Below are positions 1 to 52,946 of a stretch of DNA of 52,946 bases, in pieces. The DNA comes from a virus, in IMG/VR virus record IMGVR_UViG_3300042465_001424, positions 1 through 52,946 of that record; one strand, 5' to 3'. The translations under genes were made by a program, and so were the position numbers. Positions within the stretch are counted from its first letter, which is position 1; every line of letters starts with the position of its first letter. Under the pieces are notes generated by a model. It was not told the DNA's origin. It was given only the letters and a program-made list of their open reading frames with translations, and ran no database searches.

Positions 1-666
1 ACTACAGCATTTGTGCAGGCAGCGGTTACTGGTTTATTAGAATTCAAAGGAGGATTCAATGCTTCAACTGGAGCAATAACATCAGGTTCTAATAGTGGTC
101 TATTTTTATGGGGAGCAACAAGAGTAGCTTTAGAGATCGGAGACTATTATGTAGCGACTGTCGCGGGGGATTTTTATGGAGACGTGCTTTATCCTTTAAC
201 ACCAGGCGATTCTGTTATAGCTACAGTAGCAAGAGCGGTTAATACTTCATTGGTTACGGATTGGTCTGTAATACAATCGGATACAGATTTAGCTACACTA
301 ACAACAGTTGGTATAGGCAATGTAAATGCTGGATCAGGAATAGCTGTAAGTTACTTAAATGGAACAGCTACAGTATCTACAACCGATTTTGGATTAAGAG
401 GTAAAAAAATTATATTATCTGTTGGAACTGGTATAACAAAAGTTGTGTCGGGGGGATTAACTACATTTACTATAAACTTGGCATCGGCATGGGCTGCGGG
501 GATAGAGGCTTCTAATGTAATATGTGAAGTTATAGATAATGCTTCATTTTTAACAGTATATGCGGAAGTAGGTAGAACATCGGCCGTAAGCACTAATTTA
601 ACGGTATCTATGACTGGTACTGTTGCGGATGGTTTATATTATGTACTTCTTCAAAATATAGAATAA
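1..666 (+). CDS. Tail-associated structural protein, 5'-truncated
   Basis: The open frame runs into the left edge without a stop, so the N-terminus lies outside the window; about 221 residues are visible. The GTG at 13 is inside the frame and is not needed as a start. The sequence is rich in Gly, Ser, Thr and Val with alternating polar and hydrophobic stretches, as in beta-structured tail or fibre proteins, and has no catalytic motif I recognise. It lies 17 nt upstream of the repeat-containing tail-fibre gene and was probably cotranscribed with it. A role in the adsorption apparatus is inferred from composition and position only. Confidence 0.55.
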   Translation, partial: TTAFVQAAVTGLLEFKGGFNASTGAITSGSNSGLFLWGATRVALEIGDYYVATVAGDFYGDVLYPLTPGDSVIATVARAVNTSLVTDWSVIQSDTDLATLTTVGIGNVNAGSGIAVSYLNGTATVSTTDFGLRGKKIILSVGTGITKVVSGGLTTFTINLASAWAAGIEASNVICEVIDNASFLTVYAEVGRTSAVSTNLTVSMTGTVADGLYYVLLQNIE

Positions 667-683
667 TAAAACAATAAAATTAA

Positions 684-3482
684 ATGGCAATACAATTTAT
701 AAAAGGTGTTATTGTAAACGGGGATCTTACGGCTACTAGGCTAATAAAGATTGATGGCACATCCAGTCAATTTTTAAAGGCGGATGGTTCTGTTGATTCT
801 ACTGGGTATTTATCATCTGTAGGTTTAACTATGCCTGTAGCGTTTAGTGTGGCTAATAGCCCTTTGACGGCAAATGGCACTTTAGAGGTTACCGCGATAG
901 GTACTGCTTCACAATATATTAGAGGAGATGGGCAATTGGCTACATTACCAGCGAGTGGTGGTGGCGGTGGTTCATCAGTATTTTATTATCTTAATGGTTC
1001 GGTGGATGCATCGGTTGCTACTTATAAGCAAATGGATAATACTCCTGTAATTGGCGGAGGTACTGATTTTAATTTAGTAGGCAACGGATTAATTGCTCAA
1101 TTCTTAACTGATATTGGAAATCCAAATAGAATACAAATACCAGGAGGAGCTTGGAACTTTGAGATGTTTTTTAATATGTCATCTGTTGGTGGTAATACAA
1201 AATTCTATGTTGAATTATTAAAATATAATGGAGCAACCTTTACTTCAATTGCAAGTAATATTACAGTGCCTGAAGAAATAACTGGCGGTACATCTGTAGA
1301 TTTATATTTAACTTCAATTGCTGTCCCAGAAACTGTTTTATTAACTACGGATAGATTAGCCATTAGGGTTTACATTGTTGATAACTCTGGAGGTAGAACA
1401 GCCACCTTACATACTGAGGATAATACGTTATGTCAAGTAACAACCACATTTTCGGCAGGTGTAACTTCTATTAATGGACTAACTGAGAATACTCAATATT
1501 TAGCGGTTGGAACGAGTGGTACAGACTTTAATATTTCAAGTTTATTAGATACGCACACGTTTAATTTACCAACAGCATCGTCAACTAAAAGAGGAGCATT
1601 AAGTTTTACAGATTGGCTTATTTTTAATAGTAAAATTAGCGGTTTAGGGACAGCAAATTATATTTCTAAATTTACAGCAGTTGGAACAACAATAGGTAAC
1701 AGTTTAATCTATGATAATGGAAGTAATGTAGGTATTGGAACTACTGCTCCATCATCTAAATTAACCGTTACTTCCAGTACAAATGAAGCCTTATATGTAT
1801 ATTCAACTGGGGGAACAGGTGCTACATTAGGCACTTCAGATTATAGAGCATTATACGCGATAAATAATTCTGTATTAAATCCTACTATCTATGCTATAAA
1901 TATTGGAGCAGGCCCTATACTTAGTTTATTTAATAATTCAGCTACAAATGTGTTTCACGTTCTTAATAACGGTAACGTAGGTATTGGAAACACATCACCA
2001 GTTGAAAAATTAGATGTTAGTGGGAATATATTTATGGGAGGTGGTGGAGGTAGAACACTAACCCTCCAAGCCAGCGGTGCTGGGGGTACTGAAATAAAAC
2101 TACTACCAAATACTACAGCAGGTTATGCTAGAATAAACGTAGGTAATACAAATCAGCCATTAGATTTCCAAATGAATAATGCTGATGTAATGAGAATTAC
2201 ACAGGCAGGCAACGTAGGTATTGGAACTACAAGTCCAAGTGCTAAACTTGATGTTAATGGACATATAAACGTAACAAGTGCTGCAATAAATTTTGCAGGT
2301 AGTGGTTCGCCATTAAATACAGACCCTGCAATTTACAGAGTAGGTGGAGTTAATGATTTAGCTTTTGCTATTGGTTTAACTGAAAAAATGCGTATTACAA
2401 CATCAGGCAACGTTGGTATTGGAACGACAAGTCCAGCATATAAATTAGATGTTGCTGGTTCTTCAAGGGTACAAGGGAATTTATATTTGAATGGAAATAT
2501 AGAGTATAACGGTTTAATTGGTTCGGATTTTTATATCAGTACAGTTCAAGGGGGCGGAATGATTTATCAAGCAGACCAAAATGGGCATAGATTTCAAACT
2601 TATTCAGGAGCTTGGCTTGACAGATTAATAATCACAGATGGTGGCAACGTAGGTATTGGAACTACAAGTCCAGTTGTTAAGTTGCATATAACCGCTCCTG
2701 CTACTTTAAGTAATAATATAGAAATGCTTAGAATAACAGATGGTAGTTATGCTGATTTTAAAATATTATTAAATAGAGTATCATCGTTAGCTACATCTAT
2801 AAGTGTAGTAAATACTGCTGCCGGCAATATGTCTTTTGAGACTTCAAACACCGAAAGAATGCGTATCACTTCAGCAGGTAACGTAGGTATAGGAACGACA
2901 AGTCCAAGCGTAGCCTTAGACTTTGGGAATGTAACAGGCAAAGCTTTTCATCTATATACATCAGGTTTAGATTATTATGGGCTTAATATGGCTCAATATG
3001 ATGGTGGAGGTTTTTCTACTAACATATTTTCTGGAAATGGTGGAGATGTAAAAATTAGAACTGCTTCGGGCACTTCTACACAAAGCACTAGAATGATTAT
3101 CACTTCAGCTGGTAACGTTGGAATTGGAACAACAAGTCCAGCTTACAAATTACAGGTTGTAAATTCAGGTAATACATTATTACAATTAAATGGAAATAAT
3201 ACAGCAGGTACAATAGACACAGGATTTACAATAAGTGCTGACGATTCTAAAAATATTTTTTTATATCAAAGAGAAAATGCAAGTACTATATTTGGTACAA
3301 ATAACGCTGAACGAATGCGTATTACTCCTGCAGGCAACGTAGGTATCGGAACTACTAATCCAACAGCTAAACTTCACGTTGTTGGAATGGTTGAATATGC
3401 AACAAATGCTTTGGCAATTGCAGGAGGTTTAACAGTAGGAGCTTTTTATCATACAGGTGGAGTAGTTAAAGTAGTAATATAA
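684..3482 (+). CDS. Tail fibre protein with eight NVGIGT repeats
   Basis: 932 residues. From residue 348 the motif NVGIGT followed by a short Ser/Pro/Lys/Leu stretch recurs eight times about every 65-85 residues, often next to 'RMRIT'-like segments. This is the architecture of Bacteroidota phage fibres, where the repeat builds a trimeric beta-helical shaft. The C-terminus (AIAGGLTVGAFYHTGG...KVV) is the short tail found on many phage fibres; there is no intramolecular S74 chaperone peptidase domain. The N-terminal third is non-repetitive and may attach to the virion or to another fibre. Probably a host-recognition appendage. The start ATG at 684 follows an A-rich leader. Confidence 0.8.
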   Translation: MAIQFIKGVIVNGDLTATRLIKIDGTSSQFLKADGSVDSTGYLSSVGLTMPVAFSVANSPLTANGTLEVTAIGTASQYIRGDGQLATLPASGGGGGSSVFYYLNGSVDASVATYKQMDNTPVIGGGTDFNLVGNGLIAQFLTDIGNPNRIQIPGGAWNFEMFFNMSSVGGNTKFYVELLKYNGATFTSIASNITVPEEITGGTSVDLYLTSIAVPETVLLTTDRLAIRVYIVDNSGGRTATLHTEDNTLCQVTTTFSAGVTSINGLTENTQYLAVGTSGTDFNISSLLDTHTFNLPTASSTKRGALSFTDWLIFNSKISGLGTANYISKFTAVGTTIGNSLIYDNGSNVGIGTTAPSSKLTVTSSTNEALYVYSTGGTGATLGTSDYRALYAINNSVLNPTIYAINIGAGPILSLFNNSATNVFHVLNNGNVGIGNTSPVEKLDVSGNIFMGGGGGRTLTLQASGAGGTEIKLLPNTTAGYARINVGNTNQPLDFQMNNADVMRITQAGNVGIGTTSPSAKLDVNGHINVTSAAINFAGSGSPLNTDPAIYRVGGVNDLAFAIGLTEKMRITTSGNVGIGTTSPAYKLDVAGSSRVQGNLYLNGNIEYNGLIGSDFYISTVQGGGMIYQADQNGHRFQTYSGAWLDRLIITDGGNVGIGTTSPVVKLHITAPATLSNNIEMLRITDGSYADFKILLNRVSSLATSISVVNTAAGNMSFETSNTERMRITSAGNVGIGTTSPSVALDFGNVTGKAFHLYTSGLDYYGLNMAQYDGGGFSTNIFSGNGGDVKIRTASGTSTQSTRMIITSAGNVGIGTTSPAYKLQVVNSGNTLLQLNGNNTAGTIDTGFTISADDSKNIFLYQRENASTIFGTNNAERMRITPAGNVGIGTTNPTAKLHVVGMVEYATNALAIAGGLTVGAFYHTGGVVKVVI
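1725..3363 (+). repeat. Eight NVGIGT-coding repeats in the fibre gene
   Basis: Copies begin near 1722, 1971, 2208, 2406, 2643, 2877, 3111 and 3333. Most share GG(C/T)AACGT(A/T)GG(T/A)AT(T/A/C)GGAAC(T/A/G)ACAAGTCCA with two or three changes. Spacing is 198-250 nt. They could recombine to alter fibre length. Confidence 0.85.
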
Positions 3483-3499
3483 CAAATAAATAAATAAAA

Positions 3500-3832
3500 A
3501 TGACAAAATTTGATTGGATTATTTCAGCAATGGAATGTAAAGTAAAAGAGGACAATTTATCAGATGTGGTAATATTAGTTCATTGGAGGTATAACGCTGC
3601 AAGCGTAGTTGAAGAGAAAGAATACTTTGCTGATACTTATGGAGCAACATCTGTACCAATGCCTACAGGAGAAGATTTTACTCCTTATGCAGAATTGACA
3701 AAGGACCAAGTAACAGGGTGGTTAGAAGGGCTTTTAGACGTACCTGCAATGCAGTTGCAACTAGAGGCAAATATAGAATTACAAATTAATCCTATAGATG
3801 TAACACTTCCTCCACCATTCCCAAATAATTAA
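3500..3832 (+). CDS. Small tail-fibre-associated conserved phage protein
   Basis: 110 residues. The pattern 'VHWRYNA' near residue 27, followed by 'Y...L....V..WL', resembles a small phage family often encoded next to tail-fibre genes (I believe DUF7936-like, from memory, not verified). It is acidic with a Pro-rich C-terminus (PPPFPN) and no membrane segment. It starts 17 nt after the fibre gene, with an A-rich leader, and ends just before the lysis cassette. Function unknown; a fibre chaperone or minor tail protein is possible. Confidence 0.6.
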   Translation: MTKFDWIISAMECKVKEDNLSDVVILVHWRYNAASVVEEKEYFADTYGATSVPMPTGEDFTPYAELTKDQVTGWLEGLLDVPAMQLQLEANIELQINPIDVTLPPPFPNN

Positions 3833-3837
3833 TACAA

Positions 3838-4023
3838 GTGAGTACCAAAGAAAAGATAGATTTATACTTAAGCAAATGGGTAAGTAGAAAATTGATGGTA
3901 TTTGTAGTTGCATGCTCTGGATTATTTTCAGGGCATTTAACCTCAACCGATTGGGTTATTATTGCAACGGCTTATATTAGCATTCAAGGGTTTACAGACA
4001 TTGTTAAAAAATTAAAAACATAA
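3838..4023 (+). CDS. Holin-like small membrane protein
   Basis: 61 residues from a GTG start at 3838; no ATG lies nearby in frame. A basic N-terminus (KWVSRK) is followed by a hydrophobic segment at about 18-35 and a second at about 37-53, ending in a Lys-rich tail, which is typical of small phage holins. It opens a cassette with a second membrane protein, a DUF5675-type enzyme and a spanin, which strongly supports a lysis role: forming inner-membrane lesions that release or activate the endolysin. The next gene overlaps its stop codon by one base. Confidence 0.6.
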   Translation: MSTKEKIDLYLSKWVSRKLMVFVVACSGLFSGHLTSTDWVIIATAYISIQGFTDIVKKLKT

Positions 4024-4220
4024 TGGATCAGGGTTCAGTACGATTATACATATTAAATGCTTTAACTATTTACTTAAGCTTTACAAAATTGGAGACCACA
4101 CTAAAAATACTATTACTATTAATATCAATAGTATATACTAGTATGAAAATATATGATTGGGTATTAATTAGATTAAATAAAAAAGATGGTAATAACAGTA
4201 AAGAGACTTTACAAGACTGA
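4023..4220 (+). CDS. Small membrane protein in the lysis cassette
   Basis: 65 residues with a hydrophobic stretch at about residues 26-50 (LKILLLLISIVYTSM...) and a charged C-terminus. The ATG overlaps the stop of the holin-like gene (TAATG), so translation is probably coupled. The last 35 nt overlap the following gene in another frame. Position between a holin-like gene and a cell-wall enzyme suggests a second holin or an antiholin; no family was recognised. Confidence 0.5.
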   Translation: MDQGSVRLYILNALTIYLSFTKLETTLKILLLLISIVYTSMKIYDWVLIRLNKKDGNNSKETLQD

Positions 4221-4572
4221 TAATTCTACAATAGGTGAATTACTAATAGATGGGATATTTGAATGCTTTACCTTAGAAGATAAAGAAAGACCTGTTAAGA
4301 TTAAAGGGGAAACTGCGATACCTAAAGGAACGTATAGAGTGATTATAAATGAATCTAATAGGTTCAAAAGATTATTGCCTTTATTGATCGATGTCCCCAA
4401 TTTTGAAGGGGTTCGTATACATAGTGGAAATTCTAATCACGATACCGAAGGATGCATATTAGTGGGTCAAACTAGAAATAAAAACTATATAGGACAATCT
4501 AGAAAAGCTTTTGATAAACTATTCAAAAAAATGCAAGTCGCAAAAAACATAACATTAACTATTATATCCTAA
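4186..4572 (+). CDS. DUF5675-type putative cell-wall-degrading enzyme
   Basis: 128 residues. The core 'RIHSGN...TEGCILVG' (His79, Cys90) is the signature of the DUF5675 family, common in Bacteroidota phages at the endolysin position. The spaced His and Cys recall L,D-transpeptidase-like active sites, so it may attack peptidoglycan cross-links, but the reaction is not established. There is no signal peptide, so release would depend on the holin. It overlaps the preceding membrane-protein gene by 35 nt and abuts the spanin gene through TAATG. No other lysozyme or amidase is visible, so this is the best endolysin candidate. Confidence 0.7.
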   Translation: MVITVKRLYKTDNSTIGELLIDGIFECFTLEDKERPVKIKGETAIPKGTYRVIINESNRFKRLLPLLIDVPNFEGVRIHSGNSNHDTEGCILVGQTRNKNYIGQSRKAFDKLFKKMQVAKNITLTIIS

Positions 4573-5063
4573 TGAAAAGAATTATATTCCTTATATCAAT
4601 GCTTGTACTAATATCTTGTGGCGCTCGTAAAACAAACATTACGAAAACAGATATTAAAAAGGATAGTATTGTTGAAACAAAAGTTATAGTTACAACTGTA
4701 GAAACAAAAGAAAAAACAGATTCTACAAACATAGTTACAACAATTGACAGTAGTGAAATTGTTATAACTCCTATTGATTCAAGTAAAACAATTATCGTTG
4801 ATGGTAAAAGTTATAAAAACGTTGTTTTAAAGATTAAAAAGATTAAAGCTAATAGTTTATACGTAAACAATAAGAAAGAGTCAGAAACAAAGCATATGGA
4901 CTCCACGGCGACTGCTAAGGTAGAAGTAAAAGAACAAGCAACTAATAAAACAAAAGTAATAGACAAAAAAGCAAACTATTGGTTTTTATTTTATTGGTTA
5001 ATATTAATATTAATTTTATATTTATTATGGCGAAACAAACATCGAGTATTCAACGTGTTGTAA
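4572..5063 (+). CDS. Unimolecular spanin (u-spanin)
   Basis: 163 residues. The N-terminus is a lipoprotein signal (MKRIIFLISMLVLISC) with lipobox L-I-S-C16. The middle is a long Thr/Lys/Val-rich polar region and the C-terminus has one hydrophobic segment at about 136-153 followed by a basic tail. A lipid-anchored N-terminus with a C-terminal inner-membrane segment is the arrangement of one-molecule spanins such as T1 gp11, which span the periplasm and fuse the two membranes in the last step of Gram-negative lysis. It is the last gene of the lysis cassette, and the small basic gene downstream overlaps its 3' end. Confidence 0.75.
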   Translation: MKRIIFLISMLVLISCGARKTNITKTDIKKDSIVETKVIVTTVETKEKTDSTNIVTTIDSSEIVITPIDSSKTIIVDGKSYKNVVLKIKKIKANSLYVNNKKESETKHMDSTATAKVEVKEQATNKTKVIDKKANYWFLFYWLILILILYLLWRNKHRVFNVL

Positions 5064-5161
5064 AAAGTGTGTCAAGACCTGGAATTCATTCAAAATCTAA
5101 AACTTCGAAACTTAAAACTTCTAAGTTATATAAAAAAGCATATAGCGGACAAGGAAAGTAA
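5027..5161 (+). CDS. Small, very basic conserved phage protein
   Basis: 44 residues from the ATG at 5027. A longer frame opens upstream, but that part is only the spanin's hydrophobic segment read in another frame. The protein is dominated by Lys, Ser and Arg (for example KSKTSKLKTSKLYKKAY) and has no hydrophobic core, so it probably binds nucleic acid or packs with DNA in the virion. I recall similar short peptides in other Bacteroidota phages, but know no function. It overlaps the spanin gene by 37 nt and precedes the chaperonin operon by 54 nt. Confidence 0.55.
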   Translation: MAKQTSSIQRVVKSVSRPGIHSKSKTSKLKTSKLYKKAYSGQGK

Positions 5162-5215
5162 AAAATACAAAATATAAGTAATATATATACTATATCAAAT
5201 TAAATAAAATCAAAT

Positions 5216-6760
5216 ATGTCAGATGCAATAGTAAAGAATCTTAGTTTTGGGTTAGAGGCTCAAAATAAAGTTTTTGAAGGCGTTACAAAATTAACAAAAG
5301 CAGTAAGTTCAACCTTAGGTGCTGGCGGTAAATGTGTAATGTTAGAAGATAGTCAAGGTAGACCAATTATTACAAAAGATGGTGTAACGGTAGCGGATAG
5401 TATTATCTTGTTAGATCCAGTAGAAAATATGGGGGCAAGACTTTTAAAAGAGGCGGCTCGCAAAACAGTTAAAGAAGCCGGAGACGGAACTACAACTGCA
5501 ACAGTATTAGCTCACGCAATTTTAGAGGAGGCTTATAAAGTACAATCTAAAACCAACGCTAGAGAGTTAAAGAATGGGATTGAATTAATGACTGAAGCGG
5601 TTATAACCTATCTAGAGTCTATCGCTGTCCCGGTTACAGGAGATATGATTGACAATATTGCGACTATATCCACAAATAATGATCCAGTGCTTGGTAAAAT
5701 TATTGCCGATGCTTTTAGATCCGTTGGGGAAACCGGTATTGTTATGATGGAAACATCATCAAATGCAGAGACAGAAATAGAAGTTATTGAAGGCGTTCAA
5801 TATGATAAAGGTTTAGTTAATTCAAATTTTATAACTAATCCTAGTAAAAGAACATCAGAGCTAGATAATCCTGTAGTTTTAATTATTGAGTCTCCAGTTG
5901 AAGGTATTAGACAAATACAATCAGTATTAGAATATGTAATTAAAACAAACCGTTCTTTATTGATTATTGCAGATATAGAAACAAATGTTTTATCTGCTTT
6001 AGCAATGAACAAAGTTAAAGGTAATATAAAAGTAAATGTAATTAATGCGCCAACTTATGGTGTTAATAAAAAGGATACATTAGCAGATCTTGCTTTATTA
6101 ACTGGTGCAACAATTATAAACGAAGACTTAGGTGACGATATGGATTTAATCCAGCCAGAGCACTTAGGCACTTGCTTAAAAAGTATTACAGACGATTTTG
6201 AAACTATAATTCAGGTTGGTGGAGTTACTGAAGAAATTCAAGTATTAATTGATTCAATTAAAGAACAACTAGAAGGTAAACTTAGTCCTGGTGAAGTTAT
6301 TAGATTAGAAAAAAGATTAGCTAGACTATCTGCAAAGGTAGCTATTGTAAAAGTAGGTGCTAATTCAGATATAGAATTAAAAGAAAAAGCAGATAGAGTT
6401 GAAGATGCAATTTGCGCAACTAAAGCCGCTATTAAGGAGGGGATTGTACCGGGCGGCGGAATTGCTTTGTTAGATGCGTCAAAAAACTTTGGCGTACCAG
6501 ATATAGGTGGAGAGGTTTTGTTAAAAGCCATTCAAGCCCCGTATAAAACAATATTAAACAATGCCGGTATTAGTTACGCAATAGAGCTCAGTGCTGATGG
6601 ACATGGTTTAAATGTTATTACGGGCGAATATGTCAACATGATTGAAGAGGGAATTATTGACCCATTATTGGTTACCAAATCCGCATTAAGAAATGCATCG
6701 TCTGTAGCTGTTACAATATTATCAACTGATTGTGTAATTAATAACTTACGCGTATCATGA
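5216..6760 (+). CDS. groEL: Phage-encoded chaperonin GroEL
   Basis: 514 residues, colinear with GroEL/Hsp60 (about 545). ATP-site motifs are intact: TKDG at 53-56, the GDGTTTA loop (Asp90) and the VED...PGGGIAL segment in the C-terminal equatorial domain. The protein stops without the Gly-Gly-Met tail of bacterial GroEL. It should form a folding ring, possibly specialised for the phage's own capsid or giant virion proteins. The gene follows a 54-nt AT-rich leader after the lysis genes and overlaps groES by ATGA; the order groEL-groES is the reverse of the usual bacterial operon. The sequence is divergent and not a recent host copy. Confidence 0.95.
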   Translation: MSDAIVKNLSFGLEAQNKVFEGVTKLTKAVSSTLGAGGKCVMLEDSQGRPIITKDGVTVADSIILLDPVENMGARLLKEAARKTVKEAGDGTTTATVLAHAILEEAYKVQSKTNARELKNGIELMTEAVITYLESIAVPVTGDMIDNIATISTNNDPVLGKIIADAFRSVGETGIVMMETSSNAETEIEVIEGVQYDKGLVNSNFITNPSKRTSELDNPVVLIIESPVEGIRQIQSVLEYVIKTNRSLLIIADIETNVLSALAMNKVKGNIKVNVINAPTYGVNKKDTLADLALLTGATIINEDLGDDMDLIQPEHLGTCLKSITDDFETIIQVGGVTEEIQVLIDSIKEQLEGKLSPGEVIRLEKRLARLSAKVAIVKVGANSDIELKEKADRVEDAICATKAAIKEGIVPGGGIALLDASKNFGVPDIGGEVLLKAIQAPYKTILNNAGISYAIELSADGHGLNVITGEYVNMIEEGIIDPLLVTKSALRNASSVAVTILSTDCVINNLRVS

Positions 6761-7017
6761 AAGCAATAGGTAGCAACATTATAATATCTGTGAAGAAAAC
6801 AGGTCTTAGTAAAACAGAGGGCGGTCTAATTTTAGCAGAAAAAGATAAAGAGAATATAAGATATAAAGAAGCTATTATAGTTTCTATAAGCGAAGAGATA
6901 AAATCATTAAATGTTGGCGATATTATTTATTATGATAAAAGCGCAGGTCATGGAATAGATTTTGAAGGTAATGATTACAAGGTTATAAAATTGCAAGATG
7001 TTGTAATTGTTTTATGA
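6757..7017 (+). CDS. groES: Co-chaperonin GroES
   Basis: 86 residues of the cpn10 family: an N-terminal strand 'AIGSNIIISVKK', a mobile-loop region with GGLIL that docks on GroEL, 'VGDIIYY' in the core, and a C-terminal 'VIKLQDVVIVL' that matches the usual 'DILAVV' end. It should cap the phage GroEL ring. It is translationally coupled to groEL upstream and to the next gene downstream (both ATGA overlaps), so the two subunits are probably made together. Confidence 0.88.
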   Translation: MKAIGSNIIISVKKTGLSKTEGGLILAEKDKENIRYKEAIIVSISEEIKSLNVGDIIYYDKSAGHGIDFEGNDYKVIKLQDVVIVL

Positions 7018-7460
7018 GAAAGCTAGAGGCAAGGGATGTAAAAAATCTTGGGCTATTAAAACATTATCGTTTAATACGTAGATGGGCTTGTAGAAACAAT
7101 GGTTTAACCGATGCAGATCTGGAGTTATTAATATACTTTGATTGCATGGAGTTTTTCACAAAGCAAGATTATAAGATTGGTACATATGCATATAGTTGGG
7201 ACAATAAACGCTGGAACAATTTGTTAAAAGAAGGGTGGATAGTAGTATGGCGGAATAGAAACCATACAACCCAAAAGTATAACATATATAAAGTTTCATT
7301 TAAGTGTAAACAACTAATAAGTAGAATGTATCGTATAATGCTTGGTGATGAAGATGTGCCAACAAGTAATCATAGAAACACTATAATGCGAGGTAAAACA
7401 TATACCGATAAAGTATTACAAGTTGCAATTAATCACGTTAATAAAGATAAAACAAGATGA
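7014..7460 (+). CDS. Conserved phage protein, possible winged-helix fold
   Basis: 148 residues, basic. The N-terminal half (LIRRWACRNNGLTDADLELLIY, SWDNKRWNNLLKEGWI, NIYKVS) looks like a MarR-type winged helix: helices, then a strand pair before 'YKVS'. I recall homologues beside chaperone and small structural genes in other flavobacterial phages. DNA binding is an inference from fold resemblance. The start overlaps the groES stop and the end overlaps the next start, so it belongs to the groEL-groES transcription unit. Confidence 0.55.
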   Translation: MRKLEARDVKNLGLLKHYRLIRRWACRNNGLTDADLELLIYFDCMEFFTKQDYKIGTYAYSWDNKRWNNLLKEGWIVVWRNRNHTTQKYNIYKVSFKCKQLISRMYRIMLGDEDVPTSNHRNTIMRGKTYTDKVLQVAINHVNKDKTR

Positions 7461-7711
7461 TAGACAATACAAATTTACAAAACCCAATTGCCACGGATAT
7501 GAATGCCGTACAGACTCAATCGCCAATTAATCCTAGAATTAAACCTTCTGGAGCACCGGTTGCATTTTCGCCTAAGTCACAAAATACAATTATGAGTGCT
7601 TTTGGAAATCCTGTTGCAAATTCATATGATAGAACTATGGATGGGCCTGTGCCAATTCCTCAACCTATCATTGATTCAAATGTACCAACAAGTAATTTTT
7701 ATAATACATAA
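7457..7711 (+). CDS. Small Pro/Asn-rich protein of unknown function
   Basis: 84 residues, rich in Asn, Pro, Ser and Gln, low in charge and probably disordered. There is no recognised domain. It overlaps the preceding gene by ATGA and is followed after 10 nt by another small gene. The string of small polar proteins between the chaperonin and packaging genes suggests minor virion or assembly components, but nothing in the sequence proves it. Confidence 0.5.
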   Translation: MIDNTNLQNPIATDMNAVQTQSPINPRIKPSGAPVAFSPKSQNTIMSAFGNPVANSYDRTMDGPVPIPQPIIDSNVPTSNFYNT

Positions 7712-7721
7712 ATAATAAACA

Positions 7722-7940
7722 ATGAATATAAACGCAAAAAAACATCCATCTCATCCACTTGATAGAGAAGCCGCTATGAGTGGCGTTGGAGCAACCGCAA
7801 TATGGGACGGTCCTTTTGATTCAACAGGATTGCCTAAAGGTAAAGGATCTAGTTCTGGTAAGAATGGTATTAAACTTAGGTTTGATGAGCCAATCTGTGA
7901 GGGAGGGTCTATTATGCAAAGAGTAAAAGCAAAACAATAA
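7722..7940 (+). CDS. Small Gly/Lys-rich protein of unknown function
   Basis: 72 residues, with a Gly/Ser/Lys-rich middle (KGKGSSSGKNG) and a basic end. It has no membrane segment or catalytic motif. The ATG at 7722 follows an A-rich leader. It lies in a closely spaced run of small genes. A longer minus-strand frame (7751-8023) overlaps it, but that frame has Cys/Phe-rich composition unlike the neighbours and is judged a shadow. Confidence 0.45.
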   Translation: MNINAKKHPSHPLDREAAMSGVGATAIWDGPFDSTGLPKGKGSSSGKNGIKLRFDEPICEGGSIMQRVKAKQ

Positions 7941-7951
7941 TAAAAAAAGAT

Positions 7952-8200
7952 ATGGCAACTAAAAAAATTGTAGAAAAGAAAACAGGAGAAAAATATACTT
8001 CTAAAGGAGCAAAAGCAAAACACGAAAAGACTGAGTCTAAAGCTGAAATGAAAAAAGAGTATGGCAAGGTTAAATCACCGGTAAAACAAATTAGTGGTGC
8101 AATGGGCGCTGCTAAGTCTGCTGTTAAAACCGCTGTTAAGTCTATTGCTACAGCGGCAAAAAGTAAAGCGGTAACTCCTGCTAAAATGAAGAAGTGCTAA
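7952..8200 (+). CDS. Lys/Ala-rich basic protein, histone-like composition
   Basis: 82 residues, largely Lys, Ala, Ser and Thr, with repeats of the type 'KSAVKTAVKSIATAAKSKA' resembling the tails of H1-like or Alba-like nucleoid proteins. It is probably a nucleic-acid-binding or virion-packing protein; this is inferred from composition only. Its stop is immediately followed by the start of the small zincin gene (8201), so the two are likely cotranslated. Confidence 0.5.
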   Translation: MATKKIVEKKTGEKYTSKGAKAKHEKTESKAEMKKEYGKVKSPVKQISGAMGAAKSAVKTAVKSIATAAKSKAVTPAKMKKC

Positions 8201-8515
8201 ATGGCATTTAAAATGGTTACTCCTCCGTATGGAATGGATAATACTCCAATCTATAGTATGGACATGGAAGATAATATATTGGGCATGGCTCAATCAAATG
8301 GGACCATTTTAATAAACAAAAATATATCTCCATTAGAATTACGTAAAAGTAAAACTATATCTCATGAAAAGGTACATATAAACCAAATGAGAAGAGGTGA
8401 TTTATCTTATACCGATAATGATGTTACATGGAAAGGTAAAAAGTATTCTAGAGCAACTATGGAAGAAGGCAACAAAAAATTACCTTGGGAAATGGAAGCA
8501 TATAAAAAACAATAA
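8201..8515 (+). CDS. Minimal HExxH zinc metallopeptidase
   Basis: 104 residues. The motif SHEKVH (His55, Glu56, His59) is a zincin HExxH, and the conserved end 'LPWEMEAY' (Glu97/Glu99) could provide the third zinc ligand, as in gluzincins. The same 'HExVH...PWE.EAY' layout occurs in small phage proteins, from memory. There is no signal peptide, so it acts in the cytoplasm or the virion. It might mature virion proteins or cut a host protein; the target is not known. Confidence 0.65.
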   Translation: MAFKMVTPPYGMDNTPIYSMDMEDNILGMAQSNGTILINKNISPLELRKSKTISHEKVHINQMRRGDLSYTDNDVTWKGKKYSRATMEEGNKKLPWEMEAYKKQ

Positions 8516-8559
8516 ACACGCGTAATAATAATATTATATAAATCTAATATTATTTAATT

Positions 8560-8919
8560 ATGAAAAAATTACTTTTGATTACGGCGTTTGCTTTATTAAG
8601 TCTAACAATTTCGGCTCAATCTAAAATTAGTATAGATAATTTAATTGGATATTGGGAACCTAACCGTCACGCTTCACAAACCGTGTTTTGGAAAGATACT
8701 CAGAATAGATTACAACTAGTACAGTTTAGCACTGTAGATGGAGGTATATTAAGACTTATTTCTATGAAGATTGTAAATGATACTTTAGTTGTTAAAACAA
8801 TTAGAGACGAGAATAAATGGGAAGTTGAAAGTTCCTATACATTTATTGGTAAAGACACCTTACAATGCATCGTTAAAGGGCCTATAAATGGTACAATAGT
8901 ATATACAAAAATAAAATAA
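8560..8919 (+). CDS. Exported small protein with signal peptide
   Basis: 119 residues. Residues 1-19 form a signal peptide ending TISA before Gln-Ser, a typical Bacteroidota signal-peptidase I site with no lipobox cysteine. The mature part has alternating strands (IGYWEP, LQLVQF, LRLISM, TLVVKT, TLQCIV), suggesting a small beta-barrel or lipocalin-like fold. It is preceded by a 44-nt AT-rich gap that may hold its own promoter. A phage protein secreted to the host envelope may affect superinfection or cell-surface properties. No family recognised. Confidence 0.6.
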   Translation: MKKLLLITAFALLSLTISAQSKISIDNLIGYWEPNRHASQTVFWKDTQNRLQLVQFSTVDGGILRLISMKIVNDTLVVKTIRDENKWEVESSYTFIGKDTLQCIVKGPINGTIVYTKIK

Positions 8920-8941
8920 CTAACAAAAAAAATAAAACAAA

Positions 8942-9403
8942 ATGGCATTTAAACAATCTCCAGGTAGAGGCAACTACGCAAAAACAGGTCATGGACTTCC
9001 TTCCCCTTTAAGACAAGAAGAACCAAAAACAGCTAAAATGAAAGCTCAAGTAGCTAAGAAAGAAGCAGTTGGGCCAACTTACAAAGAACAAACAGCTGCT
9101 GAAAAATTTGCAAGCAAAGCTCCAGGGACTGGATTAATGGGCGGTACTGAAACTGATATTCAATCAGGAATGACTAAAGCAAAAGAGTATGAAAAGAAAT
9201 TAGTTACTCAACCAAGTGGAGATACTTTTATTACAACTAGCGGTGGAAAAACAATTGCTTCAGCAAAGTTTAATCCTCATGGAAATAAAGAAGTAGAAGC
9301 ATTAAAGAAAAAATATGAGTCTGAAAAATCTTCTACTAAAGATGCTAGAAAAGCAAATGTAGTTGCTCAAAATTATAGATTAAAATTAGCAGGAAATAAA
9401 TAA
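8942..9403 (+). CDS. Conserved basic phage protein of unknown function
   Basis: 153 residues, Lys- and Ala-rich with a Gly/Pro-rich N-terminus (QSPGRGNYAKTGHGLPSP) of a kind that recurs at the start of small virion proteins of Bacteroidota phages. The C-terminal third is helical and charged. There is no catalytic motif. The ATG follows an AAAATAAAACAAA leader. Possibly a minor capsid or internal protein; this is inferred from composition and position. Confidence 0.5.
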   Translation: MAFKQSPGRGNYAKTGHGLPSPLRQEEPKTAKMKAQVAKKEAVGPTYKEQTAAEKFASKAPGTGLMGGTETDIQSGMTKAKEYEKKLVTQPSGDTFITTSGGKTIASAKFNPHGNKEVEALKKKYESEKSSTKDARKANVVAQNYRLKLAGNK

Positions 9404-9436
9404 AAAATAAATAAATAAACAATTAAATTAAATAAA

Positions 9437-9688
9437 ATGGAAATTACAAAACAAATTACAGCGGAGCAATTAGAGAAAATCGTAGCGGGACAAAAAGATT
9501 TGTCAGCAATCTTAACAAACATTGGTGTATTAGAATCGCAAAAGCATTCCCTATTACATCAATTAGCAGATTTAAATAAACTAGTTGAGGATTTCAAAGC
9601 TGAATTAGAAACAGAATATGGGCCAATCAATATTAATTTAGAGGATGGGTCTTATACTGAAATTGAAACTTCAGAAGTAGTAGAATAA
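9437..9688 (+). CDS. Small coiled-coil protein
   Basis: 83 residues, acidic. A predicted coiled coil covers about residues 10-60 (Leu and Ile at heptad spacing) and is followed by an acidic tail. Proteins of this type are common in the same position in phages of Bacteroidota, but without a known role. It shares a base with the next gene (TAATG), so the two are coupled. Confidence 0.5.
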   Translation: MEITKQITAEQLEKIVAGQKDLSAILTNIGVLESQKHSLLHQLADLNKLVEDFKAELETEYGPININLEDGSYTEIETSEVVE

Positions 9689-9915
9689 TGAATTCAATTA
9701 TTCGCAAGATAAGTATTGGAGCAGACTATAAGAATGAGGCAATGCATTATTCTGTAGGGCAAAATGTTTATGGCGGGCACGAAATTTCACATATACTATT
9801 AGAAGAAGAAGATCGTTCATATAATATATATATTAAAAAAGACAATGAGGTAATGCCATGGAAGAAGTTTAATTCTAACATGGCAATATCCGTTGAATAC
9901 GATTTAGAGTATTAA
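9688..9915 (+). CDS. Small acidic protein of unknown function
   Basis: 75 residues without recognised motifs; mostly beta strands by eye (YNIYIKKD, ISVEYDLEY). It starts on the stop codon of the upstream coiled-coil gene and ends two bases before the GTG of the tandem GroES-like gene, so all three are probably translated from one message. Confidence 0.45.
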   Translation: MNSIIRKISIGADYKNEAMHYSVGQNVYGGHEISHILLEEEDRSYNIYIKKDNEVMPWKKFNSNMAISVEYDLEY

Positions 9916-9916
9916 G

Positions 9917-10513
9917 GTGAGAGGTGTCTTCGATTTCATAGTTAAACCTGTGGGGTCTAGATATGAAAATAGTATTGAGGTTGAAGGTAAAGAATTAATT
10001 CTTAATACTAAGATAGAAACTTTCAAATCTGTTAACAATATAGCTGAAGTGATTTCAATTCCATTAGCATATAAAACAGATATAAAAGTAGGTGATACCG
10101 TAATTATACATCATAATGTTTTTAGAAGATTTTATGATATAAAAGGTAAACAAAAAAATAGTAGAGCATACTTCAAAGAGGATTTGTACTTTTGTAGCGC
10201 GGATCAAATCTACTTATATAAAACAGATACACATTGGAGATCATTTGGAGATAGATGTTTTGTTAAACCATTAAAAAATATAGACCATTTAAAGCTTGAT
10301 AAAGAGCGTAAACTTATTGGTATATTAAAATATGGTAATGACTCTTTAAAAGAGTTAAAAATCAATCCTGGGGACTTAGTGGGTTATACTCCTTTCGGAG
10401 AATACGAATTCATTATAGACAACCAGAGATTATATTGTATGAAATCTAATGATATTGTTATTAAGTATGGATATAAAGGAGACGAAGAGGAGTATTGTGG
10501 CCGCGGGACATAA
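9917..10513 (+). CDS. Tandem GroES-like (cpn10-fold) protein
   Basis: 198 residues from a GTG start. Two halves each show cpn10 features. Half one has 'FIVKPVG', 'LILNT' at the mobile-loop position, 'VISIPLAY', 'VGDTVII' and 'DQIYLY'. Half two has 'GDRCFVKPL', 'IGILKYGN', 'PGDLVGY' and 'NDIVIKYG'. Comparable double-domain proteins occur in T4-like marine phages, to my recollection, and are sometimes annotated as co-chaperonins. It may cap the phage GroEL with a different symmetry or act as a structural clasp. It overlaps the small terminase gene by 47 nt. The resemblance is a motif reading and is not a proven homology. Confidence 0.55.
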   Translation: MRGVFDFIVKPVGSRYENSIEVEGKELILNTKIETFKSVNNIAEVISIPLAYKTDIKVGDTVIIHHNVFRRFYDIKGKQKNSRAYFKEDLYFCSADQIYLYKTDTHWRSFGDRCFVKPLKNIDHLKLDKERKLIGILKYGNDSLKELKINPGDLVGYTPFGEYEFIIDNQRLYCMKSNDIVIKYGYKGDEEEYCGRGT

Positions 10514-10742
10514 AGCAGTTCTTGAGTTAATTAAAGTCGCGGAAGAAGCAATATTAAATAACGGAGAAGATGATTTGAGCGCAGACAAATTAAAGAATGC
10601 CGCTGCAACTAAAAAGCTAGCAATCTTTGATGCTTTTGAAATTCTTAATAGAATAGAAGAAGAGGAGAGAATGTTAGAAGAGAGCGAAAAGGATCCTAAT
10701 ACTAAAGTATTCAAAGGATTTGCAGAAGGGAGATCTAGATAA
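10467..10742 (+). CDS. Putative small terminase subunit
   Basis: 91 residues from ATG 10467. The frame also opens at 10449, but the added segment (MILLLS) looks unlike a protein N-terminus. It is a mostly helical, acidic protein with helices around 5-30, 40-55 and 60-80. Its location directly before the large terminase, sharing a base with its start (TAATG), is the main reason to call it TerS, the DNA-recognition subunit of the packaging motor. No helix-turn-helix is obvious, so confidence is moderate. The first 47 nt lie inside the upstream gene in another frame. Confidence 0.5.
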   Translation: MDIKETKRSIVAAGHKAVLELIKVAEEAILNNGEDDLSADKLKNAAATKKLAIFDAFEILNRIEEEERMLEESEKDPNTKVFKGFAEGRSR

Positions 10743-12961
10743 TGTACGAGCAAACACTTTACAGAGTGCTGCCAGATCATATAAAACCTGGTGTCATAAA
10801 GAAAACAAATCGTTATAACAATTGGAAGTATGGGTATAATAAAGACCATGATGTGGTTGTTATTAGTAAGACTGGAAAGATTGGTGAAATTATTGAAATC
10901 CAAAATCTAAAAATAGCATTACCATTATTAGAAAATTCATATAAAAAATCTGATAAAAGAGAACAACAATACTGGAAGCAATTAGAGGTTCCTAAAGAAT
11001 TAGAAAAAATAAAGAATGTATTTGATTGGAATAAATATCCTGATACATTTAAAGAGAAGTATTACGACTATATAGACAATGAGTTTAAATATAGGGACGA
11101 GGGTTTCTCATTTTATAGCAATGGTTCTCCAACATATATAACAGGTACACATTACATGTACTTGCAATGGAGTAAGATTGATGTAGGTGCGCCAGATTTT
11201 AGAGAATCTAATAGATTATTCTTTATATTTTGGGAAGCTTGCAAGGCGGATACTAGGTGTTATGGTATGTGCTATTTAAAGAATAGACGTTCTGGATTTT
11301 CATTTATGTCATCTGCTGAATTAGTTAATATAGCTACGATGTCTAGCGATTCAAGATTTGGTATATTATCAAAGACTGGATCCGATGCTAAGACAATGTT
11401 TACAGATAAGGTTGTGCCTATCTCACTTAACTACCCTTTCTTTTTTAAACCTATCCAAGATGGTATGGATAGACCTAAAACAGAACTTGCATATCGAGTA
11501 CCTGCTTCAAAGTTTACAAGAAGAAAGTTAGATAACAGCGAATCTGCGGATGAATTAGCAGGATTAGACACGACTATTGACTGGAAGAATACTGGAGACA
11601 ATAGTTATGATGGTGAAAAATTAAAAATATTAGTTCAGGATGAGGCCGCTAAATGGTTGAAACCTGATAATATTCTTAACAACTGGCGTGTTACTAAGAC
11701 TTGTTTAAGATTAGGTAGCAAGATTGTTGGTAAATGTATGATGGGGTCTACCTCAAATGCATTAGACAAAGGGGGATCTAATTATAAAAAACTATATTAT
11801 GACTCAGATGTTGAGAAAAGAAACCGCAATGGACAGACTAGCTCAGGATTATATAGTTTGTTCATACCTATGGAATGGTCGTTCGAGGGATTCATTGATA
11901 CTTATGGCCTACCTGTATTCGATACGCCAGAAAAACCAATCAAAGGAGTTGACGGGAATGAAATAGATTGTGGAGTTATTGAGCATTGGCAAAATGAAGT
12001 AGATGGTTTAAAATCAGATTCTGATGGATTAAACGAATACTACAGACAGTTTCCAAGAACAGAACAACATGCGTTTAGAGACGAAACAAAACAATCATTG
12101 TTTAATCTTACTAAGATATACGAACAGATTGATTATAATGATGATTTAAGAAATACCGGTGTTCTAACTAAAGGTAGTTTCCAATGGTCAAATGGTATAC
12201 TTGATTCTAAGGTAGATTTTTATCCAAATAAAGATGGTAGATTTCTAATATCTTGGGTACCTCCTAAGCATTTGCAAAACCGCGTAATAATAAAGGATGG
12301 ATACAAATATCCAGGTAATGAACACTGTGGCGCATTTGGATGCGATAGTTATGATATATCTGGGACTGTAGACAATAGAGGTTCTAATGGTGCATTACAT
12401 GGGTTGACAAAATTCTCTATGGAAGATGTACCGCCTAACCATTTCTTTTTAGAATATATAGCTAGACCTCAAACAGCAGAAATCTTTTTTGAAGAAATAT
12501 TAATGGCTTGTGTATTTTATGGTATGCCAATTTTGGCAGAGAATAACAAAGCAAGATTGTTGTATCATTTTAAAAGAAGAGGCTATAGAGGGTTTTCAAT
12601 GAATAGACCTGATAAAATTTGGAATAAATTATCGCCAGCAGAAAAAGAAATTGGAGGTATACCAAACTCGGGCCAAGATATTATACAAGCGCATGCCGCG
12701 GCAATAGAAACTTATATAGAAAACTTTGTAGGTTATAATACTGATTCTCATGGGGATATGTATTTTCAAAAAACATTAGAAGACTGGGCCAGATTTAATA
12801 TAAATGATAGAACAAAACATGATGCTTCTATTAGTTCAGGATTGGCCATAATGGCATGTAATAAGCATATGTATACCCCAACAAGTACCTTTCAAAAAGA
12901 CGCGGTTTCTTTAGGGTTCAAAAGATATAATAATGATGGTCATAGTTCAAAAATAATATAA
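10742..12961 (+). CDS. terL: Terminase large subunit
   Basis: 739 residues. The ATPase half has a degenerate Walker A-like segment (LKNRRSGFS, 179-187), a Walker B 'LKILVQDE' ending at Asp300-Glu301, and a coupling segment (MGSTSNA) downstream. The nuclease half shows the RNase H-like signature: 'GCDSYD' with Asp535, then 'ILAENNKARL' and 'SGQDII.AHAAAIE'. It cuts and pumps DNA into the prohead. Length and motif style match TerL of crAss-like and related podoviruses. It follows TerS by overlap and lies four bases before portal. Confidence 0.9.
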   Translation: MYEQTLYRVLPDHIKPGVIKKTNRYNNWKYGYNKDHDVVVISKTGKIGEIIEIQNLKIALPLLENSYKKSDKREQQYWKQLEVPKELEKIKNVFDWNKYPDTFKEKYYDYIDNEFKYRDEGFSFYSNGSPTYITGTHYMYLQWSKIDVGAPDFRESNRLFFIFWEACKADTRCYGMCYLKNRRSGFSFMSSAELVNIATMSSDSRFGILSKTGSDAKTMFTDKVVPISLNYPFFFKPIQDGMDRPKTELAYRVPASKFTRRKLDNSESADELAGLDTTIDWKNTGDNSYDGEKLKILVQDEAAKWLKPDNILNNWRVTKTCLRLGSKIVGKCMMGSTSNALDKGGSNYKKLYYDSDVEKRNRNGQTSSGLYSLFIPMEWSFEGFIDTYGLPVFDTPEKPIKGVDGNEIDCGVIEHWQNEVDGLKSDSDGLNEYYRQFPRTEQHAFRDETKQSLFNLTKIYEQIDYNDDLRNTGVLTKGSFQWSNGILDSKVDFYPNKDGRFLISWVPPKHLQNRVIIKDGYKYPGNEHCGAFGCDSYDISGTVDNRGSNGALHGLTKFSMEDVPPNHFFLEYIARPQTAEIFFEEILMACVFYGMPILAENNKARLLYHFKRRGYRGFSMNRPDKIWNKLSPAEKEIGGIPNSGQDIIQAHAAAIETYIENFVGYNTDSHGDMYFQKTLEDWARFNINDRTKHDASISSGLAIMACNKHMYTPTSTFQKDAVSLGFKRYNNDGHSSKII

Positions 12962-12964
12962 TAG

Positions 12965-15364
12965 ATGATTTATACAAATAGTAATAGTTCTTTCCCTAGC
13001 CAGGTGGTACCTGATGAAGAAAAACAAAGTTATGAATATGGTGCTTTAGTTGGCAGAGCTATTGAAAACGAATGGTTTAGAGGAGATCGCGTTGGCGGTG
13101 GAGTTGGAAACCGTTGGGGATCTAACTGGCAAAACTTTCATAGACTTAGACTTTACGCAAGGGGCGAGCAACCTGTACAAAAATATAAAGATGAATTATC
13201 TATAAATGGTGATTTATCATATCTTAATTTAGATTGGAAACCTATTCCTATTATACCTAAATTTGTAGATATTGTCGTTAATGGATTAAGTAATAAGAGT
13301 TATGAGATTAAAGCTTATGCTCAAGATCCTGAAGCAACAAAACAAAAAACAGACTATGCCGCTGGTATATTAAGAGACATGATGGCTAAAGAGTTATTGG
13401 ATGAGATCCAATCAAAATTAGGAGCTAACTTATATAATACGCTTGATCCAAGCAAATTACCAGAGACTACTGAAGAACTTGAAATACATTTGCAATTAGA
13501 TTATAAACAATCTATTGAAATCGCAGAAGAAGAAGTAATTAATCAAATATTAGATACTAATAAATATGATTTAGTTAGTAAAAGGCTAAACTATGATTTA
13601 ACAGTATTAGGTATTGCAGCTGCAAAAACAAATTGGAACCCGGCAAATGGTATTACAATTGACTGGGTAGATCCCGCGACATTAGTTTATTCTTATACAG
13701 AAGATCCAAACTTTGAAGATATTTATTATGTTGGGGAGGTTAAGTCTATTAGTTTAGAAGAATTAAAAAAACAATTTCCACATTTATCTGATGCAGATTT
13801 AAAAGAAATAGAAAAATATCCTGGAGATGTTAATTACACTCGTAATTATTATGGACAGGACCAAAGTGATAATACAGTACAAGTACTTTACTTTGAATAT
13901 AAAACTTATTCAAACCAGGTATTTAAGATTAAACAAACAGAGCAAGGATTAGAGAAAGCATTAGAGAAACCTGATACTTTTAATCCGCCAACAAGTGATA
14001 ACTTTGAAAGAGTATCCAGAACAATTGAGGTATTATATTCAGGAGCAAAGATTTTAGGATTTGAAAAAATGCTAGAATGGAAATTAGCCGAGAATATGAC
14101 TAGGCCCTATGCTGATACTACTAAAGTAGAAATGAATTATGCTATTTGTGCACCTAGAATGTATAAAGGTAAGATTGAATCTTTAGTAAGTAGAATTACT
14201 ACATTTGCCGATATGATTCAGTTAACACATTTAAAACTACAACAAGTACTATCTAGAATGGTGCCAGATGGAGTTTTTGTAGATGTAGATGGCTTAGCGG
14301 AAGTTGATTTAGGGAATGGTACAAATTACAATGCTGCTGAAGCTTTAAATATGTATTTTCAAACTGGTAGTATTGTTGGTAGATCGCAATCGCAAGATGG
14401 CGGAATGAATCCGGGCAAAGTGCCAATTCAAGAATTACAAACATCGTCAGGTAACGCTAAGATAAGTTCTTTAATATCTACTTACCAGTATTACTTACAA
14501 ATGATTCGTGATGTAACCGGATTGAATGAAGCAAGAGATGGTAGTTCACCAGATAGAGACGCGTTAGTAGGATTACAAAAAATGGCTGCCGCAAATTCAA
14601 ATACATCAACTCGTCATATTAAAGACGCTAGTCTATTCTTAACATTAAGAGTATGTGAGAATGTATCCTTAAGGATTAGTGATTCTTTAAACTTTCCTTT
14701 AACAAGACAATCTTTAATTGAAAGTATATCTATATCTAATGTGGAAACACTAAAAGAAATTGTAAACTTAAACTTACATGACTTTGGTATCTTCTTAGAG
14801 TTGGAACCAGAAGATGAAGAAAAAGCGCAGCTAGAACAAAACATACAAATGTCTTTACAGACAGGCAGTATAGATCTAGAGGATGCTATTGATTTAAGAG
14901 AAATTAAAAATCTTAAACTTGCTAATCAATCTTTAAAATATAAAAGAAAGAAAAAACAAGAACAAGTACAAGCAAATCAACAAGCGAATATACAAGCACA
15001 AGCGCAAGCAAACGCTCAAGCATCTGAAGCCGCTGCATTAGCAGAGGTACAAAAGCAACAAGCGTTAGCGCAAACCGAGATTCAAATATTACAATCAAAA
15101 TCTCAATTTGAAATACAAAGAATGCAACAGGAGTTATTGATTGAGAAACAAAAGATGGCTCAGAAGTTTGAGTATGATATGCAACTTGCCCAAGTACAGT
15201 TAGGTATTGCTCAGCAAAAACAAACACAGGCAGAAGATCGTAAAGATCAAAGAACAAAAATACAAGCAACACAACAATCGGAATTAATAGACCAAAGAAA
15301 AAATAATTCTATGCCTAAGGATTTTGAATCTTCTTATGATGATTTATCAGGGTTCGGAATGTAA
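12965..15364 (+). CDS. Portal protein
   Basis: 799 residues, the size of portals in Bacteroidota podoviruses. The core (about 60-640) is mixed alpha/beta. The C-terminal 150 residues are an extreme Gln/Ala/Lys-rich helix (QANQQANIQAQAQANAQA) that would form a long coiled coil, the 'barrel' seen in large portals. A dodecamer of this protein forms the DNA entry channel. Position between terminase and the scaffold and capsid genes supports the call. The homology is inferred from order, length and the C-terminal helix. Confidence 0.85.
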   Translation: MIYTNSNSSFPSQVVPDEEKQSYEYGALVGRAIENEWFRGDRVGGGVGNRWGSNWQNFHRLRLYARGEQPVQKYKDELSINGDLSYLNLDWKPIPIIPKFVDIVVNGLSNKSYEIKAYAQDPEATKQKTDYAAGILRDMMAKELLDEIQSKLGANLYNTLDPSKLPETTEELEIHLQLDYKQSIEIAEEEVINQILDTNKYDLVSKRLNYDLTVLGIAAAKTNWNPANGITIDWVDPATLVYSYTEDPNFEDIYYVGEVKSISLEELKKQFPHLSDADLKEIEKYPGDVNYTRNYYGQDQSDNTVQVLYFEYKTYSNQVFKIKQTEQGLEKALEKPDTFNPPTSDNFERVSRTIEVLYSGAKILGFEKMLEWKLAENMTRPYADTTKVEMNYAICAPRMYKGKIESLVSRITTFADMIQLTHLKLQQVLSRMVPDGVFVDVDGLAEVDLGNGTNYNAAEALNMYFQTGSIVGRSQSQDGGMNPGKVPIQELQTSSGNAKISSLISTYQYYLQMIRDVTGLNEARDGSSPDRDALVGLQKMAAANSNTSTRHIKDASLFLTLRVCENVSLRISDSLNFPLTRQSLIESISISNVETLKEIVNLNLHDFGIFLELEPEDEEKAQLEQNIQMSLQTGSIDLEDAIDLREIKNLKLANQSLKYKRKKKQEQVQANQQANIQAQAQANAQASEAAALAEVQKQQALAQTEIQILQSKSQFEIQRMQQELLIEKQKMAQKFEYDMQLAQVQLGIAQQKQTQAEDRKDQRTKIQATQQSELIDQRKNNSMPKDFESSYDDLSGFGM

Positions 15365-15398
15365 AGAATTTTATTAACCAATTTTATATTATTATATT

Positions 15399-16574
15399 AT
15401 GTCAGAACAAGTAAGACAAGAAGGGGAGTTTAAACTTCAAAAGAAAAAAGCTCCTATGAAAAAGTTAGATAAACCTAATGTAGTTTCAAAAGTAGATTTA
15501 ACAACTAAACCAATTATAGATGCCGTTCAAGAGCAAAGCACAAATGAAAGCGTGTTGGTCAATCAAGAGCCCAAAGTGGGATTGCAAGAAGTGGGCGAAG
15601 GAAACTCCGTCAACATCCAAGTTGCCAATGAAGTTAATCAAGAAGAAGTAGTTACTGTAATTCAAGAGATAACTCAGGAAGAAGTTAATACTGCTGCTGA
15701 AACATTGATTGAAGAAACAAACAAAGCTATTGAAAAGGCTGAAATAACCGGTAAACCATTGCCAGAAAACGTTGAAAAATTAGTTTCTTTTATGGAAGAG
15801 ACTGGTGGAACGGTTGAAGACTATGTCAGATTAAACGCCGATTATTCTTCTATTAGTAGTGAAAAATTATTAAAAGAATATTATAAAAAGTCGAGACCAC
15901 ATTTAGACGCCGAAGAGATTGATTTCTTAATGGAAGATGAATTTAGTTATGACGAAGACGAAGATGATGAGCGAGACATCAGAAAAAAGAAACTCGCATT
16001 CAAAGAAGAAGTTGCAAAAGCTAAAAACTTTTTAGAAGATCTTAAAGGTAAATATTACGAGGAAATCAAGTTGAGACCTGGAGTTACCAAAGAACAACAA
16101 AAAGCTACAGACTTTTTTAACCGATACAATGAAGAACAAACATACGTGGAAACACAACACTCTAAGTTTAAAGACGACACTAAGGGTTTTTTCTCTCAAG
16201 ACTTCAAAGGTTTTGATTTCAAGATAGGAGAAAAGAATTTTAGATATGGCGTACAGAATGCAGAAGTTGTGGCAGATAAACAATCAAACATTACAAACCT
16301 GGTTAAGAAGTTCTTAAACGATAAAGGTGAAGTTACAGATTTGAAAGGATATCACAAAGCTATGTATGGCGCTGAGAATATAGATACTATTGCAAGTCAT
16401 TTTTATGAACAAGGTAAAGCCGATGCGATTAAAGAGGTTGTTGCAAAATCTAATAATACTACAACTACCCCAAGACAAACGTCAACAGGTGAGATATTTA
16501 TTAATGGATTAAAAGTAAAAGCAATTAACGGCGTAGATTCTACAAAATTAAAAATTAAAAAATTTAACAATTAA
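15399..16574 (+). CDS. Putative capsid scaffold protein
   Basis: 391 residues, very acidic in the N-terminal two-thirds (EEVVTVIQEITQEEVN, DEFSYDEDEDDE) with long coiled-coil stretches and a basic C-terminus (LKIKKFNN). This layout, placed between portal and major capsid protein, is typical of scaffolds that guide prohead assembly and bind the capsid protein by a basic tail. No protease domain was seen. The 34-nt upstream gap ends in a 'TATTATATTATG' leader like the one before the gene at 18112. Confidence 0.65.
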   Translation: MSEQVRQEGEFKLQKKKAPMKKLDKPNVVSKVDLTTKPIIDAVQEQSTNESVLVNQEPKVGLQEVGEGNSVNIQVANEVNQEEVVTVIQEITQEEVNTAAETLIEETNKAIEKAEITGKPLPENVEKLVSFMEETGGTVEDYVRLNADYSSISSEKLLKEYYKKSRPHLDAEEIDFLMEDEFSYDEDEDDERDIRKKKLAFKEEVAKAKNFLEDLKGKYYEEIKLRPGVTKEQQKATDFFNRYNEEQTYVETQHSKFKDDTKGFFSQDFKGFDFKIGEKNFRYGVQNAEVVADKQSNITNLVKKFLNDKGEVTDLKGYHKAMYGAENIDTIASHFYEQGKADAIKEVVAKSNNTTTTPRQTSTGEIFINGLKVKAINGVDSTKLKIKKFNN

Positions 16575-16587
16575 AACTTAAACAATT

Positions 16588-18033
16588 ATGGCAGCAATTA
16601 CGCCTACGTTTGGAAGTATAGTTCCTTCTCAGAAGCAACAAGCTTTAAACACAAATTATTTGAATTTCACGGATCCAACTAATCCTGATTTTTCATCTTT
16701 CGCGCAGCAATACTTACCTGAAATCTACGAAGCTGAAGTAGAGCGTTACGGAAACAGAACTCTTTCTGGATTCTTACGTATGGTAGGAGCAGAAATGCCA
16801 ATGTCTTCTGATCAAGTTATCTGGTCAGAACAAAATAGATTACACGTTGCTTACAATGATGTTGAGATTATCGATGGTAATACCATTAGTATTCCTGTAG
16901 ACGTTACTCCGGCAAATCCTGCTGATTATGTAGCTAACGTGCTTTCTATCAACCAAACAATCGTTATTATGAACCCTGCTACAGGTGTTGAATTAAAAGC
17001 AATTGTAACTAACAAACCAACTGCTGATAATGGGACTGTAGATGTAGCTTCTTATACTACTGCTGCTTTGACTCCAACATTCACTGCTGGTGATTTAGTT
17101 AAAATCTTCGTTTTTGGTTCTGAGTATGCTAAAGGTTCTACTTTGGCTGGAGATGATTACCAATCAATTACACCTTCTTTCACTCAATTTTCTAACTCTC
17201 CAATCATTATCCGTAACAAATATGTTGTTAATGGTTCTGACACTGCACAAGTAGGATGGGTAGAAATTGCAACTGAAGATGGTGCTGGTGGATTCTACTG
17301 GTATTTGAAAGCTGAGTCTGAAACAAGATTACGTTTTGAAGATTATCTTGAAATGTCTGTTGTTGAGGGTGAATTAGCTGCAACTGGTTCTGCTGCTGCA
17401 ACTGCTGGTAAAAAAGGTACTCAAGGTTTATTCTCTGCTGTTCAAGATAGAGGTAATGTATTGAATAACTTTACTGCTACAGGAGGTTTAAATGATTTTG
17501 ATTCAATCCTTAAAAACTTAGATACTCAAGGAGCAATTGAAGAAAACATGTTATTCTTAAATCGTCAAACATCTTTAGACTTTGATGATATGCTTGCTAA
17601 ATTATCTGCTGGATCTGCGGGTGGGGTTGCTTACGGTTTGTTTGAAAACTCTGAAGAAATGGCTTTGAACTTAGGTTTCTCTGGATTCCGTAGAGGTTCT
17701 TACGATTTCTACAAAACTGACTGGAAATACTTAAATGATGCGTCTACTCGTGGAGCTGTTGCAAATTCTGGTATTGATGGTATCTTGGTTCCTGCTGGAA
17801 CTTCTACAGTTTACGATCAAATCTTAGGAACTAATATCCGTAGACCATTCTTACATGTTCGTTATAGAGCTGCACAAGCTGACGATAGAAGAATGAAATC
17901 ATGGGTAACTGGATCTGTTGGAGGTGCTTACACATCTGATCTTGATGCAATGGAGGTAAACTTCTTGTCTGAAAGATGTTTATGTGTTCAAGGAGCTAAC
18001 AACTTTGTATTGTTTACTTCGGTAACAGTATAA
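16588..18033 (+). CDS. Major capsid protein
   Basis: 481 residues, expected HK97 fold, with 'ITPTFGSIVPSQKQQALN' at the N-terminus and Gly/Ala-rich loops. Synonymous codon choice shifts toward C-ending codons for Ile, Phe, Asn and Tyr and toward GCT, TCT and GGT. This differs from the A/T-ending bias of the neighbours and points to very high expression. A strong terminator hairpin follows at 18050-18085. Order after scaffold and size support the call; no sequence motif is diagnostic by eye. Confidence 0.85.
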   Translation: MAAITPTFGSIVPSQKQQALNTNYLNFTDPTNPDFSSFAQQYLPEIYEAEVERYGNRTLSGFLRMVGAEMPMSSDQVIWSEQNRLHVAYNDVEIIDGNTISIPVDVTPANPADYVANVLSINQTIVIMNPATGVELKAIVTNKPTADNGTVDVASYTTAALTPTFTAGDLVKIFVFGSEYAKGSTLAGDDYQSITPSFTQFSNSPIIIRNKYVVNGSDTAQVGWVEIATEDGAGGFYWYLKAESETRLRFEDYLEMSVVEGELAATGSAAATAGKKGTQGLFSAVQDRGNVLNNFTATGGLNDFDSILKNLDTQGAIEENMLFLNRQTSLDFDDMLAKLSAGSAGGVAYGLFENSEEMALNLGFSGFRRGSYDFYKTDWKYLNDASTRGAVANSGIDGILVPAGTSTVYDQILGTNIRRPFLHVRYRAAQADDRRMKSWVTGSVGGAYTSDLDAMEVNFLSERCLCVQGANNFVLFTSVTV

Positions 18034-18049
18034 ATATTTATTGTAAATT

Positions 18050-18085
18050 TCGCCCTTGTTAAATTACGAGGGCGACTTTTACTTT
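18050..18085 (+). terminator. Intrinsic terminator after the major capsid gene
   Basis: Stem TCGCCCTTGT (18050-18059) pairs with ACGAGGGCGA (18066-18075) through ten positions including one G.T wobble, with the 6-nt loop TAAATT, followed by the T-rich run CTTTTACTTTTT. It probably limits read-through so that capsid message exceeds that of the tail genes. Confidence 0.75.
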
Positions 18086-18111
18086 TTAAAAACAATTAAT
18101 TATATTATATT

Positions 18112-18876
18112 ATGTCAAAAACACAAGCCCCTATCGCGGAAGCATGGGAACAAAAAGATAGAACATATTTGTTAACCGGTACTCATAGTCCATTAACATA
18201 CACAATCTCTTCAAGGCATTCAGCAAGATTTCCATTATTATGGTTTGACGCTACAACAGGAGAGCAAAAAGAATTAAGATATGCAACTAATATGAATACT
18301 CCATTTATTGAAGAACAAAAAGGAGAAGCTACATTAGGTCATATTATGTTTAAAAATGGTACTTTGTTTGTGCCAAAAGAGAAACAAAACTTACAAAAAT
18401 TATTATCTTTATATCACCCAATGTTAAATAAAAAATATCGTGAGTTTAGCGCTGTTCAAAAAGCAACAAACGAATTGGATATTTTAGAATTACAAGTTGA
18501 AGCAATGACAGCTGCAATGGGTATGGATATAGATCAAGCTGAAGCGATTATACGTGTTGAGGTTGGATCTAAGGCGTCTAAGATGACTTCTAAGGAGATA
18601 AAAAGAGATTTGTTACTATTTGCCAGAAGTAATCCTAGTTTGTTCTTAGAACTGGCTAATGATGAAAATGTACAACTTCGTAATTTTGCGATTAAAGCAT
18701 GCGAGGCAAATATTATCAAACTATCACAAGATCAAAGAGATTTTAAATGGGCAAGTAACGGCAAGAAATTAATGACCGTTCCATTTGATGAAAATCCTTA
18801 TTCCGCTATGGCAGCATTCTTCAAGACCGATGAAGGCGTTGAGATCTACCAATCAATAGCGAAAAAATTTGAATAA
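18112..18876 (+). CDS. Conserved phage structural-region protein of unknown function
   Basis: 254 residues. The N-terminal part has beta strands and aromatic residues (YLLTGTHSPLTYTI, FPLLWFDATTG), while the C-terminal half is helical and charged, ending 'YQSIAKKFE'. There is no enzyme motif. Its position directly after the major capsid gene and its own leader (TATATTATATTATG) suggest a head-decoration, head-completion or assembly factor. The gene sits between two hairpin terminators (18050 and 18895), so it may be expressed as a separate unit. Confidence 0.5.
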   Translation: MSKTQAPIAEAWEQKDRTYLLTGTHSPLTYTISSRHSARFPLLWFDATTGEQKELRYATNMNTPFIEEQKGEATLGHIMFKNGTLFVPKEKQNLQKLLSLYHPMLNKKYREFSAVQKATNELDILELQVEAMTAAMGMDIDQAEAIIRVEVGSKASKMTSKEIKRDLLLFARSNPSLFLELANDENVQLRNFAIKACEANIIKLSQDQRDFKWASNGKKLMTVPFDENPYSAMAAFFKTDEGVEIYQSIAKKFE

Positions 18877-18893
18877 TACGTAATATTAATATA

Positions 18894-18925
18894 TAGGCGG
18901 TGGCTTTGGTTACCGCCTTAATATT
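18894..18925 (+). terminator. Hairpin, likely terminator
   Basis: AGGCGGT (18895-18901) pairs with ACCGCCT (18912-18918) across a 10-nt loop, and AT-rich flanks (TAATATTAATAT and TTAATATTATAAT) could extend it. The downstream run is TAATATTATAATAAAAA, not a clean T-tract, so termination strength is uncertain. Confidence 0.5.
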
Positions 18926-18941
18926 ATAATAAAAATAACAG

Positions 18942-19637
18942 ATGGCAATAAATGTAGATACGGTTTATAGAACCGTTTTATTAATTATCAATAAGGAACA
19001 ACGAGGTTATATAACCCCTGATGAATTTAATAAAACAGCAACGCAAGTTCAACTAGAAATATTCAATGAATATTTTGAAAATCTAAATCAGCAAATCCGT
19101 ATACCGGATAATGATACAGAGTATAGCGATCGTGTTAAAAATTTACAACAAAAAATTGCTATTTTCCAAACAGATGGAACTTGTTTGCCTACTACAGGCG
19201 GATTTAACATTCCAGCAGTAACTGACTTTTATAAGTTAGGTACAGTCATTTATAATGATGACAAAGAAATTCAATATGTTCAACCAAATGAATTATTAGA
19301 ATTGAATCTATCTCCAATAACCAAACCTTCTTATTATTGGCCAGTATATACTTATAAAGATTTTATAATTAAAGTATACCCAACAACTATAACTTCTGGT
19401 ATTTCTTGTACTTATGTTAGAAAGCCGGCTAATCCAGTATGGAATTTTGTTCTAGGCACAAACCAGCAATATATATATGATAGCGCTTCCTCTGTTCCGT
19501 TTGATTTGCACCCAATAGAGCAAACAAACTTAGTAACCAGGATACTTTTATATTCGGGCATCGTTATTAAAGATCCTCAAATTATACAAATAGCTGCTCA
19601 ACAAGTACAAGCGGAAACCATTAATTCAAAAAGCTAA
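18942..19637 (+). CDS. Head-tail connector (ring) protein candidate
   Basis: 231 residues. The N-terminal pattern 'VDTVYRTVLLIINKEQRGYITPDEFN' is one I associate with the first connector gene of Bacteroidota podoviruses, located after the capsid gene. A Pro/Tyr-rich central segment (SYYWPVYTYKD) follows, then a helical C-terminus. It is expected to sit below the portal in the neck. There are no catalytic residues. The next gene follows after 6 nt. Confidence 0.55.
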   Translation: MAINVDTVYRTVLLIINKEQRGYITPDEFNKTATQVQLEIFNEYFENLNQQIRIPDNDTEYSDRVKNLQQKIAIFQTDGTCLPTTGGFNIPAVTDFYKLGTVIYNDDKEIQYVQPNELLELNLSPITKPSYYWPVYTYKDFIIKVYPTTITSGISCTYVRKPANPVWNFVLGTNQQYIYDSASSVPFDLHPIEQTNLVTRILLYSGIVIKDPQIIQIAAQQVQAETINSKS

Positions 19638-19643
19638 TAAAGT

Positions 19644-20861
19644 ATGTCATTCCCAAACAATGGTTTAATCACCGAAACAAATAGACAGTATTACGCAGGG
19701 TCTCAAGGGTTTCAAGCCGATGGAGTTACGGCCTCATTTACTTTTACTTTTGATACCGATTTAATTTTAGGTAATGCATTAGCATGGAACCCATCGACAC
19801 CTGAATATGCGCTAAACAATTTTAAATTATATATTAGCGTAGATGGTTTAATATATACTGAATACATTACCGCATATACTTTAAATAAAAATACAATAAC
19901 ATTCCCTTATGATATAGACCCAGGAGATGTTATAGTTGTACAATTAAAAAGTTTAGATGGCGGGATGTATGGCGATAAAGATGCATATGGCCTTACCGTA
20001 GAAGAAAACTATGGCAGTTATGCTTATATATCTTTAAACGATATTATAAATAATTTTTTAGTTGCTTACGTAGGATCTGGTAAATTAATAGCAGATGTTA
20101 AAAGAACAGATGTTATATTTCATGCAAAAAGAGGATTACAAGAGTTTAGTTATGATACATTAAAAAGTGTTAAGTCTCAAGAATTAACAATACCGCCAAG
20201 CTTAAGTTTAGCAATACCACAAGATTATGTTAACTATGTTAAAATGTCGTGGGTTGATAGTTCCGGAGTAAAACACATTATATACCCAACAACATTAACA
20301 AGTAATCCTACGCAATTACCTATACAGGATAATTTAGGTATACCAATTCAGAGTAACTTTGATGATAATATAGATGGCACATCATTAACTGATGAACGTT
20401 GGAAAACACAAAACAATGGAATAATTGTTAATAATCTTAATTTTATACAAGGTATAAATGGCGGTTATTCTTACGGAAACAATTATGGCAGATTTGGAGA
20501 ACGATATGGATTGGATCCTCAATATGCAAATGCTAATGGTAGTTTTACAATTAATGAAAGAGAAAACAAGTTTTCATTTAGCAGTGATCTTGTGGGCTCA
20601 TTGATTATATTAGAATATATATCTGACGGATTAGCTTATGATCTAGATACTAAGATACCTAAGATGGCAGAAGAGGCTATGTACTTACATATTTTATATA
20701 GTATACTTTCTACTAGAAGTAATGTGCAAGAATATATAGTTCAAAGATTTAAGCGTGAACGTTCCGCAATGTTACGGAATACAAAAATAAGATTATCTAA
20801 TATCAAGTTAGAAGAAATCACTCAGGTTATGAGAGGAAAATCTAAATGGATTAAACACTAA
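19644..20861 (+). CDS. Connector/tail ring protein
   Basis: 405 residues. An N-terminal beta-rich region (TASFTFTFDTDLILG, LYISVDGLIYTEYI) and a C-terminal helical region (MAEEAMYLHILYSIL, RFKRERSAMLRNTKIRLSNIKLEEI) match the two-part make-up of podovirus neck proteins. It is followed after 6 nt by the largest tail gene. The function is inferred from gene order. Confidence 0.55.
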   Translation: MSFPNNGLITETNRQYYAGSQGFQADGVTASFTFTFDTDLILGNALAWNPSTPEYALNNFKLYISVDGLIYTEYITAYTLNKNTITFPYDIDPGDVIVVQLKSLDGGMYGDKDAYGLTVEENYGSYAYISLNDIINNFLVAYVGSGKLIADVKRTDVIFHAKRGLQEFSYDTLKSVKSQELTIPPSLSLAIPQDYVNYVKMSWVDSSGVKHIIYPTTLTSNPTQLPIQDNLGIPIQSNFDDNIDGTSLTDERWKTQNNGIIVNNLNFIQGINGGYSYGNNYGRFGERYGLDPQYANANGSFTINERENKFSFSSDLVGSLIILEYISDGLAYDLDTKIPKMAEEAMYLHILYSILSTRSNVQEYIVQRFKRERSAMLRNTKIRLSNIKLEEITQVMRGKSKWIKH

Positions 20862-20867
20862 AATTAA

Positions 20868-23800
20868 ATGGCAGAAGTAAAAAATAGTTTTTTATCGTCT
20901 AAAATGAATAAAGATTTAGACGATAGACTTATCCCTAATAGTGAATATAGAGATGCCTTAAATATAGAAGTAGGTAAATCTGAAACAAATAATATTGGGG
21001 TATTACAAAACGTATATGGGAATGTTAAGATTACATCGGAAACTAATCCAGATTTGGAATGTATCGGTACTTTTATGGATAATGAAAATAATCGTATATT
21101 CCAATTCTTAACGGACTATATTGATCAATTCCCTAATAATATTACATACCCTACATCGGGGACAATGAAAATAGTAGTATATGATTTTGACGATACTTCA
21201 GCATATATAACATTAGTAGATGGTTTATTTTTAAATTTTGCTAAAAACAAACAATTTAAAATAACAGGTGTAAATTTAGTTGAAGGATTATTATTTTGGA
21301 CTGATAATAGAAATCAACCTAGAAAAATAAATGTTAATTTAGCAAATCCTAATAATTTAACAATACCAACATATTATACGACTGAAGAACAAATTTCAGT
21401 TGCAAAATATGCTCCGGTAGATCCTATAACATTATATAGAAAAATAACTGCAACAGTAAATGACGCTAGTTTAAATCCTATTATAGTTTTAGAGGGGGAA
21501 ATTGCTATTGTTCCAGGAATGACAATAATATCAGAAAACATAACTGGAGCAGACTATATAATAGTTACAGATGTTACTATTGATACAATAGCGTCTACAA
21601 CTACAATAACATTATACGAAGCACCTACGGCTACTATAATAAATGGAGAAGAGTTAACCTTTTTAATATCAACTATGTCGGACAAATCAGATGTGCCTTC
21701 ATGGCCTGGTGATCCAGCCTTTTTAGAAGATAAATATGTTCGCTTTAGTTATCGTTTTAAATACGATGATAATGAGTATTCATTAATGGCTCCATTTACA
21801 CAAATAGCTTATATACCAAAACAAAAGGGCTATTTTATTGCGGGGGACGAAACCGATGCATATAGAAGTACTATTGTAAATTGGTTTGAAAACAATATAA
21901 ACAATATTGAATTAATAATACCATTTCCAGATAAAATAAACAATATACTTAATAGTTACAAAATACAAGAGATTGACATTTTATATAAAGAATCAGATTC
22001 TACCGCTATTAAAGTTTTTGAAACAATACCTATTTCTGCTATAAATATATCTAGTAATAATTATTATATACAACCATATCAATCTCAAAAACCATATAAA
22101 ACATTACCAGAAGACCAAACGGTAAGAGTATATGATAAAGTACCCGTTAGAGCAAAGGCGCAGGAGTCCGCTGGGAATAGAATAATTTATGGTAATTATT
22201 TTGATAAATATACTTGTTTATCTTCTATAAATTATAATATGTCGGTTCAAACTAAATCTTCCGTAGGAACTAATTTTATAGAATACCCAAATCATACATT
22301 AAAAAAGAATAGAAATTATCAGGTAGGATTTGTATTGGCTGATAAATTTGGAAGACAATCCCCGGTTATATTATCAACTGTGGATTTAACAAGTACAAAT
22401 ATTGGCGGTGGTAATTTTGCTAAAGGTTCTACAGTATATTCAGGCTATGAAGATACACTTTTGTTTACAGATGTACGATCTTGGTTTGGAGATGCCTTAA
22501 TATTATATTTAAACGCCCCGATAGATCAAGCAAGATCTATTCCAAGTGGTACGCCAGGTTTGTATGCAATAGCAACGTCAAATTCTGGTTTTGCAATTAC
22601 AGCGTCAACAATAACCGATACAATATATAAATATACTTTAGATACAACGGCTACATTAAATACGCCCCCAGCCAATGGTAATATAATGAGGGGCTTTTAT
22701 ACAGATTACGTTAAAGTTTTATCAAATCCAATACCTACAGTAAACCCTAATGAGTACACAATAACTACAAGTGGTAGAGTTGGTGATATATATAAATATG
22801 TGTCTCAAGCAGGAGGCATAAAAGATATTAAATTTGTTTACGAATACAATCCTATTGGTTGGTATTCATATAAAATAGTTGTAAAGCAACAAGAGCAAGA
22901 TTACTATAATGTATATTTGCCCGGTATGTTAAACGGGTATCCTAAAAGCCAAACCTCAGGGTCTCAAGTCGTATATTCAGGCAGTGGAGTTACTGCAACT
23001 TCAACATTAGAAAACGGTATAAATACCACGCAATTTCCAGTAAGTGAAACTGGTAATACATCTCATATTGTATTGATTAATGACAATATTAATAAAGTGC
23101 CTAGAGACTTATCTGAAGTTGGGCCGGATCAAAAACAATATAGAAGTAGCGTTCAATTATATGGGCGTGTTGAAAACGCAGAAGCAAATATTGAAATAAT
23201 AGGATTACCGCCTGCTTATTCAGCAAAAGTAAGAACTATAGAATATAGTACCACAACCGTTGGACAAGGGGATTTTTCATTAATAAAGCCAGGTGATGGT
23301 ATTCAATGTGTTGAGGCTAATACGCCCGCTCCTAATACAGTTTCCGGAACTACTACGGGTGGTACAATGCCTAACCTTTATAGATGGCTAGGTGATACAG
23401 TGGTAGTGTCTAATGTAATTGTAGGAACTATAGGAACTATAACAATATCTTCACCTAACTGGGTATTGCAAGCAGCACAAAATCCAATTCCATCCCCTCA
23501 GCCGGGGAGTGGTGATTATAGAACTTTTATAATTACTAGAGCAGAAAATAGACAATATTTTCCTACTAGGAAAGCAGATACTGTAATATCTATTGCGTCT
23601 GCGGATGAATTTAATTTTTTAGACAGTTCTGAAGATAATTTAAGCGGAACAGCAGGTTTAAATTTTTATCAATTACAAACGAAACCTCTAATAGGTAGAG
23701 TTTCCACCGTTAATAAAATAGGAGTAATTGCTGCTGATATGATACCGTTTTTAGGAGTATATGAAACAAGACCAGAACAGAGTTTATTAGAATTATTTTG

Positions 23801-26087
23801 GGAAACTGCTACAACAGGATTAATATCTGATTTAAACGCAGATGTACTAACTGGTTTTGATGGCCCTTCTAGTTTTGGAGAGTTTGTATATCGTCATTAT
23901 GAAGATCAAAATCCTTTAGGGACAGATTTAGACCCCGCTAATTACGGGGATCCTAATTCAAAATATATAACAAGTGAATTCTACGTATTAGATCAAACCG
24001 GATTTCCTTTGCCGAACACATCTGTTACTATATTATCTGTAAAAGATAACTCTGGGCCTCCTGGTTTAGACAGGTCTGCTGAGTTTGGTCTTGAAACAAT
24101 TATTGGACCGGTTAATAAATTTAAATTAAAAATTCTTTCTAGATTTGTATTTAATAACAATGCAGCTACCGCTGAAAGTTATACTTTTGTGTTTAATGTA
24201 ATAGACTTAGATGACCCTTCTACGGCGACCAAATTAACTATTAACGGCAGACTACGGAATATTGCGCCTGAGATAACAACTACAGAGACGCTTTATAATA
24301 TAACCCAAGATACAACAAGCATTGTAACTTTAGATGCTGTAAACGGAGCGTATTTTGACCCGTTAGGCCCGCCGCCTATTCCTCCAACAGGCGTAAAAAC
24401 AGGATTGTGGTGGACTATAGTTGGGGGTGATACACCTATACCGTCTTTTTATATAGATCCTATTTCAGGTGAATTAGAATTAAGAAACCCTAGCGTATCG
24501 CTTGGTATATATAATTTAGTTATAAAAGTACAGGACGCGGTTAATACTGGCACAGGCGCAATATTGCCGGTTGAAGGAACAGACTTTGGTACAAAATTCA
24601 ATATAAAAACATTTACAATAAATGTTGGAGACGATCCGGTTCCATTTTGGTTAAGACCTAATTACGCAAGTAATATTGTAACAAACCCAATACCTTGTAG
24701 TGGTCCGACTATAGCTCCTCCTGTTTATGGTATGGCTTATATAGGGCCTAATGCTGAAGTAAACTCCGATTATATGCCTGAAATTCCTTTTTCTGGTAAA
24801 ATATATCAATTTGTTGATAATATAGAGGTTAAAAACGCAACTGCTTCTAGCGAGCCATCAGCAATACCTTTAGGATTAAAGAAAGGTGAATATAGATTTA
24901 GCATAGAGTTACAAGTAGGAGCCCCTAGTATTTGCGGTGGATTAGGGTTTGCCACAATTAAAGCAGAAGGTGAAATATATTTATATAAAAGGATATACAC
25001 GCTTGATGGAACAAATCCATGGGTTTTAAGTGCTAATGAAAATAACTATGGAATAACACCCCCTATATATAGAATAGGACCCTTAGTTGTGTCCACTATA
25101 GATGATGGTAGTGGTGGAATAATTTTTGGTCAACCACAAACATTAACAACTTCTTTTACAGTAGAAGCAGACGAATCTATCTTCCCAGCCATTTATGAAT
25201 ATGCAGTAGGGGTTAAATTAATGCAGGAGCGCTCAAATGCTGATCTGGCAAACCCATGGCTTAGAATATATGGCAACGATGCGAATTACAGTTACAACCA
25301 AACATTGCCGTTTACTCCACCAAGACCGCCAATAACAACCGCCTACCCTTTTTATACTGGTATAGCGGAATACAGTATTAACCCTTTAATTCCAGGTGAA
25401 ACTTCTGCCGTTCCTTATACAACACAAGACGCAATACGTGGTACAGATTTTAATTCGCTTATAAACGACGTTAGTTCTGGTACAATATTGCCTTTAGACG
25501 AATCAGTTAAAATTATTTTAACCACAGCTAATGAACAAATTGTGCCAGGTCTGTTTTACACTTTTACTTCTTCAACTATTTCTACATTTAATGGATATGT
25601 TGCTGGAATAAATATTGATAACAATCCTAATAAAATTGCTTTACAATTATTATTCCCTTATAGTGGAAGCGTGCCTGGTGATTTAGCAGGTGGTAATATT
25701 AAGGTTGAAACAGTGCTTCAAACTGATCCTCCGTCGATAGGTGTATTATATGCAAACACAGTAGAAGGAACAGAGATAAAAAGACTGTATACAGATTCTG
25801 CGTTTACTCAAAAATGGATACCGCCTGTGGCAGATAGATTTTATAATTTCCAAACTATTAAAGATTATAACCCTGGCGATGTTACATTTGGTGGTATGAC
25901 ACCATTAAGATACAGTAAATATCCATATTATTGCGCTAAATTTAATGCGTACGGAGAAGTTATAGATCAAATAGCACCTATGCCAAACGTTCAAACATCT
26001 TGGGAGGGACAAAACCCAGAAAATTCAGGACTAATAGTTCCTGTTGAAAATTATAGTTACAACATGTATTATATATCCACACCGTAA
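20868..26087 (+). CDS. Giant tail stabilisation/nozzle-type protein
   Basis: 1739 residues. The N-terminus (FLSSKMNKDLDDRLIPNSEYRDA) is a signature of the large 'stabilisation' proteins of crAss-like and related phages. The body is Thr/Asn/Tyr-rich beta structure. Around residues 1135-1245 lies a cadherin-like or Ig-like segment (ITQDTTSIVTLDA... YNLVIKVQDA), a type of domain used for sugar or cell-surface contact. It probably forms part of the tail barrel that contacts the receptor or channel. The next gene, 48 nt downstream, also resembles a tail-stabilisation protein. Confidence 0.65.
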   Translation: MAEVKNSFLSSKMNKDLDDRLIPNSEYRDALNIEVGKSETNNIGVLQNVYGNVKITSETNPDLECIGTFMDNENNRIFQFLTDYIDQFPNNITYPTSGTMKIVVYDFDDTSAYITLVDGLFLNFAKNKQFKITGVNLVEGLLFWTDNRNQPRKINVNLANPNNLTIPTYYTTEEQISVAKYAPVDPITLYRKITATVNDASLNPIIVLEGEIAIVPGMTIISENITGADYIIVTDVTIDTIASTTTITLYEAPTATIINGEELTFLISTMSDKSDVPSWPGDPAFLEDKYVRFSYRFKYDDNEYSLMAPFTQIAYIPKQKGYFIAGDETDAYRSTIVNWFENNINNIELIIPFPDKINNILNSYKIQEIDILYKESDSTAIKVFETIPISAINISSNNYYIQPYQSQKPYKTLPEDQTVRVYDKVPVRAKAQESAGNRIIYGNYFDKYTCLSSINYNMSVQTKSSVGTNFIEYPNHTLKKNRNYQVGFVLADKFGRQSPVILSTVDLTSTNIGGGNFAKGSTVYSGYEDTLLFTDVRSWFGDALILYLNAPIDQARSIPSGTPGLYAIATSNSGFAITASTITDTIYKYTLDTTATLNTPPANGNIMRGFYTDYVKVLSNPIPTVNPNEYTITTSGRVGDIYKYVSQAGGIKDIKFVYEYNPIGWYSYKIVVKQQEQDYYNVYLPGMLNGYPKSQTSGSQVVYSGSGVTATSTLENGINTTQFPVSETGNTSHIVLINDNINKVPRDLSEVGPDQKQYRSSVQLYGRVENAEANIEIIGLPPAYSAKVRTIEYSTTTVGQGDFSLIKPGDGIQCVEANTPAPNTVSGTTTGGTMPNLYRWLGDTVVVSNVIVGTIGTITISSPNWVLQAAQNPIPSPQPGSGDYRTFIITRAENRQYFPTRKADTVISIASADEFNFLDSSEDNLSGTAGLNFYQLQTKPLIGRVSTVNKIGVIAADMIPFLGVYETRPEQSLLELFWETATTGLISDLNADVLTGFDGPSSFGEFVYRHYEDQNPLGTDLDPANYGDPNSKYITSEFYVLDQTGFPLPNTSVTILSVKDNSGPPGLDRSAEFGLETIIGPVNKFKLKILSRFVFNNNAATAESYTFVFNVIDLDDPSTATKLTINGRLRNIAPEITTTETLYNITQDTTSIVTLDAVNGAYFDPLGPPPIPPTGVKTGLWWTIVGGDTPIPSFYIDPISGELELRNPSVSLGIYNLVIKVQDAVNTGTGAILPVEGTDFGTKFNIKTFTINVGDDPVPFWLRPNYASNIVTNPIPCSGPTIAPPVYGMAYIGPNAEVNSDYMPEIPFSGKIYQFVDNIEVKNATASSEPSAIPLGLKKGEYRFSIELQVGAPSICGGLGFATIKAEGEIYLYKRIYTLDGTNPWVLSANENNYGITPPIYRIGPLVVSTIDDGSGGIIFGQPQTLTTSFTVEADESIFPAIYEYAVGVKLMQERSNADLANPWLRIYGNDANYSYNQTLPFTPPRPPITTAYPFYTGIAEYSINPLIPGETSAVPYTTQDAIRGTDFNSLINDVSSGTILPLDESVKIILTTANEQIVPGLFYTFTSSTISTFNGYVAGINIDNNPNKIALQLLFPYSGSVPGDLAGGNIKVETVLQTDPPSIGVLYANTVEGTEIKRLYTDSAFTQKWIPPVADRFYNFQTIKDYNPGDVTFGGMTPLRYSKYPYYCAKFNAYGEVIDQIAPMPNVQTSWEGQNPENSGLIVPVENYSYNMYYISTP

Positions 26088-26135
26088 AAGACTATAATTA
26101 AACTAAAAACATTATAAAACAAGTGATTATAAAAT

Positions 26136-27686
26136 ATGGCTGCAATATTAGAATTAAAATACTTTAACTCTTTTTGGTTAAAGAAACTCGATACAATAGT
26201 AGAGGTAGAAAATACTAAAGGTATTTTAGACGTTGCGGCTAGTGGTACAACTATAGTCTTGACTGAGGATAATGTAAACATAGGGGTAGGGCAAACTGTT
26301 TCTTGGGTTGTCCCCGCTCCGTTGCCAAATCCATTCCCAACAGTTTATAAAAAAATTAACGATCATGAATTTATATTAAGTGAATCAGTAACAATTGATG
26401 ATGCCACAGAATTATCATTCGGTCCAATACAAGATTTTACATACATACCTGCTGCATATGAACCGGGATTAACAGATTGGTATATAGAAGAAGCTAGAAT
26501 ACGCGGGGGATACAATAATACAAACGTAGATCTTGGTGTTAAAGCTTATATTGTTGAAGATAATATTAATCAGCAGCATAGAAAAAGTTCTTTAATATAT
26601 TCCGGAGTATTTAATTCTAGAACTGGAGTAAACAATACAAATCAATTTTCAGTTGGTGAAGATATAACTAGAAGTGTAGATCCATCTGTTGGATCAATAC
26701 AAAAATTATATGCTGAAGACACAAACTTAATTATATTCCAAGAAGCTAAAGTCAGTAGAGCATTGATTGATAAAGATGCAATTTATTCAGCGGAGGGTCA
26801 AGCGATGACTACTTCCGGCGCAATGGTTATTGGTCAAATTCAACAGTATGCTGGTAATTATGGTATAAGCACTAATCCGGAAAGCTTTGCTGTTTATGGG
26901 TATAGAAAATATTTTGTAGATAAAAACCAAGGTTCTGTATTAAGATTATCCCAAGATGGTATAACTGAAATATCAGCATATGGAATGTTAGATTACTTTA
27001 GAGATAATTTATCATCAATTGGTAGTTCTGGTAGTGTAGTTGGTGGATGGGATATGTATAACAAGCAATATGTTTTATCATTGCAACCGCCTAATACAGT
27101 GGAATATCAAACATTGTCATTTGATGAAGATTGTACAGGTTGGACAAGTAGATTTTCATTTAAACCGGATTTATCAGGAAGTTTAAGAAATAACTTTTAT
27201 ACTTTTAAACAAGGTAATATATGGAAACATTATGCTGATCCAGCTACAACCGGTATAAACTATTGCCAATTTTATGATAATCCAATACCATATGACGCAA
27301 CAGTTACTTTAATATTTAATCCTGAGGTTTCAATGTCTAAAAACTTTAATACATTGAATTACGAAGGATCCTCGGGATGGGCCTTAACAGAGTTGTATTC
27401 AAATTCTGATATAGCCACCCAAATCTTTAAATCATCAAATGCATTGACGTTAGCGGAAATAGAAAATCAATTGTTTACAAACAATTTCAAAAGAAAAGAA
27501 AACAAATATTTTGGTACTATTATAAATATAACCCCTCCAACATATGGTGAAGTTATTTATGGTAATTCAATGAATGGAATAAAAGGGTTTTACTCTACAG
27601 TTAAAATGGTGTTTGTAAATCCTTTAACGCCAACCGCTGCAGAATTATATTCTGTATCATCAAATTATGTAATGTCTTCATATTAA
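26136..27686 (+). CDS. Second tail stabilisation-type protein
   Basis: 516 residues, beta-rich, Asn/Tyr/Gly-rich. The region 'ESFAVYGYRKYFVDKNQGSVLRLSQDGITEISAYGMLDYFRD' resembles podovirus tail-nozzle or stabilisation proteins by memory. It lies between the 1739-residue gene and the cupin gene, and probably builds the tail tip with them. The C-terminus ends in a Gly/Ser/Tyr-rich strand segment. No catalytic motif. Confidence 0.55.
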   Translation: MAAILELKYFNSFWLKKLDTIVEVENTKGILDVAASGTTIVLTEDNVNIGVGQTVSWVVPAPLPNPFPTVYKKINDHEFILSESVTIDDATELSFGPIQDFTYIPAAYEPGLTDWYIEEARIRGGYNNTNVDLGVKAYIVEDNINQQHRKSSLIYSGVFNSRTGVNNTNQFSVGEDITRSVDPSVGSIQKLYAEDTNLIIFQEAKVSRALIDKDAIYSAEGQAMTTSGAMVIGQIQQYAGNYGISTNPESFAVYGYRKYFVDKNQGSVLRLSQDGITEISAYGMLDYFRDNLSSIGSSGSVVGGWDMYNKQYVLSLQPPNTVEYQTLSFDEDCTGWTSRFSFKPDLSGSLRNNFYTFKQGNIWKHYADPATTGINYCQFYDNPIPYDATVTLIFNPEVSMSKNFNTLNYEGSSGWALTELYSNSDIATQIFKSSNALTLAEIENQLFTNNFKRKENKYFGTIINITPPTYGEVIYGNSMNGIKGFYSTVKMVFVNPLTPTAAELYSVSSNYVMSSY

Positions 27687-27691
27687 ATTAA

Positions 27692-28162
27692 ATGGATAAA
27701 CTAGAGGTATACAAGGAGCATCGTATAATAAGCAAAGACTTTATTAATAAGGTTGAAACATTAGAAAACGCAATGCTTGCTAGTGACGATGTTAGAATCG
27801 CTAAAGGTAATTCCGATATGTTTCCATTAAAGCATTCATTTTCAGAAGGAGTATACATACGTGAAATGTTTATGCCACAAGGAGGATTAGTAATTGGTAA
27901 ATTATACAAAATATCACACACGTGGTTTTTGTTATCTGGGGAACTCGAGGTTGCAACAGATGAAGGAACTGAGTATTATATAGGCCCTTGTTACGTTAAC
28001 GCGCCAGAGGGGACAAAAAGGGTGTTACACGCGGTATCAGATGTAATATTTGTCAATGTATACCCTAATCCCGAAAATATAACAGATACAGATAAATTAG
28101 AGGAGATATTAACATGCTCCTCATATAAAGAATACGAAGAATATAAATTTTTAAAAGAATAG
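27692..28162 (+). CDS. Cupin-fold protein
   Basis: 156 residues. The central strands 'VIGKLYKISHTWFLLSGELEVATDEGTEYYIGPCYVNAPEGTKRVLHA' follow the small-barrel pattern of cupins. The usual metal-binding His/Glu set is reduced to isolated His residues, so it may be structural, not enzymatic. Similar cupins occur among tail genes of Bacteroidota phages. It starts 6 nt after the tail gene and ends 4 nt before the next gene. Confidence 0.6.
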   Translation: MDKLEVYKEHRIISKDFINKVETLENAMLASDDVRIAKGNSDMFPLKHSFSEGVYIREMFMPQGGLVIGKLYKISHTWFLLSGELEVATDEGTEYYIGPCYVNAPEGTKRVLHAVSDVIFVNVYPNPENITDTDKLEEILTCSSYKEYEEYKFLKE

Positions 28163-28165
28163 CCT

Positions 28166-28915
28166 ATGTCAATGGTAGTAGCCGGATGTATTGGAGCAGC
28201 CGGAAGTATAGTTAGTGGAATTATAGGAATGGGAGCTTCTAAATCAGCAGCAAGAGCAGCCGCGAGAGAAAAAGCAAGATTACAAAAACAATTAGATAGT
28301 TTGGAGAATAGTCGCCAAGCTGTTATAAACCCATATGCAGACTTCAAGGATATTAGTGGTTTAGCAACAAACCTATCTGGCATGATTTCTAATCCTTATG
28401 CAAACTTAGGTGTAGCTACTCAAGCATCAAAATTTGAAGCTGAGCAAATAGATATGTCTTTGGCAAATACATTAGATACATTAAAAGAAACCGGAGCAAG
28501 CGCTGGTGGAGCAACTGCTTTAGCTCAAGCGGCTTTAAAATCTAAACAAGGTATTTCTGCTAATATTGAACAACAAGAGGCTTCTAATGAAAAATTAAGA
28601 GCTCAAGGGGAGCAACAAATGGAGCAAATGCAAATGGCAGAGGCTCAAAGAATTCAAGGCATACAGTTATCTGAAGGCCAAAGAATGCAACAAGCTGGAG
28701 CCGCTGGTAAACAATTTATGTTTGGAGCTACGGAAAATAGAGAGCAACAAAAAATTGAAAGAGTTGCTGGTCAATTAGGCGGAGCCGCTGCTCAAGAGGG
28801 ACAAGCTAATACTAATTATATGGGAGCATTGACAGGCATGATAGGAGGGGTTACCTCTATGGCAAGTTCTTATATGGGAGCTAAAGGCACAGCCGCTTCT
28901 GGAAAAGTAGGATAA
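28166..28915 (+). CDS. Internal virion protein, Gly/Ala/Gln-rich
   Basis: 249 residues. Gly/Ala-rich hydrophobic stretches lie at both ends (VVAGCIGAAGSIVSGIIGMG; MGALTGMIGGVTSMASSYMG) with a long Gln/Glu/Arg-rich helix between them (QEASNEKLRAQGEQQMEQMQMAEAQRI). This resembles the small ejected channel proteins such as T7 gp14, and it is the first of three likely ejectosome genes. It could insert in the host membrane during genome delivery. Function inferred from composition and order. Confidence 0.6.
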   Translation: MSMVVAGCIGAAGSIVSGIIGMGASKSAARAAAREKARLQKQLDSLENSRQAVINPYADFKDISGLATNLSGMISNPYANLGVATQASKFEAEQIDMSLANTLDTLKETGASAGGATALAQAALKSKQGISANIEQQEASNEKLRAQGEQQMEQMQMAEAQRIQGIQLSEGQRMQQAGAAGKQFMFGATENREQQKIERVAGQLGGAAAQEGQANTNYMGALTGMIGGVTSMASSYMGAKGTAASGKVG

Positions 28916-28943
28916 ATAAGATCAAACATAATAAATATAATAT

Positions 28944-30395
28944 ATGAGTGCATATACAAATCCTGAAACATACATTGATACCCAATCCGCTCAACATTTG
29001 CAAAATCTACAGTCTACTATAGCTGGATCATTTGCAAAAGTAGCAGAGTCTTATGCGTCAAGGCAACAAATGTTAAAAAAAGAAAAAGAAGAAAATCAAA
29101 AAATATTGAAGGCTAACGATATGAAAGCCCAAGAATATTCGTTTTCTTTATATACTGATTTAGCAAAAACTGGGGAGGGAGATAAGTCTATTGATTGGGC
29201 AAAAACATTTAATCCATTAATAGAAGAATCTGTTACTTTACGTTCAGGTTTATTGAATGGGACATTACCGGATAAGCAGACAGCGGTAAAAAGGTTGGCG
29301 CAAATACAAGCGTCAGTTGACGGAGTAACTGGTAGCTTGGCTAATTTATCAGCAGCTGGCACTACATATAAAGATGCATTAGTTAAAGGGATAAGTGCTC
29401 AGGGTGGATTATCTTCTTGGAATGATCCTAAAGTTGCATCGGCATTAGATGTATTAACTCAGAGAGTGCCCGGGAATAAAGAACCATTTTTTAAAGATAA
29501 TGACCCATCAAAATTAATGTGGAGGGTTACGGATGACAAAGGAGGATTATTATATGAGTTCGATGCTTCCCAACTGGATAAAATATCTAAAGGACAGGGG
29601 TTAATAAAAACAATACCAAATCAAATAGAAGCATTTGATACTTTAAAGACTACTAATACTGGTATATTTGGAACTACGCAATCTAAAGTTGGTGGCAAAG
29701 AAGTAACAATACCTAATGGACAAGTTAATCCTGAGTTTTTAAAACCAGATCAAAAAGAAGTTGTTGTAATGCAAAGTGAAGGCAAGAAGATAACTAAGAT
29801 GGTTCAAGAAGTTGATTTAGATATGGTTCGTAGGGATGGTAATTTAAATACAACTTTACAAGCGCAGGCTGAAGGATTACTTGCTGATCAAACCTCTGCT
29901 ATAGATTTTTACAATGATATAATTAGTGATGATAAAGGATTATACAAAGGTACTGGTTTTAATTTTGATCCTAGACAGCCTTTAGACGATGCTGGTAAAA
30001 AGAAATTTATAGATGATTATAAAGAATATTTTATACAAACTCAAGTTACTAAAACGCAAGATGTAATTAAACCCGGCGAAGATACATTTACAACCACTTA
30101 TGAAACGCCAAAACCTAGCAAAGCAAAAGGAGCGGCGGGAGCAAAAGAAACGGCTGCACAAATTAGTCAAAAAACATTAGATCAAAAAGTTAAAGATCTT
30201 ATTAGCACAGGAAAAGGAGCTGTTATTGGTAAAGGCGGAAGAACGCTTACTAAATTAGATGGCAAATGGTCTGTAATAGGAAGTGATGGATTACCTGTCG
30301 CAGGTTCTGAAAATATAACAAATCCTACAGTATTAGCAACTTTCTTAGGAGGTAGTGCTAAAAAGAAGGCATCGAAAAAAGTTGAATTACCTTAA
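28944..30395 (+). CDS. Internal virion protein of unknown fold
   Basis: 483 residues, mainly helical at the N-terminus (QSAQHLQNLQSTIAGSFAKVAESYASRQQML), polar throughout, with a Lys/Ala-rich linker near 390-410. It lies between the Gly/Ala-rich protein and the 2553-residue gene, the same place as T7 gp15 relative to gp14 and gp16. A role in DNA ejection is likely by analogy. Confidence 0.55.
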   Translation: MSAYTNPETYIDTQSAQHLQNLQSTIAGSFAKVAESYASRQQMLKKEKEENQKILKANDMKAQEYSFSLYTDLAKTGEGDKSIDWAKTFNPLIEESVTLRSGLLNGTLPDKQTAVKRLAQIQASVDGVTGSLANLSAAGTTYKDALVKGISAQGGLSSWNDPKVASALDVLTQRVPGNKEPFFKDNDPSKLMWRVTDDKGGLLYEFDASQLDKISKGQGLIKTIPNQIEAFDTLKTTNTGIFGTTQSKVGGKEVTIPNGQVNPEFLKPDQKEVVVMQSEGKKITKMVQEVDLDMVRRDGNLNTTLQAQAEGLLADQTSAIDFYNDIISDDKGLYKGTGFNFDPRQPLDDAGKKKFIDDYKEYFIQTQVTKTQDVIKPGEDTFTTTYETPKPSKAKGAAGAKETAAQISQKTLDQKVKDLISTGKGAVIGKGGRTLTKLDGKWSVIGSDGLPVAGSENITNPTVLATFLGGSAKKKASKKVELP

Positions 30396-30413
30396 TTAAA
30401 AATATAATAAAAT

Positions 30414-33400
30414 ATGCCTATATATACTTATAATGGAGCAATGTTTACGGAAGAAGAAGTAATTAGTAAAGCAGAAGCAAAAGGGCTTGATCTGGAAGCT
30501 TATATTAATAAATTTGGTATAACTAAAGAGGAAGATGAAACCGTTGAGGAGCCGGGAAAGCCAAAACCTGTTGCAAAAAAGGGTGCGCCTGCAACAGCAA
30601 AAGGTACGGCGTCCAAATTGGTAAAACCTTCATCGGAGTTAAAATCTGATATATGGGGAGAAGACAGATCTAAACCTGAATTTTTACAAGAAATACAAAA
30701 AGTATCTCAACCCGATATAAAGTTTCCAAAACCTGTTAGTGTTAAAAAACCAAAACAAGAATTAAAATCTATATCTGAATACCAATCAAAAGTAAAAAAA
30801 GAAGAAGAAAGCGGGTTTTCTAATTTTCTTAAAGAATCATTTGATTCCGGAATTTCTACAATTGTGCAATCTGTTTATAAAGCTCCTGAGTTTTTATATG
30901 ATGCCACTGCTGCATTTATTACAGATCCTATTGCTAATTTAGCAAATGATATTATAGGGGTTGAAAGACAAGATTCTTCTTCGGAAAAAATAATGGAAAC
31001 ATTCGGAATTAAAAACATTCCGGCAGATATTTTACAAAAAAGAATTAAGGAATCAAATAAAATAATACAAGATTATAGTGCTAAAAACGGGGTTGATCCT
31101 TTAACTGCTATAGAGAATGGAAACTATTTAGGAGCAGCAAAACTAGTTGCAGGCGGAACAATTCAATCAGTTCCTATGATGGCGGCAGCTATGTTTAGTG
31201 GTGGAAGTTCAACTGCATTAGCTGGAATATCTGCATCTACAGCAATTTCAAAAGCGGAACAATTAAAAATAGAACAACCTGAAATGGACGTTCAAACTAG
31301 AACTATAAATGCCGCGGCGTCTGGATTGCTGGAAGGATATTTAGGCAATTTATTTACAGGTGCTTCTGGAGCAGTTGTAAAAAGAATATTAACTGATAAA
31401 GGAACTAAAGAAGGGGCAAAAGTTATTTCTAATGGCTTAATGAGTACATTAGAAAAAGCCATTGAAAAAAACCCAATGATTGGTGTACTTGGCGAGGTTG
31501 CTGAAGAAAGTAGTGTTGAATTAGGCAATCAATTAAATGATATAAATTCTGGAATTAGAAAAGAATTAGATTATAGATCAATTACTAATGCCGGTATTAT
31601 TGCAACAGGAATGGCTGGTACAAATACTGTGCCTGTATATGGGGCAAAAGGTTATATGAAAATGGCTGAATATAATCAAGTAAAAGCCATAAACAAAGAA
31701 ATTAATACCTTAACAAATCAATTATCTAATCCTTATATTAATGATTCAGATAAAAAAATAATTTCATCGCGAGTTAATAGACTTGTTGATGAGAATAAAA
31801 CTATTGTAGGAACTAGTCTGGAAAAAATTAAAGCATTACCTGAAAATATAAAAACAGAAATAAATACTATTAATGCAGATTTAGATGATATTAAAAGTAA
31901 ATATTTAGACTTAGCAGACAATGACGCCATACCGTTGGATGTTAAAGCAGCAATGGGTGAAGAATTAAAACTTCAAGGTAAACAATTATATGATAGAAAA
32001 AATAGTATCATTGAAGGTAATTATATATATGAAGACTTTAATAAATTACCAACTGAAGAACAAATTAGAATTAAAGATGTAGCAACTCAAAACTTAGTAG
32101 CAGATTCTGAATTAACTGGTAAACCAAAAACTAGTTTTGCCGATGAAGAAATAAATAAAGAAGCCGTAACTATATATAATAATGAAGTAAAAGCAAAAGA
32201 TTTTGTTTCTGATGTAGAAAAAACAAAAGTTGCTATACAAGCTATTGGTCTTGGTGAAGATGTAGAAATGCCTGAATTAAATTCTGCTAATGATGTTATT
32301 AATTATCTATCAACTAATACTACATTAGACAAGAATACTATAGAAGACGTTGCAGATTCTTATGGTGCATTTATTCCTTTGCCAAATGGTAAAGAAGTAT
32401 TAATTATAAATAAAGAAGCTGCTAACATGGATCAGGTGGTTACAACCGGTCAACATGAATTTTTACATAAACTTATATACAAGGCGGTAAAAGATAATAC
32501 AGATTTACAAAAACAAATAGGGTCTCAATTATATAATCACATTGAGAACTATATTGGTACAGAAGAATTTAATAATACTGAATTTAAAAGTAGATACGAT
32601 GCTTATAAGAATGATTTTGAAAATACTAAATTAGAATTAGATAGTAAAGTAACTAAAGCTAAAGACTTTTTTAATAAAGGACTTATAACTCAAGAAAGAT
32701 ACGACCAAGCCGTAACAGACGCGGATAATGCAACCGCTAAAGCTGAAGGTAAATATCTAGAAGAAACATTGCCATTATTGTCTGAATCATTATCAAAAGG
32801 AGACATAAAATATAATGAAACATTCTTTACTAAAATAGGTGATATATTACGTAGAGTATTCCAAAAATATGGACTAAGCAAAGTAAAGTTTAATACGGGT
32901 AAAGATGTGTTTGATTTTGTTAGAGACTATAATAAAAGTTTTGAAAAAGGTCAATTTACTAAAGCGTTTAAGGCGTTAGCGAAAGAAGGCGTTTATAAAG
33001 GATCTATAGCAAAAGGTAACATTCCAGCAAAGCCAACCGCCAAACCAGAAGTTAAATTATCTAAAATACAAATTGATAAACTTAAACAAGATTTAGTTGA
33101 TTTAGAAGATGAATACGACGAAGGCTACGGAGATATTGATGAGGAAGAATATAAGAATAGAAAAGCCAATATAGAAGGTAAACTTAAAACGGCCGTTAAA
33201 TTAGAAGAAAAAGGTGTTCCTGTTAAGGAAGTGAAAAAAGAAGTAACTGAAGAAGATGAGGTTAAAGAAATAATAAAAAATGCTCGTGGTTCAATATCTT
33301 CAGATAAAGTACAACAAATATATGAATCTAAAGGCGTAAATGGTTCAGCAGAAATAATAAGACTATTTGAGCCTATAACTAAAAAGATTGTTGACAAGCG

Positions 33401-36400
33401 TAGAGATGCTCCGGGTTTTGATAGAGAATTATTAACTGACGAGATAAATACAGGAGTTGGTGGAATTTTAGATTTAATAACTAAATATAAACCTGAATCT
33501 GGTATACCATTAGCTGCTTATATAAATAAGTATTTGCCAGTTAGAGCAATTGCTACTTCAAAAAGAATATTAGATCAACAATTTAATAAGGACGCATCGG
33601 AAGAAAAGGGGCTAATAGCAACTGAGACAGCTGATCAAAACTTTATTGAAACAACAAAAGAAAAACCAAAGTATAAGAATGCATTAGAGTCAAAAGTTTT
33701 TGAACCGGAAGTCTTAAAAACTATAAACGATAAGATATTAACAGTAGTTAGAACTTTAAAATCTAAAATTGATGAGCCTATTTCATTGAATAAAACTATT
33801 ACCCCATTAATTGCTGAAATTAGAGACGAAATTGGTAAGCAAGTTGATATTGATGTTAAAACCGCAATGGGCGGCAAAAAAGACAATCAATTAAAAAATT
33901 GGATGTTAAAGAACAAAAAATATGTTCTTGAAAATATGACTACTACTTGGTTAATGGGTAAAGATGGTCAAGGAGGAATGCCGATTGCGGTTCAAAAACA
34001 AATTGACGGAAGATGGGTTAATTTTCCTGAATGGGCTGGTAAAAAAATTGATAGAGAAAAAACAACTACAGATCAAGCTGGTAGAACTTCTGGCGCTGAA
34101 TTAACTAGAAGATTGCCAAGTGTTAATAATAATATATCTGATGCTGATTACTTAGAACAAGTAATAGGGACTGATGGTAATCCTTTACGTGGCAGAAAAG
34201 AATCATTAGCAAAAGCAATAGCTGAAGAATCGACATTTGATATTATTAATGATGATTTGCAAAATGATGGGCCTATTTCAGAAGCTTTAATAAAGAATCA
34301 GGAAAGACTTGGGGTTCAATTAACAAACAATATTACTAATGAATTTGCAAAGCAAACAGAAAGAGGTAACATTAAATTCTCTAAATCTTTAATAAAAGGA
34401 ATATCTATATCTCAAGATAAGTTAGGCAAAGATATATTCAACGCTAAAACAATTGAAGATGAAGCAAAGGTAATAAGTAAATGGATTGCCAGCGATGGTA
34501 GATCATTAAGAACTTTTGCAGCCATGATTGGTAAACAATTAAGCAAATTAAAAACTAATAAAGGGTTATTTGAAAATATAATATTACCAACAATAAAAAC
34601 TTATTCAAAGTTTGAAGGGTTAGTTGGTAAAGACTCTTATAGATTAGGAGAGGTTTCAAGAGGTATATCTATATTCTTTGGGGAAGAAAAAGTGCCTTTA
34701 TGGAAAGACATTGATGAGATAAAAAATAATTGGGGAAGAAGCGCTCCTATAATGGAGAAGGAAGCAATAAGCGCAAATGATCAATTGTTTGATATAATTA
34801 ATTACTTTAAAAATAACAATTATTCCAATGAAGATTTTGAAGGGTATTTACAATTTTTACGAAAAGATCAAAGAGGCTTAATACGAAAACTTTCAAAACC
34901 GGGTATTGCTGTTATAGGTTTAAATAAAAAACAAAAGCCATACTTAGAGCATAATATGCCGGTACAAAATATTGTTGAAAAAATTCTTGATTTTTATGAC
35001 AATAAAATTACAGAAGATCAATTAAGAGAATTTATTGATAAAGGAAAAGTAAACCTTATTCCAGATGAATTAAATAAACTTTTACCAAATTATGAAGTTG
35101 ATAAAAACAGAATGGAAGACCCAACTGTTTTATTATATTTACAAAATTTATTAGATAAAGGTTTATCTATTTATAATATAAAAGCGGAATATGGATCTAA
35201 AGCTAACTTCAATGCGTTAGTTAAAATTGCTCAATCAAAAGTAAATTCAAAAGAAAATTTACAAAATATATATAATACTATTGCAATAGAAAATTCTTTA
35301 GATGTTAAAAAATCTATTAACCCAAAAGGTATTTCGGTATTTGATTTCGATGACACCGTTGGCATGACTAAAAGTAACGTGTTATACGCGATGCCAGATG
35401 GCACTTTTGGTAAATTAAATGCGGAAGAATTTGCAAAAGAAGGTTCTAATATGCTACAAGAAGGAGCTATATTTGATTTCTCTGAATTTAGCAAAGTTGT
35501 TAATGGCAAACCAGGTCCAATGGTTGAAAAGATGAAGAAGATGATTGGCAAGTTTGGTCCTGAAAACTTCTTTATACTCACGGCTCGCCCTGCTAATGCC
35601 GCGGGTCCAATACATGAGTTTTTATCTTCTATTGGTATTGATATACCTTTAGAAAATATAACTGGCTTAGGAAGCAGTTTAGCGCAATCAAAAGCAGATT
35701 GGATGACAGCGAAAGCAGCAGAAGGATATAATGATTTTTACTTTTCCGACGATGCAATCCAGAATGTTGATGCTGTTAGAAATGCTTTAAACGTTCTTGA
35801 CGTTAAATCAAAAATACAGCAAGCTAAAATTAAATTTAGTAAAACTATATCGCCTGAATTCAATAAGATTATTGAGGAGAATAAAGGTATGGAGCACTAT
35901 AAAGTGTTCTCGGATATTGTTGCAAGAAGAAGAGGTAAGTCTAAAAACAAGTTTGATTTTTATGTTCCACCATCTGCTGCTGATTTTGAATTATTATTGT
36001 ATAACTTCTTAGGTAAAGGTGAACGTGGAGAAGAACATCAAAAATTCTTTAACGAAGCATTACTTAAACCGTATGCAAATGGTAATGATTTGATGGATGC
36101 GGCAAGACAATCTATTAAGAAAGATTATAAAGCATTGTTAGATTCATTCCCAGACATACGTAAGAAAATGGAAACATTAACTCCAGACGGAGATTATACT
36201 TACGATCAAGCAATACGTATTGCAATGTGGAACGAAGAAGGCGTTGAAATACCTGGTATATCCGAAAGAGATTCAAGAAAATTAACAGATTTGGTAAACA
36301 ATGATCCTGAGCTAGCTGCGTTCAAACAAGGCTTAATAGTTACTGGCAGACAAGGTAAAGGATGGATTAACCCTACTGAATACTGGGACGCAAATACTAT

Positions 36401-38075
36401 CATTGCGGATCTACATGGTTTAACAGAAGGTGAAGGACGTAAGAAATTCCTTGCTGAGTTTATTGACAATGCTGAACAAATGTTTGGAACATGGTCTCAA
36501 GGAAAATTGGTTGGCCCTAACATTAACAAAGTAGAAGCCGTATATGGTTCGAATGTAAGAGAAGCTATTGAAGATGTACTGTACAGAATGACAACTGGTA
36601 AAAACAGAAGCCAAGGCAAGGATAAAGAAACAAGCGCTTGGAGTAATTGGGTGAATGGTTCTACTGGAGCTATTATGTTCTTAAACACTAGATCTGCCGC
36701 ATTGCAATTAATTGGGGCAGTCAATTTCTTAAACTTAAGAGATAATAATCCTTTTAACGCTGGTAAAGCATTTCTAAATCAACCGCAATATTGGAAAGAT
36801 TTCTCACGTATTTGGAATTCAGATAAAATGAAAGAAAGACGCGGTGGATTAAAAGAAGATGTTGCCGCTGCTGAGATTGCAAATGCCGCCGCGGGTAGTA
36901 AAAATAAACCTGCTGCTGTTATAGCTTACTTATTAAAAATCGGTTATACGCCGACGCAATTAGCAGATAGTTTTGCTATTGCCTCTGGGGGTGCTCCATT
37001 TTATAGAAATAGAATTAAATCTTATTTGAAAGAAGGATTAACAGAACAAGAGGCGGAAGATGCGGCTTGGAATGATTTTACAAAAGTATCAGATGAAACA
37101 CAACAATCAGGTGATCCTAGAGATATATCAAAACAACAAGCGAGTGGAGCGGGAAGGTTATTATTAACATTCCAAAACACGGCAATGCAACAATCTAGAA
37201 TTGTTAAAAAATCTTATTTAGATCTAAGAGCTGGTAGAGGTAATGCTAAAACACATATTTCAAAAATAGTATATTATTTGGCAGTACAAAATACATTGTT
37301 TGCTGTGTTGCAACAAGGATTATTTGCGGTTGCCTTTGATGATGATGATGAAGAAAAAGATACAGAAAAAGAAAAAGTCAAAAAGAAAACAACTAATGAA
37401 AGATTAATAGATGTCGCTGACGGTGTGTTGGATACAATATTAAGAGGAACCGGATTTGCTGGAGGAGTTGTTTCTGTATTAAAGAACATGACTAAAAAAT
37501 ACCTCGACGAAAAAGATAAAAACTTTAAAGCAGATTATGCTAAAGTTGTATTAGAAGGGGCTAACATATCACCGCCAATTGGATCTAAACTTAGAAAAGT
37601 ATATACTGGACTTCAACAAACTAAATTTGAAAAAGACCTTATAGACGCAAGAGGTTGGGGTGTTATGCAAGATGGAAGAGTTCATTTAGGGCCAATGTAT
37701 GGAGTGGCTGGAAAACTTGCTGAAGCAACAACTAACTTGCCAATTGATAGGCTTGTAAACAAAATTGAAAATATATCTCAAGCAATGAATTCTGAAAATC
37801 AAGCATGGCAAAGAGTTGCTGTAGGAGTTGGGTTTACACCTTATTCAGTTGGTATAGAAGAATCAAAAGGTGATGTAGAAATTAGAGCAAAAGCAAAAGA
37901 AATACGTAAAGAAGAAGGATTAATAAAAAGCGAAGAAACAAGAGAACGTAAAAAAGATTCTATTAGAGCTTTACCAATTAGGGAACGCATTAGAATAAAA
38001 AGAGAGGATAGACTTAAAAGAAGAGAAAACGAATTTAAACGCAGGGAAAGAAAAGCAAATAGAAAAATGGGTTAA
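30414..38075 (+). CDS. Giant internal virion protein with zincin, sigma-like and HAD modules
   Basis: 2553 residues. In order: an N-terminal 'FTEEEVISKA' short domain, a Lys/Pro-rich linker, membrane-prone Gly/Ala stretches around 245-280, a zincin motif HEFLH (681-685), a sigma-region-2-like segment (about 955-1060; LLTDEINTGVGGILDLITKYKP...YINKYLPVRA), a mixed segment, a full HAD signature (VFDFDDT, Asp1644/Asp1646; ILTAR; SK; YFSDD) and a C-terminal region with a hydrophobic stretch followed by DDDDEE and a very basic tail. This is a polyvalent internal protein expected to be ejected with the genome, so its enzymes would act in the cell at once. It is the last gene of the plus arm. Confidence 0.75.
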   Translation: MPIYTYNGAMFTEEEVISKAEAKGLDLEAYINKFGITKEEDETVEEPGKPKPVAKKGAPATAKGTASKLVKPSSELKSDIWGEDRSKPEFLQEIQKVSQPDIKFPKPVSVKKPKQELKSISEYQSKVKKEEESGFSNFLKESFDSGISTIVQSVYKAPEFLYDATAAFITDPIANLANDIIGVERQDSSSEKIMETFGIKNIPADILQKRIKESNKIIQDYSAKNGVDPLTAIENGNYLGAAKLVAGGTIQSVPMMAAAMFSGGSSTALAGISASTAISKAEQLKIEQPEMDVQTRTINAAASGLLEGYLGNLFTGASGAVVKRILTDKGTKEGAKVISNGLMSTLEKAIEKNPMIGVLGEVAEESSVELGNQLNDINSGIRKELDYRSITNAGIIATGMAGTNTVPVYGAKGYMKMAEYNQVKAINKEINTLTNQLSNPYINDSDKKIISSRVNRLVDENKTIVGTSLEKIKALPENIKTEINTINADLDDIKSKYLDLADNDAIPLDVKAAMGEELKLQGKQLYDRKNSIIEGNYIYEDFNKLPTEEQIRIKDVATQNLVADSELTGKPKTSFADEEINKEAVTIYNNEVKAKDFVSDVEKTKVAIQAIGLGEDVEMPELNSANDVINYLSTNTTLDKNTIEDVADSYGAFIPLPNGKEVLIINKEAANMDQVVTTGQHEFLHKLIYKAVKDNTDLQKQIGSQLYNHIENYIGTEEFNNTEFKSRYDAYKNDFENTKLELDSKVTKAKDFFNKGLITQERYDQAVTDADNATAKAEGKYLEETLPLLSESLSKGDIKYNETFFTKIGDILRRVFQKYGLSKVKFNTGKDVFDFVRDYNKSFEKGQFTKAFKALAKEGVYKGSIAKGNIPAKPTAKPEVKLSKIQIDKLKQDLVDLEDEYDEGYGDIDEEEYKNRKANIEGKLKTAVKLEEKGVPVKEVKKEVTEEDEVKEIIKNARGSISSDKVQQIYESKGVNGSAEIIRLFEPITKKIVDKRRDAPGFDRELLTDEINTGVGGILDLITKYKPESGIPLAAYINKYLPVRAIATSKRILDQQFNKDASEEKGLIATETADQNFIETTKEKPKYKNALESKVFEPEVLKTINDKILTVVRTLKSKIDEPISLNKTITPLIAEIRDEIGKQVDIDVKTAMGGKKDNQLKNWMLKNKKYVLENMTTTWLMGKDGQGGMPIAVQKQIDGRWVNFPEWAGKKIDREKTTTDQAGRTSGAELTRRLPSVNNNISDADYLEQVIGTDGNPLRGRKESLAKAIAEESTFDIINDDLQNDGPISEALIKNQERLGVQLTNNITNEFAKQTERGNIKFSKSLIKGISISQDKLGKDIFNAKTIEDEAKVISKWIASDGRSLRTFAAMIGKQLSKLKTNKGLFENIILPTIKTYSKFEGLVGKDSYRLGEVSRGISIFFGEEKVPLWKDIDEIKNNWGRSAPIMEKEAISANDQLFDIINYFKNNNYSNEDFEGYLQFLRKDQRGLIRKLSKPGIAVIGLNKKQKPYLEHNMPVQNIVEKILDFYDNKITEDQLREFIDKGKVNLIPDELNKLLPNYEVDKNRMEDPTVLLYLQNLLDKGLSIYNIKAEYGSKANFNALVKIAQSKVNSKENLQNIYNTIAIENSLDVKKSINPKGISVFDFDDTVGMTKSNVLYAMPDGTFGKLNAEEFAKEGSNMLQEGAIFDFSEFSKVVNGKPGPMVEKMKKMIGKFGPENFFILTARPANAAGPIHEFLSSIGIDIPLENITGLGSSLAQSKADWMTAKAAEGYNDFYFSDDAIQNVDAVRNALNVLDVKSKIQQAKIKFSKTISPEFNKIIEENKGMEHYKVFSDIVARRRGKSKNKFDFYVPPSAADFELLLYNFLGKGERGEEHQKFFNEALLKPYANGNDLMDAARQSIKKDYKALLDSFPDIRKKMETLTPDGDYTYDQAIRIAMWNEEGVEIPGISERDSRKLTDLVNNDPELAAFKQGLIVTGRQGKGWINPTEYWDANTIIADLHGLTEGEGRKKFLAEFIDNAEQMFGTWSQGKLVGPNINKVEAVYGSNVREAIEDVLYRMTTGKNRSQGKDKETSAWSNWVNGSTGAIMFLNTRSAALQLIGAVNFLNLRDNNPFNAGKAFLNQPQYWKDFSRIWNSDKMKERRGGLKEDVAAAEIANAAAGSKNKPAAVIAYLLKIGYTPTQLADSFAIASGGAPFYRNRIKSYLKEGLTEQEAEDAAWNDFTKVSDETQQSGDPRDISKQQASGAGRLLLTFQNTAMQQSRIVKKSYLDLRAGRGNAKTHISKIVYYLAVQNTLFAVLQQGLFAVAFDDDDEEKDTEKEKVKKKTTNERLIDVADGVLDTILRGTGFAGGVVSVLKNMTKKYLDEKDKNFKADYAKVVLEGANISPPIGSKLRKVYTGLQQTKFEKDLIDARGWGVMQDGRVHLGPMYGVAGKLAEATTNLPIDRLVNKIENISQAMNSENQAWQRVAVGVGFTPYSVGIEESKGDVEIRAKAKEIRKEEGLIKSEETRERKKDSIRALPIRERIRIKREDRLKRRENEFKRRERKANRKMG

Positions 38076-38109
38076 TAAGAATAGGCACCATACCTAGCGA
38101 TCCATAAAT

Positions 38110-38148
38110 AAAAAAGGGACACTTTAATTAGTGCCCCTTTTTTTTATT
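38110..38148. terminator. Bidirectional terminator between convergent arms
   Basis: Stem GGG-A-CACT (38116-38123) pairs with AGTG-C-CCC (38130-38137) with one mismatch and loop TTAATT. It is flanked by A-runs on the left and T-runs on the right that pair with each other, so each strand ends in a T-tract. It separates the plus structural arm from the minus replication arm. Confidence 0.8.
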
Positions 38149-38151
38149 TAA

Positions 38152-38370
38152 TTAAATTTCTAATTTGGGTTCTTCAGATTTCTGTATTTCTTCTTGGGCT
38201 CTGGCGGTCATTGCTTTGATAGCATCGTCATATCCAGGCATAAGCTTTACAGTTTCTAAAGTTCCGGCTGCAAGAACAGTTAAATGTTTTTGTTCTTCCA
38301 TCACTTGTTGTAGAACTCTAATAAGAGCCTCTGCTTTGTTTTTCATTTCAACTAAAGATTGTTCTTTCAT
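38152..38370 (-). CDS. Small helical protein
   Basis: 72 residues, acidic and Glu/Gln/Lys-rich, with a coiled coil at 1-30 (MKEQSLVEMKNKAEALIRVL) and a second helix near 50-65. It is the last minus-strand gene before the terminator, 9 nt downstream of the reductase gene. A same-size plus-strand frame overlaps it (38165-38383), but its Cys/Phe/Ser-rich composition is unlike phage proteins. Unknown function. Confidence 0.55.
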   Translation of the reverse strand: MKEQSLVEMKNKAEALIRVLQQVMEEQKHLTVLAAGTLETVKLMPGYDDAIKAMTARAQEEIQKSEEPKLEI

Positions 38371-38379
38371 ATTTATTTA

Positions 38380-40248
38380 TTAAGTTATTTCACAACCAGA
38401 TGGTCCACATGCAACTGACTCACTAAAATTAGTATTATCTTGGATCTCTATAACTTTAGACAAATCAATATCTTTAAGTTTTAACATCATCTCTTCGTAT
38501 ACTTCTTTAGTGCAATCTTCAAATGGCGTTTGCTTATATGTTCCACCGTGATACGGCAATACGGACAATCCATTATAGTAATCTTTATTTGCCCACATCC
38601 ACTCACCAATGATTTTCCATTCATCGTCTCTCACTGAAACCGTACAAGAAACATTGTGGGTATTGTTACCTTTAGTATGCCCTTGTTTAACCCAATCCTT
38701 AGAAATTAATTTAACACGTTCAAGCAAATCTAATGTTGATTCATATCGTGTTATAGCACCATTAGGAGCCTTCTGTGGAACAGAAATGACTGCTTGTAAT
38801 GTTGGATTAAAATATTCATCTTCAAGCAATTCTGGATGATTTATTGCAAGATAAGAATATATTGCTTCATTTTTACCTAAGCGCATGCGACGTATGTAAT
38901 AATCGTTATGCCAAGCATGAATACCGCTGCTAGTACCCAACACCAAAGAAGTAGTTCCAGCGGGCTTGACGGCCGTCGTTCTAGCTGCCCTGTTGATGTT
39001 AAGGGCGGCAGAAATGACATTATTTGTATCTTTAACCACTTGAGCAGCTTCTTCATAATTTAAATTTAAGTTTGACTCTGATGCAATACCTGTCATTGAT
39101 ACACCAAGTAAAGCGTCTTTTTCTGTATTCTTTCTCCATATATCACGTAAGTAATGGAAGTCTGAATACGATGCCTGTAATGTTCCTAAGAATGAAGCAG
39201 CCGATGACCTTGCGTTAAAATCTTCTTGGCTTTCAATATCAGACATATTAATTTCCGTTAAGTTACAGAACTGATAAGGACGTAAAGCAATCTCACAACA
39301 AGGATTAGTACCCCAATCTTTATCATTAGTAAGGTAAATGCCTGGCTCGCCTGATCCAGAAGCTTCAATACGTTCCCAAACTTTATCAAATGTTTTCTTA
39401 TCAATTTTGTGTCTTAAAAGTACTACTGAATTATTTGATCTACCTCTTTGTGGATTATCTTCCCACCAGTTTCCGGCCTTGCAATTTAACATTGCATTAC
39501 TGTCTAAGTCAAACAACGAAATCATTGCTGCTCTACGGATACCTCCAGCTAAAACGGCATCCGCAATATGACACTGAATATCGTGACACTCAATATCTGT
39601 AAGTTTAGATCTATCCTCTTTCGTTCTTAGAATAGCTTCAACTTTTACTAATGCAATTCTTAATGGTTCTGGGCCTGGAGCTTTACCTCCAGCAGTCACA
39701 AGCAATGCACCCTTCTGTCTTATATCAGAAAGATCAAACTCTATATGAGAGGTCATTGCCCCAGTATAAGATTTAAACAAAGTTTTAATTGCGTCTGCCC
39801 AACCAATAATAGAATCTTGAACTACATACTTTTTCTTGCGATCATAATTAGGTTTTCTAATTTCAGGCAACTTCTCAATTTGATGTTGTTGGACCGAATA
39901 ACCAACGCCGGTACCTCCAAGCAATAGAAACATAGTCTCAGAAAAACTATGAATACTATCAATAGGTAGGAAAGCACAGTTATAAATGCGAGCATTATTA
40001 AGCTCAATAGCTTTACCACCAAACTGTAAGCTTCGCATTGAAGGTAAAACCTTTTTAGTAAATACAAAATTTTCATAAATAGCTTCTATTGATTCTTTCA
40101 TTGCGGGAAACTTTGCAATATGCATGTCTCTATTCCTTGTGACTAATTCTTGCCACGTTTCTCTTCTTTCTTTGTTTGGCAAATATTTTGCATACTTTGT
40201 ATATACAGTTATATCCGATAAAATTTGCTTGTCTAAGCTTAAACTCAT
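38380..40248 (-). CDS. Adenosylcobalamin-dependent ribonucleotide reductase (class II, monomeric type)
   Basis: 622 residues. It has catalytic-barrel motifs of RTPR-type reductases: YNC (Cys91), GGTGVGYS near 111, 'APGPEPLR' near 190, NPCCE (Cys317, Glu319) and CNLTE (Cys328). The C-terminal CGPSGC (Cys614/Cys619) is the swinging redox pair. There is no small subunit, activase or Gly-radical loop, so radical generation by B12 coenzyme is expected. It makes dNTPs for phage replication. It is shorter than the L. leichmannii enzyme (about 740), so part of the allosteric region is probably reduced. It lies downstream of the thymidylate-synthase-like and MazG-like genes. Confidence 0.9.
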   Translation of the reverse strand: MSLSLDKQILSDITVYTKYAKYLPNKERRETWQELVTRNRDMHIAKFPAMKESIEAIYENFVFTKKVLPSMRSLQFGGKAIELNNARIYNCAFLPIDSIHSFSETMFLLLGGTGVGYSVQQHQIEKLPEIRKPNYDRKKKYVVQDSIIGWADAIKTLFKSYTGAMTSHIEFDLSDIRQKGALLVTAGGKAPGPEPLRIALVKVEAILRTKEDRSKLTDIECHDIQCHIADAVLAGGIRRAAMISLFDLDSNAMLNCKAGNWWEDNPQRGRSNNSVVLLRHKIDKKTFDKVWERIEASGSGEPGIYLTNDKDWGTNPCCEIALRPYQFCNLTEINMSDIESQEDFNARSSAASFLGTLQASYSDFHYLRDIWRKNTEKDALLGVSMTGIASESNLNLNYEEAAQVVKDTNNVISAALNINRAARTTAVKPAGTTSLVLGTSSGIHAWHNDYYIRRMRLGKNEAIYSYLAINHPELLEDEYFNPTLQAVISVPQKAPNGAITRYESTLDLLERVKLISKDWVKQGHTKGNNTHNVSCTVSVRDDEWKIIGEWMWANKDYYNGLSVLPYHGGTYKQTPFEDCTKEVYEEMMLKLKDIDLSKVIEIQDNTNFSESVACGPSGCEIT

Positions 40249-40264
40249 AATTATTTTTTAGTTT

Positions 40265-40447
40265 TTAGTTATCTATTTCTAATGCGAAATCTACGAATGG
40301 CAAATAAAACACATGAGTACTAAATGTAGGTTCCTCATATGTTCTAAACCCAAATAATATACCTGGATATAATCCAACTGATATACTCCAATACTTATCT
40401 CTTGGAAATTCCGGTTCTTGTTCTGGCAATTCTTTTTTCTTTGTCAT
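40265..40447 (-). CDS. Small conserved phage protein
   Basis: 60 residues with a Pro/Glu-rich start and an aromatic core 'YWSISVGLYPGILFGFRTYEEP', then 'VFYLPFVDFALEI'. I recall this pattern as widespread among Bacteroidota phages, always next to DNA-metabolism genes, without a known function. It lies between the DUF1064 nuclease and the reductase; its ATG overlaps the nuclease stop (ATGA). Confidence 0.55.
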   Translation of the reverse strand: MTKKKELPEQEPEFPRDKYWSISVGLYPGILFGFRTYEEPTFSTHVFYLPFVDFALEIDN

Positions 40448-40890
40448 TTGTTTTTGGTTTTTAAAATTAATTCAATTGTAATATCACATTCTGATTGTTT
40501 CTGTGGCTTGTATAATGTTCTAGTGTCGTTATTATCCATCATCCACTTTTTAAATAGTTTCCATCGTAAAGGAAAAGATTCATTTGCACGCCCTTTAGTT
40601 TCTATTATAAAGTCTTTACCAATAAAATCTGGTGTATACTTTAAGTTTAAAACCTTTTTGTTTCCTCTGTCTATAAAATCGCCTTTACCGTTTGATTGTT
40701 TTTCTATCGAAGCGTTCTCAAAAGTAAATGAAGGCAGAAGTTCAAATGTTCTACCTTCATATTCAAAGTCTATATTAGCATCTTTCAATGCTTTATACAT
40801 ATACTTCTCTAGGCAAGAAGCAAATGTAACCCCGTCATATATTACCTTCTTTGCTACAACGGGGCCTTTCTTTCTTTTAATTTTCTTCAT
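40444..40890 (-). CDS. DUF1064-family PD-(D/E)XK nuclease
   Basis: 148 residues. 'FASCLEKYMY' (the early Glu), 'LKYTPDF' and 'FIIETKG' match the E...PD...ExK core of DUF1064-type nucleases, including the trailing 'F..RW.L' helix. These phage proteins resemble T7 endonuclease I and may resolve branched DNA or degrade host DNA. It overlaps the upstream gene by 14 nt and the downstream one by ATGA. An antisense frame of 163 residues covers the gene, but only the minus frame has the family motifs. Confidence 0.7.
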   Translation of the reverse strand: MKKIKRKKGPVVAKKVIYDGVTFASCLEKYMYKALKDANIDFEYEGRTFELLPSFTFENASIEKQSNGKGDFIDRGNKKVLNLKYTPDFIGKDFIIETKGRANESFPLRWKLFKKWMMDNNDTRTLYKPQKQSECDITIELILKTKNK

Positions 40891-41287
40891 CCGGGTGTCT
40901 AAAGTTTAAATGTCCGTTGGCTGTGTCAGATATAAATCTTATTGGTTCATCTATAGTAAATGAATAATGATCACCACGACCATTCCCAGGCTTCGAACGG
41001 TTCTTTTTTTTTACACGAATTTCAAATGCATCTATAACATCTATTTCGTTCAGTTCTTTTAGCAATGCTTTTTCTTCACGCAATGTAGATATTTCCTCTT
41101 TTAAACGCTGAAGATATAATGTAGCATCCATTAACTCTTCTTGCAAATGATTTAGCCAAACAAATACATCAGATTGATCATTACGCAATGTTTTACCGTA
41201 TTTTTTAAATCCAACATCAGATCTATCTACAAATTTATTTACTACAGATTGTACAACAGGATCTCTAAACTTAATTTCTTGTTTCAT
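40877..41287 (-). CDS. MazG-like all-alpha NTP pyrophosphohydrolase candidate
   Basis: 136 residues. 'KYGKTLRN...FVWLNHLQEELMDATLYLQRLKEE' is the helix pair of small phage NTP-PPase-like proteins, with the EELMDA metal-binding helix. The C-terminal half (VIDAFEIRVKKK...) is extra and unassigned. The family hydrolyses dNTPs to dNMPs. It lies one base downstream of a second MazG-like gene and four genes from the reductase, so a role in the nucleotide pool is likely. Confidence 0.55.
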   Translation of the reverse strand: MKQEIKFRDPVVQSVVNKFVDRSDVGFKKYGKTLRNDQSDVFVWLNHLQEELMDATLYLQRLKEEISTLREEKALLKELNEIDVIDAFEIRVKKKNRSKPGNGRGDHYSFTIDEPIRFISDTANGHLNFRHPDEEN

Positions 41288-41288
41288 A

Positions 41289-42104
41289 TTATAGTGTTTC
41301 TTTTACAAATGTACCGTTAACCATTTTGCCCTTACGGCTTGAAATTACTGAATAAGCTGATGTAACACAGTCTTCAATTTTTAATCCTTCTAACGCAGCT
41401 AGATTAGTTAATACAACAACCATATCGCCAATAGCATCAATGAATTCTGGTTTGTCATTTTTTAAGATTGCTCTTGCTAGTTCGCCAGATTCTTCTAATA
41501 GTTTTATATATTGCGTTTTAGTATCGCCATTTTTATATATACCTCTAGTTTCAGCCCACAATCTAATAAGATCATAAACATTGCCAGGATCAAAATAACT
41601 ATTATCTTTTTCGGGTTGAGGCTTATGCTCTATAGCCATTGATTTTTTGCCTAATGATTGTGCAAATTCATCTAATGCTTTATTATATACGTAAGATCTA
41701 GCCGGGTTAAACATAGAAGTACTAGCATTTTTAGTTATCCATTCTGCCAAATCATCTGTTAAAACATATTTGCCAAAACCAGTTTCTATTTTAATTCCTT
41801 TGTTGTCCATTAGATTGCCCTTAAGTTTATTAACTGGACATGGAAAAGTTGTTGTTTGTTCTGTTACGTTTAATACCATTTTATTTAATTGTTTTTGAGT
41901 TAAATTCTTATAAGATTGCCTATCTATTTTATAACCGTAGATAGATTGAAGTTCTAGTTCTCGATCTGATATATAATTTATATCATCACTAGTCTCTAAA
42001 ACTTCATATTCATGTTCTTTATAGCCTTGCTCACGCGTAACCCTTTTATTAAGATTACGTGTAACGCCGATCTTTTTACCAAAAATGTGATAGAGAAAAT
42101 ACAT
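41289..42104 (-). CDS. GIY-YIG-like domain fused to MazG-like NTP-PPase
   Basis: 271 residues with two parts. The N-terminus (about 1-80) has 'FLYHIFGKKIGVTRNLNKRV' and a later 'DRELELQ' Glu, a divergent GIY-YIG nuclease pattern. The C-terminus (about 170-260) has 'KLLEESGELARA' and 'EFIDAIGDMVVVL', the EExxE...ExxD metal site of MazG-type pyrophosphohydrolases. The linker (about 85-170) is unassigned. The MazG part would convert dNTPs to dNMPs. It sits between the thymidylate-synthase-like gene and another MazG-like gene. Confidence 0.65.
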   Translation of the reverse strand: MYFLYHIFGKKIGVTRNLNKRVTREQGYKEHEYEVLETSDDINYISDRELELQSIYGYKIDRQSYKNLTQKQLNKMVLNVTEQTTTFPCPVNKLKGNLMDNKGIKIETGFGKYVLTDDLAEWITKNASTSMFNPARSYVYNKALDEFAQSLGKKSMAIEHKPQPEKDNSYFDPGNVYDLIRLWAETRGIYKNGDTKTQYIKLLEESGELARAILKNDKPEFIDAIGDMVVVLTNLAALEGLKIEDCVTSAYSVISSRKGKMVNGTFVKETL

Positions 42105-42112
42105 ATATTAGA

Positions 42113-42898
42113 TTAAATAGCCACTTTTGCTGAAATAATAGGGCCGTGTTTATAATTAAGCAGTGTTAATGCTCCGTTTTCGTAAATGTACTCTGGAAGG
42201 TCAAAAGTTTCTTGTTCAAAATATTTGCGTATAGCATCATGTTGATTGTCATAAATATGTGCATCTACAATCTGAACTTCCAATAAATTAGCTTTTAAGT
42301 TTACTTTTTCAGAAACATACAAAAGTATCTTAGTAAACAAAGCAATATCATAAGGTATGCCTAAAAATAAATCCCCCGATCTTTGTACAACAAACATATT
42401 AAGTTTGCCGTTATTCACAAAGAATTGGAAATATAAATAACATGGAGGCAATCGCATTTGATCTAATTGAGCAGGATTCCATAAACTTATGATGTGTCTA
42501 CGACTGTCTGGATCGTCAATTAAATTTTTAATAAGCATTTGCATCTGATCTATATTTTGATCGTTAAAATTGCGCATTTGATGCCCATAAACGGGTCCAA
42601 GATCTCCATTCTCATCAGCCCAAGCGTCCCATATCTTTACCCCTGCATCTCTGAATCTTTGTATATTAGTTTCGCCATTAATAAACCATTCAAATTCTGT
42701 ATCAAAAGTTTTTTGAAACATCTTTCTACCGGTTATAACAGGAAAGTATTTTGATACATCTAATTTTAAAGACGCATTGAATATGGAACTACATCCAATA
42801 CCTGTGCGATCGTCCCGATGAACACTTGAAAAAAAACACCTCTGTAATAAAGCTTTGTATTGAAATTCGTATCTTTCCATCATATTAAAATAATTCAT
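42113..42898 (-). CDS. Thymidylate synthase family, predicted dCMP (hydroxy)methylase
   Basis: 261 residues, aligned in register with E. coli ThyA with a shift of +7: catalytic Cys153 (LPPCY), QRS at 172-174, Asp176, His214 and Tyr216. Position 184, in 'GIPYDIA', is Asp where thymidylate synthases have Asn177. In T4 dCMP hydroxymethylase this residue is Asp, and Asn-to-Asp in L. casei ThyA makes the enzyme accept dCMP. The enzyme therefore most likely methylates or hydroxymethylates dCMP, not dUMP. The start overlaps the upstream gene by 14 nt. Confidence 0.85.
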   Translation of the reverse strand: MNYFNMMERYEFQYKALLQRCFFSSVHRDDRTGIGCSSIFNASLKLDVSKYFPVITGRKMFQKTFDTEFEWFINGETNIQRFRDAGVKIWDAWADENGDLGPVYGHQMRNFNDQNIDQMQMLIKNLIDDPDSRRHIISLWNPAQLDQMRLPPCYLYFQFFVNNGKLNMFVVQRSGDLFLGIPYDIALFTKILLYVSEKVNLKANLLEVQIVDAHIYDNQHDAIRKYFEQETFDLPEYIYENGALTLLNYKHGPIISAKVAI

Positions 42899-43217
42899 TA
42901 TCTAATGATTGTTTTTTTACTTTTGTTTCTTTCTTTGGAATAACAAGCATAGGCTCTATCTTTATATCATTGTTATATTTGTTATAATAATAAAGATAAA
43001 ATCTATACATTTGTTTCCATACATCAATCTTTTTATAAGTTGATGGGCTCAGACTTGATTTGCCATTCATTGTAATGCAAATGTACCATTCTAATGTAGA
43101 ATTTGCATAAGGAGCTATATAAATACCATTATCAATGCACCATTTAAAAGCGCTGAACTCTGATGGGTTAGCTGTATAATTGCCCATGTCTATTTGGGAT
43201 TTCTTTTTATAACCCAT
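42885..43217 (-). CDS. Conserved small protein upstream of the TS-like gene
   Basis: 110 residues with aromatic and basic residues (ALVIPKK near the C-terminus) and central 'WKQMYRFYLYYYNKY'. I recall a similar protein beside primase-helicase genes in other flavobacterial phages. It is coupled to the TS-like gene by a 14-nt overlap and starts next to the primase-helicase stop. Unknown function. Confidence 0.5.
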   Translation of the reverse strand: MGYKKKSQIDMGNYTANPSEFSAFKWCIDNGIYIAPYANSTLEWYICITMNGKSSLSPSTYKKIDVWKQMYRFYLYYYNKYNNDIKIEPMLVIPKKETKVKKQSLDNELF

Positions 43218-44921
43218 TTATTCCCAAGGCATTTTTTCTTCAGAACTTATTGCCGGTATATGAGGGATAAAACAACCTGACGCTGGTTCCCATTTAAAAT
43301 GGCATTCAGCCCCATTCTCACCTAAGTTTTGAAACTTACATTTAAGAATCTTTACTTTAACAGTTTTGTCTTCATAGTTTCTGTGAACTAATAAACCATG
43401 ATAAGATGCATCGTACCATTCGCCGCCGCCTTTAATATTGTACATTGTAGGCTCTTCAATATTACCTTTTGAATCTTTGTACATTTTAGTAGGGTGAGCT
43501 ACAATCATAACTAGTACGTCATACTTCTTAGCAAAGATTTCTATCTGGCTTAAGTACTCTAATGTATAAACATTGACATCGCCAGAGGCATCTGCAGATC
43601 TTACTTTGTTAAATGGATCAATGACTAAGCATTTAATTCCTTTACGTTTAACTAGCTCAGCTCCTTTACGTAATACAGATTCTAATGTATAACGTTCCAT
43701 GTCAATAAAGAAATAATTATCATTAACATGATCCGCTACTTGATTCCACTTTTCAGTTTTAATATCTTCAACTCCCGGCATGCCTTGCCATGTTTTACGC
43801 ATTAACTTATGAGCATGCAAATATGTTGGATGATTCTCTGGAGAAGCATAAGCAGTTTTCCAACCATACTTCTCATTATAACCAACAACCATTTGATCTA
43901 CAAAATCAGATTTACCACTGCTGGGTATACCAGTAACAGTAATAAACTGGCTAGTATAAGTTGAAAAAATACTATCAAAATTATCCAACCCAACTTGGAA
44001 ACCTGGTTTAAAACCATTTCGCACAAAGTCCGTGACTTCATCTTCAATGTCTCTGAATGTGGTAACGTTTTCAAGCGGTACAGGCTTTGATCTTGATATT
44101 CTTTGTGATAATGCTTCTTTGCCGTATTTAATTAAGTATTCGTTTGCATCTTTACAATCATCAAACGTTGCAATATAACAAGTTTCTGATCCTAGTCTTC
44201 TTACTAATTCAGTCTGCAAAGCTTGACCAGCCGCGTCTGAATCAACTGCAATAATAATCTTTGTTTTGTCTTCAAAATAATCAATACAATTATCTAAGTA
44301 CTCAAGATTGTTTGTGCCTAATGTTGCGCCGTTTGGAACAGATATTGCATTAGTGATTCCTGCTTCATGTAATGCTAACACGTCCATTTCGCCTTCAACA
44401 ATTACACAATATTCAAATCCTACAATGCTGTTAATATTATAGAATACTTTTTCAGCTCCCTTGAATAATTTAAAATGCTTGTGTCCATCTCTGTATTTTA
44501 CATTGATAAGTTGATCGCCAATGAAATAATTGAAATGTATAGCATTTTCAGTCTTACCAGTTTGAGGCATAAATTCAGGCCCCTCTGTAACTTGTAACTC
44601 TGTTAATGTTTGCTCTGATATTCCTCTACTATTAAACCATTCAACAACTTTTGAAGTAGCCGGAAGTAAAAGCGATGTTGGTCTAACATAAACTTTTTCG
44701 CTTGCTCCTTTACGTTGATAGGTATGTAATTGAAAAGTCTTACTACAGTTGTGACAAGTTCCTATACCACGTTCCCAGTCATAAGAAGCACACTTTGCTT
44801 TCTCATTCTTAGGTTTTCTGTCTGGCGAGCATATTGGACAAATGCCTTGAGACTTTCCTTCTTCAAGCTTATGTTGATTGAATTGGTCAATCAAAAAACC
44901 ATTTATCTCTGTTGTTTGCAT
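43218..44921 (-). CDS. Primase-helicase (T7 gp4-like)
   Basis: 567 residues. An N-terminal zinc ribbon (Cys28/Cys31, Cys56/Cys59) is followed by a TOPRIM primase domain with 'IVEGEMD' (Glu176) and 'AVDSDAAG' (Asp227, Asp229). The RecA-like DnaB-family helicase has Walker A 'GIPSSGKS' (331-338) and Walker B 'CLVIDPFN'. It unwinds the fork and lays primers. It is the first gene after promoter copy A (26 nt downstream of the element) and leads the replication and nucleotide operon. No DNA polymerase is encoded in this window. Confidence 0.92.
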   Translation of the reverse strand: MQTTEINGFLIDQFNQHKLEEGKSQGICPICSPDRKPKNEKAKCASYDWERGIGTCHNCSKTFQLHTYQRKGASEKVYVRPTSLLLPATSKVVEWFNSRGISEQTLTELQVTEGPEFMPQTGKTENAIHFNYFIGDQLINVKYRDGHKHFKLFKGAEKVFYNINSIVGFEYCVIVEGEMDVLALHEAGITNAISVPNGATLGTNNLEYLDNCIDYFEDKTKIIIAVDSDAAGQALQTELVRRLGSETCYIATFDDCKDANEYLIKYGKEALSQRISRSKPVPLENVTTFRDIEDEVTDFVRNGFKPGFQVGLDNFDSIFSTYTSQFITVTGIPSSGKSDFVDQMVVGYNEKYGWKTAYASPENHPTYLHAHKLMRKTWQGMPGVEDIKTEKWNQVADHVNDNYFFIDMERYTLESVLRKGAELVKRKGIKCLVIDPFNKVRSADASGDVNVYTLEYLSQIEIFAKKYDVLVMIVAHPTKMYKDSKGNIEEPTMYNIKGGGEWYDASYHGLLVHRNYEDKTVKVKILKCKFQNLGENGAECHFKWEPASGCFIPHIPAISSEEKMPWE

Positions 44922-44946
44922 TTATTTAATTTAATTGTTACATATA

Positions 44947-44979
44947 TATTATCAAATTACAATCGTGTTTAGATTGTAA
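44947..44979 (-). promoter_or_regulatory. Phage promoter-like element, copy A
   Basis: Minus strand reads TTACAATCTAAACACGAT, then 7 nt, then TGATAATA, with the end 26 nt before the primase-helicase start. Copies B and C have the same two blocks and the same 7-nt gap. The blocks do not match the Bacteroidota consensus (TTG / TAnnTTTG), which suggests recognition by a phage sigma factor. Confidence 0.7.
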
Positions 44980-45001
44980 GAACTACTTATTCTAGATAGA
45001 A

Positions 45002-45022
45002 AAACCCCAATTAATGGGGTTT
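45002..45022 (-). terminator. Intrinsic terminator on the minus strand
   Basis: AAACCCCA (45002-45009) pairs with TGGGGTTT (45015-45022), loop ATTAA; on the minus strand the stem ends in a short T run (TTTTTC). It would stop the transcript that carries the HNH gene and the structured 3' region, just before promoter copy A. Confidence 0.7.
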
Positions 45023-45147
45023 AACTAACTACAAAAAGCTGTCCAGACTAGATCCTACTTTCGCTGTCTAGAGTTCGTCCTGCTTTAAAAAAAAGACTTA
45101 TATGCTGATCTTACGGTAAGCATTATAAGTACAATTATATTTTAGAA
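45023..45147 (-). ncRNA. Candidate structured RNA or 3' untranslated element
   Basis: No gene in 125 nt. On the minus strand a hairpin of eleven pairs with one bulge forms from 45096-45106 and 45119-45130. A second stem pairs 45042-45048 with 45066-45072 and includes a G.T wobble that is valid only on the minus strand. A terminator (45002-45022) follows directly. Stem, stem, terminator is the layout of a phage small RNA. No known family was matched. Confidence 0.4.
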
Positions 45148-45690
45148 CTATCCTATATAGTTATCGCTTTTTCTCAAATTGTCTATTGCGAATAAAGGTT
45201 GGATATTTGAATAATGTGAATATATAAATAACTCTTCATTAGTTTTACACCAACTTAAAGGAACTATATGATCCAAATGCCATTCACTCATGTTATCCCA
45301 ACTCATTCCATTAACAAATTTTGATTCTATATATTTAAAAAATTCAGTATGAGAACAACCTAATAACGTACTAGAATTTACTCTTTTGTTTAATAAAGAA
45401 TATGCGGCTGTTCTTATTCTATGCTTTAATTTCCTAGCCGGATCTTGCATTTTTTTTCTATTAGCATCCTTATAGTTTAATCTAGCATATTTTTCTCTAC
45501 CTCTTTGCTGTTCAGCTTTTACAAAGCGTGGATCACCTATACGTTCTTCGTAATTTTTAGATCGTTGTATTTTTACACACACTTTGCATCTGTGTAACAC
45601 GCCGTGCTCACCGGATGTATGCTTATAAAAATTAGATAAACTTAGTGTATTTTTACACCCTATACATTCTATTTCCATGTTTGTAATCAC
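45148..45690 (-). CDS. HNH endonuclease with N-terminal zinc ribbon
   Basis: 180 residues. An N-terminal CxxC...CxxC ribbon (CIGCKNTL, CKVCV) is followed by a basic helical linker and a C-terminal HNH core: 'WHLDHIVPLS', 'NIQPLFAIDNLRKS'. Free-standing HNH nucleases of this kind act as homing elements or DNA-nicking factors. The same ribbon starts the endonuclease VII gene two genes away. It follows the SSB-like gene after 6 nt and is the last gene before the structured RNA region. Confidence 0.8.
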   Translation of the reverse strand: MITNMEIECIGCKNTLSLSNFYKHTSGEHGVLHRCKVCVKIQRSKNYEERIGDPRFVKAEQQRGREKYARLNYKDANRKKMQDPARKLKHRIRTAAYSLLNKRVNSSTLLGCSHTEFFKYIESKFVNGMSWDNMSEWHLDHIVPLSWCKTNEELFIYSHYSNIQPLFAIDNLRKSDNYIG

Positions 45691-45696
45691 TTAAAG

Positions 45697-46011
45697 TTAA
45701 AAAGGGAGATCGAAATCAGGAGCAGGAGCTCGTTGTGCAGGTTGTGATTGTCCACCATCAGTTCTTGGAGCAACTGCAACGTTGTCTCCATTCGTCCATA
45801 CTACTTTTACATTTCCAAGATAAACTTTTGCTGCTTTCGCGTCACGTTCTTCTTTTGATTGTTCTACTAAAATTGGACCTTGATTTCCAAATTGATCAAC
45901 TTCGTCATTAATTGTAATTGTAATTGGTAAGTACTTTCCTTTAGCACCATCAATAATTTTGTGCTTAGGAATTTGATTTAAATTTATGGATGCTTTCAAT
46001 ATTGTAGCCAT
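45697..46011 (-). CDS. Single-stranded DNA-binding protein
   Basis: 104 residues. An OB-fold-like beta-rich core (KYLPITITIND, VYLGNVKVVW) is followed by a Gly/Gln/Pro linker and the acidic-aromatic tip 'DFDLPF', the classic partner-binding tail of SSBs. It is shorter than bacterial SSB (about 160-180). It protects single strands during replication and annealing and sits with ERF and the exonuclease. Confidence 0.75.
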   Translation of the reverse strand: MATILKASINLNQIPKHKIIDGAKGKYLPITITINDEVDQFGNQGPILVEQSKEERDAKAAKVYLGNVKVVWTNGDNVAVAPRTDGGQSQPAQRAPAPDFDLPF

Positions 46012-46015
46012 TTTT

Positions 46016-46375
46016 TTATAGTTTTAATTGATTATTATTAGTTAAATAGTTCACTGCTTTTAATACTCCTTCAAGATTATCACCTAAAAATCCAATACCA
46101 GAATTACAAGACATACATAGTATTCCTCTTATGTTATTTGTTTCATGGCAATGATCAATATATGTTGATCTCTTATCAAGTATTTCTTTACTGCAACAAT
46201 GGCAATTAGTACTATCCATCAATGATTGGGCTTGATCTAATGTTATTTTATAATTCCTTGCTCTTGATGATAAACATTCGCAAGCTTTACATCTTGATTT
46301 TAATCTACCCGTATCTGTTCTATTATAGAACTCTGTTAATGGTAATTCTAATTTGCAATAGGTGCATGCTTTCAT
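46016..46375 (-). CDS. Recombination endonuclease VII-like nuclease
   Basis: 119 residues. The C-terminal 'YIDHCHETNNIRGILCMSCN' with 'IGFLGDN' is the endonuclease VII (T4 gp49-type) core: a His-metal nuclease with a zinc site (CHCC ... CMSC). The N-terminal ribbon (CTYCKLEL, CKACE) matches that of the HNH gene. It resolves DNA branches before packaging. It is inserted between the SSB and exonuclease genes. Confidence 0.8.
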   Translation of the reverse strand: MKACTYCKLELPLTEFYNRTDTGRLKSRCKACECLSSRARNYKITLDQAQSLMDSTNCHCCSKEILDKRSTYIDHCHETNNIRGILCMSCNSGIGFLGDNLEGVLKAVNYLTNNNQLKL

Positions 46376-46376
46376 A

Positions 46377-47108
46377 TTATAATGTTCGAGTTACTAAAAA
46401 TTGGTTAGGATCGAAATCCTCTGTTTTATAAAATAAGTCGTAAGCTTCTACAGCTCGCATAACTTTGTCTTCTCCATTTTGTAAGAATTTATCTGAACAA
46501 TCAAATATTCCTATCTGATGTGTACCTTTGTCTATAGCCATAAAAATCATATCATATCCAAACAGTTTTTTATAAATGTATGCTTGACTATCATAATTAT
46601 ATTTCTTAGCTGAATAAGCAAAGTCTGTTATGTTAGAAGTTGTTTTAAGATCTACAATCAATCCTTCATCATGATTTATAATATCTGCTTTACCTTTCCA
46701 CATTGCTCCGAATAATTCAACAATACCTGGAACTTCATACTCAACATTAAATCCTCTTATAAGATCTTTACAAATATTGTTCGCAAGCATTGTATCCTTC
46801 ATTAATTCAATTCGGTCAGCTTCGTGTTGTAGCAGACATATTTCACCTCCAGATGCTTCTTTGTATATATTTGTATTCCTAGTTGATGCTTTGATAATTT
46901 TGTATTTATCTAGTTTATCAGGTTCAAGTATGGCGGTGTGAAAATAACCGCCAATTACAAAGTTAGGATTAGGATCTTGTGGAGCATTCATTAACGCAGG
47001 ATTAGTAAGCAATGCAGATATGTTTGAGTTGCTTAGAAAATTGCGGCCGAATGTTCCATAATAATCTTCATCGTTTTTTAACTTCTCTAGTATTTCTTCT
47101 TTAGTCAT
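46377..47108 (-). CDS. PD-(D/E)XK exonuclease of the recombination cassette
   Basis: 243 residues. 'FVIGGYFHTAILEP', 'MWKGKADII', 'LIVDLKTTSN' and 'YNYDSQAYIYKK' follow the RecE/lambda-exonuclease-like family (DxLKTT as the D...ExK variant). It resects DNA ends to give single strands for the ERF annealase encoded immediately upstream, with a one-base gap. Confidence 0.82.
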   Translation of the reverse strand: MTKEEILEKLKNDEDYYGTFGRNFLSNSNISALLTNPALMNAPQDPNPNFVIGGYFHTAILEPDKLDKYKIIKASTRNTNIYKEASGGEICLLQHEADRIELMKDTMLANNICKDLIRGFNVEYEVPGIVELFGAMWKGKADIINHDEGLIVDLKTTSNITDFAYSAKKYNYDSQAYIYKKLFGYDMIFMAIDKGTHQIGIFDCSDKFLQNGEDKVMRAVEAYDLFYKTEDFDPNQFLVTRTL

Positions 47109-47109
47109 A

Positions 47110-47658
47110 CTATAGTTTAGATAAGATTAATTCTGCCTCTTCAGATAATGTATACTTAGCTTTGATTGTATCAAGTTTACCGCCTGTAGTTACAAACTGT
47201 AATGCTTTGTCAAACGCTGCATCACTTACATCAAGTTTTGCTTTTGCAACAGGTTCTGCTTTACCATGATCCGCGTCTTGAGTATCATCAATTAAGAATA
47301 GATTCCCTAATGCATACTTCTTACCATAACTTGACGCTGAACCAAACTTCTGGGGCATTTGCATTCCTTTTTGATCAAGATCAACCCCAACTATAGCTAC
47401 AGCATGTATAGCACTATCTCCATCGGAAATTGTTGCTGTAGACTTTAGTATAGGGAATAATTGATTTGATTCTACAAGTTCTTCGGTTACAATAACTGAT
47501 ACGCCGAGTCTTAATAAAAATGGTTTAGTTGCTTCCAATATATCTTCTGCCGATCTAAAATTGTATTTTCCAAATGAATTAAACCTAGATTTTTTAGACT
47601 TAAATTCAGTCTGTATAATCGCTAGTTTTTCATTTAATGTTTGTTCTGTTTTTGCCAT
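47110..47658 (-). CDS. ERF-family single-strand annealing protein
   Basis: 182 residues. 'FGKYNFRSAEDIL' near 26 and 'GSASSYGKKYALGNLFLIDDTQDAD' near 125 are ERF-family signatures. The C-terminus is a short linker plus a helical tail. It anneals complementary strands for phage recombination, with the exonuclease and SSB downstream. It leads the operon after a 70-nt AT-rich gap. Confidence 0.85.
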   Translation of the reverse strand: MAKTEQTLNEKLAIIQTEFKSKKSRFNSFGKYNFRSAEDILEATKPFLLRLGVSVIVTEELVESNQLFPILKSTATISDGDSAIHAVAIVGVDLDQKGMQMPQKFGSASSYGKKYALGNLFLIDDTQDADHGKAEPVAKAKLDVSDAAFDKALQFVTTGGKLDTIKAKYTLSEEAELILSKL

Positions 47659-47728
47659 ATAATTTGATTTAATTGTTTAGTTTCTATATTAATATAATTA
47701 CGTATTTTTTATTTAATTTACATTTAAC

Positions 47729-48493
47729 TTATAGGTAATCAAGGACTTGAGAGGGTTCTACGTTGTCAATTAACTTTTTAATTGCTTGTTTTTTTATCTC
47801 TGAAATTCTTACATAAGCGCTTGCCCCTTCGATACCTAATTTATCCGCTATCTCATTTGCCGAATACTTATCACAGTCTAATCCATAACTTAATCTTAAT
47901 ACTTCATACTCACGTTCATTTAAGTGTTTAGTCAATAGACTCTTTAAATATAAATTCATAAGGTTTATATTATAAGGCTCAGTTTGATCCGGAATTTGAT
48001 AAAGCATGTTATCTTCGTCGTCATCATTAATCTGTTCATCGATGCTTAAGAATATGGAATTAAAAAACATTGCAACCATCGTATGGTCTTTGCCATTATC
48101 TTTTCTAATTTCATTTAGTTTATGTTCTGGAATCTTAATTGAGCCTCTATTAATATCAATAGCACGTCTAATTGAGCCTTTAATTCTTTTTGATAGAAAC
48201 GACTTAATAGTTTTTTCTTGATCAGTAGAAGCGTTTAATGTATCCCATTCAATTTTATCAACAGCTAGTATTAACCCCATAGATCCATGTTGCATAAGAT
48301 CCGTAATATCTAGTACTCCGCACGCTTGGGTTGTAGTTGAAAACTTCTTTGCAATATTCTCTACCAAAGGTAAAAACTTAGCAATAAGCCGGTCCCTTGG
48401 GTATGATTGAAAATCATTATTTAAACTATCTTTATTAGTTTGTTTAATATCTTCTTTGTATCTAATGTAATTTGGTATATTGTAACTTTTCAT
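47729..48493 (-). CDS. Sigma-70-family factor
   Basis: 254 residues. Region 2 covers about 35-115: 'LIAKFLPLVENIAKKF', 'DLMQHGSMGLILAVDK', 'FLSKRIKGSIRRAID'. Region 4 (about 190-245) has 'LNEREYEVLRLSYGL', a helix-turn-helix 'SANEIADKLGI' and 'VRISEIKKQAIKKL'. Region 1.1 is absent and region 3 reduced. It likely directs host RNA polymerase to phage promoters, and the repeated elements at 44947, 49626 and 51860 are candidates. It is followed by a 70-nt spacer before the ERF operon. Confidence 0.88.
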   Translation of the reverse strand: MKSYNIPNYIRYKEDIKQTNKDSLNNDFQSYPRDRLIAKFLPLVENIAKKFSTTTQACGVLDITDLMQHGSMGLILAVDKIEWDTLNASTDQEKTIKSFLSKRIKGSIRRAIDINRGSIKIPEHKLNEIRKDNGKDHTMVAMFFNSIFLSIDEQINDDDEDNMLYQIPDQTEPYNINLMNLYLKSLLTKHLNEREYEVLRLSYGLDCDKYSANEIADKLGIEGASAYVRISEIKKQAIKKLIDNVEPSQVLDYL

Positions 48494-48494
48494 A

Positions 48495-48695
48495 TTAATT
48501 TCTATTTTGTTTTATATTATTTTTCCATTCAATCCAAAATCCAATTGCAACTATTATATTCATCCAAAACGATACAATAATTTCATAAATATCTTTATAT
48601 ATATTCATAGTTAAATGAACATGCCCAATAACCCAGAAAGGTATTGCTAAATTACTTGCAAACCAAGTTATAAAAAATGTTATAAATTGTTTCAT
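48495..48695 (-). CDS. Small two-segment membrane protein
   Basis: 66 residues with two hydrophobic segments (about 5-25 and 38-56), a His/Trp-rich loop between them, and a polar, basic tail. It is coupled to the upstream HTH gene by ATGA and lies one base before the sigma gene. A membrane protein in a regulatory operon may modify host envelope functions or exclude other phages. No family recognised. Confidence 0.45.
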   Translation of the reverse strand: MKQFITFFITWFASNLAIPFWVIGHVHLTMNIYKDIYEIIVSFWMNIIVAIGFWIEWKNNIKQNRN

Positions 48696-49312
48696 AAACT
48701 TTGGTTTAATAATTCTTTTTCTTTTTTTAATTCATTACCCATATTGCGATGTATAGTTCTTGGTGTACAATCAAAATGATCAGCTAATTTCTTAATTGTA
48801 ATCTTTTGATTCAGATCATGAGTGTATAGCATCGCATCATAAATATCAGATTCAGTAACACGCTTAGTTTTACCAATCATTTTTCCTACTATAGATAACT
48901 TCTCACTCAAAGTTAATTTACAGTTATCCTTAAATATAATCTTACGAGTTTTATTATGAGGAGGTTCATCAAGATCTTTCAAAGAAACATCATACATCAT
49001 GCTCTGCAATAATTGTTCACTAACATTAAATGTTACAAAACCATTTTGTTTATCACATATATGCCTTACTATTGTTTCAAACTCATCCTGATCTACATTA
49101 GGATTCAAATACCATATAACATACAAATGCCATTTCAATGCTTTATATGTTGGTATCTTAGCCTTGCTTCTAAATAGTTCATAACATTCAGTAGTACCAC
49201 TTTCATAGAAAGAACCCCATTCAAATGTTTCAGTTGGTTTATCATTAATTGGTCCACGTCTATATATCACTCTTCGCTTGTTTAAATATTCTATGTTACG
49301 ATTGTATGACAT
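48692..49312 (-). CDS. Helix-turn-helix DNA-binding protein
   Basis: 206 residues. The C-terminal 'KITIKKLADHFDCTPRTIHRNM' is a clear helix-turn-helix near residue 172; the rest is helical and basic with 'HLYVIWYLNPNVDQDEFETIV'. It may regulate early genes or help initiate replication. It precedes the sigma-factor gene in the same direction. A 63-nt upstream gap holds an inverted repeat (49342-49352) that could be its operator. Confidence 0.6.
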   Translation of the reverse strand: MSYNRNIEYLNKRRVIYRRGPINDKPTETFEWGSFYESGTTECYELFRSKAKIPTYKALKWHLYVIWYLNPNVDQDEFETIVRHICDKQNGFVTFNVSEQLLQSMMYDVSLKDLDEPPHNKTRKIIFKDNCKLTLSEKLSIVGKMIGKTKRVTESDIYDAMLYTHDLNQKITIKKLADHFDCTPRTIHRNMGNELKKEKELLNQSL

Positions 49313-49341
49313 TAGCTTACTATTTTTTATATTAATTGGCT

Positions 49342-49352
49342 AGTGTCACACT
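49342..49352. promoter_or_regulatory. Possible operator, AGTGT-C-ACACT inverted repeat
   Basis: An 11-nt perfect inverted repeat lies 30-40 nt before the HTH gene start, with CTAG half-sites nearby on both sides. Short palindromes arise by chance in AT-rich gaps, so this is only suggestive. Confidence 0.3.
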
Positions 49353-49375
49353 TTATATTACTCTAGTCCTAGTTG

Positions 49376-49609
49376 TTATTTTAAACTGGTTTTAAGTTTA
49401 TTTATTTTTTCTTGTATTTCAGCCATTTTTTCATATTGCTCTGCTTCTAAATAATCAGCCTTAACTAAATTCAACGCAACTATCTCTGCCAGTACAGCCT
49501 CGCGGTCTGTTGTAGTAATGTAATGAGTATTTTTATCCCATTCTTCTTGCTTTTTAAGCATCTTTTGAAATACTAATTCCGCAATTCGTTCCATTTGATA
49601 TTCTGTCAT
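49376..49609 (-). CDS. Small helical protein
   Basis: 77 residues, acidic and charged. A coiled coil covers about 40-70 (ALNLVKADYLEAEQYEKMAEIQEKINKLKTSL), and the N-terminus is amphipathic. It is the first gene after promoter copy B (17 nt). Unknown function. Confidence 0.5.
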   Translation of the reverse strand: MTEYQMERIAELVFQKMLKKQEEWDKNTHYITTTDREAVLAEIVALNLVKADYLEAEQYEKMAEIQEKINKLKTSLK

Positions 49610-49614
49610 ATGTT

Positions 49615-49830
49615 TTATTTTATATTATTATCATTAATTGATCGTGTTTCTATTGTAAGCTTTTTTAGATTAGCTTTTAATTTATTAAACTCTTTTTCTG
49701 TTGAGTTACGTTCATTAAGGCATCGATCACAATATAAATCATTAGTAGGTTTGCCTACAGTAATAATTGTTCTACATAAATGGCAAAGTGTTGCCCCTCT
49801 ACCATTATTAAACTTGTGAATCGGCTTCAT
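49615..49830 (-). CDS. Small zinc-ribbon protein
   Basis: 71 residues. 'KFNNGRGATLCHLCRTIITVGKPTNDLYCDRC' has CxxC...CxxC spacing of a zinc ribbon; the C-terminal half is helical and charged. The pattern is frequent in Bacteroidota phages, by memory. Its 3' end contains promoter copy B. It overlaps the upstream gene by 23 nt. Likely nucleic-acid or protein binding. Confidence 0.6.
   Translation of the reverse strand: MKPIHKFNNGRGATLCHLCRTIITVGKPTNDLYCDRCLNERNSTEKEFNKLKANLKKLTIETRSINDNNIK
49626..49658 (-). promoter_or_regulatory. Phage promoter-like element, copy B
   Basis: Minus strand reads TTACAATAGAAACACGAT, 7 nt, TGATAATA, ending 17 nt before the start at 49609. It lies inside the coding end of the zinc-ribbon gene. 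Two substitutions in the first block relative to copy A. Confidence 0.6.
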
Positions 49831-50080
49831 CTCGTCGTTTTAAAATTTCTTTACAGTCTTTAATAGTGTATATACCCTGGGCTGTATTATCTAATGGGAA
49901 TACAAGCGTATTATCAGGTAATCTACTAGCTAATGAATTCATCCACCTACTATTATGCATTGTTCTAAAAAATACTTTTTCAAAGAATGAAGTATCTATA
50001 TAGTCATGTAAATCGCCATTCTCATCTACTAATTTACTTAATTCTACTTGTCGTTGAGGTATTCCAAATGTTGTACTCAT
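49808..50080 (-). CDS. Conserved small phage protein
   Basis: 90 residues with a strand-helix core (DTSFFEKVFFRTMHNSRW, NTLVFPLDNTAQGIYTIKDCKEIL). No domain recognised. It is translationally coupled to the 32-residue Cys-rich gene upstream (ATGA) and overlaps the zinc-ribbon gene downstream by 23 nt. Confidence 0.5.
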   Translation of the reverse strand: MSTTFGIPQRQVELSKLVDENGDLHDYIDTSFFEKVFFRTMHNSRWMNSLASRLPDNTLVFPLDNTAQGIYTIKDCKEILKRRDEADSQV

Positions 50081-50175
50081 TTTTTTTCTTTTTTAATTGT
50101 TTCTTGTTTAGGTTCTTCAGGTCCGCAGTCACAATAAGTTGTATGGCCGCAATAACATTTAGTTTCTTCTTTCAT
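50077..50175 (-). CDS. Very small Cys-rich protein
   Basis: 32 residues with CYC near the start and CDC in the middle plus a His, so four Cys in about 11 residues could bind one metal. The C-terminus is Lys-rich. Both ends overlap neighbours by ATGA (the metallophosphoesterase upstream, the 90-residue gene downstream), which supports translation as a real gene. Confidence 0.5.
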   Translation of the reverse strand: MKEETKCYCGHTTYCDCGPEEPKQETIKKEKK

Positions 50176-50849
50176 ATTTCTACTATATTACCATTGCTTG
50201 TTAATTTTCCAAACTTACCATCTGTCACTACTGATCCATTACTAAACCAAGTATCATAAGCACTTAGTTTTAACATTCCTGCATTAATAATATCTTTGCA
50301 GTTATGAATATGACCAAACATCATATACTTTGGCTGCATTTCCAATACTAAATTCAACAAAGACTTATCGCCACAAGATTCCATATTGTTATTGCGGTCA
50401 AAAGACTTGTCTAAGCAACCTTTAGGCGGCCCGTGAACAACAATTATGTCGCATGGCTCGTGTATAGCAAGCTTCCAGAATCTTTCAAGTTTAACGCGAT
50501 CTTTCATGAACGCCCATTGCCCGAACTGTGGCGTGTGTGGTGATCCAAAGATTTTAATATCTTCAATAGTTACGTATTCATTTTCTAAATATATAATGTT
50601 GTAGTCTTCAAAATCTTTTTTAGTTACTAATCCTTTCTCAATACTAGTATCGTGATTACCTGCTACATAAATTTTATGTTTAATAGGTAATTCTTTATAC
50701 CAATGAATGAATTCTCTAACTTCTGGTTCATTATTGTATGGATCACGTGGATTGCTACAATCACCAGAATGTATCACTAAATCAATTCCTTCAGGAATAG
50801 TTAGTAAGTCATGATACATGTGTGTATCTGATATGTGCCATATTCTCAT
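50172..50849 (-). CDS. Calcineurin-like metallophosphoesterase
   Basis: 225 residues with the full two-metal set: 'SDTH' (Asp8, His10), 'HSGDCSN' (Asp30), 'AGNHD' (Asn65-His66-Asp67), 'VVHGPP' and 'FGHIH'. Phage members cleave phosphodiesters or nucleotides, but the substrate is not visible. The N-terminus starts at the canonical strand MRIWHISDTH. It overlaps both neighbours by ATGA. Confidence 0.85.
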   Translation of the reverse strand: MRIWHISDTHMYHDLLTIPEGIDLVIHSGDCSNPRDPYNNEPEVREFIHWYKELPIKHKIYVAGNHDTSIEKGLVTKKDFEDYNIIYLENEYVTIEDIKIFGSPHTPQFGQWAFMKDRVKLERFWKLAIHEPCDIIVVHGPPKGCLDKSFDRNNNMESCGDKSLLNLVLEMQPKYMMFGHIHNCKDIINAGMLKLSAYDTWFSNGSVVTDGKFGKLTSNGNIVEI

Positions 50850-51019
50850 AATTCTTTTTCTTCTATGAATTCTTTAAATCCGTTTATAATTGTTGATTGG
50901 TCAAAGGTAGCAGATATTAACAAGCCATAAAATATTTCTATATATTCGTTTACACTAGCATCTTCGTAATTAGTTTCAACAGACATTTTTTTACCGTAAT
51001 TTTCAATTGTTATTTTCAT
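50846..51019 (-). CDS. Small protein of unknown function
   Basis: 57 residues: a strand pair at the start (MKITIENYGKKMSVE), then a helix with hydrophobic residues (YIEIFYGLLISATFD) and a charged end. This is the layout of a common small phage protein with a ribbon and helix. It overlaps both neighbouring genes by ATGA, so it is in a translationally coupled chain. Confidence 0.5.
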   Translation of the reverse strand: MKITIENYGKKMSVETNYEDASVNEYIEIFYGLLISATFDQSTIINGFKEFIEEKEL

Positions 51020-51213
51020 AATTTATTATCTTTTTCTATTAATTTAAATATATAACTCCATACTTCCATTTCAAATCTATCGCGAGCATTTAATTCTAAT
51101 TGCCTATCTTTATCAACTTTCCAATACAAACCTGTATCATTAGCATCTCTTGTTGCTTGTATTAAGCATGATTCAATTTTTTCTCTTGCGGCTTCTTTTA
51201 CTTTATCTTTCAT
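51016..51213 (-). CDS. Small helical charged protein
   Basis: 65 residues, basic and acidic, helical throughout (MKDKVKEAAREKIESCLIQA, ARDRFEMEVWSYIFKLIEK). No domain. It abuts the upstream gene by one base and overlaps the downstream one by ATGA. Unknown function. Confidence 0.45.
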   Translation of the reverse strand: MKDKVKEAAREKIESCLIQATRDANDTGLYWKVDKDRQLELNARDRFEMEVWSYIFKLIEKDNKL

Positions 51214-51214
51214 A

Positions 51215-51688
51215 TTATATAGGTCTTGTGATTATACTTTCGTTTGAGTTTCTTACATTTACTTTTTCTGCTTCATAATAATTCCAGTATGCTTCAACGC
51301 TATCACCAGGAACTTTGTATTGATCAGGCATACATTGAGGCATTGGTGTTAAATCAACTTTAGTTACATTTTTAGGAGACTTGCTTAGTACTCCACCACA
51401 CTTTATAATTGTTAAATGTGTTTTATTATAACGTCTGGTATATTCTTCACCAAGCGCTATCATATGATCATACAACCATTTGTAATTAGAGGTAGACTCT
51501 CGTGCCCATATTGCTGACGGATGATTCTTGTGAGTAACTTTATAAGGAACATCAGCAGATTCGCCATCAGATATTACATGCGCAGTACACAATAATTGTG
51601 CAGATTCTAGGATCATTTTTACTACATGCTTGTTATACATATACTTAGCCGCTTTTTCAGGGTCCGTAGATAAATAAAATATATTCAT
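51215..51688 (-). CDS. Conserved phage protein, possible DNA-repair glycosylase-like
   Basis: 157 residues. 'DPEKAAKYMYNKHVVKMILESAQLL', 'KNHPSAIWARESTSNYKWL' and 'EYTRRY' form a very conserved phage pattern that I recall being annotated in some genomes as pyrimidine-dimer glycosylase-like. That label is tentative and I cannot confirm catalytic residues. It starts 2 nt after the small ORF at 51691. Confidence 0.55.
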   Translation of the reverse strand: MNIFYLSTDPEKAAKYMYNKHVVKMILESAQLLCTAHVISDGESADVPYKVTHKNHPSAIWARESTSNYKWLYDHMIALGEEYTRRYNKTHLTIIKCGGVLSKSPKNVTKVDLTPMPQCMPDQYKVPGDSVEAYWNYYEAEKVNVRNSNESIITRPI

Positions 51689-51690
51689 AA

Positions 51691-51834
51691 TTAAAATTTA
51701 GTTATTAATAATTCTTTTGTTTTAAATTGAGGAAATAAAGTTTTATATTTTTTTATTGCTTCAACTTTAGTATAATAGTAATATCTCATTATATACTTTT
51801 CTGATATATAATCATACGGTTGTATTGTTATCAT
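51691..51834 (-). CDS. Small basic, Tyr-rich protein
   Basis: 47 residues with many Tyr and Lys (YISEKYIMRYYYYTKVEAIKKY, LFPQFKTKE). The start at 51834 lies 26 nt after promoter copy C and the stop is 2 nt before the next gene. Downstream spacing and promoter position support a real gene. No function. Confidence 0.5.
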   Translation of the reverse strand: MITIQPYDYISEKYIMRYYYYTKVEAIKKYKTLFPQFKTKELLITKF

Positions 51835-51859
51835 GATTAAATTGTTTTTGTTACATTAA

Positions 51860-51892
51860 TATTATCAATCTTTGATCGTGTTTAGACTGTAA
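51860..51892 (-). promoter_or_regulatory. Phage promoter-like element, copy C
   Basis: Minus strand reads TTACAGTCTAAACACGAT, 7 nt, TGATAATA, ending 26 nt before the small gene at 51834, the same distance as copy A. It follows the tRNA-like element with an 11-nt gap. Confidence 0.7.
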
Positions 51893-51903
51893 ATTTTAAT
51901 TAG

Positions 51904-51973
51904 GAACTAAAAGGGGAATCGAACCCCAAAACCCGTCGGTCGTAACATGCCTAAAAGGCCCAGTACTTAGTTC
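51904..51973 (-). tRNA. tRNA-like element, atypical; isotype not assignable
   Basis: On the minus strand the ends pair perfectly over seven bases (51967-51973 with 51904-51910), and a canonical T-arm GGGG-TTCGATT-CCCC lies at 51913-51927. Between them is a short GCC/GGC hairpin (loop TTTTA) and a GACC/GGTT hairpin, but no normal D-arm and no convincing five-pair anticodon stem; no 3' CCA is encoded. It is about 70 nt. It may be a degenerate tRNA or a tRNA mimic. Confidence 0.45.
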
Positions 51974-52033
51974 TTTAACACAACCTCTACACTACCTTAC
52001 CGCGCGGATCAGCAGGACAATTGTGTATAGCAA
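51974..52033. other. Intergenic region with no recognised gene
   Basis: 60 nt between the KTSC gene and the tRNA-like element. It holds a short CCGCGCGG palindrome, the most GC-rich spot around, but no frame with a plausible start and no clear hairpin with a T-tract. Confidence 0.4.
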
Positions 52034-52258
52034 CTATGCTTTCTTAAATCTGTAGAAAGCCAAAACATATTTGTTAAGGAATTTACCTTTAGACGAGGCA
52101 TCTCTCAATCCATTCATTACGTGAGCAGGTACGCTTAGGTATTCGTACTCTCTACCGTTCTTGAATAGAACAAATAATCGTTCAACATTTGGATAGTAAG
52201 CGACTTCTGAGATTGCGCTAGAATTTACTTCTAAAGTTTCAATTAAATTTACATTCAT
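52034..52258 (-). CDS. KTSC-domain protein
   Basis: 74 residues from ATG 52258. A longer frame opens upstream (to 52351), but the first 31 residues are low-complexity Lys/Asn and outside the domain. The core 'NSSAISEVAYYPNVERLFVLFKNGREYEYLSVP' and 'SSKGKFLNKYVL' matches the small KTSC fold, found in phages and linked to RNA or ribosome-associated proteins. The exact role is unknown. Confidence 0.75.
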   Translation of the reverse strand: MNVNLIETLEVNSSAISEVAYYPNVERLFVLFKNGREYEYLSVPAHVMNGLRDASSKGKFLNKYVLAFYRFKKA

Positions 52259-52368
52259 ATTATTTGTTTTTAAATTTTTCAAACAATTCTTTCCATTCTT
52301 TTTCTGTTTTAAATTATTGATTTTAAGTGTAATAAACTTATTTTTATACAATAAACTTATAAGGTTTA

Positions 52369-52818
52369 TTATTTCTTTTTAGCCTCTTCTTTTGTAATAA
52401 TTATTTTGTAATTAGGTTTAAGTGGTATTTTTTTCATTCCTATAAATTGATGATATTGTTCTTTAACAGTTTCAATTTTTTCACAACTTTGATTTTTAAC
52501 AAACCATTCAAGGAAGTCATCATCAATAGCTTGTACACCCTCTTTGATTAAGTCTTGGTCTGTGGTTAGGATGATTTTTTTGTAATCCTTTCTTACTTCC
52601 CAATAATCTTTGTCATCAACAACCCCTTTTCTGACTAAACTACCATCTAAATAATAAGATAGTCCAATATATTCATCAGAAGTGATGTGGATGTTAAATC
52701 TTTTGTATTCAGCTCTTTTAGTTGCCATATCTGCCAAGCATAGTCTATCAATTGTATCATACTTTTGTTTAACTAACCTACTTGGTTTGTCTGTTGGCAA
52801 TACGTGTATGTTTTTCAT
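52369..52818 (-). CDS. Conserved phage protein with 'DDFLEWFVKN' pattern
   Basis: 149 residues. The segment 'AIDDDFLEWFVKNQSCEKIE' near residue 97 is a very common phage motif that I recall from Bacteroidota phages, together with 'IILTTDQDLI' just before it. Mixed alpha/beta, no catalytic residues seen. The Lys-rich end (KEEAKKK) is disordered. It follows 5 nt after the next upstream gene. Confidence 0.6.
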   Translation of the reverse strand: MKNIHVLPTDKPSRLVKQKYDTIDRLCLADMATKRAEYKRFNIHITSDEYIGLSYYLDGSLVRKGVVDDKDYWEVRKDYKKIILTTDQDLIKEGVQAIDDDFLEWFVKNQSCEKIETVKEQYHQFIGMKKIPLKPNYKIIITKEEAKKK

Positions 52819-52823
52819 AAATC

Positions 52824-52943
52824 TTATTTGTTTTTAAATTGTTCGTTGTAGTATTGTTCTGCATAAAATCTATCAGACATAACTATTTTATCGCTTTCAT
52901 ATTTTCCATTTTTATAAGCATCAATTATCTGTTGCTTTTCCAT
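52824..52943 (-). CDS. Small protein, possibly 5'-truncated
   Basis: 39 residues if it starts at ATG 52943, 3 nt from the window edge; the frame is open to the edge, so the true start may be outside. Charged and Tyr/Asn-rich (MEKQQIIDAYKNGKYESDK). Stop is 5 nt before the next gene. Unknown function. Confidence 0.45.
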   Translation of the reverse strand: MEKQQIIDAYKNGKYESDKIVMSDRFYAEQYYNEQFKNK

Positions 52944-52946
52944 TTC

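What the first reader, a model, noticed from the sequence alone, without database searches (positions are those of the whole stretch)
30414..38075. 2553-residue virion protein combining a zincin motif, a sigma-like segment and a HAD phosphatase
HEFLH at 681-685 and a complete HAD signature (motif I at 1644-1648, ILTAR, SK, YFSDD) lie in one protein at the internal-virion-protein position, with a basic tail and membrane-prone stretches. Such polyvalent proteins are known from phages and mobile elements, but this combination looks unusual. Ejection with DNA would let the enzymes work before transcription begins.
Basis: partly seen in the sequence, partly recalled or inferred. Interest (0 to 1): 0.7.

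Follow-up and report, generated by a model that had tools for sequence, protein, structure and literature searches.

The report
Modular ejected phage polyprotein, predicted self-cleaving
A phage, probably of a flavobacterium, encodes one giant protein, most likely carried in the virus particle, that strings together a protease-like domain, a piece resembling a bacterial sigma factor and a phosphatase-like domain; related phages swap some of these parts in and out at a recurring short peptide that looks like a cutting site.

Summary
Window 30414-38075 is one 2553-residue ORF with HEFLH (681-685), a four-motif HAD signature (D1644xD, T1723, K1760, D1780) and a sigma region 2.1-2.2-like stretch (1006-1037). 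HExxH occurs in all full-length first-round homologues and 104 of 110 non-redundant proteins. The HAD catalytic positions are invariant in 34 sequences. The sigma resemblance beats 150 of 150 shuffles. Virion association is by homology only: the N-terminal core matches Cellulophaga phage phi18:3 gp123, found in virions by MS/MS.

First, the protein is modular: HAD is absent, degenerate, interrupted by an ADP-ribosyltransferase-like insert or replaced by other domains in relatives. Second, module junctions carry a peptide, K-[FY]-S-[KLRQ]-[ST]: 117 occurrences against 5.4 expected, 116 outside modules. Identity falls from 0.45 to 0.09 right after it at the main swap site. Different junctions encode its serine with different codon families, so the peptide rather than copied DNA recurs.

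Best reading: an ejected polyvalent protein with interchangeable effectors, cut at this peptide, probably by its own zincin. Polyvalent zincin proteins are known (Iyer 2017); the junction peptide and the sigma and HAD modules are not described there. Cleavage, ejection and enzyme activities are untested.

The parts
30414..38075 (+). 2553-aa polyvalent protein, whole ORF
30414..30713 (+). aa 1-100, N-terminal segment; residues 7-77 conserved in most first-round homologues
   Evidence: profile map
30981..32213 (+). aa 190-600, core shared with MS/MS-detected virion protein phi18:3 gp123 and with phi38:1 gp101, phi19:3 gp129, elemoA QLF85284
   Evidence: hmmsearch E 1.3e-20, 3.7e-22, 1.1e-22, 3.2e-50; MS/MS note in record
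32211..32993 (+). aa 600-860, zincin-type metallopeptidase module
   Evidence: HExxH in all full-length first-round homologues; Glu784 invariant in A4, possible third ligand; helix after two strands in model
32454..32468 (+). HEFLH (aa 681-685)
33054..33068 (+). J1, degenerate junction peptide KLSKI (aa 881-885)
   Evidence: an FSK/YSK/LSK-type peptide in 28 of 67 proteins at this junction; low pLDDT 859-884
33294..34373 (+). aa 961-1320, sigma-like module
   Evidence: Foldseek PDB hits dominated by sigma factors
33429..33524 (+). aa 1006-1037, sigma region 2.1-2.2-like stretch
   Evidence: hhalign to RpoD/RpoS/RpoH/FliA, 0 of 150 shuffles
34374..34388 (+). J2, junction peptide KFSKS (aa 1321-1325)
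   Evidence: seam profile
34416..35213 (+). aa 1335-1600, swappable X module with EHxxP signature, function unknown
   Evidence: A1 consensus; absence or replacement
35319..35831 (+). aa 1636-1806, HAD-type phosphatase module
35832..35846 (+). J4, junction peptide KFSKT (aa 1807-1811)
35847..38072 (+). aa 1812-2553, conserved C-terminal module with basic tail
   Evidence: 57-94% identity over 42 sequences; model unreliable, pLDDT 51

Best explanation
The protein is an ejected polyvalent polyprotein. An N-terminal core places it in the virion (shown only by homology to an MS/MS-detected protein). It is probably ejected with the DNA (inferred). During maturation or after entry it is cut at K-[FY]-S-[K/L]-[S/T] linkers, most likely by its own zincin in cis (inferred), releasing separate modules: core plus zincin (about aa 1-882), a sigma-like module (883-1322), X plus HAD (1323-1808) and the C-terminal module (1809-2553). 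The sigma-like module may bind host RNA polymerase early, since it resembles the sigma part that contacts the beta-prime clamp (inferred). The HAD module probably dephosphorylates a nucleotide or nucleic acid end (inferred from general HAD chemistry; substrate unknown). The X/HAD stretch is a cargo bay whose contents change between related phages (shown by comparison).
For: One ORF with all motifs. HExxH in 104 of 110 non-redundant proteins. HAD catalytic positions invariant; HAD-fold hit 1zjj prob 0.80. Sigma-like stretch, 0 of 150 shuffles; best PDB hit is SigmaS (E 0.086) and about 20 of the top 50 are sigma factors. Core homologous to an MS/MS-detected virion protein. Junction peptide: 117 vs 5.35 expected (maximum 9), no comparable excess in eight altered patterns, 116 of 117 outside modules, 83% within 12 aa of a module edge vs 9% random. 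Serine is AGY at J4 and TCN at J1/J2/J3. Identity 0.45 before J2 and 0.09 after it in 60 proteins. The linkers at J1, J2 and just before the HAD fall in low-confidence stretches of the model. Module swapping.
Against: No cleavage has been shown. Thirty-seven proteins with HExxH lack the strict peptide, and one of six without HExxH (L239) has it twice, so the link of peptide to zincin is weak. The MS/MS-detected homologue phi18:3 gp123 matches only the core; its near relative phi19:3 gp129 has no HExxH and no [FYL]S[KR][ST] peptide. P1 DdrB and DarB and the elemoA and MW202828 proteins lack the K[FY]S[KLRQ][ST] peptide. Counts at homologous junctions are not independent, and my module edges were drawn next to the peptide. 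Foldseek E-values against PDB are all above 0.001. No zincin fold hit among those listed. One group of sigma-module variants (L032 and relatives) shows no sigma similarity.
Confidence: 0.5

Rival explanations
1. The protein works uncut as an ejection or internal virion protein. The KFS peptide is a flexible linker or docking motif, and the zincin is an effector acting on host proteins.
For: Iyer 2017 notes that N4 vRNAP is packaged uncut despite its metallopeptidase domain and that some such domains may be effectors. The peptide is missing from 37 HExxH-bearing proteins.
Against: A precise five-residue consensus at several different junctions, with altered versions showing no comparable excess, is more specific than a linker needs; codon families differ by junction.
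Confidence: 0.28
2. The polyprotein is cut at the KFS peptide, but by another protease: a virion maturation protease or a host protease.
For: Peptide present without HExxH in L239.
Against: No maturation protease was recognised among the window proteins scanned, and no other window protein scanned carries K[FY]SK[ST]. Host proteases not tested.
Confidence: 0.15
3. The peptide is a by-product of a recombination seam in the DNA, without function in the protein.
For: It sits at module swap points.
Against: Serine codon families differ between junctions (AGY vs TCN), and the 15-mers are diverse.
Confidence: 0.05

Closest known systems
Polyvalent proteins of phages and conjugative elements (Iyer et al. 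2017, PMC5512222)
   Same: Large multidomain protein encoded next to virion genes, with a zincin hub and disparate catalytic domains; self-processing by the zincin was proposed there.
   Different: The main text does not mention sigma, phosphatase, haloacid or linker. Here a junction peptide, a sigma-like module and a HAD module are seen.
N4 virion RNA polymerase
   Same: Large virion protein with a metallopeptidase domain and an early transcription role.
   Different: Carries its own polymerase; here only a sigma region 2-like piece, so any transcription role would act on host polymerase.
Cellulophaga phage phi18:3 gp123, phi19:3 gp129, phi38:1 gp101; Flavobacterium phage elemoA QLF85284
   Same: Same genomic position at the end of the structural genes and homologous core.
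   Different: phi19:3 gp129 and phi38:1 gp101 have no HExxH; those two and elemoA lack the HAD DxDxT motif and the sigma pattern. gp123 was not scanned for these motifs.
Phage P1 DdrB
   Same: Polyvalent protein with a metallopeptidase domain, known to be cut before packaging.
   Different: No K[FY]S[KLRQ][ST] junction peptide; different modules.

Membership tests
Polyvalent protein class | Several unrelated predicted catalytic or binding modules in one polypeptide | tested here: met
Polyvalent protein class | Encoded among late virion genes | tested here: met
   Follows terminase, portal and virion structural genes
Polyvalent protein class | Delivered into the host at infection | not testable with these tools
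   Virion location by homology only
Zincin metallopeptidases | Conserved HExxH | tested here: met
   All full-length first-round homologues, 104 of 110 non-redundant proteins
Zincin metallopeptidases | Zincin fold and third zinc ligand | tested here: inconclusive
   Strand-strand-helix order fits and Glu784 is invariant in A4; no zincin among listed PDB hits
HAD superfamily | Four motifs: DxD, T/S, K, D | tested here: met
   Invariant in 34 sequences
HAD superfamily | HAD fold | tested here: met
   1zjj prob 0.80, though E 3.0; motifs I, II and IV on strands. Pfam PF12710 only E 0.094 in one member
Sigma-70 factors | Region 2 | tested here: met
   Regions 2.1-2.2 only, z 7.6; Pfam PF04542 E 0.14 in one of 45
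Sigma-70 factors | Region 4 promoter-binding HTH | tested here: not met
   Alignment to full-length sigmas returned region 2 only; not filed as a sigma factor

The most novel reading that the evidence does not exclude
A family of phages packages a programmable, self-cleaving effector cassette: a zincin polyprotein with a defined cleavage peptide at its module boundaries, whose cargo bay (HAD, ADP-ribosyltransferase-like, nuclease-like, others) is swapped between phages, and which injects a sigma-factor piece that takes hold of host RNA polymerase before any phage gene is transcribed.
Probability: 0.25. Interest if true: 0.85.

Novelty: new variant of a known kind. Interest (0 to 1): 0.62.

Why it matters
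If the peptide is a cleavage site, it turns the untested proposal that zincins process polyvalent proteins (Iyer 2017) into a precise prediction with exact fragment ends, and gives a way to find module boundaries and new effectors across a large set of metagenomic phages. A virion-delivered sigma-like module would be an early route to host RNA polymerase different from the N4 virion polymerase or T4 Alt.

Tried and rejected
No Pfam, PHROG or NCBIfam match above cut-off for the whole protein; Pfam rows such as SHOCT, MPH2 and GvpG are below cut-off. PDB sequence searches with the whole protein, HAD, sigma and C modules gave only chance-level rows. No INPHARED match to the whole protein or to the ART-like insert. 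C-module model too poor to use (pLDDT 51), so not fold-searched. Genome collection scan with the C module found no relative. The sigma region 1.1 hit in X (E 0.0064, below cut-off) was not pursued. Recombination seam considered and disfavoured by codons. General polyvalent motif hypothesis rejected: P1, elemoA and MW202828 proteins lack the peptide. The nuclease-like reading of the L027/L030 replacement is by eye only.

Full report
Observation. The window is a whole IMG/VR virus record of 52,946 bases. ORF 30414-38075 (+) encodes 2553 residues, with HEFLH at 681, DFDDT at 1644, ILTAR at 1721, SKADW at 1759 and YFSDD at 1776.

Context. Terminase and structural proteins relate the phage to Flavobacterium elemo phages and Cellulophaga podoviruses: terminase 44.5% to elemoA, 36-38% to phi38:1 and phi19:3, 64% to MW202828. 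The window also encodes GroEL, a GroES-like protein, a ribonucleotide reductase, thymidylate synthase and its own sigma factor. The big ORF is the last gene of the structural run. No annotated family and no INPHARED phage matches the whole protein.

Relatives. A first scan gave 46 loci. Later scans with the sigma and HAD modules matched at least 162 and 565 places (lists cut at 80). I assembled 186 proteins over 1800 aa and reduced them to 110 non-redundant ones.

Virion location. The core (about aa 190-600) matches elemoA QLF85284 (E 3.2e-50), phi38:1 gp101 (3.7e-22), phi19:3 gp129 (1.1e-22) and phi18:3 gp123 (1.3e-20). The phi18:3 record says gp123 was annotated on experimental MS/MS proteomics. 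This covers the core only; the enzyme modules are not in that evidence. Ejection is inferred.

Zincin. Every full-length first-round homologue has one HExxH with varying middle residues, and 104 of 110 non-redundant proteins have it. In the AlphaFold model (aa 596-1795, mean pLDDT 74.9) HEFLH lies in a helix after two strands, and Glu784 is invariant in that alignment. No zincin appears among the listed PDB fold hits, so the fold is likely but not proven.

HAD. The DxD, Thr, Lys and Asp positions are invariant in 34 sequences, motifs I, II and IV sit on strands, and the model hits PH1952 (1zjj) with prob 0.80, E 3.0. Pfam support is weak. L009 and L026 keep the domain but have lost part of the motifs.

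Sigma-like module. hhalign of 27 homologues to E. coli RpoD, RpoS, RpoH and FliA region 2 scores 26.9; the best of 150 column shuffles is 17.5 and the reversed profile 11.1. The match is aa 1006-1037 against regions 2.1-2.2. The divergent L038 module aligns in the same register (z 4.2); a third variant group does not. The top PDB fold hit is SigmaS, E 0.086, and about 20 of the top 50 are sigma factors. No region 4 was found. It resembles a sigma piece; I do not call it a sigma factor.

Modularity. Between the sigma-like and C modules relatives carry different cargo: X plus HAD, HAD with a 138-residue ART-like insert after motif I (L033, L034, L037, L046, L020; Pfam ART-PolyVal in two members, best E 3.9e-5), an extra module after HAD, or unrelated sequence. 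The extra module resembles a solo protein of Pseudomonas phage PA5oct that was found by ESI-MS/MS.

Junction peptide. K-[FY]-S-[KLRQ]-[ST] occurs 117 times in 110 proteins against 5.35 expected (maximum 9 in 20 shuffles); eight altered patterns show at most about a 2.4-fold excess. Of the 117, 116 lie outside modules and 83% within 12 aa of a module edge, against 9% for random positions. At J2 mean pairwise identity is 0.45 before the peptide and 0.09 after it in 60 proteins. At J4 the serine is AGY in all cases, and TCN at J1, J2 and J3. The window protein has KFSKS at 1321 and KFSKT at 1807, with a degenerate KLSKI at 881. Caveats: homologous junctions are not independent, and the edges were drawn next to the peptide, so the distance figure is partly built in; the codon, shuffle and altered-pattern tests do not depend on those edges.

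Interpretation. The simplest account is an ejected polyvalent polyprotein cut at these linkers, probably by its own zincin. Iyer 2017 proposed zincin processing of polyvalent proteins and cites cleavage of P1 DdrB; its main text has no mention of sigma, phosphatase, haloacid or linker. Against: 37 HExxH proteins lack the strict peptide, L239 has the peptide without HExxH, and other polyvalent proteins lack it. Cleavage is therefore a prediction.

Verdict. The finding is sound, partly explained by a known class, and more interesting than reported because of the junction peptide and swappable cargo.

Noticed in passing
window 47729-48493 (-): The phage encodes a separate conventional sigma factor (phrog_351, E 1.1e-23) besides the sigma-like module.
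   Followed up: no
window 5216-6760 (+) and 9917-10513 (+): Phage-encoded GroEL and a GroES-like protein.
   Followed up: no
L033, L034, L037, L046, L020: ADP-ribosyltransferase-like domain inserted inside the HAD domain after motif I.
   Followed up: partly
L009, L026: HAD domain with partly lost catalytic motifs, possibly a pseudoenzyme.
   Followed up: partly
L100:7815-8240: Solo homologue of the extra module is an ESI-MS/MS-detected structural protein in Pseudomonas phage PA5oct.
   Followed up: partly
L020: In this contig the protein is split into two ORFs between the sigma-like and HAD regions; may be a frameshift or assembly error.
   Followed up: no

What the first reader, a model, noticed from the sequence alone, without database searches (positions are those of the whole stretch)
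51904..51973. tRNA-like element without a normal D-arm or anticodon stem
The T-arm and 7-bp acceptor are perfect, but the middle forms two short hairpins that do not fit standard tRNA numbering and no CCA is encoded. It lies just before promoter copy C.
Basis: seen in the sequence. Interest (0 to 1): 0.5.

Follow-up and report, generated by a model that had tools for sequence, protein, structure and literature searches.

The report
Anticodon-less tRNA-like RNA in phages
A phage related to those of flavobacteria carries a small RNA element that keeps the top half of a transfer RNA but has a tiny four-base-loop hairpin where the anticodon arm should be; related elements in many other phage sequences keep the same shape, so it is probably a real RNA handled by the cell's tRNA-maturing enzymes although it cannot read the genetic code.

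Summary
The element lies on the minus strand (51973→51904): a 7-bp acceptor helix, a T-arm with canonical loop TTCGATT, a 3-bp D-like stem whose loop holds GG and an inserted hairpin, and a 4-bp hairpin with loop GACG in place of the anticodon arm. ARAGORN and Rfam find no tRNA. I collected 65 distinct sequences of this kind (the window's included) from viral contigs, in two sequence families. The GACG hairpin, D-like stem and T-stem keep pairing through compensatory changes. A covariance model built only from family-2 sequences finds this element as its single hit in the window (E 1e-7). ARAGORN tRNAs of the same phages (30 of 30) and these elements (64 of 65) share the 3' trailer N73-C[A/T]A, which suggests common 3'-end maturation. 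In family 1 the element ends a modular leader, often behind a KTSC-domain gene. Best reading: an anticodon-less tRNA-like domain matured by RNase P and tRNA 3' processing, which releases it and sets the 3' end of the upstream RNA. Transcription, maturation and function are inferred. Sister units in related phage sequences carry tmRNA-like G3·U70 acceptors.

The parts
51904..51973 (-). tRNA-like domain (TLD), 70 nt, from G(-1) of the acceptor to its 3' partner C
   Evidence: sequence; scanner; covariance model hits at 51905-51972 (with a model that contains the window)
51967..51973 (-). acceptor helix, 5' strand GAACTAA
   Evidence: pairs 7/7 with 51904-51910; T-A to C-G at the fourth pair in L091, A-T/G-C at the sixth pair between families
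51964..51966 (-). D-like stem, 5' strand GTA (partner TAC 51942-51944)
   Evidence: fold; closing helix of the insert, covarying in relatives
51945..51963 (-). D-like loop with GG and an inserted hairpin GCCT-TTT-AGGC (51949-51959); hypervariable in relatives
   Evidence: fold; 36 clusters of D-like arms of 10-75 nt including the stem; first GG at offset 4 or 5 in 34 of 36
51930..51941 (-). mini-arm GACC-GACG-GGTT in the place of the anticodon arm; conserved GACG loop
   Evidence: stem versions TACC/GGTA, TACT/AGTA, AACC/GGTT, GACC/GGTT, TAAC/GTTA
51913..51927 (-). T-arm GGGG-TTCGATT-CCCC
   Evidence: 15 nt of tmRNA T-arm; T-loop TTCGANT in 63 of 65
51904..51910 (-). acceptor helix, 3' strand TTAGTTC
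51900..51903 (-). 3' trailer CTAA, the same kind as behind ARAGORN tRNAs of this phage group
51978..52026 (-). 5' leader module closed by ACACAA (52026-52021) with TTGTGT (51983-51978); four relatives have ACACGG/CCGTGT
   Evidence: fold; (the expression matched 5 of 17 loci, each with 6 of 6 pairs)
52034..52258 (-). KTSC-domain gene (74 aa) that ends just upstream of the leader
   Evidence: Pfam PF13619, 55.5 bits, E 4.5e-15
   Evidence: 72% identical to the repeat at 44912-44979; promoter function not tested

Best explanation
It is a functional RNA element: an anticodon-less tRNA-like domain. It keeps what the tRNA-maturing enzymes read (acceptor/T-arm stack, T-loop, GG of the D-loop, tRNA-type 3' trailer) and has lost what decoding needs (the anticodon arm is a 4-bp GACG mini-hairpin). 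Most likely it is transcribed at the end of the KTSC-leader transcript. RNase P then cuts before the acceptor, and the 3' end is trimmed and given CCA like the phage group's real tRNAs. This releases a small stable RNA and at the same moment fixes the 3' end of the upstream RNA, as mascRNA does for MALAT1. Shown: the structure, its conservation by compensatory change, the shared trailer, the missing anticodon. Inferred: transcription, RNase P and 3' processing, CCA addition, the punctuation role.
For: Structure by covariation: 63 GACG-bearing TLDs reduce to 25 distinct skeletons; 98.9% of cells paired, covariation score 0.406 against a shuffled mean of 0.188 (0 of 500 shuffles reach it); with partners slid by 1 or 2, mini-arm and T-stem pair 54-65%. 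The counting tool on 13 family-2 sequences gives 98.7% paired, 5 pairs with double changes, 0 of 500 shuffles. The D-like stem pairs in 82% of cells over 36 clusters, shuffled mean 71%, 0 of 2000 shuffles reach it. Independent recovery: the family-2-only model finds the window (39.1 bits, E 1.1e-7, only hit up to E 10) and 16 of 17 family-1 loci given at 33.7-46.9 bits, while ARAGORN tRNAs among the control loci reach at most 28.1. Scans not anchored on the mini-arm: 12 of 12 contigs have CGACGGGTT; 42 of 45 family-2 stretches keep a GACG hairpin, 11 of them with altered stems, some near-identical to each other. Trailer: 30 of 30 distinct ARAGORN tRNAs of these phages have C[AT]A after N73 and none CCA; other loci 30 of 143; TLDs 64 of 65. 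The leader module GGGAAACAG..., scanned without reference to the TLD, was found in 7 stretches, all 7 with a TLD downstream.
Against: No transcript was examined. Single-sequence folding is not better than shuffles. Acceptor variation is small, with only 3 further pair types; within the 13 family-2 sequences the T-stem never varies and the acceptor varies at one pair on one side only, so their double changes lie mostly between families. Over the whole skeleton the number of pair types is reached by 97 of 500 shuffles. The score of L017 (25.4) lies among those of tRNAs. The discriminator differs (C in the window, A in family 2), and most of family 2 has 6 acceptor pairs in an 11-nt 3' strand, so one fixed amino-acid identity is unlikely. 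The insert is only weakly hairpin-like (mean z -0.42; 7 of 36 clusters below -1). Three family-2 stretches lack the GACG hairpin (L128, L132, L138). Eight further records with a relative of the neighbouring gene have no hit with R2 (three are fragments under 27 kb), and the records of L019 and L021 none with R1, so the element is not universal. In the trailer test the C after N73 was part of my search expression for the TLDs, though not for the 12 contigs.
Confidence: 0.55

Rival explanations
1. tmRNA-like domain: a tRNA-like domain of the tmRNA kind (no true D-stem, no anticodon) that binds SmpB or EF-Tu and acts on ribosome rescue, perhaps as a competitor of host tmRNA.
For: Units next to or near such TLDs in two loci match the Rfam tmRNA model over positions 1-374 although only 82 nt long (L070, L104: 64.7 bits), and 19 of 19 distinct GG-acceptor units have G3-U70 and A73. 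The order acceptor-xTATGG-helix-T-arm resembles them.
Against: The window's acceptor has C3-G70, not G3-U70. I saw no paired GACG mini-arm in the 14 Ala-type units printed. No tag reading frame was identified, though none was searched for systematically.
Confidence: 0.13
2. Cis-acting element: it works only inside its transcript, as a 3'-end stabiliser or switch near the next gene, without being cut out.
For: Plant-virus tRNA-like 3' ends work so (recalled).
Against: No KTSC-like peptide was found upstream of the family-2 copies, some of which hold little upstream sequence. The trailer is that of the phages' tRNAs.
Confidence: 0.14
3. Decoy: it occupies a host enzyme or toxin that attacks tRNA at the elbow, acceptor or CCA end, and is blind to anticodon nucleases because it has no anticodon.
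For: It keeps exactly the acceptor/T half; the insert varies fast (36 clusters), as if under pressure for change.
Against: No defence system or target was looked for or identified here; conservation of the GACG loop is not explained.
Confidence: 0.08
4. Decaying tRNA pseudogene or a missed ordinary tRNA.
For: Related phage loci have other odd tRNAs: ARAGORN calls tRNA-??? in L048, L067 and L068.
Against: Compensatory changes in the mini-arm, D-like stem, T-stem and, less, the acceptor; the same mini-arm in two families; no cloverleaf by ARAGORN or Rfam.
Confidence: 0.05
5. attP remnant: the 3' half of a host tRNA gene carried as an integration site.
For: attP sites often hold T-arm and acceptor 3' strand (recalled).
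Against: No exact match of the 24-nt T-arm and acceptor, nor of the gapped pattern, in the genome-contig collection (exact matching only); covariation; a 5' acceptor strand is present.
Confidence: 0.02

Closest known systems
Canonical tRNA (Rfam RF00005)
   Same: acceptor/T-arm stack, T-loop TTCGANN, GG in a D-like loop, trailer like that of the phage group's tRNAs
   Different: no anticodon arm; D-stem of 3 bp with a hypervariable insert; most of family 2 has 6 acceptor pairs; not recognised by ARAGORN or Rfam
tRNA-like domain of tmRNA (Rfam RF00023)
   Same: no anticodon, reduced D domain with GG soon after the acceptor, a helix in the place of the anticodon arm (tmRNA side recalled)
   Different: no mRNA part seen, no G3-U70, an extra GACG mini-arm; the Rfam match is confined to 15 nt of the T-arm (9.4 bits)
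mascRNA/menRNA of MALAT1/NEAT1
   Same: tRNA-like end of a longer noncoding transcript, no decoding role; the proposed release by tRNA-maturing enzymes is the same idea (start of the abstract of PMC9777231 seen in the listing; RNase P role recalled)
   Different: mammalian; no sequence relation tested; processing not shown here
GOLLD and ROOL ornate RNAs
   Same: large structured bacterial RNAs (start of the abstract of PMC12286853 seen; occurrence in phages and near tRNAs recalled)
   Different: no Rfam match to these families in 13 related loci at E up to 1; these leaders are shorter and modular
Y RNAs of bacteria (YrlA)
   Same: tRNA-like module in a noncoding RNA (recalled)
   Different: no Rfam match to such a family; no Ro protein was looked for

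Membership tests
tRNA (RF00005) | 7-bp acceptor and T-arm with TTCRANN loop | tested here: met
   the T-stem has 4 pairs plus a T-T mismatch in the window
tRNA (RF00005) | anticodon arm with 5-bp stem and 7-nt loop | tested here: not met
   4-bp hairpin with loop GACG instead
tRNA (RF00005) | Rfam gathering score or ARAGORN call | tested here: not met
   window:
tRNA (RF00005) | processed ends, CCA, aminoacylation | not testable with these tools
   no RNA data
tmRNA (RF00023) | Rfam tmRNA match over the whole tRNA-like domain | tested here: not met
   only T-arm positions 348-362; 13.3 bits for the same 15 positions in L058 and L069
tmRNA (RF00023) | G3-U70 acceptor pair with A73 | tested here: not met
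   C3-G70, C73 in the window; sister units meet it, 19 of 19
tmRNA (RF00023) | tag-coding mRNA part | not tested
   no candidate seen by eye in the leader; no systematic search
Anticodon-less TLD family defined here | hit by a covariance model built without family-1 sequences | tested here: met
   39.1 bits, E 1.1e-7, only hit in the window
mascRNA-like processing | RNase P cleavage at the acceptor 5' end | not testable with these tools
   needs an experiment
GOLLD/ROOL | Rfam match of the element or its leader | tested here: not met
   window at gathering; 13 related loci at E up to 1
attP remnant | exact copy of the tRNA 3' half in a bacterial genome | tested here: not met
   0 matches in genome contigs

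The most novel reading that the evidence does not exclude
These phages deploy a repertoire of tRNAs stripped of the anticodon: the GACG mini-arm class studied here and an alanine-type tmRNA-like class with G3-U70. They are matured, perhaps charged, and act on the host's tRNA-handling or ribosome-rescue machinery rather than decoding, with fast-changing arms in the D or P2 position.
Probability: 0.3. Interest if true: 0.9.

Novelty: new variant of a known kind. Interest (0 to 1): 0.7.

Why it matters
A natural, conserved tRNA-like RNA with no anticodon arm at all would be a minimal substrate that separates 'being handled as a tRNA' from 'decoding'. It would make it directly testable what a phage gains from a tRNA that cannot translate, and whether tRNA-maturing enzymes serve as 3'-end formers for phage noncoding RNAs in bacteria. 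ARAGORN and Rfam, the two programs run here, miss the family.

Tried and rejected
Rejected: an ordinary tRNA missed by software; attP remnant; a match to a known Rfam family; a plus-strand reading (the T-loop is canonical only on the minus strand); KTSC protein as an obligate partner. For KTSC, a peptide expression over at most 900 nt upstream finds it in 19 of the family-1 locus entries, several on the same contigs, but not in L009/L068, L058, L059 (198 nt held), L061, L062, L064 or L091, nor in any family-2 locus, some of which hold little upstream sequence; PF13619 is in 4 of 11 records tested.

Led nowhere: search of named phages. The 161-nt region has no DNA match. Six named phage records of the 87 with a related terminase were searched whole with model R1: two gave weak matches, three places in all, that ARAGORN calls ordinary tRNAs (Thr, Leu, Ala), and four gave none. 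So no cultured phage with this element was found, and 81 of the 87 were not searched with the model. Eight paper searches (listings and abstract starts only, no paper opened) gave no description of such an element.

Not used or with known faults: alignment A1 (one reference had wrong coordinates) and A2 (acceptor register shifted). The domain-C figures are off by one base and fishes for best pairs, so leader domain C is suggestive only. In some searches the acceptor and insert of L004 were misparsed (insert corrected). In A3 (model R1) acceptor and mini-arm pairs of family 2 are partly out of register; R1 also contains the window, so its hit is not independent. With R1, tRNA and motif controls reach 30.3 bits. 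L101 and L123 look like tRNAs with a GACG hairpin instead of an anticodon arm, but score low and were not pursued.

Full report
Observation. The stretch 51904-51973 was read with tools on both strands. It makes sense on the minus strand: G-AACTAAG-TACTGGGCCTTTTAGGCATGTTAC-GACCGACGGGTT-TT-GGGGTTCGATTCCCC-TTTTAGTTC, then CTAA. The acceptor pairs 7 of 7, the T-arm has the canonical loop, and the middle holds a 3-bp stem GTA/TAC, an inserted hairpin, and a 4-bp hairpin with loop GACG. ARAGORN gives no tRNA, Rfam nothing at gathering, and a relaxed scan only the 15-nt T-arm of tmRNA at 9.4 bits and two chance-level snoRNA matches. Folding energy is not decisive (z -1.39; z -0.31 with the leader).

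Context. The window is a virus record of 52,946 bases. Its large terminase is nearest to phages of Flavobacterium, Cellulophaga, Tenacibaculum and Maribacter (87 records, best 63.8% identity to an environmental podovirus record). Upstream on the same strand a KTSC-domain gene ends at 52034. No terminator-like site was found.

A family. An exact scan with the T-arm and 3' acceptor found 12 viral contigs, all with CGACGGGTT before the T-arm, all with C[AT]AA behind the pattern, and with a variable middle. A scan with CCGACGGGT plus T-arm found 69 stretches. These include a second family (AACTAGGTCAGG or GGTATGG, insert, CTACCGACGGGTATGAGGTTCGANTCCTCACTAGTTAC) and a minority of ordinary tRNAs and unrelated matches. 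A scan anchored only on the family-2 T-arm and acceptor found 45 stretches: 31 with CCGACGGGT, 11 with changed stems but the same GACG loop (TACT/AGTA, TAAC/GTTA, TACT/GGTA), and 3 without the hairpin. A general parser then gave 65 distinct TLDs, the window's included, in 86 locus occurrences; some loci overlap on one contig. 63 of the 65 have the GACG hairpin; part of this is by selection, which is why the two unanchored scans matter. The hosts and habitats of these contigs were not looked up.

Structure by compensatory change. On 25 distinct skeletons, 98.9% of cells pair, 52 cells carry changes on both sides, and no shuffle of 500 reaches the covariation score; the count of pair types is reached by 97 of 500 shuffles and so is not significant overall, though for the mini-arm alone it is reached by 10 of 500. 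The counting tool on 13 family-2 sequences agrees (98.7% paired, slid registers 32-51%); there the information comes from the D-like stem and the mini-arm, since the T-stem is invariant. The D-like stem (GTA/TAC, GTC/GGC, ATA/TAT, GTG/CAC) pairs in 82% of cells, above all 2000 shuffles, over 36 clusters. The shortest D-like arm (L183) is GTAGGGTTAC, 3 bp with loop GGGT, so I read the rest as an insertion in the D-loop. The arm varies from 10 to 75 nt and the insert is only weakly hairpin-like.

Independent test. Model R2, built from 13 family-2 sequences, finds the window element as its only hit (39.1 bits, E 1.1e-7). Of 17 family-1 loci given to it, 16 score 33.7-46.9 and L017 25.4. ARAGORN tRNAs among the control loci reach at most 28.1; L089, an unclear case that I read as a degenerate tRNA-Leu, 28.6. 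Eight further records with a close relative of the neighbouring gene have no hit (three are fragments under 27 kb), so the element is not universal.

Maturation. In 123 loci of TLD-bearing or leader-bearing phages, 30 of 30 distinct ARAGORN tRNAs with a recognisable T-loop (two of them typed tRNA-???) carry C[AT]A after N73 and none CCA; in 62 other loci it is 30 of 143, with 45 CCA. TLDs have it in 64 of 65, the C being partly by construction. From this and the kept elbow I infer RNase P cleavage, tRNA-type 3' trimming and CCA addition.

Leader. In family 1 the TLD ends a modular leader that typically begins with TATACAC behind the KTSC gene or another gene. The expression for the 5' helix matched 5 of 17 loci: ACACAA/TTGTGT in the window and ACACGG/CCGTGT in L004, L060, L062 and L098. 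The GGAAACAG hairpin matched in 8 of 17, each with four pairs, in four stem versions (CGTG/CACG, CGCA/TGCG, CGCG/CGCG, CGTG/TACG). Scanning viral contigs for that module without the TLD gave 7 stretches, all with a TLD. Other leader helices are suggestive only. In family 2 the module GACGAGTAGCTTAATTAGG was found in 58 stretches; of the 46 new ones 8 hold an AACTA-type TLD by the parser, and many others lead to different tRNA-like units by reading.

Verdict. The structure and its conservation are shown (about 0.9 by my judgement). That it is handled by tRNA-maturing enzymes, and that this both frees a stable anticodon-less RNA and forms the 3' end of the upstream RNA, is the likeliest mechanism (0.55). 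A tmRNA-like or decoy role is open. I found no description in eight paper searches, which cover open-licence PubMed Central papers only.

Noticed in passing
L070:4406-4487, L104:2461-2542, L107:2157-2258; also L135, L142, L146, L149, L153, L160, L161, L164, L166, L169-L172: Short tmRNA-like units without an mRNA part (82 nt, Rfam tmRNA 64.7 bits over model 1-374 in L070 and L104; 34.3 bits, below gathering, in L107). Of 19 distinct GG-acceptor units found in related phage loci, 19 have G3-U70 and A73 while pair 4:69 varies (A-T 9, C-G 6, G-C 3, G-T 1): alanine-type, anticodon-less, with hypervariable arms.
   Followed up: partly
L070:4160-4405, L142-L187: Family-2 phages carry mosaic RNA leaders in which constant blocks (GACGAGTAGCTTAATTAGG ... 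ACATAAGTGAATNGCTAGC) flank swapped hairpins; a leader hairpin of family 1 recurs inside the TLD insert of L092, and the insert of L083 repeats one block.
   Followed up: partly
L088 / record G005:C1:49153-49425: Two TLDs in tandem in one phage, with different inserts and different mini-arm stems.
   Followed up: partly
L101:12-74 (-) and L123:5068-5132 (-): Two phage contigs have tRNA-like sequences with an ordinary-looking D-arm and a GACG hairpin but no visible anticodon arm; ARAGORN finds no tRNA there.
   Followed up: no
L068:6890-6995 (also in L009): A further tRNA-like unit, GTCGAGA...TCTCGAC with T-arm, directly after the TLD, with odd middle hairpins and no ARAGORN call.
   Followed up: no
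L019, about 470 nt upstream of its Pyr_excise-type gene: TTGCTATACACGG is followed directly by a sequence like the promoter-like repeat, which looks like the site without leader and TLD.
   Followed up: no
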